Part shown: positions 1-52,068 of the stretch, piece after piece
Layout: the number at the start of each line of letters is the position of its first letter
How positions within the stretch are numbered: the stretch's first letter is position 1
Source of the DNA: Rhodobacter sp.
GTDB lineage: Bacteria; Pseudomonadota; Alphaproteobacteria; Rhodobacterales; Rhodobacteraceae
Reading direction: 5' to 3'
NCBI GenBank assembly: GCA_020251025.1
Contig: JADCDI010000063.1
Span: 1-52,068, forward strand
Length of the DNA stretch: 52,068 nt
The notes under the pieces: model-generated
What the model was told of the DNA's origin: nothing
The model's database searches: none
Seen by the model: the letters and a program-made list of their open reading frames with translations, nothing else
Position numbers and translations under genes: made by a program

Positions 1-510
1 CGCCCGCTCGGGACAGTGCCCTGTAGACCCGCAGGTCCGGGAGGGACAGAGGCCAGCGCCCGACCCGGCGGGCGAGAAGCGCCCGCCGGGGGCGGGGCGG
101 GCGCTGGCCGGGGGCTTTGGGCCCCCGGCCGGTCTTGATAACGGCGCAGCGCTGTGGCAGGGGCGATGGCCCCTGCCATTGAAGCGTTGAATATCCCTTC
201 ACCCGTTCGGGCGGGATCAGGAAACGCATCGCGTTTTCCCCGCCCACGCGGAACGCTGCCCCGCAGACCCGCAGGTCCTGGACCAGCAGAGGCCAGCGCC
301 CGACCCGGCGGGGGCGAAGCGCCCGCCGGGGGCGGGGCGGGCGCTGGCCGGGGGCTTTGGCCCCGGGCCGGTCCTGATCCCGGCGCAGCACTTTGGCAGG
401 GGCGATGGCCCCTGCCGGGACGCGCAAGGCGCGCGGGGCGCAGGTCTCTCCCGCTTTGCGGTCAGGCGCCCCATGCGGCGGGCACTTTTCAGCATCCTGT
501 TAGGGCCCGG
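1..510 (+). repeat. Tandem array of ~240-bp composite palindromic repeat (left array)
   Basis: Two tandem units can be seen with a period of about 240 bp: GACCCGCAGGTCC occurs at 26 and 266, and the hairpin GGCAGGGGC-GATG-GCCCCTGCC at 156-177 and 395-416. Each unit chains several hairpins: GGCCAGCGCCC/GGGCGCTGGCC (from 50 and 290) enclosing a second stem, GGCCGGGGGC-TTTGG-GCCCCCGGCC, the GGCAGGGGC stem, and GGAAACGC-ATC-GCGTTTTCC. The array continues off the left edge. Its inner edge is a tail ending in GGCACTTTTCAGCATCCT near 481-500. The same units and tail occur inverted at 51478-52068. Open frames through this region are GC-rich artefacts. Confidence 0.85.
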
Positions 511-579
511 TTCATGATGTTGCGGCAGTCTGGCCGAAGGGCAGGTGCCAGAAGGCACCGTGACAGGTCAGAGTGTGGA

Positions 580-3132
580 ATGGACATCGCCGAGCGGCTT
601 GCGAAGGAACGGCGGGGCAGACTGGCGGCGGAACGGCTTCTGGAGCAGAAGCAGCGCGAACTCTTTGCCGCGAACGAGAAGCTGGCGCTGCATGCCCGGT
701 CCCTGTCCGACCAGATCGTGGAGCAAAGGCAGGCGGTGCGCAGCGCCCTGTCCGAAGCCGAGGCGCTGAAGGGCCAGAACAGCCGCTTTCTGACCGATCT
801 GGAAAACGCGCATACGGCGGCTGTCATGGCAGAACGGCGCCTTTGGGATTCGATCAATACGATCCGCGACGGCTTTGCGGTGTTTGATCCCGCGCAAAGG
901 CTGGTCGCCGCCAACCGGGCCTACCTTGCCGCCTTCGAAGGTCTGGCCGTTGCCCCGGGGCTGGGCTACGACAGCATCCTGCGCTGGGCGGCAGAGCAGG
1001 CGATCGTCGATACGGGCGGGCTGTCGGTGGATGCATGGGTCAGTGCCATGATGGCGCGCTGGGACAGTGATCCGATCGAACCGGTCGTTCTGAAATTCTC
1101 CAACAATACCTGGGTGCGCATCGTCGACCGCCGCGCCCGCGACGGCGATATGGTGACACTTGCCGTCGACATCACCGAACAGATGCGCATCTGGGCCGCC
1201 ATCGAGGCCATCCCCGACGGTTTCGTTCTGTTCGACAAGGACGACCGCCTGCTGGCCTGCAACCAGCGCTACCGCGACATCTATCCCGAAACAGCACCGG
1301 CCATGGTGCCCGGTGCGAGGTTCGAGGATATCCTGCGCTACGGCCTTGACCACGGCCAGCATGCCGATGCGGTGGGCCGCGAAGAGGCCTGGCTGGCCGA
1401 ACGTCTGGCGCAGCACCGCCAGTCCGACGGTGTGCACGAGCAGCAGCTGCGCGACGGGCGCTGGCTGCGTGTCCATGACCACCGCACGCCGGATGGCGGG
1501 CGCGTCGGGCTGCGCGTTGACATCTCCTGGGCCAAGCAACAGCAGGCCGCGCTGGAAGCGGCCCGGCAGGCGGCAGAGGCCGCGAACCGCGCCAAGTCGG
1601 CCTTCCTGGCCAACATGAGCCACGAGATCCGCACACCGATGAACGGGGTGGTGGGCATGGCCGAACTGCTGTGCGACACCGCCCTGTCGAACGAGCAGCG
1701 CCTGTTTGCCGAAACCATACGGTCGTCGGGAGAGGCGCTTTTGGTCATCATCAATGACATCCTTGATTACTCCAAGATCGAGGCCGAACGGCTAACCCTG
1801 CAGCCCGAACCCTTCGACCTGGAGCGGACGATCCACGAGGTCGCCATGCTGCTTCAGCCCCGGGCGCGGGCCAAGGGCATCAGCCTGATGATCGATTTCG
1901 ACCTGTTCCTGCCGACACGCTACGTCGGTGATCCGGTGCGGCTGCGGCAGGTGATGACCAATCTGATGGGCAACGCCGTGAAATTCACCGATGCCGGGCA
2001 GGTGCTTGTCCGGGTCGTGGGACTGGAAACGCAAGCGGGCCTGCAGCAGCTTCATGTCACGGTCGAGGATTCCGGCATCGGCATTGCGGCCGAGCACCTT
2101 GACCACATCTTCGGCGAGTTCAACCAGGTCGAGGCGGAAACCGACCGCAGGTTCGAGGGGACCGGCCTGGGTCTGGCCATCACGCAGCGCCTGGTCGAAC
2201 GCATGGGCGGCATCATCTGGGTGGACAGCGAATTGGGCAAAGGTTCCTGCTTTGGTTTCCGGGTGGATCTGCCGGTGGCCGAGGCCGGCGGGGTGCCTCC
2301 GGCGCGGATACCGCTGCGCCGGGCACTTGTCGTGGACGCGCAGTTCATCAACCGGACCATCCTTGAACGGCAACTGGGCACCTGCGGGATCGAGGTGGTC
2401 CAATGCCGGTCGGCACCCGATGCCCTGGCCGCGCTGCGGCAGGACAGCACAATCGACCTGCTGGTGACGGACCATGATCTGCCCGAGATTGACGGGCTTG
2501 ATCTGGCGCAGCAGGCCCGGCAGGCCGGATACGCATTGCCCATCGTGCTTTTGTCGTCCAACCCGGCCGAGGTGCGCGCCCTGCCGCAGGCCGATATTCT
2601 GGCGGCGGTGCTGCAAAAGCCCGTCCTGCGGTCCGATCTGTACCGGCGCCTTCAGGGCCTGTCCGGAACCGCTGCCCCGCCCGGGGCAAAAGCCCCGCCG
2701 CCCCCGGCCGAAGGGCGCCTGATGCGCGTGCTGGCCGCCGAGGACAACAGAACGAACCAACTCGTCTTTCGCAAGATGACAAAGGATCTGTCCATCGACC
2801 TTGTCTTTGCCAACAACGGGCGTGAAGCGGTGGATCTGTTCCAGTCCTGGCATCCGGACCTGATCCTGATGGATGTCTCGATGCCCGAGATGGACGGCCG
2901 GGATGCGACCAAGGCGATCAGGGCGCTTGAGGCGCATCTCGGCGGCCATGTTCCCATCGTGGCGCTGACCGCCCATGCGATGGAGGGCGATGAAACCGGG
3001 ATTCTGGCGTCCGGCATGGACCGCTATCTGACAAAGCCCCTGCGCAAATCGGCGATCACGGATCTGATCGTCGCCTTTTGTCCGCCGGATGCCCGTCCGG
3101 TTGCCCAGGCTGTGGTGCTGGAAGCGGGATAG
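580..3132 (+). CDS. Hybrid sensor histidine kinase with two PAS-like domains and two receivers
   Basis: An 850-residue two-component kinase with no membrane segment, so probably cytoplasmic. In order: an N-terminal coiled coil (about residues 5-75), two PAS-like sensor domains (each with a DGF-x-[VL]-FD signature near 90-330), a HisKA domain with SHEIRTPMNG and phospho-accepting His348, a HATPase_c domain with the N box (GNAVKF), DSGIG and GTGLGL, a first receiver (Asp631 in TDHDLPEIDG), and a C-terminal receiver (Asp765 in LMDVSMPEMDG, Lys in LTKP). The first receiver has only one residue of the usual N-terminal acidic pair (VVDA) and may signal weakly. The frame is open up to 154, but that part lies in repeat DNA; the ATG at 580 begins the coiled coil. 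No cognate regulator is adjacent, so the signal and output are unknown. Confidence 0.88.
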   Translation: MDIAERLAKERRGRLAAERLLEQKQRELFAANEKLALHARSLSDQIVEQRQAVRSALSEAEALKGQNSRFLTDLENAHTAAVMAERRLWDSINTIRDGFAVFDPAQRLVAANRAYLAAFEGLAVAPGLGYDSILRWAAEQAIVDTGGLSVDAWVSAMMARWDSDPIEPVVLKFSNNTWVRIVDRRARDGDMVTLAVDITEQMRIWAAIEAIPDGFVLFDKDDRLLACNQRYRDIYPETAPAMVPGARFEDILRYGLDHGQHADAVGREEAWLAERLAQHRQSDGVHEQQLRDGRWLRVHDHRTPDGGRVGLRVDISWAKQQQAALEAARQAAEAANRAKSAFLANMSHEIRTPMNGVVGMAELLCDTALSNEQRLFAETIRSSGEALLVIINDILDYSKIEAERLTLQPEPFDLERTIHEVAMLLQPRARAKGISLMIDFDLFLPTRYVGDPVRLRQVMTNLMGNAVKFTDAGQVLVRVVGLETQAGLQQLHVTVEDSGIGIAAEHLDHIFGEFNQVEAETDRRFEGTGLGLAITQRLVERMGGIIWVDSELGKGSCFGFRVDLPVAEAGGVPPARIPLRRALVVDAQFINRTILERQLGTCGIEVVQCRSAPDALAALRQDSTIDLLVTDHDLPEIDGLDLAQQARQAGYALPIVLLSSNPAEVRALPQADILAAVLQKPVLRSDLYRRLQGLSGTAAPPGAKAPPPPAEGRLMRVLAAEDNRTNQLVFRKMTKDLSIDLVFANNGREAVDLFQSWHPDLILMDVSMPEMDGRDATKAIRALEAHLGGHVPIVALTAHAMEGDETGILASGMDRYLTKPLRKSAITDLIVAFCPPDARPVAQAVVLEAG

Positions 3133-3137
3133 AACCC

Positions 3138-3917
3138 TCAGGCGGCGGGGCGCAGGAACGTCCAGCGGTCGCCGTCGCTGAGCTGCCGCTGAAAGCGGTA
3201 GCCGCCCAGGTCAAAGTCCTGAATGGACGCAGGGTCAGTCAGGCGGTTCTCGGCGATGAAGCGTGCCATCGCCCCGCGCGCCTGCTTGGCAAAGAAGCTG
3301 ACGACCCTGGCATCACCGGCCCTGTCTTCCAGGAAGACCGGCGTGATCACCCGCAGTGTCAGCGCACTTTTGTCCACGGCAGCAAAGTATTCCTGCGAGG
3401 CACAGTTCACCAGGGTCCCGGTGCCGACGCTTTCTGCCTGGGCGTTCAGCGCCCGCGCCAGGCGCTTGCCCCAGTAGCCGTAAAGGTCGGCGGCCCTGGC
3501 CGTGGCCAGCTTGCTGCCCATTTCCAGCCGGTAGGGCTGGATCGCATCCAGCGGGCGCAGCAGACCATAGAGACCGGACAGAATCCGAAGCCGGTCCTGC
3601 GCCCAGCGCAGGGCGTCTTCGGACAGGGTCTTCGCCTCCAGCCCGATATAGGTATCCCCGGCAAAGGCCAGGGCCGCCGGATGCAGTTGATCCGCCTGCG
3701 GGTCATCGGCAAAGGATCGGAACCGGTCCCGGTTCAGGACCGCCAGCGGTTCGGAAATGGCCATCAGCCTGCGCAGGTCATCCACGGACAGCCGGCGCGC
3801 CACGCGCGCAAGCCGCGCCGCATCGGCGGCAAAGGCCGGCACAGTCGGCGTCATGCCCCCGGGAAGGGTGACGGGACCAAGGTCCAGCCGTTTGGCGGGT
3901 GAGATCACGGTCAGCAT
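3138..3917 (-). CDS. yaaA: Peroxide stress protein YaaA (UPF0246/DUF328)
   Basis: 259 residues, the usual family length. Family hallmarks are visible: the N-terminal MLTVISPAKRLD, LSGLYGLLRPLD in the middle, VNCASQEYF, and SFFAKQARGAMARFI near the C-terminus. E. coli YaaA lowers intracellular free iron during peroxide stress and belongs to a DNA-binding fold family; that role is taken from the family, not from this sequence. The gene is convergent with the sensor kinase, with 5 nt between the stops. Upstream of its start (3926-3953) are two tandem copies of a 14-nt motif that may be regulatory. Confidence 0.92.
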   Translation of the reverse strand: MLTVISPAKRLDLGPVTLPGGMTPTVPAFAADAARLARVARRLSVDDLRRLMAISEPLAVLNRDRFRSFADDPQADQLHPAALAFAGDTYIGLEAKTLSEDALRWAQDRLRILSGLYGLLRPLDAIQPYRLEMGSKLATARAADLYGYWGKRLARALNAQAESVGTGTLVNCASQEYFAAVDKSALTLRVITPVFLEDRAGDARVVSFFAKQARGAMARFIAENRLTDPASIQDFDLGGYRFQRQLSDGDRWTFLRPAA

Positions 3918-3925
3918 CTGGCCGT

Positions 3926-3953
3926 CCTTTAAGACGCTACCTTTAGGACGCTA
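3926..3953 (-). promoter_or_regulatory. Two tandem 14-nt repeats in the yaaA leader
   Basis: On the minus strand TAGCGTCCTAAAGG is followed directly by TAGCGTCTTAAAGG, one mismatch in 14. The second copy supplies the AAAGGAC that can serve as the yaaA ribosome binding site. It could be a duplicated operator or a simple slippage duplication; function is not established. Confidence 0.4.
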
Positions 3954-3982
3954 CATAAGCGCGGCGCGGTGAAGGTCCAGCC

Positions 3983-6028
3983 TCAGCCGTCACGAAGCAC
4001 CGCCAGAAAGGCCGGGCCGAAACGGTCCAGCTTCTGCGGGCCAAGCGATGCCACCCGGTCAAGTTCGGACAGGGTCAGAGGCTGCGCCTCGGCGATGCGG
4101 CGCAATTCGGCCGGGGTACAGCTCAGCAGCTTGCCGGTGCCGTCTTCGCCGCGCGCCAGACGCAGCTGGGTTTCGGCCAGCCGGTCGAACACCCCGCCGG
4201 CCGGTCGCCCGGCCAGCCGCATCCGCTGCGGATGCAGCGCGGCGGGGGCCGCGCCCGTGATCACTTCGAGAAAGGCCGCGCCAAAGCTTTCCAGCTTTTT
4301 CGCCCCGACCCCCGTGATCCGGGCCATGTCGTCCAGGCTGCGGGGCCGCCGTTCGGCCATCTCGATCAGGGTCCGGTCGGCAAAGACGATATAGGCGGGC
4401 ACACCGGCCGCCTCGGCCAGGGCGCGGCGCTTTGCCTTCAGCGCCGACAGAAGCGGGGCATCCCCGTCCGACACCAGCGACCGCACGGCGGGCTTTGCCC
4501 CGGGCGACTGCACGGTGTCGCGCCGCAGCGTGATGCTGGCCTCGCCGCGCAGAATGGGCCGTGCGGCTTCGGTCATGCGCAGCGCCCCGTGCCGGTCCGC
4601 ATCGGGGCGCACCAGATCGCGGCCCATCATCTGGCGAAAGACGGCACCCCAGGCCGGTTTCGACAGATCGCGCCCGACGGCGAAGGTGGGCAGCCGGTCA
4701 TGGCCGCGGTCCTTTACCTTTGGGGTCGCATCGCCCGTCAGAATGTCGATCAGATGCCCCGCACCGAACCACTCGCCGGTGCGCAGCATGGCGGACAGCG
4801 CCTTGCGCACCGCCTCGGTGGCATCAAACAGGGCGACAGGGCTTTCGCACAGGTCGCAATTGCCGCAGGGCTGCGACGTTTCGCCGAAGTATTCCAGCAG
4901 CACCTGGCGGCGGCAGACGGTGGCATCGGCCAGGCCCAGCAGCGCGTTCAGCCGCGAATGGTCCGCCTCGCGGCGGTCTGCGGGGGCCGGGCTTTCGTCG
5001 ATCTGGCTGCGGCGCAGGCGAATGTCATCGGGGCCATGAAGGGTCAGCGTATCGGCGGGGGCACCGTCGCGGCCGGCACGGCCGATTTCCTGATAATAGC
5101 CTTCGATGGATTTCGGCAGGTCGGCATGGGCGACCCAGCGGATATCCGGTTTGTCGATGCCCATGCCAAAGGCGATGGTCGCCACCACGATCAGCCCGTC
5201 TTCCTGCTGAAAGCGCACTTCGACCCGCCGGCGCTCTTGGGCCTCCATCCCGCCGTGATAGAAGCAGGCCGCATGGCCCGCCTCGCGCAGCGCCTGCGAC
5301 AGGGTTTCGGTCTTGGCGCGGGTGGCGGCATAGACGATGCCCGACTGCCCCTTGCGGGCGGCGGCAAAGGCCAGGATCTGCTGGCGCGGCCTGTCCTTGA
5401 CCTGAAAGGCCAGGCGCAGGTTGGGCCTGTCGAACCCGCGCAGAAAGGTGGACGGGGCGGCACCATCGAACAGGCGCGTCACGATTTCGGCCCGGGTTTC
5501 GCTGTCCGCCGTGGCGGTAAAGGCCGCCAGCGGCACATCCAGCGCGCGGCGCAGCCCGCCGATGCGCAGGTAATCGGGGCGGAAATCATGGCCCCACTGG
5601 CTGACGCAATGCGCCTCGTCCACCGCGATAAGCCGGGTCCCGATGCGGCGCAGCATCTGCACGGTTGCGGCCGAGGCCAGCCGTTCGGGTGCCATGTAAA
5701 GCAGCTTGATGCGGCCTTCGTCCAGGCCCCGGAAGACCGCCTCTGTTTCCTCTTCGGTATTGCCCGATGTCAGGGCCCCCGCCATGACGCCCGCCGCCCG
5801 CAGCGCCCGCACCTGGTCGCGCATCAGCGCGATCAGCGGCGATATCACCACCGTCACCCCTTCAAGGCACAGCGCCGGAAGCTGAAAGCACAGCGACTTG
5901 CCGCCCCCCGTCGGCATGATCGCCAGCACGTTTTCCCCCGCCAGGACAGCCCCGACGATTTCGGCCTGACCGGGCCTGAACCCGGCAAAGCCAAAGACGG
6001 ACTGAAGCAGGGCAGAGGGGTCCGGCAT
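3983..6028 (-). CDS. recQ: ATP-dependent DNA helicase RecQ
   Basis: A 3'-5' superfamily 2 helicase for recombination and fork repair. The start taken is the ATG at 6028, giving 681 residues that begin MPDPSALLQSVFGFAGFRPGQ, the typical RecQ N-terminus; an in-frame GTG at 6091 overlapping the yggT stop would add 21 residues unlike the family. Visible motifs: Walker A MPTGGGKSLCFQ, AVDEAHCVSQWGHDFRPDY, QEIGRAGRDG, then the RQC zinc site (C-RRQVLLEYFGE ... CGNCDLC). Two HRDC-like segments follow (LLSALKAKRRALAEAAGVPAY and a second in the last 70 residues). Two HRDC-like repeats are slightly more than the single one of E. coli RecQ. Confidence 0.95.
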   Translation of the reverse strand: MPDPSALLQSVFGFAGFRPGQAEIVGAVLAGENVLAIMPTGGGKSLCFQLPALCLEGVTVVISPLIALMRDQVRALRAAGVMAGALTSGNTEEETEAVFRGLDEGRIKLLYMAPERLASAATVQMLRRIGTRLIAVDEAHCVSQWGHDFRPDYLRIGGLRRALDVPLAAFTATADSETRAEIVTRLFDGAAPSTFLRGFDRPNLRLAFQVKDRPRQQILAFAAARKGQSGIVYAATRAKTETLSQALREAGHAACFYHGGMEAQERRRVEVRFQQEDGLIVVATIAFGMGIDKPDIRWVAHADLPKSIEGYYQEIGRAGRDGAPADTLTLHGPDDIRLRRSQIDESPAPADRREADHSRLNALLGLADATVCRRQVLLEYFGETSQPCGNCDLCESPVALFDATEAVRKALSAMLRTGEWFGAGHLIDILTGDATPKVKDRGHDRLPTFAVGRDLSKPAWGAVFRQMMGRDLVRPDADRHGALRMTEAARPILRGEASITLRRDTVQSPGAKPAVRSLVSDGDAPLLSALKAKRRALAEAAGVPAYIVFADRTLIEMAERRPRSLDDMARITGVGAKKLESFGAAFLEVITGAAPAALHPQRMRLAGRPAGGVFDRLAETQLRLARGEDGTGKLLSCTPAELRRIAEAQPLTLSELDRVASLGPQKLDRFGPAFLAVLRDG

Positions 6029-6087
6029 GGAACCGTTCCCGGCAAGGCGCCCCGGCGCAAACGCTGAAGGTCCGGGCCCGCCGCAGG

Positions 6088-6375
6088 TCACATGAACATC
6101 GCCGCGTTGTTGGTCAGCACGATGCGGATGGCATAGACGGCCAAAAGGACGACAAGCGGGGCCAGATCAAGGCCGGACATGCGCGGCAGGATGTTGCGCA
6201 CGCGGCTGTAAAGCGGCTCCAGCAGGCGGTTCAGCCCATCCCAGATCTGGGCCACAAGCGGCTGGCGCAGGTTCAGGACCTGAAAATTGATCAGCCAGCT
6301 CATGATGATATGGGCGATGATGAAGAACTGGGCGATATCCAGGATCAGCAGCAGGATCTGAAAAAGCGATGTCAT
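6088..6375 (-). CDS. YggT family integral membrane protein
   Basis: A 95-residue protein with an N-terminal transmembrane segment (LFQILLLILDIAQFFIIAHIIMSW), a central RQPLVAQIWDGLNRLLEPLYSRVR stretch of the family, the motif RNILPRMSGLDLAPLVVLL and a second transmembrane segment. YggT proteins are small inner-membrane proteins with loose links to osmotic tolerance and division-site assembly; the exact role here is unknown. The ATG at 6375 starts a protein of normal length. It lies just upstream of recQ on the same strand and is divergent from the MFS gene. Confidence 0.85.
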   Translation of the reverse strand: MTSLFQILLLILDIAQFFIIAHIIMSWLINFQVLNLRQPLVAQIWDGLNRLLEPLYSRVRNILPRMSGLDLAPLVVLLAVYAIRIVLTNNAAMFM

Positions 6376-6510
6376 GTCCCGGTCCCTTGCAGCACGTTGC
6401 GCCACTGCTACCGTCCGCGGCGCACAAGGGCAACCATTTCCCGCAGTGCAAGCCGCTTGCGCGCACCGGCCGTTCCCGCTTCTATCACATCGGGGCAGAA
6501 GGGGGCCGGG

Positions 6511-7848
6511 ATGACGACAGCGGCGCGCAGAATCTGGGGCTGGTTTTTCTTCGACTGGGCCAGCCAGCCCTACAACACCCTGCTTCTGACCTTCATCTTT
6601 GCCCCCTACATAACCAGTCTGCTGGGCGACGGTACGGCGGCGCAGACGGTCTGGGGCTTTGGCATCGGGGCGGCAGGCGTGCTGATTGCCGTTCTGTCGC
6701 CGCTTCTGGGGGCGGTGGCCGACCGCTGCGGGCACAGGATGCGCTTCATCGCCTTCTTCTCGGTGCTTTATGTGCTGGGGGCCTGGGGCCTGTGGCAGGC
6801 CGCGCCCGGCGAGGTTAACCTGTGGTTCGTGATGATCAGCTTCGGCATCGGCCTGATCGGCATGGAATTTGCCACCACCTTCACCAATGCCATGCTGCCG
6901 GACCTTGGCAGCCGGCAAGAGATCGGCCGCATCTCGGGATCGGGCTGGGCCTTTGGCTACCTGGGCGGGGTCATCGCGCTGATCCTGGTGCTGACGCTGC
7001 TGGCCGAGGGGACAACGGGACGGACGCTGATCGGACTGCCGCCCATCCTGGGGCTGGACCCGGCCCTGCGCGAGGGGACCCGCGCGGTGGGTCCGTTCAC
7101 GGCGATATGGTATGCGGTTTTCATGATCCCCTTCTTCCTGTGGGTCCGGGAACCGCGCCGGAGCGATACCATCGGGCTGCGGGCCGCCGCCCGCCACGCC
7201 TTCCCGGACCTGCGGCGCACGCTGGCCAACCTGCCGAAACAAAAAAGCCTTCTGTCCTTTCTGATCTCTTCCATGCTGTACCGCGATGCGCTGAACGGCA
7301 TCTATGCCTTCGGCGGCATCTATGCGGCGGGTGTTCTGGGCTGGGGCGTGACCGACGTGGGTGCCTTCGGCATCCTGGCTGCGGTTACCGGCGCGATCTT
7401 TGCCTGGCTGGGGGGGCGGGCCGACAGCCGGTTCGGATCGCGGGCCGTGGTGGTGGCCTGCCTTGTCGTTCTGACGGCCCTTGCCGCCGGCATCGTCTTT
7501 GTCTCTCGCGAGGCTGTCTTCGGTCTGGCCGTTCCGCCGGAAAGCCGCCTGCCCGATCTTGCCTTCTACCTGCTTGGCGGCCTGATCGGCGCGGCCGGGG
7601 GGGCGATGCAGGCCTCGAGCCGCACCATGATGGTTCACCAGGCCGACCCGGCCCGCATGACCGAAGCCTTCGGTCTTTATGCGCTGGCCGGAAAAGCCAC
7701 ATCCTTTGTCGCACCCCTGTCGATCGGGATTGTCACCGCGCTGACGGGAAGCCAGTCTTGGGGGATAACGCCCCTGATTCTTCTGTTCGCCATGGGCCTG
7801 GTCCTGTTGATCCGGGTAAAGCCAAACAGGGATTTTGAAACCGCATGA
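6511..7848 (+). CDS. UMF1-type major facilitator transporter
   Basis: A 445-residue inner-membrane transporter with about twelve hydrophobic segments. The N-terminus WGWFFFDWASQPYNTLLLTFIFAPY is the signature of the UMF1/Atg22-like MFS family, followed by LLGAVADRCGHRMRF (MFS loop 2-3). The C-terminal half carries GSQSWGITPLILLFAMGLVLL. Substrates of bacterial UMF1 proteins are not established; efflux of amino acids or small metabolites is proposed by analogy with yeast Atg22. The ATG at 6511 was chosen because the family signature begins 8 residues later; the longer frame is antisense to yggT. Its stop overlaps the mepA start (ATGA), implying co-transcription. Confidence 0.85.
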   Translation: MTTAARRIWGWFFFDWASQPYNTLLLTFIFAPYITSLLGDGTAAQTVWGFGIGAAGVLIAVLSPLLGAVADRCGHRMRFIAFFSVLYVLGAWGLWQAAPGEVNLWFVMISFGIGLIGMEFATTFTNAMLPDLGSRQEIGRISGSGWAFGYLGGVIALILVLTLLAEGTTGRTLIGLPPILGLDPALREGTRAVGPFTAIWYAVFMIPFFLWVREPRRSDTIGLRAAARHAFPDLRRTLANLPKQKSLLSFLISSMLYRDALNGIYAFGGIYAAGVLGWGVTDVGAFGILAAVTGAIFAWLGGRADSRFGSRAVVVACLVVLTALAAGIVFVSREAVFGLAVPPESRLPDLAFYLLGGLIGAAGGAMQASSRTMMVHQADPARMTEAFGLYALAGKATSFVAPLSIGIVTALTGSQSWGITPLILLFAMGLVLLIRVKPNRDFETA

Positions 7849-8732
7849 GTCGGATCGTGGTTATCGTGCTGGCGGCGGTACTTGCAGCACCTGCGGCCGC
7901 GCAGGAACTGGCCAACCGCCTTTTTGGCGCGGTTGATGTGCCTTCGGCGCAAGCGCCGATGCCCATCGGCAGCTATGCCCGGGGCTGCGGGGCGGGCATG
8001 GTTGCCATGCCCGAATCGGGCCCAAGCTGGCAGGTGATGCGCCTCAGCCGGGGGCGCAACTTCGGCCAGCCCGAAATGATCACGTTCCTCAAGCAGCTCA
8101 GCGCCGCAGCGCAGCAGATCGGCTGGGCGGGGCTTTACATCGGCGATATCAGCCAGCCGCGCGGGGGGCCGATGACCTCGGGGCATGCCAGCCACCAGAT
8201 CGGGCTTGATGCCGATGTCTGGATGCTGCCGCCGCGCCGGCTGGACCTGACGCCGGCCGAACGGGAAAAGATCAGTTCGGTCGCCGTCCGCTCCGCCGAT
8301 CAGCGCAGTGTCACCCCGGCCTGGACCCCGGCGCACAAAGCCCTGTTGCAGGCGGCGGCGTCGGACCCCAGGGTTGACCGCATCTTTGTCGCCGCCGCCG
8401 TGAAGATCGACATGTGCCGGACGGCCACCCGCAAGGACAGGGACTGGCTGCAGAAAATCAGGCCCGTCGCCGGGCATGACACCCATTTTCACATCCGCCT
8501 GAAATGCCCGCAAGGCGCGCGCCTGTGCAAGACGCAGACCCCGACGGTCAAGGAACTGTCCGATGGCGGAAGCGGCTGCGACGAGACGCTGACCTGGTGG
8601 GTCACGGATTTTCTGAACCCGCCCAAGGCGGCAAAGCAGCCGGGCAAACCGAAACCGCGCGAAAAGACCTCGCGGGAATACACGATGGCGGACCTGCCCG
8701 CGCAATGCGCCGAAGTTCTGTCCTCGCGCTGA
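7845..8732 (+). CDS. mepA: Penicillin-insensitive murein endopeptidase MepA
   Basis: A 295-residue periplasmic LAS-type zinc endopeptidase that cuts D-Ala-meso-DAP cross-links in peptidoglycan. A Sec signal peptide is clear (hydrophobic run 4-18 ending APAAAQ). Zinc and active-site motifs follow the family: HASHQIGLDADVW (His-x6-Asp), and HFHIRLKCP near residue 210, with LYIGDISQPRGGPM in front. It overlaps the MFS gene by 4 nt. The C-terminal 40 residues (lysine/proline-rich KAAKQPGKPKPREK) form an unstructured tail. Confidence 0.93.
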   Translation: MSRIVVIVLAAVLAAPAAAQELANRLFGAVDVPSAQAPMPIGSYARGCGAGMVAMPESGPSWQVMRLSRGRNFGQPEMITFLKQLSAAAQQIGWAGLYIGDISQPRGGPMTSGHASHQIGLDADVWMLPPRRLDLTPAEREKISSVAVRSADQRSVTPAWTPAHKALLQAAASDPRVDRIFVAAAVKIDMCRTATRKDRDWLQKIRPVAGHDTHFHIRLKCPQGARLCKTQTPTVKELSDGGSGCDETLTWWVTDFLNPPKAAKQPGKPKPREKTSREYTMADLPAQCAEVLSSR

Positions 8733-8938
8733 TTGCGGCCCCTGCCCTTGGCCGGCGGGGCTGCACGCGCTTGGGGATGGTCGCGCGCGGCGGGCCTTCC
8801 CCGCTGCGGATGATCCGGCTGTCGAAACCGCGTCCGGCGCATCCGGCAATCCTGAAAGGCCGCCGGTCTGGCAGGGGTGGCGAACGACAGTCTTCTTTTC
8901 TTTCCCGGTGTCCAGGCGGGCGGATTCACTGTCCCTGA

Positions 8939-8968
8939 TTGACTTGCCGATGCGCGCAGGTCTATGGC
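8939..8968 (+). promoter_or_regulatory. Putative promoter for the queuosine-precursor transporter
   Basis: TTGACT (8939-8944) and TATGGC (8963-8968) are separated by 18 bp, giving a short leader of about 55 nt before the ATG at 9028. The rest of the 295-nt gap from 8733 holds no recognisable gene. The leader forms a CCGCC-CGGCA-GGCGG hairpin, but no known preQ1 riboswitch pattern is recognised. Confidence 0.4.
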
Positions 8969-9027
8969 GCAGCGTCCGCCCGGCAGGCGGGCCAAGTATC
9001 CGCAACCTTGTCAAAACGGACCACAAG

Positions 9028-9651
9028 ATGACCCCCAAGCTGTTGCCCGGCATTCTTGCCATGGCGATCATCGTCGTCGCCTCCAACATCCTGGTGCAGC
9101 ACCTGTTCGGCCAATGGCTGACCTGGGGGGCCTTCACCTATCCCTTTGCCTTTCTTGTCACCGACCTGACCAACCGCTTTTACGGCGCACCCGCCGCCCG
9201 CCGGGTTGTCTGGGCCGGCTTTGCGACCGGTGTTGCCTGTTCGCTGGCCGGCACGCAGATCACCGGCGAAGCCGGCCCGCTGGTGACGCTTCGCGTCGCC
9301 CTTGCCTCCGGCACCGCCTTTCTGGCGGCGCAGATGCTGGATGTGACCGTGTTTGACCGGATGCGGACCGGTGCCTGGTGGAAAGCGCCGCTGGTCTCGA
9401 CCCTGCTCGGTTCGTCGCTGGATACGGCGCTTTTCTTCACCATCGCCTTTTCGGCCACGCTCAGCTTCATCGAGCCTGCGAACGACGTGTCCTGGGCCGG
9501 GGAACGGCTGGCGCTGCTGGGGGTCGGCCCTGCAGCGCCGCTTTGGGTTTCGCTGGCCGCCGCAGACTGGCTGGTGAAGCTGGCGCTTGCCTTGGCGGCA
9601 CTGGTGCCGTTCCGCCTGATCCTTGCGCGGTCAAACGCAAAGGTAGCGTGA
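9028..9651 (+). CDS. yhhQ: Queuosine precursor transporter (YhhQ/VUT family)
   Basis: A 207-residue inner-membrane protein with about six hydrophobic segments. Family motifs visible are NILVQHLFGQWLTWGAFTYP, FAFLVTDLTNRFYG and a later LLGSSLDTALFFTIAF. YhhQ (QPTR) imports queuosine precursors such as preQ0/preQ1 for tRNA queuosine synthesis. The ATG at 9028 gives the standard length; the frame continues upstream but without family similarity. It is followed directly by the arfB leader promoter, whose -35 starts 6 nt after the stop, so the two are separate units. Confidence 0.9.
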   Translation: MTPKLLPGILAMAIIVVASNILVQHLFGQWLTWGAFTYPFAFLVTDLTNRFYGAPAARRVVWAGFATGVACSLAGTQITGEAGPLVTLRVALASGTAFLAAQMLDVTVFDRMRTGAWWKAPLVSTLLGSSLDTALFFTIAFSATLSFIEPANDVSWAGERLALLGVGPAAPLWVSLAAADWLVKLALALAALVPFRLILARSNAKVA

Positions 9652-9657
9652 AAGCTT

Positions 9658-9686
9658 TTGACAAATACAAAATCTGTGCCACCCTT
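9658..9686 (+). promoter_or_regulatory. Promoter of the arfB leader RNA
   Basis: A perfect -35 TTGACA lies at 9658-9663. Seventeen bases on is ACCCTT (9681-9686), a poor -10. The -35 and the position just after the preceding stop support a start near 9693, 13 nt before the extended Shine-Dalgarno. The start site itself is inferred. Confidence 0.5.
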
Positions 9687-9705
9687 CTTGCATCGGCAAC
9701 ATTTT

Positions 9706-9722
9706 GAAAGGAGGTGATCCAG
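9706..9722 (+). promoter_or_regulatory. 17-nt extended Shine-Dalgarno complementary to the 16S 3' end
   Basis: GAAAGGAGGTGATCCAG is the exact reverse complement of the conserved bacterial 16S rRNA 3' terminus CTGGATCACCTCCTTTC. Normal sites pair over 4-7 nt. The AGGAGG core (9709-9714) is 7 nt from a GTG start at 9722, ideal spacing. The 16S sequence is known from general biology; no rRNA lies in this window. Confidence 0.8.
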
Positions 9723-9778
9723 TGTCTAGAGTGATGTTGGAGAGAGGTGTCGGGACAGTCGGCGGGGATGTGTTCTAG
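9722..9778 (+). CDS. 18-residue leader peptide ORF upstream of arfB
   Basis: GTG start and TAG stop encode MSRVMLERGVGTVGGDVF. It begins 7 nt after the AGGAGG core of the extended Shine-Dalgarno. The stop codon enters a small hairpin (AGGGG-CAGC-CCCCT, about 9777-9790). No family is recognised. Placement in a promoter-leader-terminator unit in front of a ribosome-rescue gene suggests a regulatory leader peptide, or a small RNA whose ORF is only a ribosome loading site. Translation is likely from the signal strength but unproven. Confidence 0.55.
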   Translation: MSRVMLERGVGTVGGDVF

Positions 9779-9848
9779 GGGCAGCCCCCTGGAAAGGCAG
9801 ACTGCTGATTGGGCTTGAAACCTAACTGGCCCATCTCCTTGGAACTCG

Positions 9849-9884
9849 GAAAGGGTCGCCCTTGCGGGCGGCCCTTTCTCTTTT
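9849..9884 (+). terminator. Strong intrinsic terminator/attenuator in the arfB leader
   Basis: A 13-bp stem (9849-9861 with 9866-9878, one G-U pair, loop TTGC) is followed by CTCTTTT. It ends 25 nt before the arfB ATG. Most leader transcripts should therefore stop here unless read-through is regulated. Just upstream, ATCTCCTT (9832-9839) could pair with the AAGGAG of the extended Shine-Dalgarno, giving a possible alternative fold. Confidence 0.8.
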
Positions 9885-9909
9885 CGCCGGGCTTGGGTAG
9901 CTTTGGGGC

Positions 9910-10332
9910 ATGTTGAGGATCACCGATACGGTCTTTCTTGCCGATTGGGAGCTGACGGAAAGCTTCTCGCGCGCGTCCGGCCCCGGCGGGCAGAACGTGA
10001 ACAAGGTGGAAACCGCCGTGGAACTGCGGTTCGAGGCGGAACGCTCGCCCCATCTCAGCGCGGCGGTCAAGACCAGGCTGAAACGGCTGGCCGGGCGCCG
10101 CTGGACGCTGGACGGGGCCATCGTGATCCGTGCGGAAGAAACGCGCAGCCAGATCCGCAACCGGGACCTGGCACGAGAGCGTCTGGCAGAGATGATCCGC
10201 CCGGCCCTGGTCGCCCCCAGGCGCCGGGTGCCGACCCGGCCCACACCGGGCAGCCAGAAGCGGCGGCTTGCCCTGAAAGCCGTGCGCGGCAAGGTGAAGG
10301 CAGGCCGCGCCCGACCGGCGGAGGAGGAATGA
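9910..10332 (+). CDS. arfB: Alternative ribosome-rescue factor ArfB (YaeJ)
   Basis: A 140-residue peptidyl-tRNA hydrolase of the release-factor family that frees ribosomes stalled on mRNAs lacking a stop codon, a backup for tmRNA. The catalytic GGQ motif is in SGPGGQNVNKVET (residues 28-30). The C-terminal tail is rich in Arg and Lys (about 100-137), as needed to enter the empty mRNA channel. The start has only a weak ribosome binding site, in contrast to the leader. Its stop overlaps the next start (ATGA), so it heads an operon with a phospho-lyase-like enzyme and a kinase. Confidence 0.93.
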   Translation: MLRITDTVFLADWELTESFSRASGPGGQNVNKVETAVELRFEAERSPHLSAAVKTRLKRLAGRRWTLDGAIVIRAEETRSQIRNRDLARERLAEMIRPALVAPRRRVPTRPTPGSQKRRLALKAVRGKVKAGRARPAEEE

Positions 10333-11606
10333 CCGAAGACCTGATCCAGCGGCGTGCGCGCCTGATGGGGCCGAACGTGCCCACCTTTTACCGCACCCCG
10401 GTGCATCTGGTCCGCGGCAAGGGCGTGTGGCTGTGGGATGCCGCAGGCAGGCGCTATCTTGATTGCTACAACAACGTGCCGCATGTCGGCCATTGCCACC
10501 CGAAGGTGGTCGGGGCGATCTGCCGGCAGGCCGGCACCCTGAACACCCACACCCGGTACCTTCACGATCTGGTGCTGGATTACATCGAACGGCTGACCGC
10601 CACGCTGGGCCACGGGATCAGCCAGGCGATCATGACCTGCACGGGGTCCGAGGCGAACGACATCGCCCTGCGCATGGCACAGGCGGTCACCGGCAAGACC
10701 GGCATCATCGCCACCGACAACACCTATCACGGCAATACGGGGGCCACATCGGTTCTGTCCACCCGCCGCCCGCCGATCGGCGGCTATCCCGGCCATGTCC
10801 GCCTTGTCCCCGCGCCGGATTCGCTGCGGCCCGTGGGGGGAAGCCTGGAAGGTCAGGCCCGGGCCTTTGCCGCCCATGTCGCCCGCGCGATCGCTGAACT
10901 GGAGGCGGCGGGGCACGGATTTTCCGGAATGATGCTGTGCCCGGTCTTCGCCAACGAAGGCATCCCCACGGTGCAGCCCGGCTTTCTTGACCCGACGGTC
11001 GCGGTCATCCGCCAGGCCGGGGGGCTTGTCATCGCCGACGAGGTGCAGCCCGGTTTCGGCAGGGTCGGCAGCCATTTCTGGGGGCATGACTGGCTTGGCG
11101 TTGCGCCCGATGTGGTGACGGTGGGCAAACCGATGGCGAACGGTCATCCGGTGGCCGCTGTTCTTGCCACGCCCGCCGTGATGGGTGCCTTTCGCGACGC
11201 CTTCGGATATTTCAACACCTTTGGCGGCAATCCGGTTTCTGCGGCTGCCTGCATGGCGGTGCTGGATGTGATGGACAGCGAAGGGCTGCAGCAGAATGCG
11301 GCCCGGGTCAGCGCCCATGCGATGGACCGTCTGCGCGCCCTGCGCCACCCGCTGCTGGCCGAAGTGCGCGGCGCCGGGCTGATCTTCGGCGCGGAATTCG
11401 TGCTGGACGATGCGATGACGCCTGCCAGCGGCTTTGTGGCCGATGTCGTGGAAGGCATGGTGCAGCGCGGCTTTCTGCTGAACCGGATCGGGCGGGCGGG
11501 CAACACGCTGAAAATCCGGCCGCCGATGCCGTTTTCGGTGGAAAACGCCGACATGCTGATGGACGCGCTGCAGGATGTGCTGGCGCAAACGCAGGTCCGG
11601 CGATGA
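10329..11606 (+). CDS. Class III aminotransferase / phospho-lyase (AGXT2L-like)
   Basis: A 425-residue PLP enzyme of fold type I. PLP-binding features: CTGSEANDIALRMA, IADEVQPGFGRVG (Asp that contacts the pyridine N) and the Schiff-base Lys in VTVGKPMANGHPVAAV. The N-terminus (RLMGPNVPTFY, LVRGKGVWLWDAAGRRYLDCYNNVPHVGHCHP) resembles ethanolamine-phosphate and 5-phosphohydroxylysine phospho-lyases more than omega-transaminases. The next gene is an APH-fold kinase of the kind paired with these lyases, so a kinase-then-elimination route from an amino alcohol is the best inference. A plain transaminase role remains possible. SD GAGGAGGA precedes the ATG, which overlaps arfB. Confidence 0.85.
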   Translation: MTEDLIQRRARLMGPNVPTFYRTPVHLVRGKGVWLWDAAGRRYLDCYNNVPHVGHCHPKVVGAICRQAGTLNTHTRYLHDLVLDYIERLTATLGHGISQAIMTCTGSEANDIALRMAQAVTGKTGIIATDNTYHGNTGATSVLSTRRPPIGGYPGHVRLVPAPDSLRPVGGSLEGQARAFAAHVARAIAELEAAGHGFSGMMLCPVFANEGIPTVQPGFLDPTVAVIRQAGGLVIADEVQPGFGRVGSHFWGHDWLGVAPDVVTVGKPMANGHPVAAVLATPAVMGAFRDAFGYFNTFGGNPVSAAACMAVLDVMDSEGLQQNAARVSAHAMDRLRALRHPLLAEVRGAGLIFGAEFVLDDAMTPASGFVADVVEGMVQRGFLLNRIGRAGNTLKIRPPMPFSVENADMLMDALQDVLAQTQVRR

Positions 11607-12547
11607 CCGAGGCGGAAGAGGCCGCGCGGGCCTTTGGCGGGTCGGTCCCGCGGCTGATCCGCATGCGGGAAAACGCGGTCTATGACGTGATGCTTCCCTC
11701 GGGCCGCGCGGCATTGCGGCTGCACCGGGCGGGGTATCAGTCTGCCGCAGCCATCCGGTCGGAACTGTGGTGGTGTCACGCCCTGGCCGCTGCGGGCGTG
11801 CCGGTGGCCCGGCCCGTTCCGGCAGGGGACGGGCAGCTTCTGGTGGCGCTGTCCACGGGGCGGCTGGCATCCGCCCTGGCCTGGGTTGACGGGGTGCCCC
11901 TGGGCGAGGCCGGCGTTCCCCTTGCGGGCAATGTTGCCGCGCAGGTCGGGCATCACCGCGCCCTTGGGCGGCTGGTGGCCCGGCTGCATACGGCCAGCGA
12001 TGCGCTGGTACCGCCGCCGGATTTCGTGCGCACGCGCTGGGACAGTGACGGCCTGCTGGGGGAAACGCCGTTCTGGGGCCGCTTCTGGGACCATCCGGCC
12101 CTGCAGCCCGATGACGCGGCCCTGTTGCGCAGGACGCGGGACTTTCTGCGCGACAGGGTGCAGGACCATGCCGCCAGCGGCAGCTTCGGGCTGATCCATG
12201 CCGATGTCCTGCGCGAGAATGTCTTTGTGGGGGATTGCGGGCTGTCCCTGATCGATTTTGACGATTCCGGCTTTGGCTTTCGCCTGTATGATCTGGGAAC
12301 GGTGCTGTCGCAGAACCTGTTCGAACCGGCCCTGCCCCTGATCGCGCAGGCCTTGGCCGAAGGCTATGCCGAAACCCGGCCGCTGGACGCTGCGATGATC
12401 CCCGTCTTCACCCTGATGCGCTGCTGCGCGTCGGTGGGCTGGACGATGCCGCGGCTTGCGCCGGACGATCCGATCCACCGCAGCCATATCGCCCGTGCGG
12501 TCGGATTGGCCCGGCGGCTGCTGGACGGAGGCGGGCTTTGGCCCTGA
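11603..12547 (+). CDS. APH-fold phosphotransferase (hydroxylysine/homoserine kinase-like)
   Basis: A 314-residue kinase of the aminoglycoside phosphotransferase/choline kinase fold. The catalytic loop is LIHADVLRENVF (HxDxxxxN) and the metal-binding Asp lies in LIDFDDSGFGFRLYDLG. It overlaps the lyase gene by 4 nt. In related organisms such kinases sit next to, or are fused with, AGXT2-type phospho-lyases and phosphorylate an amino alcohol such as 5-hydroxylysine or ethanolamine. Aminoglycoside resistance is unlikely in this context. The frame ends 53 nt from convergent pncB. Confidence 0.82.
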   Translation: MTEAEEAARAFGGSVPRLIRMRENAVYDVMLPSGRAALRLHRAGYQSAAAIRSELWWCHALAAAGVPVARPVPAGDGQLLVALSTGRLASALAWVDGVPLGEAGVPLAGNVAAQVGHHRALGRLVARLHTASDALVPPPDFVRTRWDSDGLLGETPFWGRFWDHPALQPDDAALLRRTRDFLRDRVQDHAASGSFGLIHADVLRENVFVGDCGLSLIDFDDSGFGFRLYDLGTVLSQNLFEPALPLIAQALAEGYAETRPLDAAMIPVFTLMRCCASVGWTMPRLAPDDPIHRSHIARAVGLARRLLDGGGLWP

Positions 12548-12599
12548 CCGGCCGGTCGCGGCCGCGCGGCCTTGCCCATGGGTCGGGCGCGTTGCGGCG

Positions 12600-13892
12600 T
12601 CAGACCAGCACCTCTTCGGCCACCTGGGCACCGACACCGAACACCCTTTTGTAACGAGCGATTTCATCCGGCGGACCCATCGCCTTGTTGGGATTGTCCG
12701 ACAGTTTCACGGTGGGCCTGCCGTTTGCCGAAACCGCCTTGCAGACCAGGCTGAACGGGGCCAGCGTATCGCCCGCCACCAGACCGCGAAAATCGTTCGT
12801 CAGCATGGTGCCCCAGCCGAAGCTGACCTTGACCCGGCCCGCAAAATGGCGGTGCAGTTGCTCGATCCTGTCCACATCCAGCCCGTCAGAAAAGATCACC
12901 AGCTTTTCGCGCGGGTCTTCGCCGCGCGATATCCACCAGCGGATCGCCGTTTCTGCCCCTGCCACCGGGTCGCCCGAATCGATGCGGATTCCGGTCCAGC
13001 TTGCCAGCCAGTCCGGCGCATTGCGCAGGAACCCTTCGGTGCCGTAGGTATCGGGCAGAATGATCCGCAGATTGCCGTCATGTTCCTCGTGCCAGTCGGC
13101 CAGAACCTGATAGGGGGCCTGGGCAAGCTCTTCGTTGCTGTCCGCCAGCGCCGAATACACCATCGGCAATTCATGGGCGTTGGTGCCGATGGCCTCTGTC
13201 TCGCGGCGGTAAGCGATCAGGCAGTTCGAGGTGCCGGTGAACTTGCCCCCCAGCCCTTCCATCAGCGCCTGCACGCACCAGTCCTGCCACAGGAAGGAAT
13301 GGCGCCGCCGGGTTCCGAAATCTGCAAGGCGCAGCCCGTCGATCCGGCGCAGACGTTCCACCTTTTCCCAAAGCCGGGTCATGGCGCGGGCGTACAGCAC
13401 CTGCAGCTCGAACCGCCCCATGTCCTTCAGCGCCGCGCGGGTGCGCAACTCCATCAGGGTGGACAGGGCCGGAATCTCCCACAGCATGACTTCGGGCCAC
13501 TTTCCTTCGAACGTCAGGTGATACTGGCCGTCATGCTTTTCCAGATGGTAGGGCGGCAGGCGCAAACCTTCGAACCATTCCATGAAACCGGGCCGGAACA
13601 TCTGGCGTTTGCCGTAGAAGGTATTGCCGCGCAGCCAGGTGGATTCGCCGCGCGACAGGCGCAGCGTGCGGATATGGTCCAGCTGCTCGCGCAACTCGCC
13701 CTCGTCGATCAGATCGGCCAGCCGGACCGAGGTGGTTCTGTTGATCAGCGAAAAGGTAACGTCCGTCCTGGGCTTGTTGCGGAAAATCGACTGACACATC
13801 AGAAGCTTGTAGAAATCCGTGTCGATCAGGGATCGCACGATCGGGTCGATCTTCCATTTGTGGTTGTAGACCCTTGTGGCAATATCGACCAT
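12600..13892 (-). CDS. pncB: Nicotinate phosphoribosyltransferase
   Basis: A 430-residue enzyme that joins nicotinate to PRPP (ATP-stimulated) to make nicotinate mononucleotide in NAD salvage. Family motifs: [16 protein letters not shown] at the N-terminus, [29 protein letters not shown] and [11 protein letters not shown] (the phosphorylated His), IRIDSGDPV and [11 protein letters not shown]. The length is normal. It follows pncA with a 1-nt gap on the same strand, so the two salvage steps are one operon. Confidence 0.96.
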
Positions 13893-13893
13893 G

Positions 13894-14502
13894 TCAGTGT
13901 TCCACCTTCACGCCGGCATCGCGCATCAGGCGGCGGGCGGCGGCAAGCGACCCGTTCAGGTCGATGGCGCGGGTGGCCCCTTCCAGCACGGTCACGTCAT
14001 AACCGTGCCGCGCCGCGTCCACCGCCGACCAGGCGACGCAGAAATCCGTGGCCAGCCCGGCCAGGGTTACCGATGTGACCCCGCGCGACCTGAGGTATCC
14101 GTCCAGCCCCGTCGGGGTGGTGCGGTCATTCTCGTAAAAGGCCGAATAGCTGTCGATGTCAGGGTGAAACCCCTTGCGCAGCACAAGCTGGGCCGCATCG
14201 GCATTCAGCCCGGCATGAAAGGCCGCGCCATGGGTGCCTTGCACGCAATGCCTGGGCCACAGCACCTGCGGGCCATAGGGCATGTCGGTCACGCTGAAGG
14301 GGGCGGCGCCCGGATGGCTGGCCGCGAAGGAGTTGTGACCTTCCGGATGCCAGTCCTGCGTCAGCACCCGCACCGCAAAATCCTGCAGCAAGGCGTTGAC
14401 ACGGGGAATGATCCCGTCCCCGCCGGTCACTGCCAGCGCGCCGCCCGGGCAGAAGTCATTCTGCAGGTCGATCACGATCAGGGCTTCTGTGGCAGGTCGC
14501 AT
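13894..14502 (-). CDS. pncA: Nicotinamidase
   Basis: A 202-residue isochorismatase-fold amidohydrolase converting nicotinamide to nicotinate. The catalytic triad is visible: Asp in VIDLQNDF, Lys in [12 protein letters not shown] and Cys in [14 protein letters not shown]. Metal ligands lie in [10 protein letters not shown]. Its product is the substrate of PncB, encoded directly downstream. Divergent from trhO across a 102-nt gap. Confidence 0.96.
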
Positions 14503-14604
14503 CGCAGCCTCCGCTGTGCGTCAACTGCTTTCGGTAGGGTGCCGTCTTGCCCCCGTCAAGCCGAAGGGCTTGCAGACCCGTCCCGGACGGGCCTATCAGG
14601 CGGC

Positions 14605-15510
14605 ATGCTGATTGTTGCCGCCCTGTACCGGTTCACCCGCTTTTCCGATCCTGCGGCGCTGCGGGGTCCCCTTCTTGACCTTTGCCGGGCCGGGGGGCTG
14701 GGGGGCACGCTGCTTGTGGCGCGCGAGGGGATCAACGGAACCGTCGCGGGCCCGCGCGCGGGGATCGACACCCTGCTGGATCACATCCGTTCGCTTCCCG
14801 GCTGCTCGGACCTGGAATGGACAGAGAGCCAGGCAGAAACGATGCCCTTCGGCCGGATGAAGGTGCGCCTGAAGCAAGAAATCGTGACGCTGGGCCAGCC
14901 CGGTGTCGATCCCCGTGCCGGAACCGGGCAGTATGTCAGCCCGGCCGGGTGGAACGCGCTGATCACATCGCCCGATGTTGTGCTGATCGACACGCGCAAC
15001 GCCTATGAGGTGGCCATCGGTACCTTCCGCACTGCGGTTGATCCCCAGACCCGCAGTTTTCGCGATTTTCCCGCCTGGTGGTCGGCCAACAGGGACCGCT
15101 TCGCCGGAAAGAAGATTGCGATGTTCTGCACCGGCGGAATCCGGTGCGAGAAATCAACGAACTGGCTGCTGGGTCAGGGCGTCGAGGATGTCTTTCATCT
15201 GAAAGGCGGCATCCTGAAGTATCTTGAAGAGATCCCCCGGGCGGAAAGCCTGTGGGAAGGCGAATGCTTCGTTTTCGACAGGCGGATCTCCCTTGGGCAC
15301 GGCCTGCGTCCCGGAAGTCTGACAAGTTGCGGTGCCTGCCGCCGGCCTGTCACCGAAGAGGGCCGCGCCGATCCGTCTTTCGAAGACGGCGTGTGCTGCC
15401 CGGCCTGCCAGGGGGAATACACCCCACGGGACAGGAACCGGTTCCGCGAACGCCAGCATCAGATCACGCTGGCAAGGGCCCGCAGCGGTCGGCATCCGGG
15501 CGGGGCATAA
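14605..15510 (+). CDS. trhO: tRNA uridine(34) hydroxylase TrhO (rhodanese-related, YceA)
   Basis: 301 residues: an N-terminal acylphosphatase-like domain (LLVAREGINGTVAG) and a rhodanese domain with active-site Cys in MFCTGGIRCEKSTNWL. TrhO makes 5-hydroxyuridine at wobble position 34 with oxygen. The C-terminus has four cysteines (CGACRRP and CCPAC, about 235-275) that could bind metal, a common trait in this family. The ATG at 14605 begins the conserved MLIVAALYRF; the longer frame runs antisense to pncA. Confidence 0.93.
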   Translation: MLIVAALYRFTRFSDPAALRGPLLDLCRAGGLGGTLLVAREGINGTVAGPRAGIDTLLDHIRSLPGCSDLEWTESQAETMPFGRMKVRLKQEIVTLGQPGVDPRAGTGQYVSPAGWNALITSPDVVLIDTRNAYEVAIGTFRTAVDPQTRSFRDFPAWWSANRDRFAGKKIAMFCTGGIRCEKSTNWLLGQGVEDVFHLKGGILKYLEEIPRAESLWEGECFVFDRRISLGHGLRPGSLTSCGACRRPVTEEGRADPSFEDGVCCPACQGEYTPRDRNRFRERQHQITLARARSGRHPGGA

Positions 15511-15877
15511 GGTTGGCATCCCGTTCGGGCGGCGCGATGCGGGTGGCGATTGTCCGGGACCGGGATGCGCCCGGCACCCGCGACCCCAAGGGGCGAAGCC
15601 GTTCCCCCCGCTTGCGGATGACCGGCACCGCCGGCTTTCAAGGCGGATATTCCGGGCATGGGGGAATTCAGGCCCGCCTTGCTGTGGCCGCCGTCACCGG
15701 GACGGTGCCGGGGCCGATGCGGCGGGCGGCAATGCCCGGACCTGCGGCGACCGGACAGGTGCCGGGATCGACCCTTGATTGTTGCAGATACTTCTGCCCC
15801 TGTTCACGGGCCGCACAGCCTTTGGCCATGATCGCTGCGGCGCATGATGACACCCTTCACCCGGGAAAGCGCCTGAA
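15511..15877. other. 367-nt gap without a recognisable gene
   Basis: GC-rich sequence between trhO and the cupin gene. Short frames in all phases look like shadows without family features. The cupin ATG at 15878 is preceded by GAAAGCGCCTGAA, a weak binding site. No terminator with a T-run or clear promoter is seen. Confidence 0.5.
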
Positions 15878-16246
15878 ATGAAGCCCATCCACCCCGCCGA
15901 CCGCAAGATCGCCAACATCCGCAGCGCCCCCTTCCGGCCCTTTGTCTATGACGATGGCCTGGCACTGGGCGATGAAATCCTGCAGTTGGATGATGATCAG
16001 CCGCTTGGAACCGGCTTTCACGTCTACCGGATGCCTGCGGGCATGACGACGCGCGGGCACCGCCACAACGGGCACGAGCAGTTCCTGATCCTGGAGGGCG
16101 AGCTGATCGAAAGCGACGGCACCGTGCTTGGCAAAGGCGACATGGTGTTTTACCGCGATGGGAGCGAACATTGTTCCCACACGCCGAACGGCTGCCTTCT
16201 GGCCGTTCATATCTCAGGTCCGGAATTCAGCGCAGACCAGGGGTGA
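15878..16246 (+). CDS. Small cupin-domain protein
   Basis: A 122-residue single cupin barrel. Motif 1 is RGHRHNGHEQFLILEGELIES, providing three His and one Glu for a metal; motif 2 is DMVFYRDGSEHCSHTPNGC, with a His. Such small cupins act as isomerases, dioxygenases or sugar-binding sensors; the substrate cannot be told from sequence. It stands alone, convergent with flgI. Confidence 0.75.
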   Translation: MKPIHPADRKIANIRSAPFRPFVYDDGLALGDEILQLDDDQPLGTGFHVYRMPAGMTTRGHRHNGHEQFLILEGELIESDGTVLGKGDMVFYRDGSEHCSHTPNGCLLAVHISGPEFSADQG

Positions 16247-16274
16247 GCCGACGAAGCGGGCCGCGCGAAACCCG

Positions 16275-16319
16275 CCTGTCCCGCCTGCCGTGCCCTGCGC
16301 GATCAGGCGGCAGGACAGG
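16275..16319. terminator. Inverted repeat between cupin gene and flgI
   Basis: CCTGTCC-CGCCTG (from 16275) pairs with CAGGCGGCAGGACAGG (16304-16319), leaving a small bulge and a 16-nt loop. No T-run follows. Position between convergent genes suggests a transcription end for the cupin gene. Confidence 0.4.
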
Positions 16320-16458
16320 CCCTGCCCGGGGGGACAAGTCCGGCCCTGCCAATACCCCGGCTGCGGGCGTCACCCGCGCCGGGTTTGCGGGGGCACCCGG
16401 GATCGGGCCCGATGGCGCGGCCAAAGGCTGCGCGTCAAGCCCCCCGGCAAATGCCCGC

Positions 16459-16474
16459 ACCTGCCGCAGCAGGT
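16459..16474 (-). terminator. Small hairpin at the flgI stop codon
   Basis: On the minus strand ACCTGC-TGCG-GCAGGT is a perfect 6-bp stem with a tetraloop beginning at the last base of the flgI stop codon. There is no T-run, so it may protect the 3' end rather than terminate by itself. Confidence 0.35.
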
Positions 16475-17571
16475 CACTGCACGATGAACTCGGCGTGGAG
16501 CGCCCCGGCGGAGTTGATGCTTTTGAGGATGTCGATCATGTCGTTCGGCGCAACGCCCAACGCATTGAGCCCGGCCACCACCTGCGACAGGGTGGTTCCC
16601 CCTGTCACCATCGCAAGGCCCGTGCCCTTTTCCTTGGTCACGTCAATGGTGGTATCCGGCACCACCACAGTTCTGCCCTGCGCAAAGGGGTTCGGCTGTA
16701 CCACCTGGGGCGTTTCCTGCACGCTCAGCGTCAGATTGCCCTGCGCCACCGCAACTTCGCTGATCCGGACATCGGCACCCATGACGATGGTGCCGGACCG
16801 CTGATCCACAACGACCCGCGCCCGGGACTCGGGCGCTATCACCAGGTTCTCCACCCGGCCCAGAACATGGGCGGGAGAGCGCATGTTGGCCGCAACGACA
16901 TCCAGCGCCACGGTACCGGCATCGGTCATCACGGCAACCCGGCGTCCGAAACTGCGGTTGATCACATCCTCGATCCGCTCTGCCGTGGTGAAATCGGGTG
17001 TCCTCAGCGCCAGCCGGATCGATGTCAGCCCCGAAAAGTCGAAGGCAATCTCACGCTCCACCCGCGCGCCGGACGGGATTGAGCCGGATGTCGGCACACC
17101 TTCCACAACGCTGGCACCATCCCCTTCGGCGGAAAACCCGCCGGCCAGGACCGGCCCCTGCGCCACGGCATAGATCTGGCCATCGGCCCCGTTGAGCGGG
17201 GTCATGATCAGGGTGCCGCCGCGCAGGCTTTGCGCATCGCCGATCGCGGAAACGGTCACATCAATCTGCGATCCGGCACGGGCAAAAGGCGGCAAGGTGG
17301 CCGTCACGAAGACGGCTGCGACGTTCTTGGGACGAAACTGTTCGCCCGCCACATTCACACCCAGCCGTTCCAGCAGATTGGACAGGATCTCTTCGGTGAA
17401 CGGGCTGCTGCGCAGGGCGTCACCCGTTCCGTCAAGGCCGACCACAAGGCCGTAGCCGACCAGATCGTTGCCGCGCACCCCGTCGAATTCGACCAGATCC
17501 TTGATGCGGATATCTGCCGCCAAAGCGGGCAGGCCAACAAGCGAGGCAAGCAGCACCAGCAGGCGGATCAC
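16474..17571 (-). CDS. flgI: Flagellar P-ring protein FlgI
   Basis: A 365-residue periplasmic protein forming the P ring around the flagellar rod. A Sec signal peptide covers residues 1-18 (LLVLLASLVGLPALA|AD). Family motifs: RIKDLVEFDGVRGNDLVGYGLVVGL, GTGDALRSSPFT, AAVFVTATLPPFARAGSQIDV, LRGGTLIMTPL, and TLSQVVAGLNALGVAPNDMIDIL near the end. The start overlaps the flgL stop by 4 nt. Last gene of the leftward flgE-flgK-flgL-flgI operon. Confidence 0.96.
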   Translation of the reverse strand: MIRLLVLLASLVGLPALAADIRIKDLVEFDGVRGNDLVGYGLVVGLDGTGDALRSSPFTEEILSNLLERLGVNVAGEQFRPKNVAAVFVTATLPPFARAGSQIDVTVSAIGDAQSLRGGTLIMTPLNGADGQIYAVAQGPVLAGGFSAEGDGASVVEGVPTSGSIPSGARVEREIAFDFSGLTSIRLALRTPDFTTAERIEDVINRSFGRRVAVMTDAGTVALDVVAANMRSPAHVLGRVENLVIAPESRARVVVDQRSGTIVMGADVRISEVAVAQGNLTLSVQETPQVVQPNPFAQGRTVVVPDTTIDVTKEKGTGLAMVTGGTTLSQVVAGLNALGVAPNDMIDILKSINSAGALHAEFIVQ

Positions 17572-18569
17572 AGGTAATTCGCCAGGCTCAGGCGCGACAG
17601 GCGCGCGGTTACGGCATAAAGCGTGTCCAGTTGGCTTTCCGCCTCGGTCAGGGCTGTTGCGGCTTCGTAGGGGTCGGCAGACACGATCCCAATCCGCGCA
17701 ATCTGCAAGGCCGTCGCTTCGGCCGAATTGCGTGTCGCCGCACTCGCTATCCGCTCTTGCGCCGTGCCGATCCGCGCCGCCAGCGCGCCCCGCGCATCGG
17801 TCGCATCAAGCAGCACGGCCCCGGCGGTTTTCGCCAGTTCCGCGCGCTGGGCCGCATTTCCGCCCAGTATCCCCCTGTCCAGGATGGCCGCCAGGGCCAG
17901 CCCCCTGAGCGTATCGCGCACACCCGCATCGGCCGCCGTTGCATCCAGCGGAACCGCTTCACCCTCGGCCACCGTCAAGGGAGAAAGGGCAGGCCCGCCG
18001 GTATAGGCGACAGCCGCATAGCCGGACGGGTTGGCAAACCAGGCGTCGACCGCCGCTGCCACGCCCTGCGCGGTGGTTGCAGACGCGGCTGCGGCAACCA
18101 CCGCGTCAAGAATCACGTCTGCCGGGGCCAGGGCGGGAGAGCGCGTTTCGGTCCCGCCGAACAGGCTGCGGTCCCCGACCCGGACATTCAAAGTTGCCAC
18201 GGCAGAGCGGAACTGCGCCAGCGCATCCATGGCCACTGCATCGACCGATGTCGGGTTTCCGGGGCTTGCGACCGAAAACAGGGCGGAACCCAGCTTGCCC
18301 GACATGTCCGACACGGTGGCAAGCGCCGATTGCATGGCCTGCGTCGAAAGCGCGGCCTCGGTTGTGACGGATTTGAAGGCATCCAGCCGGGCCAGCGTCG
18401 CATCCAGTGCCGTCAGCGGGGTAAAGTCACCCTTTACGGCGCGTCCGATATCCCTGATGCGCCCCGTGGTCACCTCTTGCGACCGCTGTTCAAGTTCGGC
18501 CTTCAGCTGTGTCGTCTGGTTGCGCAAGGTAAAGCTGCGCGCAAGATCGCCGATGGAAGACAGCGTCAT
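17568..18569 (-). CDS. flgL: Flagellar hook-filament junction protein FlgL
   Basis: A 333-residue flagellin-like protein. The N-terminal helix (SSIGDLARSFTLRNQTTQLKA ... EVTTGRIRDIGRAVKG) and the C-terminal helix (SADPYEAATALTEAESQLDTLYAV) match the FlgL coiled-coil ends, with VGDRSLFGGTETRSPA in the middle. The ATG at 18569 follows the flgK stop by 2 nt; the frame upstream is antisense or out-of-frame flgK. FlgL connects the hook to the filament through FlgK. Confidence 0.9.
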   Translation of the reverse strand: MTLSSIGDLARSFTLRNQTTQLKAELEQRSQEVTTGRIRDIGRAVKGDFTPLTALDATLARLDAFKSVTTEAALSTQAMQSALATVSDMSGKLGSALFSVASPGNPTSVDAVAMDALAQFRSAVATLNVRVGDRSLFGGTETRSPALAPADVILDAVVAAAASATTAQGVAAAVDAWFANPSGYAAVAYTGGPALSPLTVAEGEAVPLDATAADAGVRDTLRGLALAAILDRGILGGNAAQRAELAKTAGAVLLDATDARGALAARIGTAQERIASAATRNSAEATALQIARIGIVSADPYEAATALTEAESQLDTLYAVTARLSRLSLANYL

Positions 18570-18571
18570 CG

Positions 18572-20029
18572 TTATATTCCCAGCAAGATTTGGATCATCG
18601 AATCCACGGTCTTGATAACCTGCGCATTGGCACCATAGGCGCGCTCGATCAGCAGCAGCGATTGCAGTTGCTGATCGGTGTCGACGCCTGCCGCAAGCTC
18701 GTCGGCGCGCAGCGAATCGTGGCGGGCTGCGGCATAGCTTTGTTCCGCCTCCGCCCCGTTCCGCGCCCGTGAGACATAGGACAGCACATCGGATGCAAGG
18801 CCCGAAAAACTGCGCGCCCCCGGCTCGAACCCGCCCGATGCCGGAGAGATGAAGGCGTTCAGGCGCCCGCGCAGCCCGGTCAGCAGCGCGGATTCGCCCG
18901 GCGGCCCCTCGGCGGTGGCACCGAGGCCATCGCGCAGGCGCCAAAGCGCGCCGCCCTTGGCCGGATCGGCTGCCGTATTGACGGCAAGCCGCCCTGCCAG
19001 TCCGGTTTCGGTTGCGGCATTGAAGGCCGCCCCGGCATCGGTGAACAGGCCCGGCGCACCGGCCGACAGCGTGGTGTCGACCGAAGGATCGGCAAAGCGG
19101 GCGATCAGGTCACGGGCCGCCGCATCCAGCCGCTTTTGCTGCAAGGGTGCCTCGATGTCGCGCAGGCGGAAATTCGCGGCCAGCGCCCCGCCGTCAAGCT
19201 TGCCGGACCCCTCGCCAAAGGTCACCGGCTTGCCGTTCATCGTCAGGCCGGAAAGCGCCCCCGAGTCCAGCGTCATGTCCGGGGTGATCTTGCCCACGGG
19301 CGTAAAGCCGAACAATGCGGGCCGACCGTCCAGCAGAACGGCACCGCCCGTTGAGATCAGCGCGATCCGCCCGGTCTCCCTGTCGATCTGGCGCAGGGGT
19401 ACGATTTCAGCGATCCTGTCGATCAACTGCTGGCGCTGGTCCATCAGGGGAGAGGCATCGCGGTCCGCGACAACCTGCTTGAGGATCTGTGCGTTCAGCG
19501 CCGCCACCTTGGCCAGGGTGTCGTTCAGCTCTTTCACATTCTCGGCAATCCAGTCATCCGCCCGCTCGCGTTCCATCTGCACGGCGATCGAGGCCTTGCC
19601 GACATGGTTGGCAAGCCCCTGCGCCGCCGTCAGAACCGCTGCCAGCCGCTGTTCGCTGTCAGGGCGACCGGATGCCGAGAGCAGGGCCTGATCCAGCCCG
19701 GCGATCTTGCCGCCAAGGGATGCCGCGTCCCCGGGCGTGCCGATCACCGCCTCCAGCCTGGCGAAGGCGTCGGCCAGCACGGCGCTGCCGGCCATGTTGG
19801 CCTGGGCGACCCTGCGATCCGACAACAGGATATGATCGCTCACCCGGAGAACGCCGGTAATCCCGACACCGTTTCCCGTTCCGCCCAGGCTGCGTGCCGC
19901 AAGCTGAATCTCGCGCCGCCCGTAGCCATCGGTCAGCGCATTGGCCACATTGCTGGACACAAGTTCGGCAGACCGGGCGCTTGCCTGCAGACCGGACATC
20001 GCACTCGACAAGGAAAGAGAAAGGCTCAT
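18572..20029 (-). CDS. flgK: Flagellar hook-associated protein FlgK
   Basis: A 485-residue junction protein. The N-terminus shows the rod/hook signature (LSSAMSGLQASARSAELVSSNVANALTDGYGRR), and the C-terminus ends in the helix VDTDQQLQSLLLIERAYGANAQVIKTVDSMIQILLGI, as in FlgK and other axial proteins. It is exported by the flagellar type III system and has no cleaved signal. It lies between flgE and flgL in the same direction. Confidence 0.94.
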   Translation of the reverse strand: MSLSLSLSSAMSGLQASARSAELVSSNVANALTDGYGRREIQLAARSLGGTGNGVGITGVLRVSDHILLSDRRVAQANMAGSAVLADAFARLEAVIGTPGDAASLGGKIAGLDQALLSASGRPDSEQRLAAVLTAAQGLANHVGKASIAVQMERERADDWIAENVKELNDTLAKVAALNAQILKQVVADRDASPLMDQRQQLIDRIAEIVPLRQIDRETGRIALISTGGAVLLDGRPALFGFTPVGKITPDMTLDSGALSGLTMNGKPVTFGEGSGKLDGGALAANFRLRDIEAPLQQKRLDAAARDLIARFADPSVDTTLSAGAPGLFTDAGAAFNAATETGLAGRLAVNTAADPAKGGALWRLRDGLGATAEGPPGESALLTGLRGRLNAFISPASGGFEPGARSFSGLASDVLSYVSRARNGAEAEQSYAAARHDSLRADELAAGVDTDQQLQSLLLIERAYGANAQVIKTVDSMIQILLGI

Positions 20030-20048
20030 GACAAGGTCCTGTCACCTG

Positions 20049-21353
20049 CTAGCGTTTGATGTTCTGCGTTTCCTGCAGCATCTCGTCGACGGTCTGGATG
20101 ACCTTGGCATTGGAGGAGTAGGCGCGCTGGGTGACGATGAGCTGGGTCAGTTCTTCGGCCACGTCGGTGGAGGACCCTTCGCGTGCAAATCCGAGCACGG
20201 CGCCCGTCGGGCCGTCACCTGCATCCCAAAGGAACATCGGACCGCTTTCGGGCGAGACCTGGTAGGTCTGATTGCTCAGCGCGACCAGACCGTTCACATT
20301 CGGCACGTCCACCAGTGGCACCTGGCCGATGCGGCGGGTGAACCCCTGATCGTAAATGGCGTAGACATCGCCCTTCGAGTCAACCTGGACCGAGGTGACA
20401 TTTCCCACGGGCGAGCCGTTCTTTGTAATCTTGACGGGGGCAAAACTGTCAGACAATTGCGTCATGCCGTCGGGCGCGCCCGGCCTGCCGATCGACAGCG
20501 AAATGGACCCGCCCGCCACAGTCACGGGAATGGTGCCTGTCGCGGCGTTATAAGCACCCCCCGAAACTGTCGTCACGGACGACAGCGTACCCCCCGATCC
20601 GGCCGACGTGTTGAAGACAAGCGTGTACGCCCCCACGACACTGCCGCCCGATGCAGAGTCGCGCAGGGTCATCGTCCAGGTGTTCGAGGAGCCGGTTGTC
20701 GGAACGGTCGGTTCAAAGGTCACATCCAGCGTTTCAGAGATGCCGACGTTGTTGAAATACTCAAGCGCAAGGCTTTCCTCATCGCCGCTGCTGGTCGAGG
20801 CGGTCGCCGTCGCAGGCAGGTTCACAGAGAAGGCGATTTCATTGGTCGGGTTGGCGGTGAACTGGTTGAGGTTGATGCGCACAGGCTGAAGCCCGGCGTT
20901 GCTGACACGCGGAAAGTTGGGAATCGTTCCGTCCGTGTCCGCCATCCAGCCCAGCAGGACCATCCCGGATTCCGTCTTGAGATAACCCTGGCCATCGGGC
21001 CGGAACGAACCGGTGGTCATCAGGCTCAGCGGAAAGGTGGCCCCGCCGCGGTTCACGTCCTTTTCCGTCGTGACGGGAAGCATGCCCCGTCCGTCAACCG
21101 CAAGGTCTGTGGCATTGGTGGAGCCGACCAGAGATCCCCGCTGATCGATCAGCCGCATGGTGGACACGCGCACGCCGCCCGCCGAATAGCTGCTTGACCC
21201 GCCGCCCTGCAACACAAGCGAGTTGAAGTCGGCCACAGTGCGGCGATAGCCGAAGGTCGACGCATTCGCGATGTTGTCCGAGATGGTTGCCAGTTTCGTC
21301 GCATTGGCGTTGAGCCCGGCAACCCCGGCATTCAGAGAAGAGGAAATCGTCAT
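20049..21353 (-). CDS. flgE: Flagellar hook protein FlgE
   Basis: A 434-residue hook subunit. N-terminal signature: SLNAGVAGLNANATKLATISDNIANASTFGYRR. C-terminal signature: VAEELTQLIVTQRAYSSNAKVIQTVDEMLQETQNIKR. The central domain is Ser/Thr/Gly-rich and low in charge, typical of hook proteins. First gene of the operon; a CtrA-like box lies about 58-72 nt upstream of its ATG. Confidence 0.94.
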   Translation of the reverse strand: MTISSSLNAGVAGLNANATKLATISDNIANASTFGYRRTVADFNSLVLQGGGSSSYSAGGVRVSTMRLIDQRGSLVGSTNATDLAVDGRGMLPVTTEKDVNRGGATFPLSLMTTGSFRPDGQGYLKTESGMVLLGWMADTDGTIPNFPRVSNAGLQPVRINLNQFTANPTNEIAFSVNLPATATASTSSGDEESLALEYFNNVGISETLDVTFEPTVPTTGSSNTWTMTLRDSASGGSVVGAYTLVFNTSAGSGGTLSSVTTVSGGAYNAATGTIPVTVAGGSISLSIGRPGAPDGMTQLSDSFAPVKITKNGSPVGNVTSVQVDSKGDVYAIYDQGFTRRIGQVPLVDVPNVNGLVALSNQTYQVSPESGPMFLWDAGDGPTGAVLGFAREGSSTDVAEELTQLIVTQRAYSSNAKVIQTVDEMLQETQNIKR

Positions 21354-21410
21354 CCGGCAGCGCCCTTTTCAGAGGGTTAATGGTACGGACCCCACTTTGC
21401 GCGCGACGGC

Positions 21411-21425
21411 TTAAGAACGGCTTAA
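21411..21425 (-). promoter_or_regulatory. CtrA-type binding site upstream of flgE
   Basis: On the minus strand TTAAGCCGTTCTTAA is an exact TTAA-N7-TTAA, the core of the CtrA consensus (final C missing). A TTAAC half-site follows at 21376-21380. It sits about 65 nt upstream of the flgE start. CtrA control of flagellar genes is known in Rhodobacterales and Caulobacter; control here is inferred. Confidence 0.65.
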
Positions 21426-21444
21426 TGCATGGAAGTTGAACTAT

Positions 21445-22293
21445 TCAGCGGTCGCGCCGCAGCAGGATCACCTCCAGGCGGTTGTTGCGGGTTGCCATGG
21501 GATTGTCGGTTGCCGGCACGCGGTCCGCAAATCCGGCCATGCGCTGAAGGCGTGCGCCCGGCAGGCCCGCCCCTTCAAGCTTGCGCCGCATCACGTCGGC
21601 CCGGTCTGCGGACAGGTCCCAGACCGGGTTGCGGATCAGGGTAATCGGATAGGACCGGACGTGCCCCTGCACGGCAACCTTGTTGCTGGCAAGATTGAGA
21701 ACCTCTGCCAGAAGTCCCGCGATTTCGTCCAGAACCGGGGCAGGGGTGGCACTGTCCGCCTCGAAAAGCGCGGCATTCTCAAGATCGAAAATCTCGATGA
21801 CAAGCCCTTCATCCGTGATCTTGGTCACGATGTGCCGCAAGGCCTGCTCCATCGTCATGCTTTCGCCGCCGCGGGCCAGCAGGGCTTTCTCGACTTCCTT
21901 GATCGCCTCGTCCGCCCCCTCGCCTCCGGTGCCGTCGCCTTCCGAGATGCGGTTGGCACCGCGCGCGCGGTCTTCCTCGGTCGGTCGTGCCACGGAGGCA
22001 CCGGTGCCGCTTTGAGAGAAGGCTTCTTCGGAAAACACGTTGTCGCCGCCGAAGAATCCTTCACCGCCCCCCGAGACCCGATTGATCGGGATCGTCGGAT
22101 TGAAGTAATCCGCAAGCCCCTTTCGCTGCTTTTCCGTTGTCGCGTTCAACAGCCACATCAACATGAAGAAGGCCATCATTGCGGTGACGAAGTCGGCATA
22201 TGCCACCTTCCAGGCACCGCCATGGTGCCCGCCCGCCTGAATGATCTTCTTGCGTTTGATGATGACCGGCGAAGCATTCGGCTGCTTTGCCAT
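21445..22293 (-). CDS. motB: Flagellar motor protein MotB
   Basis: A 282-residue stator protein with one N-terminal transmembrane segment: VAYADFVTAMMAFFMLMWLL carries the proton-binding Asp, followed by the plug region. A long charged linker (about 65-130) leads to an OmpA-like peptidoglycan-binding domain. That domain keeps DLSADRADVMRRKLEGAG and RNNRLEVILLR, but the usual GHTD is GHVR, an odd change in the binding loop. The ATG at 22293 gives MAKQPNASPVIIKRKKI, typical of MotB. motA is not in the window. Confidence 0.88.
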   Translation of the reverse strand: MAKQPNASPVIIKRKKIIQAGGHHGGAWKVAYADFVTAMMAFFMLMWLLNATTEKQRKGLADYFNPTIPINRVSGGGEGFFGGDNVFSEEAFSQSGTGASVARPTEEDRARGANRISEGDGTGGEGADEAIKEVEKALLARGGESMTMEQALRHIVTKITDEGLVIEIFDLENAALFEADSATPAPVLDEIAGLLAEVLNLASNKVAVQGHVRSYPITLIRNPVWDLSADRADVMRRKLEGAGLPGARLQRMAGFADRVPATDNPMATRNNRLEVILLRRDR

Positions 22294-22501
22294 CAGACAC
22301 CCCACAAATCCCCGCATCCGGCATAGCCGCTGCGGGTGAACGCCGCTTTAACCTGCGGCATTTTAGCGGTTTCGTGCCGCCGATCCGTTCCTTTTGGCCA
22401 GCATGACCGGCAATGCCGGGCCATATCGCCAGGGCCGCCCAGCCGCCGTGGCCAAGAACGGGATACATCGCCGGATCAGTCTTGCATGCCCGCAGGAAAG
22501 C

Positions 22502-22517
22502 GCCCCGAACAGGGGGC
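22502..22517 (-). terminator. Possible terminator of tRNA-Lys
   Basis: On the minus strand GCCCC-CTGTTC-GGGGC forms a 5-bp stem 44 nt beyond the tRNA 3' end, followed by GCTTTCC. The weak T-tract makes this tentative. Confidence 0.3.
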
Positions 22518-22560
22518 TGCCTGCCATGCGGCAGCCCGGGTCCGGCCGGCTTTCAGGGAC

Positions 22561-22637
22561 TGGTGAGCGGGGGGGGATTCGAACCCCCGACCCCATGATT
22601 AAAAGTCACGTGCTCTAACCAACTGAGCTACCCGCCC
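22561..22637 (-). tRNA. tRNA-Lys (anticodon UUU)
   Basis: A complete 77-nt cloverleaf on the minus strand. Acceptor stem GGGCGGG pairs with CCCGCTC (one G-U), the D arm has AGCTCAGTTGGTTAGAGC, the anticodon stem-loop is CGTGA-CTTTTAA-TCATG with anticodon TTT, and the T arm contains GGTTCGAATCC. The CCA end is encoded (TGG at 22561-22563 on the plus strand). Confidence 0.97.
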
Positions 22638-22767
22638 TCACCGTCCCGGAGCGCCAGCGGCGTTCCCCGCACAAGACCCGCTTTGGCACAGCAGTCAGCG
22701 ACCCGGCCCGCAAGTCACGGAACGTCAAGGGCTGCACGCCAGAGACGCCGTCTCATGACAGGACCGC

Positions 22768-22796
22768 TTGGTATGAACTTCACCCGGCGGGGTCAA
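22768..22796 (-). promoter_or_regulatory. Candidate promoter for tRNA-Lys
   Basis: Minus strand TTGACC (22791-22796) and TACCAA (22768-22773) are 17 bp apart. The predicted start would leave a 5' leader of about 125 nt before the tRNA, to be removed by RNase P. Tentative. Confidence 0.35.
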
Positions 22797-22861
22797 GACC
22801 CAATCGGCGGGAAACAGCGTCGGGCTGGCAAAAGGCTGAAAGCGGGGGTATACGCGCCCCG

Positions 22862-23701
22862 ATGACACCGCCCCGCGCCATATCCGGTCTGCCCTTCATG
22901 AAAATGCACGGGCTTGGCAACGACTTTGTCGTGATCGACTCGCGCGGGCGCGGGGCTGTGACCACGGCTGCGCTGGCGCGCGCGCTGGGTGATCGCAACA
23001 GGGGCGTGGGATTTGACCAGCTGGCGGAAATCCGCGATGCGGACGATGCCGATATCGCGCTTGATTTCTGGAACAGCGACGGCACCCGCGCCGGGGCCTG
23101 CGGCAATGCCACGCGCTGCGTTGCCGGTCATGTGATGCAGGCCACCGGGCAGGACAGCATCAGCATCCGGACAGCACGCGGCAGATTGCACGCGCGCCGC
23201 CGCGCCGATGGACAGATCAGCGTCAACATGGGCCAGCCACAGCTTGACTGGGCCGAGGTGCCGCTTGCCCGGCCCACCGACACATTGCATCTTCCGCTGC
23301 CCGGCGCGCCTGTGGCCGTCGGCATGGGAAACCCGCATTGCGTGCTCTTCGTGGCGGATGCCGATGCGGCTGACGTGGCGGGGCTGGGTGCCCTGCTGGA
23401 ACATGATCCGCTGTTTCCCCAAGGCACGAATGTCGAATTCGCCGCGCTGATCGCCCCTGACCGGCTGCGGATGCGGGTCTGGGAACGGGGCGCGGGCATC
23501 ACGCTGGCCTGCGGTTCGGGGGCCTGCGCCGTTGCCGTTGCGGCGCACAGGCGCGGCCTGACCGGGCGGCGCGTTCTGCTGGACCTTGATGGCGGCAGCC
23601 TGGAGATTGACTGGCGCGAGGATGGTGTCTGGATGACCGGCCCGACCGCCCATGTCTTTGACGGGCTTGTGACACCGGCTTTCCTGGCCGCCTGCACATG
23701 A
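22862..23701 (+). CDS. dapF: Diaminopimelate epimerase
   Basis: A 279-residue PLP-independent epimerase converting LL- to meso-diaminopimelate for lysine and peptidoglycan. The two catalytic cysteines lie in GACGNATRC and [10 protein letters not shown]; the N-terminus has the signature [15 protein letters not shown], and GMGNPHCV follows. The length is standard. mtaB overlaps its stop by 4 nt (ATGA). Confidence 0.97.
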
Positions 23702-24966
23702 CCGCGCCGGTCTTCGCCACACTCGGCTGCCGCCTGAATGCCTATGAGACCGAGGCGATGAAGGAACTTGCCGCCGCAGCGGGGCTGGAAAACGCCGTTA
23801 TCGTCAACACCTGTGCCGTCACGGCCGAGGCCCTGCGCAAGGCACGGCAGGAAATCCGGCGCCTGCGCCGCGACCACCCGGACGCCACCCTGATCGTGAC
23901 GGGCTGTGCCGCGCAGACCGAGCCGGAAACCTTCGCCGCGATGCCCGAGGTCAGCCGCGTCATCGGCAACAGCGAAAAGATGCAGGCGGCGACCTGGGCC
24001 GCGATGACGGCCCCCGGCCTGACCGGCGATACGCTGCGGGTGCAGGTGGATGACATCATGTCGGTGCGCGAAACCGCCGGGCACCTGATTGACGGCTTCG
24101 GGCGGCACCGCGCCTATGTGCAGGTCCAGAACGGCTGTGATCACCGCTGCACCTTCTGCATCATTCCCTTCGGGCGCGGCAATTCCCGTTCTGTCCCCGC
24201 CGGCGTGGTGGTGGATCAGATCAGGCGGCTGGTGGACAAGGGATTCAACGAGGTTGTCCTGACGGGGGTAGACCTGACAGGCTGGGGCGCGGACCTGCCG
24301 GCACAGCCGCGCCTTGGGGATCTGGTTCTGCGCATCCTGCGCCTTGTGCCGGACCTGCCGCGTCTGCGCATCAGCTCCATCGACCCGATCGAGGCCGACG
24401 GGGCGCTGATGCAGGCCATCGCCACCGAACCGCGGCTGATGCCGCATCTTCATCTGTCGCTGCAGGCGGGCGACGACATGATCCTCAAGCGCATGAAGCG
24501 CCGCCACCTGCGCGACGACGCCATCGCTTTTTGCGAAAAAGCCCGCCGTCTGCGGCCTGACATCGTCTTCGGGGCCGACATCATCGCAGGGTTTCCGACC
24601 GAAACCGAACAGATGTTCGAAAATTCACTGAAGCTGCTGGACGACTGCGGGCTGACCTTTCTTCACGTGTTTCCGTTCAGTCCGCGCAAAGGCACCCCCG
24701 CCGCACGCATGCCGCAGCTTCGCGGGCCAGAGATCCGCGACCGCGCCGCACGGCTGCGCGCGGCGGGCGATGCCCGGCTTTCGCGGCATCTGGCAGAGCA
24801 GTCCGGCATGACCCACCATGTGCTGATGGAAGGCCCGCGCATGGGCCGGACCGAACAGTTTGCCGAAGCGGTTTTTGACACCGATCAGCCCGAAGGCCGG
24901 ATCATCGTGGCCGACATCACCGGCACCCGGGGACAACAGCTTGTGGCACGGGTCAGGGCCGCCTGA
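23698..24966 (+). CDS. mtaB: tRNA t6A37 methylthiotransferase MtaB
   Basis: A 422-residue radical SAM enzyme that adds a 2-methylthio group to t6A at position 37 of tRNAs reading ANN codons. The N-terminal UPF0004 domain has its three auxiliary-cluster cysteines in [15 protein letters not shown] and TGCAAQ. The radical SAM CxxxCxxC is in [17 protein letters not shown], and [10 protein letters not shown] is an MtaB-type motif. The neighbouring tRNA-Lys(UUU) belongs to the group that carries this modification, although the shared locus may be chance. Confidence 0.94.
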
Positions 24967-25118
24967 TCGTATCGCCCGGCTCCGGCTGCGGTGACAGTCC
25001 GGCGATGCCCCCTGACCATTGTCCCGCCATGATACCGGCTGCGATCCGACCGATCCGCCGGCAGCCCGCCGCTGTTGTGTACCCCTACCCTCCCTTGCGG
25101 CAGGGTGGCGAAAGGATT

Positions 25119-25702
25119 TTCACGCCGGACTTGTATCGCAAAGTCCGAGCGGCCTGTGCCAAGGGTAGAAGCCCGCGCGAGGCGGCGCGGCACGTTGACT
25201 TGTCGCGCCACGGCGTGACCTCGATGATGGGGTTCCCGGTTCCACCAGATAAGGGGTGAATTCCTTTCTGGTCGCGAACCGCAGGATCGCCAGCGGGAGG
25301 AATTCACCCCTTATCTGGCGGATCACTGCTGCAGCCCTTGGGCGGAGGTGCCCCGCAGCCGGCCGGAAACCACCGGAAAACGGCTTGAGCGGGATCGGGT
25401 CGCGATGGCCGACCTTCCGGTTGCGCCCTTCAAGGCCTGTGATCAGCCCGCAGGTGCCGGAGCGCCGCAGGACCAGGGATTACCCGGTTCCGGTTGCCTG
25501 TGGCCACCGCGACGTCCGGCTGTGCGGCCATGTCGACCGGGTCGTAATGGGCTGCGGCGGCAAGGTGATCGCGCGGCATCCGCACCGCTGCGAACGCGAA
25601 GGGATGGACTTCGGTCCGATCCATCAGCTTCCGCTGATCGGGATAAGGATGCACGCATTGGACAAGGCGGCTTCCCCGGCTGACTGGGACCTGCCGCCGG
25701 GC
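25119..25702 (+). pseudogene. IS21-family transposase istA remnant
   Basis: Two separated pieces of one IstA transposase remain. About 25119-25259 encodes the N-terminal helix-turn-helix (LYRKVRAACAKGRSPREAARHVDL, then SMMGFPVPP). About 25384-25702 encodes the C-terminal part across a frameshift near 25450: ADLPVAPFKACDQ, then DYPVPVACGHRDVRLCGHVD, VIARHPHRCERE and ALDKAASPADWDLPPG. The DDE core between them is lost and replaced by about 125 bp containing a large hairpin. No istB is found. The family is assigned by recalled similarity to IS21 IstA proteins. Confidence 0.78.
25242..25321. repeat. 80-bp hairpin with near-perfect 23-nt arms inside the istA remnant
   Basis: CCAGATAAGGGGTGAATTCC (25245-25264) is repeated exactly as its reverse complement at 25299-25318; the arms extend to 23 nt with one mismatch (25242-25264 and 25299-25321). 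The 34-nt centre has a further short CTGG/CCAG pairing. It lies where the istA reading frame breaks. It may be a tiny non-autonomous element, paired terminal repeats left by an excised element, or an inverted duplication. Confidence 0.85.
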
Positions 25703-25796
25703 ACCTCGACAGCTTCGACGTCAAGGCGATCCCCAGGCTCTACAGGATGCAGGTGCCGGGGTTGGCGCGGTGCGGGCGGATGGAGCCAGGAAAGGG

Positions 25797-26279
25797 TCAC
25801 AGGGCGCGCCGATCAGGGCGCAAACCGGTATCCGCAAGGGGGTCCGGCCCGGCAGGGTGCGGATCAGCGAACCGTACCTTCGGGTCTGCCTCGACCCTTG
25901 CCGCCATGACCTCGATCTCCACCTTGAACTCGGGACGCGAGAATCCTGCGACCAGAAGCAGGGTCGATGCGGGAAGCACGTTGCAGCCGCGAAGAAAGGC
26001 ATCACGCGCGGCCATGTAGCCGGGCAGGTCGCCCCGTTCGGTCAGCCAGGCCGAGATATGGCAGATGTCCTGCACGCCCATGCCGCCTTCGGCAAGGATA
26101 TGCAGGATGTTGTCAAAGCAGATCGCCGCCTGCCCGGCCATGCTTTGCGGCACGGTTCCGTCGGCTGCGATGCCAAGCTGCCCCGACGTCCGGATAATCC
26201 GCGAACCGGCGGGCAGTTCGATACCATGTGCATAGCGGGCCAGAGGGGCGGGGATTGTCGTGGGGTTCAGGGTTCGCAT
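25797..26279 (-). CDS. RidA (YjgF/YER057c/UK114) family protein
   Basis: A 160-residue protein whose first ~128 residues are a full RidA domain: SRIIRTSGQLGIAADGTVPQ, QAAICFDNILHILAEGGMGVQDI, and RPEFKVEIEVMAARVE at the end of the fold. RidA proteins hydrolyse reactive enamine/imine intermediates or act in related amide catabolism. The start at 26279 was chosen by family length. About 32 extra C-terminal residues (ADPKVRFADPHPAGPDPLADTG...) have no family match and run toward the decayed IS21 remnant, suggesting a lost original stop codon. Confidence 0.82.
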   Translation of the reverse strand: MRTLNPTTIPAPLARYAHGIELPAGSRIIRTSGQLGIAADGTVPQSMAGQAAICFDNILHILAEGGMGVQDICHISAWLTERGDLPGYMAARDAFLRGCNVLPASTLLLVAGFSRPEFKVEIEVMAARVEADPKVRFADPHPAGPDPLADTGLRPDRRAL

Positions 26280-26427
26280 GTCAACTCCCGCAGATTGCGC
26301 GCGCCCACTATGCCCGCGCACCCCGCCCCGGCACGGCAAAAAAACCTTTCATCACGCCCCTGTTTTTCTTGTGCTGACAAGGGCAGGTATCACCGTAAGC
26401 TTCCGGCGTCGCGGAAAGGGGGACCCA

Positions 26428-27126
26428 ATGCAGCGCAAGATTGTTCTGGTCCGGCATGGCGATGATCCGCCTGATGACCGCGTGGTGACCTTTGCCGTTC
26501 AGAACGGCTTCGAGCCCGTCTTCCTGCGCCCGTTCAAGGGCGACAAACCCGGCCTGCCCGGCCCGGATGTGGCGGGGTCAGTGGTCTACGGCGGCCCCTA
26601 CAATGTCTTCGAGGAAGACAGGCATCCGTTTCTGAACGACGAGGCGGACTGGATCCGCGCCTGCATGGCGCAGGGTGTTCCGCTGCTTGGCATCTGTCAG
26701 GGTGCGCAGCAGATCGCGCGCGTGCTTGGGGCCGAGGTCGGCCCTTATGACAAGCCGGTGCACGAATTCGGCTACTACCCGGTTTCGCCCACCCCCGGGG
26801 GCAGCGATTTCCTGCCTGCAACGATGCACATGACGCAGGCGCATTTCCACACCTTTGCCATTCCCGAAGGTGCGGTGCACCTGGCGTCAAGCCCGCTCTA
26901 TCCCAACCAGGCGTTTCGTCATGGCGACAGGACCTATGCCGTCCAGTTCCACCCCGAATGCACCATCGAGGGGTTCCGGCGCTGGCAATCCAACGCCTGG
27001 GCGCCCTATGACAAACCGGGCGCACAGTCCAGGGCGGAACAGGATGCGCTGATGGCCCAACATGACGCGGCGCAGGCCGATTGGTTCTACCGCTTTCTTG
27101 GAAAGCTGTTCGGCCGCGCCACATGA
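26428..27126 (+). CDS. Class I glutamine amidotransferase-like protein
   Basis: A 232-residue stand-alone GATase1. The nucleophile Cys is in LLGICQGAQQIARVLGA and the His-Glu pair is in YAVQFHPECTIEGF, so the triad is intact. Such GuaA-like single-domain proteins include gamma-glutamyl peptide hydrolases and gamma-glutamyl-polyamine hydrolases; the substrate is unknown. Its stop overlaps the EamA gene start (ATGA). Confidence 0.85.
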   Translation: MQRKIVLVRHGDDPPDDRVVTFAVQNGFEPVFLRPFKGDKPGLPGPDVAGSVVYGGPYNVFEEDRHPFLNDEADWIRACMAQGVPLLGICQGAQQIARVLGAEVGPYDKPVHEFGYYPVSPTPGGSDFLPATMHMTQAHFHTFAIPEGAVHLASSPLYPNQAFRHGDRTYAVQFHPECTIEGFRRWQSNAWAPYDKPGAQSRAEQDALMAQHDAAQADWFYRFLGKLFGRAT

Positions 27127-28004
27127 CGGCATTCTCGCACCGCAATCCGCAGGCCTTCGGCATTCTGGTGACGCTGGCAGGTGTGCTGGTCTTTGTTCCC
27201 GACGCGCTTGTGATGCGGCTGATCGGCGGTGACATGCTGGCGCTGGCATTCTGGCGCGGCCTGCTGGCGGGTGGCATCTTCCTTCTTGGCAATCTGGTCC
27301 TTGCCCCGCAGACCATGCCCGCGCGCGGCGAATGGTTCGACCGCAAGGGACTGCTCATTATCGGGCTGAACGCGGCCGGCGTCCTGAGCTGGTGTTCGGC
27401 CATGCAATACACCTCGGCCGCGAACGCGCTTCTTGTGTTGGCGGTCGCCCCCTTTCTGGCCGCAATCCTGTCGTACCTGCTGCTTGGGGAACGGATTGAC
27501 AGGGCAACCGCGCTGGCCATCGCGCTGGTCTTTACGGGCGTTCTGATCATCGCCTCGGGCAGCTTCGGTCACGGACGGCTTCTGGGTGACGGATTTGCGC
27601 TGATCAATGCGCTGACCGTCGCGGCCTATTATGTGACTTTGCGGACCACGGGGCGGCGCAACATGCTTCCCCACCTTGCGCTGGGGTCGATCCTTGGGGG
27701 CATCCTTGCCCTGCCGTTCGCGGATTTCACACCTGTCACGACGATGCAGGCGCTGCTTATCTTTCTGTCCGGCGCGGTGATCCTGCCCGCTGCGGCCGGC
27801 CTTCTGATGCTTGGCCCGCGCTACCTGCCCGCGCCCGAGGTGTCGATGATCACATTGCTGGAGGTCATCCTTGGCCCGCTGCTGGTCTGGGCCGTTATCG
27901 GCGAGAATCCCGGACAGATGACGCTGATCGGCGGGACGGTGATTGTCGCCACGGTCTCGCTGCACGCCCTGCGCCGCCTGACCCGGACCGGGAGTGTCGC
28001 CTGA
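27123..28004 (+). CDS. EamA/DMT-family transporter
   Basis: A 293-residue inner-membrane protein with about ten hydrophobic segments and two EamA repeats (first: GILVTLAGVLVFVPDALVMRL ... LLLGERIDRATALAIALVFTGVLII; second: GDGFALINALTVAAYYVTL ... GPLLVWAVIGENPGQMTLIGG). The GE(R/N) motif after each repeat is typical. It probably exports a metabolite. Overlaps both neighbours (ATGA upstream, TGATG downstream), so it belongs to one operon. Confidence 0.87.
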   Translation: MTAFSHRNPQAFGILVTLAGVLVFVPDALVMRLIGGDMLALAFWRGLLAGGIFLLGNLVLAPQTMPARGEWFDRKGLLIIGLNAAGVLSWCSAMQYTSAANALLVLAVAPFLAAILSYLLLGERIDRATALAIALVFTGVLIIASGSFGHGRLLGDGFALINALTVAAYYVTLRTTGRRNMLPHLALGSILGGILALPFADFTPVTTMQALLIFLSGAVILPAAAGLLMLGPRYLPAPEVSMITLLEVILGPLLVWAVIGENPGQMTLIGGTVIVATVSLHALRRLTRTGSVA

Positions 28005-28600
28005 TGCGCCTGCTTGTCGTCCATGCCCATCCCGTTCCCGAAAGTTTCAACACGGCGCTTTGCAGGGCAGTGCTGGAAACTGCACGGCAGCAGGGGCACG
28101 ACGTTCGCCTGATCGACCTTCACGCTGACGGCTTCAACCCCGTGATGACCGCCGAAGAACGGCGCGGATATACCGAAGATGTGCCGGTCCCGCCCGATCT
28201 TCGGCCGCATGTCGAGGCGCTGCAATGGGCCGAGGGGCTGATCCTTGTCTATCCGACATGGTGGTATTCGCAGCCCGCAATCCTCAAGGGCTGGATTGAT
28301 CGTGTCTGGCGGCCGGGCATCACCTTTACCTTGCGGACCGCGACCGAACCCCTGCGCGGGGCGCTGCACAATGTCCGGCTGATCGGGGTGATCACCACCT
28401 TCGGGTCGCCCTGGTGGTTCTGGACCTTTCTGATCGGCGCGCCGGGGCGCAAGATCATCCTGCGCGGCCTGCGCTATTGCACCCATCCCCGGACGCGGAC
28501 CTTCTGGCTGGGCCTGCATGACATGGATGCCCGCACGGACACGACCCGCGCCCGCTTTCTGGGCAAGGTTCGGGCCCGTATCGCGCGCATTCCGCTGTAG
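28004..28600 (+). CDS. NAD(P)H:quinone oxidoreductase, flavodoxin-like fold
   Basis: A 198-residue flavoprotein of the NQO1/KefF type: VVHAHPVPESFNTALCRAVL at the FMN-binding N-terminus, LILVYPTWWYSQPAILKGWIDRVW in the middle, and ITTFGSPWWFW. It likely makes two-electron reductions of quinones or other electrophiles in the cytoplasm. Translationally coupled to the EamA transporter through TGATG. Confidence 0.86.
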   Translation: MRLLVVHAHPVPESFNTALCRAVLETARQQGHDVRLIDLHADGFNPVMTAEERRGYTEDVPVPPDLRPHVEALQWAEGLILVYPTWWYSQPAILKGWIDRVWRPGITFTLRTATEPLRGALHNVRLIGVITTFGSPWWFWTFLIGAPGRKIILRGLRYCTHPRTRTFWLGLHDMDARTDTTRARFLGKVRARIARIPL

Positions 28601-28609
28601 GGGCGGGGC

Positions 28610-29389
28610 ATGGGCCACATCGGACACTGGGCCGACCTGACCGCCCCCGATTTTGCCGCACTTGACCGCAGCGATGCCGTGGCGATCTTGCCCATCGGCG
28701 CCATCGAACAGCACGGGCCGCACCTGCCGCTTTCGGTGGACCGCGACCTGACGCTTGCCGTGCTCGGTCGTGCCCTGCCGCTGATTCCGCGCGACCTGAC
28801 CGTGCTTGCCCTGCCTGTGCAAGCCATCGGCATAAGCACCGAACATGCGGCTTGGCCCGGAACGCTGACGCTTTCTGCCGGAACGCTGCTGCTGGTGCTT
28901 CAGGACATCGCGGCCTCGGTCCGGCAGGCGGGCATCCGGCGGCTCATGATCCTGAACGGCCATGGTGGCAACCGGGCACTGCTGGAGGTGGCCTGCCGCG
29001 ATCTTCGCGCCCGGTCCGGGCTGGTCACGGCCCATGTGGCGTGGGATGATCTGGCCGGGGCAGAGGCTGTCGTCGGCCCGGCCGAGGCAGACAACGGCCT
29101 GCATGCAGGTGATGTGGAAACGTCGGCCATGCTTTGCGCCTGTCCGGACGGTGTCCGCATGGAACGGGCCGGGGATTTCGGTTCCGCGCATCTGCACTGG
29201 CGGCAGGCGCACCCCGATCTCGGGCTGGGAAAGGCACCCCTGCGGCCCGGCTGGCTTATGGAGGATCTGAACCCCCGGGGTGCTGTCGGAAATGCCGCCG
29301 CCGCAACGGCGGAAAAGGGCGCGGTGCTGCTGGGCACCGCGGCGCAGAACCTTGCACATCTTGTGGCCCAGTTCGGGCGCTTCGGTTAG
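28610..29389 (+). CDS. Creatininase-family metal-dependent amidohydrolase
   Basis: 259 residues, the normal size. Metal-binding residues: AILPIGAIEQHGPHLPLSVDRD (Glu, His, Asp), ILNGHGGNRALLE and GLHAGDVETSAML (His, Glu). The family opens small cyclic amides (creatinine to creatine) or deformylates formamides. The neighbours are amidohydrolases for N-heterocycles, so ring opening of a cyclic amide is plausible; the true substrate is unknown. The downstream amidohydrolase starts 4 nt after its stop. Confidence 0.87.
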   Translation: MGHIGHWADLTAPDFAALDRSDAVAILPIGAIEQHGPHLPLSVDRDLTLAVLGRALPLIPRDLTVLALPVQAIGISTEHAAWPGTLTLSAGTLLLVLQDIAASVRQAGIRRLMILNGHGGNRALLEVACRDLRARSGLVTAHVAWDDLAGAEAVVGPAEADNGLHAGDVETSAMLCACPDGVRMERAGDFGSAHLHWRQAHPDLGLGKAPLRPGWLMEDLNPRGAVGNAAAATAEKGAVLLGTAAQNLAHLVAQFGRFG

Positions 29390-29392
29390 GGC

Positions 29393-30633
29393 ATGCCGAC
29401 CCTGATCCGCGACATTGCCGTGCCGCACAGCCTTCTGGCGGACCCGGACAGGTTCGGCGGGCGGGTCGAGGGCGACCTGAAGCGCGGCGATCTTTTGATT
29501 TCGGAAGATCGGGTGATCGGCATGACTGCGGCACCCCCTGCCGAAGCGCGCATTGTCGAAGGAAGGGGGCGCATTCTTCTGCCCGGGCTGGTGGAGCCGC
29601 ATCTGCACCTTGACAAGGCCTTTACCCTGCCGCGCCTGCCCGATGCCGGGGGCAATCTTCTTGCCGCGATACGGGCGCAGGAGGCAGACAAGAAAAACTG
29701 GACCGACGATGACTTGCGGGCGCGGGCCGGGCGCGCGCTGGCCGAACTGGTGGCGGCGGGTGTTGTTCATGCCCGCACACATGTCGACTGGGGCAACGGC
29801 GCTGACCCGACGGCCCCCCCCGTGCCTGGGATGTTCTGGCGGAACTGGCGCAGGACTGGGCGGACCGCATCAGGCTGGAACTGTCCTGCCTGCCGGACAT
29901 CGATGCCTTTGCAGAACCCGCGACGGCAGCCCGCATCGCTGCTGATGTGGGGCGGGTTGGCGGAACGCTGGGCGCGTGGTGCCTGAACCATCCCCGCCGG
30001 GCCAGGGGCTTTGCCGCCGCGTTCGATCTTGCCGCATCCCGCGGGTTCGCGCTGGATTTCCATGTTGACGAGGGGCAGGGGGCCGAACTGGACGGGCTGG
30101 AAACACTCGCCGCCGCGGCGTTGCGTTCCGGCTTCGAGGGGCCGGTCCTGTGCGGTCATGCCGTCAGCCTGACAAACCTTGCGGGCGACCGTCTGGCGCG
30201 GTTGACAGAGGATCTGGCCCGTGCGCGCATCAGCCTCTGCGCGCTGCCGACGACCAATCTCTACCTGCAGTCCCGTGGCGCGGGAACGCCCGACAGGCGT
30301 GGCATCACCCGGCTGGCAGAGGCCGCCGCCAGGGGTGTAACCCCCTGCCTTGGGACCGACAACGTACAGGACGCCTTCTACCCGCTTGGCCGGCATGACC
30401 CGCTGCTGACCCTTGCCACCGCCGTTCCGGCCCTGCATCTGGACCCGCCCTTCGGGGCGCATCTGCCGCTGATCACGCATCTTGCCGCCCGCGCCACCGG
30501 CGTTGAGGCAGGATTTGTGGACCGCGCGCGCCCCCCGCACCTGTTTCTGGCCGAGGCCGTATCCCTGCCCGGGCTTGTCAGTGCTCAACCCGCCCGCCGC
30601 CCGCTTTTCCACGGCCCCCGCGCGGTCGCATGA
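29393..30633 (+). pseudogene. CodA-like amidohydrolase interrupted by a -1 frameshift in a C8 run
   Basis: The first frame (to 29986) encodes the N-terminal half with LLPGLVEPHLHLDKAF, the metal-binding HxH of cytosine-deaminase-type amidohydrolases. After C8 at 29814-29821 the protein continues in the -1 frame (AWDVLAELAQDWADRIRLEL ... FHVDEGQGAELDGLE, LCGHAVSL, CLGTDNVQD), so all metal ligands exist but in two frames. Restored, the protein has about 413 residues, a normal length. The break may be a homopolymer sequencing error, a real inactivating mutation, or slippage. The intact second half shows no other decay. Confidence 0.82.
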
Positions 30634-30738
30634 CGTGGAATCCCTTGGGGCCACATCCCCGTTTTGCTTGCGTGAACGCACCGCGCCCCCGCCTTACCCT
30701 TTCGGGCAGTGCCCGAAGCCTGAAAGCCGCAGCCGCAT

Positions 30739-32142
30739 ATGACCAGCATTTCCGGCAAGACCACGATCAACTGGGCCGCCTTCGCCGCCGCCCTTTCGCC
30801 TGTCGAGGTCATTGACGAGCCTGTCCTGGTCAAGAAGCGCAGCCGGGACTTTTTCTGGTATTCCCCCATCCTCGACCGGCGCCTGAAGACCTGCTTCGGT
30901 GATCTGGTTGCACGGCCGAAATCCCCCGCCGAGATGGCGCATTGCCTGTCCCTGTCGGCACGCCACCGTGTCCCCGTGACACTGCGCGGCGGGGGAACCG
31001 GCAACTATGGCCAATCTGTCCCGATGGAAGGCGGCCTGATCATCGAGACCACCGCGATGGACGCGATCCTGCAGACGGGCCCCGATTTTGTCCGCGTGCA
31101 GGCGGGCTGCAACATCCTGAAACTGAACAGGGCGCTGCAGGAACGGGGGCGCGAGCTGCCCGTTTTCCCCTCAACCCAGGACATCGCGACCATCGGGGGC
31201 TTCATCTCGGGCGGATCGGCGGGCATCGGCACGGTCAGCCACGGGATGCTGCGCGATGCGGGAAACATCCTGGAGATACGGGTGCTGTCGGTCGGGGAGA
31301 CCCCGCGCGAGGTGGCCTTCTCGGGCGATCAGATCAACATGATCCATCACGCCTGGGGCATCAACGGCGTGATCACCGAACTGACGCTGCGCACCGTACC
31401 GACCGAGGACTGGATCGGCTGCATCGCCACCTTTGATACCTACCCGGCCTGCTATTCTGCGGGGATGGCCCTGGCAGCTTCGGACATCTGCCGAAAGCTG
31501 TGCTCGACACTCGACGCCCGGATCGGCACCTATTTCGACCGGCTGAAGGGTATCCTCCCCCAGGGCCGTGCCCTGCTGGTCACACTGATTCCGCGCCGCC
31601 AGATGGAGGCCTTCCGCACCCTCATTGCCGCCCGGGGCGGCCGGATCGACCTGGCCCTGGACGAGACCGCGCGTCTTGCCCGCAAGCTGCCCCATGCCTT
31701 CGAGTTTTCCTATAACCACACCACATTGCAGGCGCTGAAGACCGACCGGAAGGTGACCTATCTGCAGATCCTCTGCCCCGCACCGCTTGATGTGGACAGG
31801 ATCGTCGAACTGCAGGCCGTGTTGGGCGATGACATCTACATGCATCACGAGTTCTCGCGCATGGGCGGGCAATTGGTGGCGTTCGATCTGCCGCTGGTGC
31901 GCTACAGTACCGACGAGCGGCTTTATGCGATCATGGGCCTTTATGAGGCACATGGCTGCCCCGCCTCGGACCCGCATTCGTGCATCATCGAAGAGGGCGG
32001 CATGAAGAAGGCCGATTACCGCCATCTGGCGTGGAAAAAGCGGCTTGATCCGCTGGGCCTGCTGAACAGCCCGAAAAGCCGCGAATGGGCGCGTGTCCGC
32101 GACATGACGCCGGAAGCCATCGAAGCCCTGCATCAGACCTGA
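30739..32142 (+). CDS. FAD-binding oxidoreductase (VAO/PCMH type)
   Basis: 467 residues with an FAD-binding PCMH domain: VPVTLRGGGTGNYGQSVPMEGGLII (diphosphate-binding loop) and PSTQDIATIGGFISGGSAGIGTVSHG, a glycolate/lactate-oxidase-like pattern. The C-terminal part (HHEFSRMGGQLVAFDLPL, KKRLDPLGLLNSPKSREW) resembles FAD-linked oxidases with a cap domain. It likely oxidises a hydroxy-acid or amine product of the cluster's hydrolases. Located between the frameshifted amidohydrolase and the binding-protein gene. Confidence 0.8.
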   Translation: MTSISGKTTINWAAFAAALSPVEVIDEPVLVKKRSRDFFWYSPILDRRLKTCFGDLVARPKSPAEMAHCLSLSARHRVPVTLRGGGTGNYGQSVPMEGGLIIETTAMDAILQTGPDFVRVQAGCNILKLNRALQERGRELPVFPSTQDIATIGGFISGGSAGIGTVSHGMLRDAGNILEIRVLSVGETPREVAFSGDQINMIHHAWGINGVITELTLRTVPTEDWIGCIATFDTYPACYSAGMALAASDICRKLCSTLDARIGTYFDRLKGILPQGRALLVTLIPRRQMEAFRTLIAARGGRIDLALDETARLARKLPHAFEFSYNHTTLQALKTDRKVTYLQILCPAPLDVDRIVELQAVLGDDIYMHHEFSRMGGQLVAFDLPLVRYSTDERLYAIMGLYEAHGCPASDPHSCIIEEGGMKKADYRHLAWKKRLDPLGLLNSPKSREWARVRDMTPEAIEALHQT

Positions 32143-32190
32143 ACCGATAACAAGGCGAAAAACCGCCCCTGTCCCAACAAGGAGATCATC

Positions 32191-33837
32191 ATGACCTTTG
32201 AAGACCGCCATGGCCGGCCCCTGCCCGATCACCTGACCCGCGCCGCCAGGCAAGGCGGCAGGGATCCGCTGACACGCCGGGAATTCCTTGCCACCGCATC
32301 GGCCTTTGGGGCCACAACCGCCACGGCCTATGCCATGCTGGGCCTGCCTGCCCCGGCCCGGGCGCAGGAAACGCCCGTCAGGGGCGGGACGCTGCGCGTC
32401 GGCATGCAGGTCATGGATCTGAAAGACCCGCGCACCGCCGACTGGTCCCAGATCGCGAACCTGGCCCGCCAGTTTCTGGAGCCCCTGGTCAAGTATACCC
32501 AGGACTTCACGTTCGAGGGCAGGCTTCTGGAAAGCTGGGAGGTCAACGAAGACGCAACCCGGTACACCCTGCGCGTCCGCCCCGGCGTCATCTGGAACAA
32601 TGGCGATGCGTTCACTGCCGACGACGTGATCTTCAACATCACGCGCTGGTGCGACAAGGGTGCCGAAGGCAATTCAATGGCGTCGCGCTTTTCGGCCCTG
32701 GTTGACGAGGCGACGGGCAAGGCGCGGGACGGGGCCATCGTCAGGGTCGACGACATGACGGTGGAGCTGAACCTTTCGACGCCCGATATCGCCATCATCC
32801 CGAACATGGCCGATTACCCGGCCCTTATCGTGCACCGCAGCTACGAGGCAACCGGTTCCAATCTGGCGGCCAACCCGATCGGGACCGGCCCGTTCGAGCT
32901 GGAATTCCACGAAGTCGGCAACAAGGCGCGCGTCGTGCGCCGCAGGGACGGGAAATGGTGGGGCGGTGAAGCCCATCTTGATGCCATCGAATTCACGGAT
33001 CACGGCAACGATCCCGTGATCGAACTCAACGCCTGGGCCTCGGGCGAGGTCGACCTGAACCAGCAGACAAGCGAGAACTTCCTTGAATCGCTTGATGCGC
33101 TGGGTGCAACGCGCAACTCGGTTGCCACGGCCAACACCGTTGTGGCGCGCATGAATGTCGCACAGGAACCCTATACCGACAAGCGGGTCCGGCAGGCACT
33201 TCAGGCGGGGGTGGACAATGCCGTGGTGCTGGAACTGGGGATTTCGGGGCTGGGCACGGTGGGTGAAAACCACCATGTCAGCCCGATCCACCCTGAATAT
33301 GCCGAATTGCCCAGACAGTCGCGCGACCCGGCCAGGGCCAGGGCGCTGCTGGAAGAGGCGGGCAAGACAGAGTACGAGTTCGATCTCATCTCGATCGATC
33401 AGGACTTTCACCAGATATCCTGCGATGCCATCGCCGCACAGCTGCGCGACGTCGGCATCACCATAAAGCGCACCGTCATCCCCGGGGCAACCTTCTGGAA
33501 CGACTGGACGAAATACCCCTTCTCGATGACCAACTGGAACATGCGCCCGCTGGGGGTTCAGGTTCTGGCCCTGGCCTACCGTTCGGGTGAGCCGTGGAAC
33601 GAAAGCGCCTATTCCAACCCCGACTTTGACGCCAGGCTGGCACAGGCGCTGGCCACGGCCGATGTCGAGGCGCGGCGGGCGATCATGGCAGAGCTTCAGG
33701 CGATGCTGCAGGGGGACGGCGTTCTGATCCAACCCTACTGGCAGAACGTCTATTCGCATTCCAACCCGAAACTGAAGGGCTACCGCGTGCACCAGACATT
33801 CGAGATGGATCTGGGGGGCGTCTGGCTGGAGGTCTGA
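32191..33837 (+). CDS. ABC transporter solute-binding protein, family 5 (Tat-exported)
   Basis: A 548-residue periplasmic binding protein of the dipeptide/oligopeptide type. A twin-arginine signal is visible: TRREFLATASAFGATTATAY ending at APARAQ (about residue 52). Mature-domain motifs: GGTLRVGMQ, LLESWEVNEDATRYTLRVRPGVIWNNG, NPIGTGPFELEF and YTDKRVRQALQAGVD. SD AAGGAGA lies 7 nt before the ATG. No permease or ATPase gene is adjacent; the only matching importer genes in the window are at 45-48.5 kb and have their own binding protein. Confidence 0.9.
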   Translation: MTFEDRHGRPLPDHLTRAARQGGRDPLTRREFLATASAFGATTATAYAMLGLPAPARAQETPVRGGTLRVGMQVMDLKDPRTADWSQIANLARQFLEPLVKYTQDFTFEGRLLESWEVNEDATRYTLRVRPGVIWNNGDAFTADDVIFNITRWCDKGAEGNSMASRFSALVDEATGKARDGAIVRVDDMTVELNLSTPDIAIIPNMADYPALIVHRSYEATGSNLAANPIGTGPFELEFHEVGNKARVVRRRDGKWWGGEAHLDAIEFTDHGNDPVIELNAWASGEVDLNQQTSENFLESLDALGATRNSVATANTVVARMNVAQEPYTDKRVRQALQAGVDNAVVLELGISGLGTVGENHHVSPIHPEYAELPRQSRDPARARALLEEAGKTEYEFDLISIDQDFHQISCDAIAAQLRDVGITIKRTVIPGATFWNDWTKYPFSMTNWNMRPLGVQVLALAYRSGEPWNESAYSNPDFDARLAQALATADVEARRAIMAELQAMLQGDGVLIQPYWQNVYSHSNPKLKGYRVHQTFEMDLGGVWLEV

Positions 33838-33851
33838 CTGACACCCCGCCG

Positions 33852-33874
33852 GGGGCGGCGATCGGCGCCGCCCC
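33852..33874 (+). terminator. GC-rich hairpin after the binding-protein gene
   Basis: GGGGCGGCG-ATCGG-CGCCGCCCC is a perfect 9-bp stem starting 15 nt after the stop. There is no T-run; hairpins in this place often stabilise binding-protein mRNA or cause partial termination. Confidence 0.5.
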
Positions 33875-33998
33875 GCTATGGCAGGCGCGTCGCGGCACAG
33901 CCAGAGGCAGATGCCCCAAGGCGGGTTTGGTGCCCGGCACCTGCGGCAGCGCCCCGCGATGTCATACCTTTGAATGGGCTGCGCCAAGGGACCGGGAT

Positions 33999-35354
33999 AT
34001 GCAAACGGACATGATCACCATTCCCGACGCGCCCCGCCTTCTGCTGTCAGGGGCGCGGATTCCGGCAGAACTGGTGGAAGGGCCGCCCGACAATGCCCGT
34101 CAGGATGCCGAAGGCGCGCTTGCGCTGGACCTGCTGCTGGACAGCGGTTGCATCGCGGGTGTCTTCCCGGCCGGTTCGGCACCCGATATTCATCCCCGGG
34201 TCCCGCTGCAAGGCCGCCACCTGTGGCCTGCCTTCATCGACATGCATACCCACCTGGACTGCGGCCATGCCATTCCGCGCGTCCGGCCGGACGGCACGAT
34301 CCACGGCGGCTTCTCGCGGACGGCCGGGGACTGGGCGTGCTGGACAGATGACGACATGGCCCTGCGGATGGAATTCGGCATCCGCTGTGCCCGGGCGCAT
34401 GGTGTTGCAGCGCTTCGCACCCATGTCGACAGCGAGACACTTGCCTTATCCTCTCGGGGGTATCGGGTGCTGGACCGGCTGTGCCAGGCATGGGCGGGCC
34501 GGGTGGACCTGCAGGGCGTCACGATCTGCGCGATGGAGGCATGGCTTGGTCCCGAGGCGCGCGCGCTTGCCGATCTTGCTGCCGACCATGGCGGCATCCT
34601 GGGCGGCGTGACCGACACGCTGGAGCGCGGGGCGAACGGCACCTACGATACCTTGTCCGGCGCGCTTGACCGGCTGTTCGAACTGGCTGCGGAACGCGGG
34701 CTGGACGTAGACCTGCATGTGGACCAGACCGATGATCTGTCCGCCTTTACCATTCCCGAAATCGCCCGCGCCCGACTGCGTTCAAGGTTCACGGGGCGGC
34801 TGGTTCTGGGCCATTGCGTGAACCTTTCGCTCATGCCCGAGCGGGTGATCGACGAAACCCTTGCGCTTGCGAAAGAGGCCGGGCTTGCCTTTGTCTCGAT
34901 GCCGACGCCGATGATGTATCTTATGGACCGCAAACCGGGACGCACGCCGCGCTGGCGGGGTGTCACCGCTGCGCATGAAATCCGCGCTGCGGGCCTGCCA
35001 CTGGCCATTGGCGGCGACAACTGCCGCGATGCCTGGTTCCCCTACGGCGATCACGACATGCTGGACACGCTGAAACAGGCGATCCGGGTCTTTCAGGCCG
35101 ACGAGCCGCTGACCGGCACCCTTGCCATGGCCAGCCGCATCCCCGCCGACCTGATCGGGCGGCCGGACCTTGGCAGGATCGCCGTGGGCCTGCCCGCCAA
35201 TCTGGTGATCTTCCAGGCCCGCAGCCTGAACGTGGTTCTTGCCCGCGATCAGGCCGACCGTATCGTTCTGAACCGGGGCCGTCGGGTCGCCGACGGCCTG
35301 CCGCTGCATCACTATCTGGAAAGGGCTTTGGGTCTGGCCCCGGCCTGGCCTTGA
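33999..35354 (+). CDS. CodA-like amidohydrolase (cytosine deaminase family)
   Basis: A 451-residue metal-dependent hydrolase, intact. Ligands: FIDMHTHLDCGHA (HxH), DLHVDQTD (His), VLGHCVNLS (His) and AIGGDNCRDAWFPYGDHDML (Asp). This arrangement matches CodA/AtzC-type deaminases of pyrimidines and triazines. It is a divergent paralogue of the frameshifted enzyme at 29.4-30.6 kb; the cluster thus encodes two such enzymes. The ATG at 33999 has AAGGGACCGGG upstream and avoids a non-conserved N-terminal extension. Confidence 0.85.
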   Translation: MQTDMITIPDAPRLLLSGARIPAELVEGPPDNARQDAEGALALDLLLDSGCIAGVFPAGSAPDIHPRVPLQGRHLWPAFIDMHTHLDCGHAIPRVRPDGTIHGGFSRTAGDWACWTDDDMALRMEFGIRCARAHGVAALRTHVDSETLALSSRGYRVLDRLCQAWAGRVDLQGVTICAMEAWLGPEARALADLAADHGGILGGVTDTLERGANGTYDTLSGALDRLFELAAERGLDVDLHVDQTDDLSAFTIPEIARARLRSRFTGRLVLGHCVNLSLMPERVIDETLALAKEAGLAFVSMPTPMMYLMDRKPGRTPRWRGVTAAHEIRAAGLPLAIGGDNCRDAWFPYGDHDMLDTLKQAIRVFQADEPLTGTLAMASRIPADLIGRPDLGRIAVGLPANLVIFQARSLNVVLARDQADRIVLNRGRRVADGLPLHHYLERALGLAPAWP

Positions 35355-35381
35355 CGGAACAACGGCAAAGGAGGCCACCAC

Positions 35382-36710
35382 GTGCCGCACCCCCTGACCG
35401 ATTTCATCCATGCGCTGCGCTGGCAGGACGTTCCGCCCGATGTCCAGGACCGGACACGCGATTTTCTTGTTGACCTGCTTGGTGTGGCGGTGGGCGGGAT
35501 CGGCACAAGGCTGAGCCGGATCATCCGCGACCATGCCGCCGACCAGTTCGCCCCCGGCAGCACCCCGGCGCGGATGCTTCTTGACGGTCGCCCCGTCAGC
35601 CCTGCAGGGGCCGCACTGGCCGGCGGCATGACCATCGACGCCTATGACGCCCACGACGGCCACCGCCTGACCAAGGGCCATGCCGGTTGTGCCGCCCTTC
35701 CGGCGGCCATGGCCATGGCCGAGGCGACAGGCCGGCTGGACGGGGGCGATCTTCTGGTATCGCTGCTGCTTGGCTATGAAATCGGCACCCGGGCGGGCAT
35801 CGCGCTGCACCGCACGGCCTGCGATTATCACACCAGCGGGGCCTGGACCGCGCTGTCCTGTTCGGCAATCGCGGCACGCTATCTGGGCCTTGCGGCGGGC
35901 CAGACCCGCCACGCGCTTGGGATCGCCGAATACCACGGACCCCGCAGCCAGATGATGCGCTGCATCGATCATCCGACCATGCTGAAGGATGGCTCCGGCT
36001 GGGGTGGAATGGCGGGGGTTTGCGCCGCCTATCTGGCACGGTCAGGCTTTACCGGGGCACCGGCGATCACGGCGGAAAGCGATGATGTCGCCGACCTTTG
36101 GGGCGACCTTGGCCGGACCTGGCGGGTGATGGAGCAATATTACAAGCCCTTCCCGGTCTGCCGCTGGGCGCAGCCGCCCGTTCAGGCGGTGCTTTCGCTG
36201 ATGCAGGGGCACGGGTTGCGCCCGACCGATGTGGCGCGGATCGAGATCGTGACCTTCCACCAATCCCTGCGTCTTGCCACGCGAACCCCGGCCACGACGG
36301 AAGAGGCCCAGTATTCCACCGCCTTTCCCACCGCCGTCGCCGCTGTGCGCGGCACCATCGGGGCCGGGGACATCGCCGGGGCCGCTTTTGCCGACCCCGA
36401 AATCCGCCGACTGGCCGAGGGGATGGTGGTGACGGAATCCGATACCTACAACGCGGCCTTCCCCGCCCGCCGTATCGCCCATGCCGTTGTCGTCCTGCGG
36501 GACGGAACGCGGCTGGAATCTGCCCCGACCGAAGCGCGCGGCGACCCCGAAGACATGGTCAGCCGCGCGGAAATGCATGCCAAATATCACGCCTGCGCCG
36601 ATCCCCTGCTTGGTGCGGGGCGGGCCGAAGCCCTGCGGGTTGCCGCCGGGCGCCTTGCCCCCGGCCAGTCGGCGCAAACCCTGCTGGACCTTGCCACGGC
36701 GGGTTGCTGA
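35382..36710 (+). CDS. MmgE/PrpD family protein
   Basis: 442 residues, GTG start with a strong SD (AAAGGAGG, 6 nt spacing). Family features: VDLLGVAVGGIGTRLSRII, GMTIDAYDAHDGHRLTKGHAG, and RVMEQYYKPFPVCRWAQPPV. Members include 2-methylcitrate dehydratase, cis-aconitate decarboxylase and many uncharacterised catabolic enzymes such as iminodisuccinate-epimerase-like proteins. No other propionate-cycle genes are here, so PrpD activity is not implied; a dehydration, decarboxylation or epimerisation step in the cluster pathway is more likely. Confidence 0.85.
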   Translation: MPHPLTDFIHALRWQDVPPDVQDRTRDFLVDLLGVAVGGIGTRLSRIIRDHAADQFAPGSTPARMLLDGRPVSPAGAALAGGMTIDAYDAHDGHRLTKGHAGCAALPAAMAMAEATGRLDGGDLLVSLLLGYEIGTRAGIALHRTACDYHTSGAWTALSCSAIAARYLGLAAGQTRHALGIAEYHGPRSQMMRCIDHPTMLKDGSGWGGMAGVCAAYLARSGFTGAPAITAESDDVADLWGDLGRTWRVMEQYYKPFPVCRWAQPPVQAVLSLMQGHGLRPTDVARIEIVTFHQSLRLATRTPATTEEAQYSTAFPTAVAAVRGTIGAGDIAGAAFADPEIRRLAEGMVVTESDTYNAAFPARRIAHAVVVLRDGTRLESAPTEARGDPEDMVSRAEMHAKYHACADPLLGAGRAEALRVAAGRLAPGQSAQTLLDLATAGC

Positions 36711-37094
36711 GGTTTTGCGGATGCCGGAAGCCGGTCTGTCGATTCGGGTCGCGGGCTTCTTGCGGGCGGCCGGAAAATGCCGGCCGCATGGACGTCCGGC
36801 TGGAAAGAAGGGAAATCTTCCGCCTCACGCGGTCTGGCCGGGGCTGTCGCCCCGGCCAGGCGAAGCGCGTGCTGCACACCCGCCGGGCCGGGCGCTGGCC
36901 TTTCGCTGCGCCTGCATGATGGGTTCCTGCGGGACTGCGGTCCCTGGCCGGGCGGGGAAAGGCGCCGCGTTTCCCTGTCAGCCCGGAAAGGCATTCCTCT
37001 TTTCCCGGATCATGACGGTTTTTCTTCCCGGATCATGACGGTTTTCCCGCACGGCAAGCGGCGGGGATGCTTTTCGGCACCCTGCCGGCGGGCG
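36711..37094 (+). repeat. Intergenic region with a degenerate relative of the end-array repeat
   Basis: No gene. CTGGCCGGGGC-TGTC-GCCCCGGCCAG (36834-36859) is a perfect 11-bp hairpin that may end the PrpD-gene transcript. GGCGGGGAAAGGCGCCGCGT and GGGCGCTGGCC resemble modules of the arrays at 1-510 and 51478-52068, and GGATGCTTTTCGGCACCCTG (near 37054-37073) resembles their tail GGCACTTTTCAGCATCCTG. This looks like a decayed copy. Confidence 0.6.
37002..37045 (+). repeat. Tandem 21-nt repeat, period 23
   Basis: Two identical copies of TTCCCGGATCATGACGGTTTT start at 37002 and 37025, separated by 2 nt. They lie in the non-coding gap between convergent genes. Origin by slippage or a duplicated site; function unknown. 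Confidence 0.85.
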
Positions 37095-39530
37095 TCACGC
37101 CCGCAGCCGCCGCCCCTCGGGGTCGAATGCCGGTCCCTGCAGCACGGTCGCCCGGTGCGGCCGGCCAAGGACCATGACAGACAGTTCCGCCCCTGCCGGG
37201 ATGTCGGGGCGCAGATAGGCCAGCGCCAGCGACCGGCCCACATGATAGCCATAGGCACCCGAAGACACTTTTCCGGCAGGCTTTCCTGCGGCATCGAAGA
37301 TCGGCTCGTTTCCGGTGGCATCGGCGCTGGTCGCGTCGATGGCGATGGTCCGCAGCACCTCGCGCGGGGGGCTGGCGGCGATGGCCGCATAGGCGGCCTT
37401 GTTCAGAAAATCCTTGTCCATGCGAACCAGCCCTGCCAGGCCCGTTTCCTGCGGCCAGTATTCGGGCGAATAGTCCCGCCCCCAACTGCCATAACCCTTT
37501 TCCACGCGCAGGCTCATCAGGGCACGGCTGCCCACGGGACCGGCGCCATGGGCTGATCCTGCGGTCAGCAGCGCGTGATAAAGCGCGGGCTGGTCAGCTT
37601 CGGCACAGTGCAGTTCCCATCCCAGATCACCGGTGAAAGACAGGCGCAGCGCGATGCAGCCAATGCCTGCAACCGTGATCCGGGCCGCGCGGGCGAAGGG
37701 AAAAGCGGCATTGGACAGGTCAGCTTCCGTCAGCGGTTGCAACACCTCGCGCGCCAGCGGTCCTGCCACGTTGAAGCCTGCCATCGCTTCGGTCACGCTG
37801 TGCCATGCCGTCCCGGCGGGCAAGGGAACGGCATCGAAGAATCGGCGGTGATAGCGTTCGGCCATGCCCGAGCCGACCATGAAGTAATCGCCGTCATCCA
37901 GACAGGTGACCGTGAAATCGCCCGCGATCCCGCCCCGCTTGCCGATCAGCGGCGCAAGGCAACTGCGCCCCGGGCGGGTGGGAATGCGGTTGGCCAGCAG
38001 CGCCTCGAGCCAGTCGTGCGCCCCTGGACCGCTGATGCGGTAGCGGGCGAAGTTGGAGATGTCGATGATCCCTGCACGATTGCGCAGCATCCGCGCCTCG
38101 CGCCCCACCGGTTCCCACCAGTTCTGCCGTTCGAAGCCCACGGTTTCCTCGCGCGGCTCGCCCTTTGTCGCGAACCAGAGCGGGTGTTCCCAGCCGTAGT
38201 TCAGGCCAAAGACGGCACCCATCTCTTTCTGCTGCCGGTAGACCGGGCGCGTGCGCACAGGTCGGCCCGCTGCGCGTTCCTCGTTCGGGAAATGGATCTT
38301 GAAGCGGTTGGCGTATTGGTCGCGCACCCGCGCCCTGGTGAAATCGCGCCCCGCCCAGGCGCCAAAGCGGGCAAGATCCCAGGCGAACATGTCAAGCGTC
38401 GGTTCCCCCTGGACGATCCATTCGGCCGAAAGCAGGCCAAGCCCGCCGGATTGCGAGAAACCGGGGATGATGCCGTTGCAGCAGAAGTAGTTCCTGAGTT
38501 CCGGCACGGGACCGAACAGGGCCGAGGAATCGGGCGACCAGATCATCGGACCGTTGATGACGCGCTTGATCCCGGCCGTACCCACGGCCGGAACGCGGGC
38601 AATGGCGCGCAGCACGTTGGGTTCGATCCGTTCCAGATCATCGGCGAAAAGTTCATGGCCGAAGCCTGCGGGTGTTCCGTCTTCGGCCCAGAAGCGCATG
38701 TCGCGCTCATAGGCACCGACCAGCAGGCCCTTGCCTTCTTGCCGCAGGTAAAATTCGCCGTCACGGTCGGCGACCGAAGGCAACCGGCGGTCCATCGCGG
38801 CGATCTCGGCGATGGTTTCGGTGACGAAGTACTGATGCTCTGTCGGCACCAGGGGCAGTTCTGTCCCTGCCATGCGCGCCACCTCGCGCGCCCACAGGCC
38901 TGCGGCATTCACCAGCCATCCGGCGCGGATCTCGCCCAGTGGCGTTTGGACAATCCACGACCCGTCCGGCTGCATCCTTGTGGCTGTGACGGGGCAGTTG
39001 CGGTGAATCTGCGCGCCCCGCGCCCGCGCGCCCGCCGCATAGGCCATGGTCACGCCCGACGGATCGACGTTGCCGCCCTGCGGTTCGTACATGATGCAGC
39101 GGACGCCGTCGAAATCGACCAGCGGATGCAGCCGCTCTGCCTCGGTGCGCGTCACCTCGTGAAAGGCCATGCCGTAGTACCGCGCCTTTGCCGCCTGCAG
39201 CCGCAACTGGTGTTCGCGCGCCTCGGTCTGCGCCAGATAAAGGCTGCCCGGCTGGAAAATGCCGCAGCCCTGCCCTGTCTCTGCCTCCAGCTCTTTGTAA
39301 AGCCCCATCGTGTAGTGCTGCAGGCGGCTGATGTTGGTGCTGTCATGCAGCCCGTGGATGTTCGCCGCCGCGTGCCATGTGGAGCCGGAGGTAAGTTCGG
39401 ACCGTTCCAGAAGAACGACATCGCTCCAGCCCAGCCTGGTCAGGTGGTAAAGGATCGAACACCCCACAAGCCCGCCCCCGATGACGACGGCCTGCGCCTG
39501 CGATTTCAGCTTTGTCTCAGGGGTCGTCAT
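37095..39530 (-). CDS. FAD-dependent GcvT-family oxidoreductase (dimethylglycine/sarcosine dehydrogenase-like)
   Basis: 811 residues in the four-part layout of dimethylglycine dehydrogenases: an FAD-binding DAO domain (AVVIGGGLVGCSILYHLTRLGW; GSTWHAA contains the His that usually carries covalent FAD), an FAO linker region (DQYANRFKIHFPNEERAAGRP), GCV_T (near 430-680, with IDISNFARYRISGPGAHDWLE) and GCV_T C-terminal domain. Such enzymes oxidatively demethylate N-methyl amines and pass the carbon to tetrahydrofolate. The ATG at 39530 overlaps the MttB-family gene by 14 nt, so the two are translated together and probably act on the same methylamine. Confidence 0.88.
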   Translation of the reverse strand: MTTPETKLKSQAQAVVIGGGLVGCSILYHLTRLGWSDVVLLERSELTSGSTWHAAANIHGLHDSTNISRLQHYTMGLYKELEAETGQGCGIFQPGSLYLAQTEAREHQLRLQAAKARYYGMAFHEVTRTEAERLHPLVDFDGVRCIMYEPQGGNVDPSGVTMAYAAGARARGAQIHRNCPVTATRMQPDGSWIVQTPLGEIRAGWLVNAAGLWAREVARMAGTELPLVPTEHQYFVTETIAEIAAMDRRLPSVADRDGEFYLRQEGKGLLVGAYERDMRFWAEDGTPAGFGHELFADDLERIEPNVLRAIARVPAVGTAGIKRVINGPMIWSPDSSALFGPVPELRNYFCCNGIIPGFSQSGGLGLLSAEWIVQGEPTLDMFAWDLARFGAWAGRDFTRARVRDQYANRFKIHFPNEERAAGRPVRTRPVYRQQKEMGAVFGLNYGWEHPLWFATKGEPREETVGFERQNWWEPVGREARMLRNRAGIIDISNFARYRISGPGAHDWLEALLANRIPTRPGRSCLAPLIGKRGGIAGDFTVTCLDDGDYFMVGSGMAERYHRRFFDAVPLPAGTAWHSVTEAMAGFNVAGPLAREVLQPLTEADLSNAAFPFARAARITVAGIGCIALRLSFTGDLGWELHCAEADQPALYHALLTAGSAHGAGPVGSRALMSLRVEKGYGSWGRDYSPEYWPQETGLAGLVRMDKDFLNKAAYAAIAASPPREVLRTIAIDATSADATGNEPIFDAAGKPAGKVSSGAYGYHVGRSLALAYLRPDIPAGAELSVMVLGRPHRATVLQGPAFDPEGRRLRA

Positions 39531-41046
39531 GTCCGATCTCTTCCCGCCGCTTGGCGACATAGGCTTCCAGTTCTTCCCGGCGGCCTGCGTCGATCACCGG
39601 TTCTTCGTATTCGGCCAGGGCCTGTTGCCAAAGGTCCGTCGCACGTTGCGCGGCATCTTTGGCCCCGGCGATGGCCCAGTTCTCATAGCTGCGCCAGTCA
39701 GACAGCAATGGTTGATAAAAGGCGTGTTCATAGCGCGCCATCGTGTGGGCTGCGCCGAAGAAATGCCCGCCCGCAGGCACATCGCGGATCGCATCAAAAC
39801 CCAGTTCGTCGGCATCCCATTTCAGCGGGCGCAGGAATTCCACCATGTTCTGCAGGATTTCCACGTCAAGGATCAGCTTTTCGTAGCTGGCCGTCAGCCC
39901 GCCCTCCAGCCAGCCGGCTGCGTGATAGATAAGGTTCGCCCCGCCCAGCACTGCGCCCCAGGTGGCCATGGCGGTTTCATAAGCGGCCTGAAGATCAACC
40001 GTGTTGGACGCATTCGCGTTCGACGTGCGGTACGGAAGGCCGTAGCGGCGCGCAAGCTGGCCCGCGATCACATTAGCCTTTGCATTTTCCGGCGTTCCGA
40101 AGGCAGGCGCGCCGGAACGCATATCGACGTTCGACGTGAAGGCCCCGTACATCACCGGCGTCCCCGGACGGACAAGCTGCGTCAGGACCACGCCGAAAAG
40201 CACCTCGGCATTCTGCTGTGCCATCGCGGCGGGCAGGCTGACGGGTGTCATTGCCCCCATCAGGGTAAAGGGCGTGATCGTCACGGGCTGCCCGTGCCGG
40301 GACATCGCGATCAGCCCGTCGCCCATTGCATCGTCCAGAAGCCTGGGCGAATTGACCGAAATGATGGTGGTCACCCCCGGCGCGCGCGCCATATCCTCCA
40401 GGGTTGCGCCACGCGCAATGGCCATCATGCGGATGCCGTCCATCGCCCGCCCGCGCCCGATGGCGGTGCAGTGGAACGACAGGTCAGACAGCGTGAGGTT
40501 GGCCAGATAGGTATCAAGGTGGCGGGTGTTGGCGGGCAGTTCCTGCGGTGCCGTCACCTGGTTGCCGATCATGTGGATCACGTTAAAGTGCCGGGCAAGC
40601 CGGATGAAGTTGCGGTAATCCTCCAGGTTGCCCGCACGGCGGCCGTTGATGCGGTCGTGCACATTGGGCGGCCCCGCGACCAGCCCGAAGACCAGATCGC
40701 GGCCGCCGAAATGGACCTGCCGCGCAGGATTGCCCGGGGTCAGCGAGAACTGCCTTGGCACGGTGGACAGGGCATTGTCGACGATGCTTTCGTCCAGGCG
40801 CACCACGCCCTCGGCATCGACCTTTGCCCCCGCCCTGCGCATCAGGTCGCGGGCGTTTTCGCCCATCACCTTGATCCCCAGTTCCTTCAGGATGCGGATC
40901 GAGGTGTCGTGCAGATCCTGCATCTGGTCCGGCGTCAGCATCTCAAGCGGCGCATAGGGGTTTGCAACCCGCTCCCACGGCAATTGCGCAATCGCCGCCC
41001 CCGCCGCGCCGCGCCGTCCGCGCCGTCCGCGCCTTGTTTCCCGCAT
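39517..41046 (-). CDS. Trimethylamine methyltransferase (MttB) family protein, non-pyrrolysine
   Basis: A 509-residue TIM-barrel protein of the MttB superfamily. Motifs: MLTPDQMQDLHDTSIRILKELG near the N-terminus, GPPNVHD, CTAIGRGRAMDGIRMM, and RTSNANASNTVDLQAAYETA. There is no in-frame amber codon, so it is a pyrrolysine-free member, such as the corrinoid-dependent glycine-betaine methyltransferase MtgB. No corrinoid protein gene is nearby. The first 15 residues are Arg/Gly-rich (RETRRGRRGRRGAAGAA), common in aerobic relatives. The ATG at 41046 is preferred since upstream sequence lacks family character. Confidence 0.86.
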   Translation of the reverse strand: MRETRRGRRGRRGAAGAAIAQLPWERVANPYAPLEMLTPDQMQDLHDTSIRILKELGIKVMGENARDLMRRAGAKVDAEGVVRLDESIVDNALSTVPRQFSLTPGNPARQVHFGGRDLVFGLVAGPPNVHDRINGRRAGNLEDYRNFIRLARHFNVIHMIGNQVTAPQELPANTRHLDTYLANLTLSDLSFHCTAIGRGRAMDGIRMMAIARGATLEDMARAPGVTTIISVNSPRLLDDAMGDGLIAMSRHGQPVTITPFTLMGAMTPVSLPAAMAQQNAEVLFGVVLTQLVRPGTPVMYGAFTSNVDMRSGAPAFGTPENAKANVIAGQLARRYGLPYRTSNANASNTVDLQAAYETAMATWGAVLGGANLIYHAAGWLEGGLTASYEKLILDVEILQNMVEFLRPLKWDADELGFDAIRDVPAGGHFFGAAHTMARYEHAFYQPLLSDWRSYENWAIAGAKDAAQRATDLWQQALAEYEEPVIDAGRREELEAYVAKRREEIGHDDP

Positions 41047-41138
41047 GACCCTGCCCTTGTGTTGGCCTGCCGCGTTCCGGGCGGGCCGGGCCTGTGCCTG
41101 TCCGCGCCCCGGATCAACGATAGGCGCGCAAAGGGGCG

Positions 41139-41150
41139 CTTTCACGAAAG
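41139..41150. promoter_or_regulatory. Palindrome in the mttB-lysR divergent region
   Basis: CTTTC-AC-GAAAG is a dyad in the 196-nt divergent gap, 93 nt upstream of the mttB-family ATG and the same distance from the lysR ATG. It could be the LysR regulator's target, but only position supports this. Confidence 0.3.
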
Positions 41151-41242
41151 GGAAACAGGGGACTGGCACGAAAAGATTTGGGGGCTTCGGGATATGGTTC
41201 GCCGACCTTGCCTCGGTTAACCTGCAGGAGGAGGGCCACAGC

Positions 41243-42109
41243 ATGAAGACATTGCCGCCACTGAACTACATCCGGTCCTTTGAGGCATCCGCCCGGCATC
41301 TGAGCTTTACCAAGGCTGCGGAAGAGCTTGGCCTGACACAGGCGGCGGTTTCAGGCCATGTGCGTGCGCTTGAGACCTATATCGGGCGGCCCCTGTTCTA
41401 TCGCGCGCCGCGCAGCCTGACGCTGACAGAGGTTGCCGCCTCCTATCTGCCGACGCTGCGGCAGGCGCTTTCGCAGATCGAGATTGCGACCGGTCAGATC
41501 CTGACCGTTCCGCACCGGCAGGAGGTCACGCTGGCCTGTCCCGCCTCGCTGGCCACGAACTGGCTGCCGCAACGTCTGCACCGGTTCCTGCGACAGCATC
41601 CCGAAGTGAACATCACGGTTCATGCGACCATCTGGTCCGAGACAAGCGACCAGATCGCCGACTTGCGGATCACCCCACGGCATTCAAGCCAGCCGCTTTT
41701 GGGGCAAAGCCTTGGCGAGGAACGTCTGTTGATGGTCTGCGCGCCGGGCCTTATGGCGGGCGGGGACCGCATCACGTCCCCAAGGGATGTGCTGCGCTGC
41801 GGGCTGGTGCATGTCCTTGGACGGCAGGATCACTGGGAAGCGTTTGCGCTGCATTTCGGCATTGCCGATCTGCCCTTGCGCAACGGCCTGATGACCGACA
41901 GCTCCAACGTCGCGCTGGAAATGGCAGTGGCGGGACTTGGGTGCGCCATTACCCTGGAGTCTCTGGCAGAGGTCCATCTTCAGCGCGGAACCCTGGTGGC
42001 CCCGTTTCCGGACCGCCTGCCGACCGGCTGGGGCTACGACCTGCACGTTGGCGAATTGAACCCGACCCGTGCCGCCGAACGGCTTATGCAGTTCCTGGTC
42101 AGCGCCTGA
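41243..42109 (+). CDS. LysR-family transcriptional regulator (GcvA-like)
   Basis: 288 residues. The N-terminal winged helix-turn-helix spans about 5-65 (LNYIRSFEASARHLSFTKAAEELGLTQAAVSGHVRALE), with the substrate-binding domain after 90. The start PPLNYIRSFEAS and the length are GcvA-like. SD GGAGGAGG stands 9 nt from the ATG. It is divergent from the MttB/GcvT-type operon and is therefore the probable regulator of that operon; the inducer would be the methylated amine or a product. Confidence 0.9.
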   Translation: MKTLPPLNYIRSFEASARHLSFTKAAEELGLTQAAVSGHVRALETYIGRPLFYRAPRSLTLTEVAASYLPTLRQALSQIEIATGQILTVPHRQEVTLACPASLATNWLPQRLHRFLRQHPEVNITVHATIWSETSDQIADLRITPRHSSQPLLGQSLGEERLLMVCAPGLMAGGDRITSPRDVLRCGLVHVLGRQDHWEAFALHFGIADLPLRNGLMTDSSNVALEMAVAGLGCAITLESLAEVHLQRGTLVAPFPDRLPTGWGYDLHVGELNPTRAAERLMQFLVSA

Positions 42110-42189
42110 TCGGAAAGAAACCCCTTCAGCCGCCTGTCAGGGCATCGGGGAAGGGTTCCCGCGTTTCCGGCCACAGACACGTCAGACAG

Positions 42190-43044
42190 TCACATCCCCT
42201 GGATCCCGCTCTTCCGAAGAAACGCCTTGAAATCAAGAGCCGCAGGATGAACCGCGCGGAGTTCTGCCTGATCGAAGGCAAATCCTGTCTCGTTATGCCA
42301 GCGCAACTGGGCGGCGAACTCGGGCACCAGCCTGCGGAACAGCGGGGCGGGAAGGGACCAGGCCTTTGGCCTTTTTCCCGTGACCTCGCGGTATGCGTCC
42401 TTCATCTGGCCGACGGTCAGGGTATCTCCGGCGAGGTTGATCTTGCGACCGGCCCAAAGGTCGGGGCTGATCAAAGCCCCGGACGCGATCCAGCCCAGGT
42501 CTTCGACCGCAAGCATCTGGAACCTTGTGTCGGGCTTCAGGCTGCCGGCAAGCACGGGGAACATCAGGTGCGGCTTCATCGCGGGGTTCAACAGATTGTC
42601 CATGAACCAGACGGTTCCAAGCAGTGTCCAGCGCAGACCGCTGGCGCGGATGTCGCGTTCCAGCAGCGCCTTCGACAGGAAATGCGCAGGGCCGCCGGGT
42701 TTCAGGCCATCGCCCATCGTGGATTGCACGATATGGTCAACGCCCGCGTTCCGGGCCGCCGCGATCACGCTGCGGCCCTGCCGAAGCTCGCCTGCAAGGC
42801 CCACGCCGGGGCTGTAAAAGTCCTGAACGGAAAAGACACCCCGGACGCCCGCAAAGGCAGCCGGAAGGGTCTCGGGCCGGTCAAGATCCCCGGCAACAAC
42901 TGTGGCACCCAGACCTGCGAGTGTGCGGGCCGCAGGACTGTCTGTCTTCCTTGTCAGGGCGCGAACGGTCTGGCCCCGGCGCAGCAGGGCGCGGGCGACA
43001 GCCCCGCCTTGCTGGCCGGTGGCCCCAAGGACAAGAAAGGTCAC
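42190..43044 (-). CDS. NmrA-type NAD(P)-binding protein
   Basis: A 284-residue Rossmann-fold protein of the atypical SDR (NmrA/HSCARG) group. The dinucleotide loop is LVLGATGQQGGAVARALL and VVAGDLDRPETL follows; the SDR Tyr-x3-Lys is not apparent, as expected for NmrA-like redox sensors and quinone-reductase-like QorB proteins. It overlaps the hydrolase gene stop by 4 nt and so falls under the same TetR control. Confidence 0.84.
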   Translation of the reverse strand: MTFLVLGATGQQGGAVARALLRRGQTVRALTRKTDSPAARTLAGLGATVVAGDLDRPETLPAAFAGVRGVFSVQDFYSPGVGLAGELRQGRSVIAAARNAGVDHIVQSTMGDGLKPGGPAHFLSKALLERDIRASGLRWTLLGTVWFMDNLLNPAMKPHLMFPVLAGSLKPDTRFQMLAVEDLGWIASGALISPDLWAGRKINLAGDTLTVGQMKDAYREVTGKRPKAWSLPAPLFRRLVPEFAAQLRWHNETGFAFDQAELRAVHPAALDFKAFLRKSGIQGM

Positions 43045-43886
43045 GCTGCGGCCCGTTCCGTCAGGAAATCCTGCAGAAGCATGGCCACGTCCTGGGGCGC
43101 GTCGACCGGCGAGATGTGATGGCCGGGGACCGGTGCGAACCGGCCGTTCGGGATGCGCAGCGCCGCCTCGGCCTGACTTTCAAGCGGATAAAGCGCGTCC
43201 GCGCTTCCCGAGATCATCAGCGTCGGGACCGAGAGATCCTTCAACCTTCCGCGAAGCGGCTCGCCGCGCAGAAGGACCGACCGGACCGCCGCCGCCAGCC
43301 TGCGCCGGTCAGCCCCGGCCAGCATGGCGTGGAACCGGGCATGATAGGCCGGGTTGCGGCGCGGGATGTCGGCATCAAAGAAGCGTCTTGCCACCCCGTC
43401 GCGGAAAAACTTCCAGCCGATCATCCAGCGGGCACCGAAGGCAATCATCCGGTCGCCGAAACCGGGCCTTGTCCCGTCAATGTCCATCGGGGTGTTCATC
43501 AGGATCAGCGCCTCCACCCGGTCGGGCGCGGCAAACGCCACCTCTGCCCCCGCCAACCCGCCCCCCGACACGCCGCCGACAACCGCGCGCCGGATGCCCA
43601 TGGCATCCATGACCGCAAGCATCGCCCGACCGGCATCGGCACCGGTGAATTCCTGCCCCGTCCCAGGGCTTGCGCCGTGGCCCGGCCCGTCGATCAACAC
43701 GAAGGTCGCGCTGTCTGCCAGCTTTTCGGCCAGCACGTCGAAGATGTGGCTGTCCGTCATGATCGAAGGCCAAAGCACGATCCTGCGCGGCCCGTGGCCC
43801 ATGATTCGCACCGACAGGTCGCCCAGCGGGGTGGGCACCATGCGCGCGCCCTTGGGTCTGATTTCGGGAAAAGTCTGGATGGTCAT
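43041..43886 (-). CDS. Alpha/beta-fold hydrolase
   Basis: 281 residues. Catalytic triad: Ser in the nucleophile elbow GGVSGGGLAG, Asp in ISGSADALYPLES and His in PGHHISPVDAP; the HGxG-like motif is IMGHGPRRIVLWP. Substrate unknown; the 3-oxoadipate enol-lactonase/haloperoxidase-like group fits best. The ATG at 43886 is preceded by GGAGG at 5-6 nt spacing. First gene of an operon with the NmrA-type gene; the promoter carries two operators for the divergent TetR regulator. Confidence 0.87.
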   Translation of the reverse strand: MTIQTFPEIRPKGARMVPTPLGDLSVRIMGHGPRRIVLWPSIMTDSHIFDVLAEKLADSATFVLIDGPGHGASPGTGQEFTGADAGRAMLAVMDAMGIRRAVVGGVSGGGLAGAEVAFAAPDRVEALILMNTPMDIDGTRPGFGDRMIAFGARWMIGWKFFRDGVARRFFDADIPRRNPAYHARFHAMLAGADRRRLAAAVRSVLLRGEPLRGRLKDLSVPTLMISGSADALYPLESQAEAALRIPNGRFAPVPGHHISPVDAPQDVAMLLQDFLTERAAA

Positions 43887-43901
43887 GATGTCCTCCATAA
43901 A

Positions 43902-43952
43902 GTGAACAATGATTACATACACCCACTTGCCCCTGATGTAAACAGTGATTAC
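43902..43952 (-). promoter_or_regulatory. Promoter with two TetR-type operators
   Basis: Two 15-bp sites of pattern GTRANCANTGNTTAC lie at 43902-43916 (GTGAACAATGATTAC) and 43938-43952 (GTAAACAGTGATTAC, near-perfect palindrome), 36 bp apart. On the minus strand TTTACA (43937-43942) and TATGTA (43914-43919) are exactly 17 bp apart and serve the hydrolase gene; each box lies mostly within one of the two operators. This is a classic repressor-occlusion layout. Confidence 0.75.
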
Positions 43953-43963
43953 AAACTTGTGTC

Positions 43964-44569
43964 ATGGATCAGGACATGACGCGAAAACCCCGTCACCACG
44001 GTCGCCTGCCCGAGGCGGTGATCGCACTGGCAATCGATGCGGCACGCGCGGGGTCGATCGACCAAATGTCGATACGCGATGTCTCGCGGCGGCTGGGCGT
44101 ATCGCCGGCGGCGGTCTACCGCCACTTCCCCGACCGTGAGGCAATCCTGCGCGCCGTGGCCCAGGCCGGGTTCAACCTTTTGGCCGACCAATTCGAAACC
44201 GCCCTGCCCTACGGCTCCACAGCCCCGGATGCCGCTGCCGCGCTGGAGCGGTACCAGGCGCTGGCGCAGGCCTATGTCAGCTTTGCGCGTGACCACTACG
44301 GGCTGTGGCGGCTGATGTTCGGCCCCTATGGCCGTGACCCGCAGGCACCCAAGCTGGCGCGGCCTTCGACCTATGACTGGCTGGGCAAGGCGCTTGGCGA
44401 ACTCAAGGCATTCGGCGTGATCGGCAGTGCCACAGCCGAGGATCAGTATTTTGTCTGGACGGCCGTGCACGGGTTTTCTGACCTGCAGACCTCACCTGCC
44501 GCAACGCAATCCGCGAACGACGCCTACATCCGCCGCCATGCGATCATGATCTTGCGGGCGCTTGGGTAG
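43964..44569 (+). CDS. TetR/AcrR family transcriptional regulator
   Basis: 201 residues. The N-terminal helix-turn-helix is in MSIRDVSRRLGVSPAAVYRHFPDREAILRAVAQ (about 36-68), followed by a TetR C-terminal ligand domain (LERYQALAQAYVSFARDHYGLWRLMFGPYG) of the WHG-domain type. The ATG at 43964 starts 11 nt beyond the second operator, so it probably also represses itself. Divergent from the hydrolase/NmrA operon. Confidence 0.9.
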   Translation: MDQDMTRKPRHHGRLPEAVIALAIDAARAGSIDQMSIRDVSRRLGVSPAAVYRHFPDREAILRAVAQAGFNLLADQFETALPYGSTAPDAAAALERYQALAQAYVSFARDHYGLWRLMFGPYGRDPQAPKLARPSTYDWLGKALGELKAFGVIGSATAEDQYFVWTAVHGFSDLQTSPAATQSANDAYIRRHAIMILRALG

Positions 44570-45026
44570 GGCGGTCTTCGGGTTCGCGCAAGCAGGCCCG
44601 ACGGCGCGGGTTCCGTTGCGCGTGCCATGATTGCAAGGCGCGGCCTCATACCTGCGGCGCTGGCGCGTGACCCTTCCCGGGCCCGATCCGGTGGTTGAAG
44701 GCTGACGGACGGGGCCTTGAAAGCGGGGGTGCCAGGGCGGTGACCGCAGTCACGCGGAACATGGTATCGTCGGCAAAACGACATTCTGCTGCGGGCAAGA
44801 CGCGGGCCGCGCGGCCGCGGTGCCACCGGCAAAGGTCCCTGCCTTGTCTTCCAATCCGTCAATCCCGTCGGTATCCGCCGCCTTGGCCGTCTCGCCCCCC
44901 ACGCCCCCCCCGTCGGCAGCGCGACGGGCCGGGCAAAAGGCCGGTCACGCCGTGCCACTTCGCGCGCAGGTGCAGGCAGGGCCAAGACCGGGTGCCCCCG
45001 CGACCGGCACGGTGATGACCGCCAGA
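44570..45026. other. 457-nt gap without a recognisable gene
   Basis: Sequence between the tetR gene stop and the end of the leftward ABC operon. Frames in all phases lack family features or good starts. A GCGCGGCCGCG-type GC-rich dyad occurs near 44808-44822, but no T-tailed terminator or promoter is clear. It may be decayed DNA. Confidence 0.45.
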
Positions 45027-46643
45027 TCACGCATGTTCGCCGCGCGCGGCCAGAAGCCTGTTCAGCCAGTCCGGGTCCATCTCGGGCACAGAGGATAGAA
45101 GAAGCCGCGTGTAATCCTGCTTCGGCCTGGCAAAAAGTGCGCCCTTTGGCCCGTGTTCAACCACGGTGCCCTGTTGCATCACCACGACCTCGTCCGCGAT
45201 GGATTTCACCGTGGCAAGGTCGTGCGTGATGAACATATAGGCCAGGTTCAATTCGCCCTGCAGCCGGTCGAGCAGTTTCAGGATGTCTTCCTGCACGATC
45301 TGGTCCAAAGCACTCGTCACCTCGTCGCAGATGATCAACTGCGGCTCGGCGGCCAGGGCGCGGGCGATGCCGATGCGCTGCTTCTGCCCGCCTGACAGTT
45401 CGGAAGGCAGGCGGTCGATGTAGGTGTCCGGCTCCAGCTCGATCAGCGCCAGAAGGTCGCGGATGCGCGTCTCCAGCGCGCGTCCCTTCAACCCCAGATA
45501 CATCTCGGCCGGCCGCCCGATCAACTCGCGCAGGCGCAGCTTGGGGTTCAGCGCGGTGTCGGCCATCTGGTAGATCATCTGGCACTGGCGCAACTCGTCG
45601 CGCGAGCGCGCCCTGAAACCGGGGGGAAGCGTCTTTCCGCCCATCAGCACCTGGCCCTTTCGTGGCGGCAGAAGTCCCGCAATCACCCGCGCCGCCGTCG
45701 ACTTGCCCGATCCGCTTTCGCCCACCACGGCCACGGTGCGGCGGGCGTGAATGTCAAAGCTGACATTCTTCAGCACATCGACCGCGCCGTAGCCCGCCGT
45801 CACATTGCGCACCGAGACAACCGGCGTTCCGGTGCCGGGCGGCTGTTCGGCGCGGGCAAAGCTGCGCACGGCCCAAAGGCTGCGCGTATACGCCTGTCGC
45901 GGGGCGGCAAGCATGCTGCGGGTATCGGCCTCTTCCACCTCGTCCCCGCGCAAGAGCACCTTGATGCGGTCGGCCATCTGGGCCACCACGGCCAGGTCAT
46001 GGGTGATGTAGATCGCCGCCGTGCCGGACTGCCGCACGATGTCGCGGATCGCGGCCAGCACCTCGATCTGCGTCGTCACGTCCAGCGCCGTCGTCGGTTC
46101 GTCGAAGATGATCAGGTCGGGGCGGCAGGCCATCGCCATCGCCGTCATCGCGCGCTGCAACTGCCCGCCTGACACCTGATGCGGATAGCGAAACCCGATG
46201 TCTTCGGGGTTGGGCAGACGCATGCGGCGATACAGATCCACCGCATCCCCTTCGGCCTTTTCGCGCGACATGACACCGTGGACGACCGGGGCTTCGCAAT
46301 ACTGGTCGATCAGCCTGTGGGCGGGGTTGAAGCTGGCCGCAGCCGATTGCGCGACATAGGCGATGCGCTTGCCCCGCAAGCCGCGCCGGATCGCCTCGGG
46401 GGCCGTGCGCAGATCGATCCCGTCGAAGTTGATGGTCCCGCCCGAGATACGGCAGCCGTCGCGGGCAAACCCCATCGCCGCCAGACCCAGCGTTGACTTG
46501 CCCGCGCCGGATTCGCCGATCAGGCCCAGAACCTCGCCCCGGTGCAGGGTCAGGTCCACGCCCTTGACAATCGGATGCCAGGCATCGCCCGACCGGCCGT
46601 CGATCCGCAGGCCCCTGATGGACAGCAGGATGTCTCTGCCCAT
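45027..46643 (-). CDS. Fused dipeptide-type ABC transporter ATPase (DppD-DppF)
   Basis: 538 residues holding two complete nucleotide-binding domains. Domain 1: Walker A GESGAGKST, signature VSGGQLQRAM, Walker B LIIFDEP. Domain 2: Walker A GESGSGKST, signature LSGGQKQRIG, Walker B LIICDE. It powers import of a peptide or other nutrient captured by the binding protein at 48.6-50.2 kb. Starts 4 nt after the permease stop; last gene of the operon. Confidence 0.94.
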   Translation of the reverse strand: MGRDILLSIRGLRIDGRSGDAWHPIVKGVDLTLHRGEVLGLIGESGAGKSTLGLAAMGFARDGCRISGGTINFDGIDLRTAPEAIRRGLRGKRIAYVAQSAAASFNPAHRLIDQYCEAPVVHGVMSREKAEGDAVDLYRRMRLPNPEDIGFRYPHQVSGGQLQRAMTAMAMACRPDLIIFDEPTTALDVTTQIEVLAAIRDIVRQSGTAAIYITHDLAVVAQMADRIKVLLRGDEVEEADTRSMLAAPRQAYTRSLWAVRSFARAEQPPGTGTPVVSVRNVTAGYGAVDVLKNVSFDIHARRTVAVVGESGSGKSTAARVIAGLLPPRKGQVLMGGKTLPPGFRARSRDELRQCQMIYQMADTALNPKLRLRELIGRPAEMYLGLKGRALETRIRDLLALIELEPDTYIDRLPSELSGGQKQRIGIARALAAEPQLIICDEVTSALDQIVQEDILKLLDRLQGELNLAYMFITHDLATVKSIADEVVVMQQGTVVEHGPKGALFARPKQDYTRLLLSSVPEMDPDWLNRLLAARGEHA

Positions 46644-46647
46644 ATGC

Positions 46648-47562
46648 CTACTCCTTCAGCCCGCTGGCGCGCTGCAACTGCCAGTCGACAACAAAGTTCA
46701 CCGCGACGGTCAAAAGCGCTATGGCCCCGGCGGGCAGAAGCGGCGTGATATCGCCAAAGGTGATCAGCGTCGCATTCTCGCGCACCATGGACCCCCAGTC
46801 AGCCGTGGGCGGCTTGATCCCAAGACCAAGGAATGACAGGGCCGAGATCGACAGGAAAACAAAGCAGAACCGAAGCCCGAATTCGGCCGCCAGCGGTGCC
46901 ATGGCATTGGGCAGGATCTCGCGCCGGATCAGGTGCCAGTTCCCCTCGCCGCGCAGGCGGGCGGCTTCGATGTAGTCCATCACCACAATGCCCTGGGCCA
47001 CCGACCGTGCCAGGCGGTAGACGCGCGTGGCATCGACAGCGGCGATGACCAGGATCAGCGTCAGAACCGACGTGCCGAAGATCGTCAGCAGCAAAAGCGA
47101 AAAGATCAGCGCCGGAATGGCCATCAGCGCATCGACAAGGCGCGACAGCCCCTGGTCCATCCAGCCGCCCGCCAGTGCCGCCCAGATGCCAAGGACCGCG
47201 CCCGCAACAAAAGCCAGCGCGGTGGTGGCAAAGGCGATGCCGACCGTGTTGCGCGCGCCATAGATCAGCCGGGTCAGCATGTCCCGGCCCAGCTTGTCGG
47301 TGCCCAGATAATGCGGTGCGGCCCAGGGCAGGTACTGGTCGCCCAGCACCTCGCCCTCGCCGAACGGGGCGATGACAGGGGCAAGAACGGCCACGACGAC
47401 ATAGGCAAGGATCACCGCCAGACCGAAAGAGGCGGTCAGCGGCATGTCGCGGAACATCGGCCTGTGACGGGCCGGGGCAGCCGCCCGCAACGCCGCGCGG
47501 GCCGCAAGACCGATGACGAAGGACAGGCCCAGCCCGACGATGACGGACACAAGAACGGTCAT
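46648..47562 (-). CDS. ABC transporter permease, DppC/OppC type
   Basis: 304 residues with about six transmembrane segments. The N-terminal OppC_N region precedes LGTDKLGRDMLTRLIYGAR, a DppC hallmark. The EAA loop that contacts the ATPase is YIEAARLRGEGNWHLIRREILPNAMAP. Four nucleotides separate it from each neighbour in the operon. Confidence 0.94.
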   Translation of the reverse strand: MTVLVSVIVGLGLSFVIGLAARAALRAAAPARHRPMFRDMPLTASFGLAVILAYVVVAVLAPVIAPFGEGEVLGDQYLPWAAPHYLGTDKLGRDMLTRLIYGARNTVGIAFATTALAFVAGAVLGIWAALAGGWMDQGLSRLVDALMAIPALIFSLLLLTIFGTSVLTLILVIAAVDATRVYRLARSVAQGIVVMDYIEAARLRGEGNWHLIRREILPNAMAPLAAEFGLRFCFVFLSISALSFLGLGIKPPTADWGSMVRENATLITFGDITPLLPAGAIALLTVAVNFVVDWQLQRASGLKE

Positions 47563-47566
47563 GGCC

Positions 47567-48520
47567 CTAGGTCCGGTGCATCAGGCGCGGGTTTGTGACT
47601 GTCGACAGCACATCCGCCAGAAGGTTGAGAAGGACATAAGCCGAAGCAAAGATCAGTGCAATGGCCTGCACAACGGGAATGTCGCGGTTGGTCACCGCGT
47701 CGATCATCAGCTGGCCAAGGCCGGGATAGACAAAGACCACCTCGACCACCACGACGCCAGTGATCAGATAGGCAAGATTGAGCGCCACCACATTGATGAT
47801 CGGGGCCAGCGCATTGGGCACCGCATGGCGCAGCACGACGCGCATCGGTGACATGCCCTTGAGCCGCGCCATCTCGATATAGGGGCTGGCCATCAGGTTG
47901 ATGATCGCGGCCCGCGTCATCCGCATCATATGCGCGGTCACGACAAGGGTCAGCGTCAGGGCGGGCAGAAAGGCCGAATACAGCAGATCGCCCGTTGTCG
48001 TCGCGCCGGTGATGCGCACCATCGACGGAAAAAGGCCGGTCTGTGCCAGCCACAGGATCAGGATGTAGGCCACGAAGAACTCGGGAAAGGAAATCACCGT
48101 CAGCGCCAGCGCATTCGATGCGCGGTCGAAGACGGAATTGCGCCACAGGGCGGCCAGCACCCCCAGCAGCAGCGAAAGCGGAACCGACAGGGCCGCGGCA
48201 TACAAGGCAAGGAACAAGGTGTTGCCCAGCCGCGCGCCGACCAGTTCCGAAATCGGCCTTTGCGTTGCCATCGACACGCCGAAATCGCCCTGCAGAACGC
48301 CCGTCAGCCAGTTCCAGTAGCGCACAGGGGCAGGTTCGTTCAGCCCCAATTGCTCGCGCAGGGCCGCAAGCGTTTCCTCGGTCGCCGACTGGCCCAGCAA
48401 TTCACGGGCAAGATCGCCCGGCAAAAGCTCGGTCGCGCCGAAGATGACCAAGGAAATGATGAAAAGCGTCAGCACGCCAAGAAGCAGCCGCTGCCCGATC
48501 ATCCGCCAGATTCCGGTCAT
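47567..48520 (-). CDS. ABC transporter permease, DppB/OppB type
   Basis: 317 residues with about six transmembrane segments. N-terminus RLLLGVLTLFIISLVIFGATELLPGD is typical of DppB. The EAA loop is YIEMARLKGMSPMRVVLRHAVPNALAPI. It pairs with the DppC-type permease to form the membrane channel. Confidence 0.94.
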   Translation of the reverse strand: MTGIWRMIGQRLLLGVLTLFIISLVIFGATELLPGDLARELLGQSATEETLAALREQLGLNEPAPVRYWNWLTGVLQGDFGVSMATQRPISELVGARLGNTLFLALYAAALSVPLSLLLGVLAALWRNSVFDRASNALALTVISFPEFFVAYILILWLAQTGLFPSMVRITGATTTGDLLYSAFLPALTLTLVVTAHMMRMTRAAIINLMASPYIEMARLKGMSPMRVVLRHAVPNALAPIINVVALNLAYLITGVVVVEVVFVYPGLGQLMIDAVTNRDIPVVQAIALIFASAYVLLNLLADVLSTVTNPRLMHRT

Positions 48521-48577
48521 CTTCCCCCCGTCGCCGTCCTGTTTGCCCGGCAGTCTTTGCGCTGCCTTGGCGGAACG

Positions 48578-48605
48578 GCCCCGGCAGGCAGTACCAGCCG
48601 GGACC
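48578..48605 (-). terminator. Hairpin between binding-protein and permease genes
   Basis: On the minus strand GGTCCCGGCTGG-TACTG-CCTGCCGGGGCC forms about 12 bp with two mismatches, in the 105-nt gap after the binding-protein stop. No T-run. Its position fits partial termination or mRNA protection that keeps the binding protein in excess over the permease. Confidence 0.55.
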
Positions 48606-48625
48606 AGGTTTTCATAGGGGCAGGA

Positions 48626-50188
48626 TCAGGCGAACCACCAGCGTTCCACGCAGCGGAAGCCGTCAAGGTTCCAGTTGTTCGAAACCTTTTCGGGCGTGGC
48701 CACGGTGTTGGCCAGCGCCATCACATAGTTGTTGTACATCGGGATGATGGTCGCGCCGTCAAAGGACACAAGGCGCTGCATTTCCTGATACATCTCGCGG
48801 CGCTTGGCATCGTCCAGTTCCGACCGCGCGGCGACCAGAAGCTTGTCGAAAGCCTCGTTCGACCAGAAGCTTTCGTTCCAGGCGGCGCCTGACTGATAGG
48901 CGGTGGTGAACATCTGGTCTTCCACGGGCCGACCGCCCCAGTAGCTGGCGCAGAAGGGCTTTTTCATCCAGACATTGTCCCAGTAACCGTCATCCGGCAC
49001 CCGGTCCACCGTGATGGTGATGTTTGCCGCAGCGGCCTTTTCGCTCATCAGGACGGCGGCATCGACCGCGCCCGAAAAGGCGGCATTGGCGGCCGAAAGC
49101 GCAACCTCCAGCTTGTCCATGCCGGCCTCTTTGAGGTGGAACTTCGCCTTGTCGGGATCGTAGGCCTTGGCTTCCATCCCGGCAAAGAAATAGCGGTTTG
49201 CCGGGCCGATCGGGTTGTCATTGGCAACCGAGCCGTGGCCCGCCAGGATCTTGTCCACCAGTTCCTGCCGGTCAAAGGCGTATTTCAGCGCCAGACGCAC
49301 GTTGTTGTCCGTGAAGGGTGCGGCGCGTGCGTCCATCGGGAAGCAGTAATGCGCATTGCCCGAGATCGACAGGATCTTGGCCACGCCCCGGCTTTCCAAA
49401 AGGCTGATCGAGGCCGGGTCAACCTGATCGATGGTGTCCACTTCCGATGTCATCAGGGCGTTCAGACGCGCCGCCGGATCAAGGATGGTCAGCAGCACGA
49501 TCTGGTCAAAGTGGGCGCGGCCCGCCTTCCAGTAGTTCGGGTTGCGGTTCAGCGTGGCCTGCACGCCCGGCTCATAGCTTTCCACGACATAGCCGCCGCA
49601 GCCATCGGTAGAGGTCGGGTCGATCTTGCCATCGGTGCCGGGCATGACCGGCAGATGATAGTCCGACATGAGGTAGGGGAAGTCGGCGTTGGGGGCGTTC
49701 AGCGTAACGACCACGTTCTGGCCGTCGACCTTGATGTCCGTGACGGGGTCGAAATAGGGCTTGACCGCCGAGGTCGAGGCCTCGCCACGGTGATGGTTGA
49801 GCGAGGCGACCACGTCGTCCGGTGTCAGAGTTTTGCCGGAATGGAAGGTCACTCCCTGGCGGATCCGGAAGACCCAGGTTGCACCATCGGCCGAGTCCCA
49901 GCTTTCGGCGATTTCCGGCACAAGGTTGCCGTCGGCCGCGATCTCGATCAGGTAGTTGTGACGCGCGGCGGCAAAGGTCTGGACAAAAAGCTGGTCCCAA
50001 AGACCCGGATCATAGCCATCGGTCGTCGAACCGTGGCCGATACCGACGCGGAACACGCCCCCCTTCTTCGGCTCCGCCTGTGCCGGTGCCATGTGCGCGG
50101 GAAGGATCAACCCCGCAGCGGTTATCGCCATCGTGCCCTTCAGCAGGCTCCGGCGGGTCATTCCGCGCGGAAATGTCGGGTTGGTCAT
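48626..50188 (-). CDS. ABC transporter solute-binding protein, family 5
   Basis: A 520-residue periplasmic binding protein. The N-terminus MTRRSLLKGTMAITAAGLILP is Tat-like, with cleavage likely after APAQA (about residue 38). Domain motifs: GGVFRVGIGHG, PEIAESWDSADGATWVFRIRQGVTFHSGK and FTDNNVRLALKYAFDRQELV. Its start overlaps the enolase-superfamily gene stop by 4 nt, so transport and metabolism of the ligand are coupled. Confidence 0.93.
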   Translation of the reverse strand: MTNPTFPRGMTRRSLLKGTMAITAAGLILPAHMAPAQAEPKKGGVFRVGIGHGSTTDGYDPGLWDQLFVQTFAAARHNYLIEIAADGNLVPEIAESWDSADGATWVFRIRQGVTFHSGKTLTPDDVVASLNHHRGEASTSAVKPYFDPVTDIKVDGQNVVVTLNAPNADFPYLMSDYHLPVMPGTDGKIDPTSTDGCGGYVVESYEPGVQATLNRNPNYWKAGRAHFDQIVLLTILDPAARLNALMTSEVDTIDQVDPASISLLESRGVAKILSISGNAHYCFPMDARAAPFTDNNVRLALKYAFDRQELVDKILAGHGSVANDNPIGPANRYFFAGMEAKAYDPDKAKFHLKEAGMDKLEVALSAANAAFSGAVDAAVLMSEKAAAANITITVDRVPDDGYWDNVWMKKPFCASYWGGRPVEDQMFTTAYQSGAAWNESFWSNEAFDKLLVAARSELDDAKRREMYQEMQRLVSFDGATIIPMYNNYVMALANTVATPEKVSNNWNLDGFRCVERWWFA

Positions 50189-51342
50189 GGTTTTCCTCCC
50201 TTGTGATAAAGTGCGCCATAGGCGCTTGGACTGAAGCGTTCGACTGCGGCTTCGGTGTGGACGGACCGGTCAAGCCAGGCCGGGCTGATCTCCACCCCCC
50301 AGCCGGGCAGGTCCGACACGGTAACGTGGCCCTCTACAACTGCATAGGGTGTCCCAAGAAACAGATCACGCTGCCATGGGTAGTAATCGTCGCCCTCGAT
50401 CGACAGTTCAAGATACTTGCCCGCGTTCGGAATCGCGGTCAGCAGATGCATCGTGCACATCGTGACGAGGGACAGGTTCGCGGCATGCGGCGTGCAGGGC
50501 AAGCCTGCCGCCTGTGCCATGCGCGCCACCTCCAGCGTGCGCGACAGCCCGCCCATATACATGACATCGGGCTGCACCACGTCGACCGCGCGCATGTCGG
50601 TCATGCGCTTCCAGGTCGCCATGTCCCAGTCCTGTTCGCCGCCCGTCACATCGATTTCAAGCGCCAGGGTCACCTCGCGCGTGGCATCAAGATCCCAGTA
50701 GGGAACCGGCTCTTCGTAATGGCCGACGCCGTTGTCTTCCAGCATCCGGCCCACCGTGATGGCGCGGGCAACCGAAAAACCGGAATTGGCATCGACAAGC
50801 TTGTCGATGCCGTCCCCAAGGGCACGCGAGACAACCGGGATGATCTCTTCGGTCCGGCCGGGCCATTCGTCGGCGTCCTCGCCGCATTCGGCGCCGATCC
50901 GCCATTTGGCCGCCGTGAAGCCCTGTTCGGCGCAAAGGCGGACCAGCCGTTCGGCCTCGTCCCGGGCCGAAATGTCGCGCTTCATCGAACTGGCATAGGC
51001 CCGCACAGGCCCCGGTGCCCCGCCGATCAGGCTGGCAACCGGCTTGCCCGCGCGCCGCCCCGCCATATCCCACAGTGCGGTATCCAGCCCTGCAAGCGCC
51101 CGGGCGCGGTAACTGCCGGGAAACTTGTGCTCCCGGCGTTCGATCAGGCGGACAAGCCCGCCGATGTCCGACGCATCCGCCCCAAGGGCCCAGGGCACGA
51201 TCTGGCGATGAAACACCTGTGCGGTGATGTCGGCGTTGTAGGTTGATGTCTGGCCCCAGCCAAAAGCCCCGTCTTCTGCCGTCGCGCGGACGAAACAGAC
51301 AAACTCGTTGTGAAAGGTTTCCAGGCGAACGATACGGCTCAT
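50185..51342 (-). CDS. Mandelate racemase/muconate lactonizing enzyme family protein
   Basis: A 385-residue enolase-superfamily enzyme. Metal ligands: Asp in KLVDANSGFS, Glu in GHYEEPVPYW and Glu in DVTGGEQDW. The MR-type His-Asp base is seen (VVQPDVMYMGG and CTPHAANLSL). On the other face KWRIG gives a KxR pair in place of the usual KxK. Likely reactions are dehydration or epimerisation of a sugar acid or related carboxylate. The ATG at 51342 is preceded by GAGGGG. First gene of the ABC operon, which suggests its substrate is the imported ligand or is derived from it. Confidence 0.9.
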   Translation of the reverse strand: MSRIVRLETFHNEFVCFVRATAEDGAFGWGQTSTYNADITAQVFHRQIVPWALGADASDIGGLVRLIERREHKFPGSYRARALAGLDTALWDMAGRRAGKPVASLIGGAPGPVRAYASSMKRDISARDEAERLVRLCAEQGFTAAKWRIGAECGEDADEWPGRTEEIIPVVSRALGDGIDKLVDANSGFSVARAITVGRMLEDNGVGHYEEPVPYWDLDATREVTLALEIDVTGGEQDWDMATWKRMTDMRAVDVVQPDVMYMGGLSRTLEVARMAQAAGLPCTPHAANLSLVTMCTMHLLTAIPNAGKYLELSIEGDDYYPWQRDLFLGTPYAVVEGHVTVSDLPGWGVEISPAWLDRSVHTEAAVERFSPSAYGALYHKGGKP

Positions 51343-51477
51343 CACACCCCTCATGCGTGCACAGATCTGTCTGTCATCCTGATGCACCATCCCTTGGTTG
51401 CCCGCGAAGGGCAAGCAACCAAAAACGGGCCTTTGGGCGAATGACGGTCATCCGTGCCGCATGCCGGCGTCAAGAGG
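51343..51477. promoter_or_regulatory. Upstream region of the enolase-ABC operon
   Basis: 135 nt between the operon start and the repeat array; must hold the operon promoter. No confident -35/-10 pair or operator is seen; ACAGATCTGT (51361-51370) is a perfect 10-bp palindrome that might be a regulator site. Confidence 0.35.
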
Positions 51478-52068
51478 GTGCTGAAAAGTGCCAGGCACAG
51501 GGGCTGCCAGAGCACAATGCGGGAAACTCTTCCACCCCGCGCGCCTTGCCTGTCCTGCCACAGCGCCGCGCCGGGATCAGGACCAGCCGGGGGCCAAAGC
51601 CCCCGGCCAGCGCCCGCCCCGCCCATGGCGGGCGCTTCGCACCCGCCGGGTCGGGCGCTGGCCTATGTCTCTCCCGGACCTGCCGGTCTACAGGGCACCG
51701 TCCCACGCGGGCGGGGAAACGCGATGCGTTTCCTGTTCCCGCCCGAACAGGCGAAGGGACCTTCATCGCCCCAATGGCAGGGACCATCGCCCGTGCCACA
51801 GCGCCGCGCCGGGATCAGGACCGGCCGGGGGCCCAAAGCCCCCGGCCAGCGCCCACCCCGCCCACGGCGGGCGCTGGCCTTTCGTTGATGCGGGTGGAGA
51901 CGGTTCTGGTGGCACCGTCCCGCGCGGGCGGGGGAAACTCGATGCGTTTCCTGATCCCGCCCGAACAGGCTACGGCACCTTCACCGCTTGACTGGCAGGG
52001 GCCGTCGCCCCTGCCACAGTGCCGCGCCGGGATCAGGACGGGCCGGGGGCCCAAAGCCCCCGGCCAGC
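51478..52068 (-). repeat. Tandem array of ~220-240-bp composite palindromic repeat (right array)
   Basis: CAGYGCCGCGCCGGGATCAGGAC occurs at 51561, 51799 and 52017 (periods 238 and 218), the last copy cut by the window end. Units carry the same hairpins as the left array, in reverse orientation. The inner tail (51478-51560) matches the left tail: its reverse complement has CAAGGCGCGCGGGG and GGCACTTTTCAGCACCCT. Open frames here are GC-rich artefacts. Confidence 0.85.

Follow-up and report, generated by a model that had tools for sequence, protein, structure and literature searches.

A conserved and probably translated RNA with a long Shine-Dalgarno site, distantly related to Caulobacter CC2171, in a Rhodobacter sp. 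genome

In this study, we describe a conserved, poorly understood and, as its sequence suggests, probably translated regulatory RNA in a stretch of 52,068 nucleotides from a Rhodobacter sp. draft genome (this whole stretch is hereafter called the window). The RNA appears to be a distant, divergent Rhodobacterales relative of the Caulobacter RNA CC2171. By comparing related loci, we showed that the element is conserved, that its short ORF has a constrained start codon, frame and stop codon with no detected constraint on the peptide, and that no neighbouring gene is constant. From these comparisons we infer that the RNA is transcribed in this organism and actually translated, and that it works as a switch with an output. 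Our preferred reading, which we hold with middling confidence, is that of a stand-alone regulatory RNA in which the loading of ribosomes on a mini-ORF indifferent to its peptide would set the fold of the molecule, and the fold would set the action of its 3′ part.

The locus and its parts

The original prediction had pointed to a 17-nt match to the anti-Shine-Dalgarno end of 16S rRNA in front of an 18-codon ORF, and both are real. As read from the window sequence, the match GAAAGGAGGTGATCCAG occupies positions 9706-9722 of the plus strand and its final G doubles as the G of the GTG start codon (9722-9724); the 18 codons (9722-9775) are closed by a TAG (9776-9778), the ORF with its stop thus covering 9722-9778 on the plus strand. 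According to the ORF list, the locus is framed on the same strand by an upstream ORF that we take to be yhhQ, of the queuosine precursor transporter family (9028..9651), and by a downstream ORF outside the RNA, presumably arfB (9910..10332).

Between the upstream ORF and the match, a conserved block at 9658..9685 (+), made of TTGACA, 16 nt with TGTG, and CACCCT, is a putative promoter. A TGTGn sequence is the rule for extended -10 promoters. The block TTG[AC][CA]-N12..16-TGTG was recovered in 75/110 loci of the family, in 0/110 reversed sequences and in 0/30 stretches far upstream, and transcription is expected from this sequence to start near 9692. In many of 30 family loci, the spacer (9664-9679) holds an inverted repeat resembling CACA-AAATC-TGTG, which may be an operator or merely an extended -10.

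At the other end, sequence and fold reveal a terminator-like hairpin with a T-rich tail at 9850..9884 (+). A strict script asking for a perfect GC-rich stem and a T tail found such an element in 44/110 family loci and 65/145 wider loci, and in 0/30 control windows. Upstream of this hairpin, the minimum-energy fold places CTGGCCCATCTCC (9826..9838, +), an internal anti-Shine-Dalgarno mimic able to pair with the Shine-Dalgarno site; an anti-Shine-Dalgarno-like heptamer is found in the 3′ part of 95/110 family loci versus 3/29 control windows. Positions 9690-9887 fold more stably than shuffled sequences do, with a z of -4.5 and 0/200 shuffles as good. Altogether, these boundaries suggest for this organism a transcript of about 190 nt, from about 9692 to 9884. 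A scan with consensus promoters and terminators lists neither the promoter at 9658-9685 nor the terminator at 9850-9884, so that both rest on conservation and fold; it lists instead a single plus-strand promoter site, at 9704-9732, inside the element.

Distribution and relation to CC2171

A BLAST search with 261 bases as query and a threshold of E <= 0.001 matched the element in 173/198 genomes of the same family (Rhodobacteraceae). Among these 173 matching loci, 110, mostly the better-scoring ones, were read, 30 first and 80 added later. Loci L002-L031 and L181-L260 were collected by BLAST with the 261-base query and L032-L061 by means of the Rfam model; L062-L180 were picked by the motif itself, and the conservation of their Shine-Dalgarno site is therefore circular.

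With at most one mismatch, the motif GAAAGGAGGTGRTCCNRTGTC was found in 57/289 genomes of the class and in 75/398 genomes of the phylum. When the latter were split by hand, the matches lay in 75/135 genomes within the class and 0/263 outside, while the reversed control pattern matched one genome in each of the class and phylum searches. Across those 75/135 in-class genomes, unrelated short ORFs follow the same 5′ module. One genome, G209, carries two copies of the motif (G209:C1:805112 and G209:C1:2922049), the other matching genomes one each; the copy in L046, from the genome with two copies, precedes an ORF of the MSHCH type. Scanning named genomes yielded at least 119 stretches with the motif. 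Among the 80 titles listed, 76 are Alphaproteobacteria of many orders, three are given as Proteobacteria only and one as Gemmatimonadota. The latter, the sole clearly out-of-class title among the 80 listed, belongs to a MAG with an exact motif (L091:5050-5070), and one neighbour of this motif groups with ORFs flanking three loci of the Rhodobacterales type, so that mis-binning is possible.

The element aligned end to end with the Rfam model RF01867 (CC2171, a Caulobacter sRNA), with 34.4 bits and an E-value of 1.2e-5. At E <= 0.001 this model matched 61/289 genomes of the class, with 9/289 over its cut-off, and it gave one match in 14 control genomes, in Caulobacter vibrioides. In the alignment, the 5′ module CAAC...GAAAGGAGGUGAUCC-N-RUG-UC is present in the window and the terminal hairpin is aligned, with two non-standard pairs marked. 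The window RNA thus resembles CC2171 by an identical 5′ stretch GAAAGGAGGUGAUCCAGUGUCU, a similar length and a 3′ terminator-like hairpin, but it differs by a score that misses the 75-bit cut-off and by the long-range helix CAUUGUC/GACAAUG of CC2171, the model positions of which are gaps in the window alignment. Moreover, CC2171 is a small RNA gene in Rfam and the accessible text of the papers naming it describes it without a coding role, whereas the window RNA carries a translated-looking ORF.

A profile built from 50 Rhodobacteraceae rows matched the element in 149/149 other loci at E below 10 and gave 10 matches located elsewhere, the best with an E of 1.8. All 31 Sphingomonadales-type (SHG) rows were matched at E 1e-3 or worse. 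Outside Rhodobacterales, the matches usually cover model positions about 3-40 only, that is the 5′ module, and common descent of the whole RNA does not follow from them.

Searching the literature by name and more widely, we found no functional study of CC2171. This RNA reportedly stems from the 2008 work of Landt et al. In the accessible portions of the sources, Landt et al. 2008 is cited as a survey of Caulobacter sRNAs, Rfam 15 attributes one covarying pair to CC2171 (PMC11701678) and MH_s33 is a predicted CC2171 match in a study of Mesorhizobium (PMC5596092).

The ribosome-binding site and its possible competing partners

Sought by pattern, the 3′ end of 16S rRNA had 0 matches in ten relatives (G175, G034, G104, G051, G150, G184, G479, G318, G342 and G401), the copies of which seem to lack rRNA or to have had it removed. 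As the organism's own 16S 3′ end is unreadable, the end of an S. meliloti oligonucleotide, GGCUGGAUCACCUCCUUUCU..., given in the accessible text of its source (PMC6943124), served as the 16S reference. The site had been put forward as exceeding a normal one, and it does lie beyond chance: the 3.3-Mb draft genome contains a single copy of AAAGGAGGTGATCCA, where simple arithmetic gives a chance expectation of about 0.006. The weaker form AAGGAGGTG followed by RTG 4-12 nt later has four sites in the genome, the present one included.

The predicted length of 17 nt holds for the window and not for the conserved part, which is a 15-nt Shine-Dalgarno core (9706..9720, +) complementary to the 16S 3′ tail, GAAAGGAGGTG[A/G]TCC, intact in 97/110 family loci read. 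The remaining 13/110 show one or a few base differences or are slightly shorter (e.g. L026). The frequent A-to-G change in GAAAGGAGGTG[AG]TCC still lets the base pair with the 16S tail, as G-U. Over the class, position 16 is A in 91, G in 49, T in 6 and C in 3 of 149 loci. In only 14/107 family loci (column counts for this site use 107 of the 110) and 16/149 loci class-wide is the preceding base an A, which would extend the pairing, and the conserved complementarity thus reaches GGAUCACCUCCUUUC only.

This site is also predicted to have partners within the RNA. The best of these outranks 95% of shuffles in 35/102 family loci (5 expected) and in 31/142 loci of the wider set (7 expected), 14 of these 31 being of the Rhodobacterales type after hand sorting. 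The same sorting gave a rank of 5 or better in 17/118 non-Rhodobacterales loci (about 6 expected) and 0/27 Sphingomonadales-type loci. In these computations, the covering of the Shine-Dalgarno site by an internal partner does not appear to be general across the class. Computed pairing energies, which ignore the costs borne by the ribosome, were -26.8 kcal/mol with the 16S tail versus a family mean of -16.1 kcal/mol with the internal partner. As the former pairing is the stronger, a free 30S subunit could open the site.

A consensus fold, for which 50 of 93 non-redundant loci were aligned, contains a hairpin hiding the start codon, UCCAGUGU with AUAUUGGA, with little covariation because both segments are nearly invariant. 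It also offers the Shine-Dalgarno site a rival partner in the terminator arm, an 8-bp alternative in which one pair is broken in 12/50 rows. In other orders, codons 3-7 were seen by eye to pair with a segment preceding the terminator (CAUUGUC/GACAAUG; CAUGGUUCAG/CUGACCAUG). This pairing ranks 5 or better against shuffles in 12/41 MSHC-type, 3/27 Sphingomonadales-type and 2/120 Rhodobacteraceae-type loci. In loci of the KRCHLA type (L088, L113, L124, L156, L165 and L178, two titled Bradyrhizobium and one Xanthobacteraceae), the 14-codon ORF has its own UGUCACCUC, predicted to pair with the Shine-Dalgarno site as a local hairpin in the four that were folded (L088, L113, L124 and L156).

We can propose the following role for this RNA. 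Positions 9692 to 9884, approximately, would be the gene of an independent RNA about 190 nt long, the 5′ end of which, a maximal ribosome-binding site with a start codon, would load a ribosome onto the mini-ORF. The frame, length and stop of this mini-ORF would matter, and its peptide would not. In Rhodobacteraceae, the internal anti-Shine-Dalgarno mimic and the local start-codon hairpin could close the site; ribosome loading and self-pairing would then compete to determine the fold, which in turn would decide the role of the 3′ part, be it to pair with other RNAs or to affect stability or termination. The original prediction is partly supported: the idea of a ribosome-binding small RNA that it raised fits the conserved site and the translated-looking mini-ORF.

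A more specific version, which we consider rather unlikely, would make the RNA, with its full complement of the 16S tail and, in Rhodobacteraceae, its own copy of the anti-Shine-Dalgarno sequence, a class-wide ribosome sensor: depending on how many 30S subunits are free, or on whether the 16S 3′ end is intact, it would take a loaded, open form or a closed one, and the anti-Shine-Dalgarno-like segment thereby freed or hidden would act on other mRNAs or on the RNA's own termination. SisA-D of Caulobacter are likewise sRNAs with an anti-Shine-Dalgarno-like pairing motif, but the accessible text describes them without a super-Shine-Dalgarno site or an ORF (PMC12559287). More broadly, the CC2171-like set may consist of class-wide, probably translated RNAs that keep a ribosome-binding site and a stop and not a peptide. 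If true, the Shine-Dalgarno helix would serve here as a signal, which is not its usual use, and would do so in a class that can often dispense with it; in Caulobacter, 75.4% of start sites are reported to lack a Shine-Dalgarno sequence, as given in the accessible text (PMC4117421).

The short ORF and its neighbours

The ORF is exactly 18 codons long in 104/110 family loci, which, with the intact site described above, provides the conservation in relatives that the original prediction had named as a test. Its first codon is GTG in 105 loci, ATG in four, TTG in one and CTG in none (n=110), and codon 19 is TGA in 48, TAG in 38 and TAA in 18, with six non-stops (n=110). TGG was never seen at codon 19, while 18.3 occurrences would be expected if positions varied independently. 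On a 97-row tree, parsimony counts 33 changes in the identity of the stop codon, for a mean of 40.9 and a minimum of 33 with shuffled labels. Over the same stretch, the other two frames contain a stop in 63/110 and 62/110 family loci. The wider set comprises 145 loci, Rhodobacterales-type ones among them. Here, no locus has a frame-0 stop within the first 13 codons, versus 65 and 56 loci for the two other frames, and the ORF ends at codons 14-27 in 141/145 loci, L149 being an exception with 59 codons. The length of the ORF goes with lineage, with 18 codons in 114/120 Rhodobacteraceae-type and 26/27 Sphingomonadales-type loci and 14 codons in 8/8 KRCHLA-type loci. The constrained start, the open frame and the avoidance of TGG at the stop suggest that ribosomes read this frame and that the ORF is translated. 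Among dual-function RNAs (coding and base-pairing), of which the window RNA may be one, rnTrpL/peTrpL of S. meliloti is likewise a small RNA with a short ORF, of 14 aa; according to the accessible descriptions, rnTrpL differs in being a leaderless trp attenuator, whereas in the window RNA conservation is highest at the Shine-Dalgarno site and the downstream gene varies.

If the ORF is read, the locus could simply be a small mRNA whose functional product is the 18-aa peptide, the strong Shine-Dalgarno site merely maximising output. The conserved frame and stop would agree with this, as would the somewhat more constrained N-terminal half: in the 104 family rows with exactly 18 codons, omega is 0.64 for codons 2-13, 1.14 for codons 14-18 and 0.84 overall. 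S. meliloti SEP1, a novel ORF of 23 aa that may be a candidate for the same group, had the top translation efficiency of its set in the accessible text of that study (PMC10117765). However, the overall value is near those of the other frames (0.76 and 0.77), 158/300 column-shuffled alignments of 40 of the 104 rows had an omega as low, and the peptides of different orders look unrelated. The omega test thus detected no peptide-level selection, on a short alignment that limits its power. On this null result, with the same limit, we rejected the peptide as the conserved product, and we regard a functional peptide as unlikely.

Conversely, the RNA might be non-coding and pair with the 16S tail or with other RNAs, the ORF being a by-product. 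It is indeed nucleotides and not amino acids that are conserved, and the fold is stable (z -4.5). Against it stand the restriction of the start to GTG, ATG and TTG, the avoidance of TGG at codon 19 and the class-wide open frame. On these grounds, a purely non-coding RNA was rejected, and we judge this alternative quite unlikely.

Control of arfB, the role first envisaged for the leader, did not survive comparison as a general one. An arfB gene lies downstream on the same strand in 24/30 Rhodobacteraceae and 14/28 further Rhodobacterales-type loci (38/58 in total) and in 0/121 other loci, counts that could miss a diverged arfB or one beyond a contig end. The element thus stands without arfB in 6/30 and 14/28 (20/58) of the Rhodobacterales-type loci and in 121/121 of the others, and a general arfB leader was rejected. 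In one locus, an ArfB-like ORF lies upstream on the other strand. A yhhQ homologue lies upstream in 27/30 Rhodobacteraceae, 25/28 further Rhodobacterales-type and 0/121 other loci, and in the 30 Rhodobacteraceae loci it usually ends about 58 nt before the Shine-Dalgarno site. Given its changing neighbours and its own promoter-like block, the RNA would seem to be an independent gene, located before arfB in one order, and the link to arfB is at most a lineage-specific, local by-product.

A narrower possibility is that in Rhodobacterales the RNA is a leader controlling read-through into arfB: a Shine-Dalgarno site free of ribosomes would pair with the terminator arm, and arfB would be transcribed. 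In the window, arfB starts about 25 nt beyond the T-rich tail of the hairpin, with no promoter listed between the two, so that read-through may feed it. Moreover, a Shine-Dalgarno base and a terminator-arm base covary in the 50 aligned rows, as A-U in 17 and G-C in 16, and arfB follows in the majority of Rhodobacterales-type loci given above. UpsM of Rhodobacter sphaeroides offers a precedent by analogy: as described in the accessible text, it is a short RNA with a terminator before a gene, mraZ, that is reached by read-through about once per 100 transcripts, and it has a possible small ORF (PMC5089854). By the same description, it differs in the gene that it precedes and in a possible ORF that spans the terminator, with the start codon before it and the stop beyond it (PMC5089854). 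Yet the RNA persists in all the loci lacking arfB, the covarying pair is broken as A-C in 12/50 rows, apparently by lineage, and the terminator hairpin would be far stronger than the 8-bp alternative. We therefore hold arfB read-through control to be decidedly improbable.

Finally, a chance match or an rRNA remnant has practically no likelihood given the conservation in family and class and the lack of any rRNA match in the window, where the sole above-cut-off Rfam match is a tRNA, a 16S fragment being rejected accordingly. Elsewhere in the window, three long ORFs on the minus strand (16474-20029) resemble what we take to be flagellar P-ring and hook-associated proteins.
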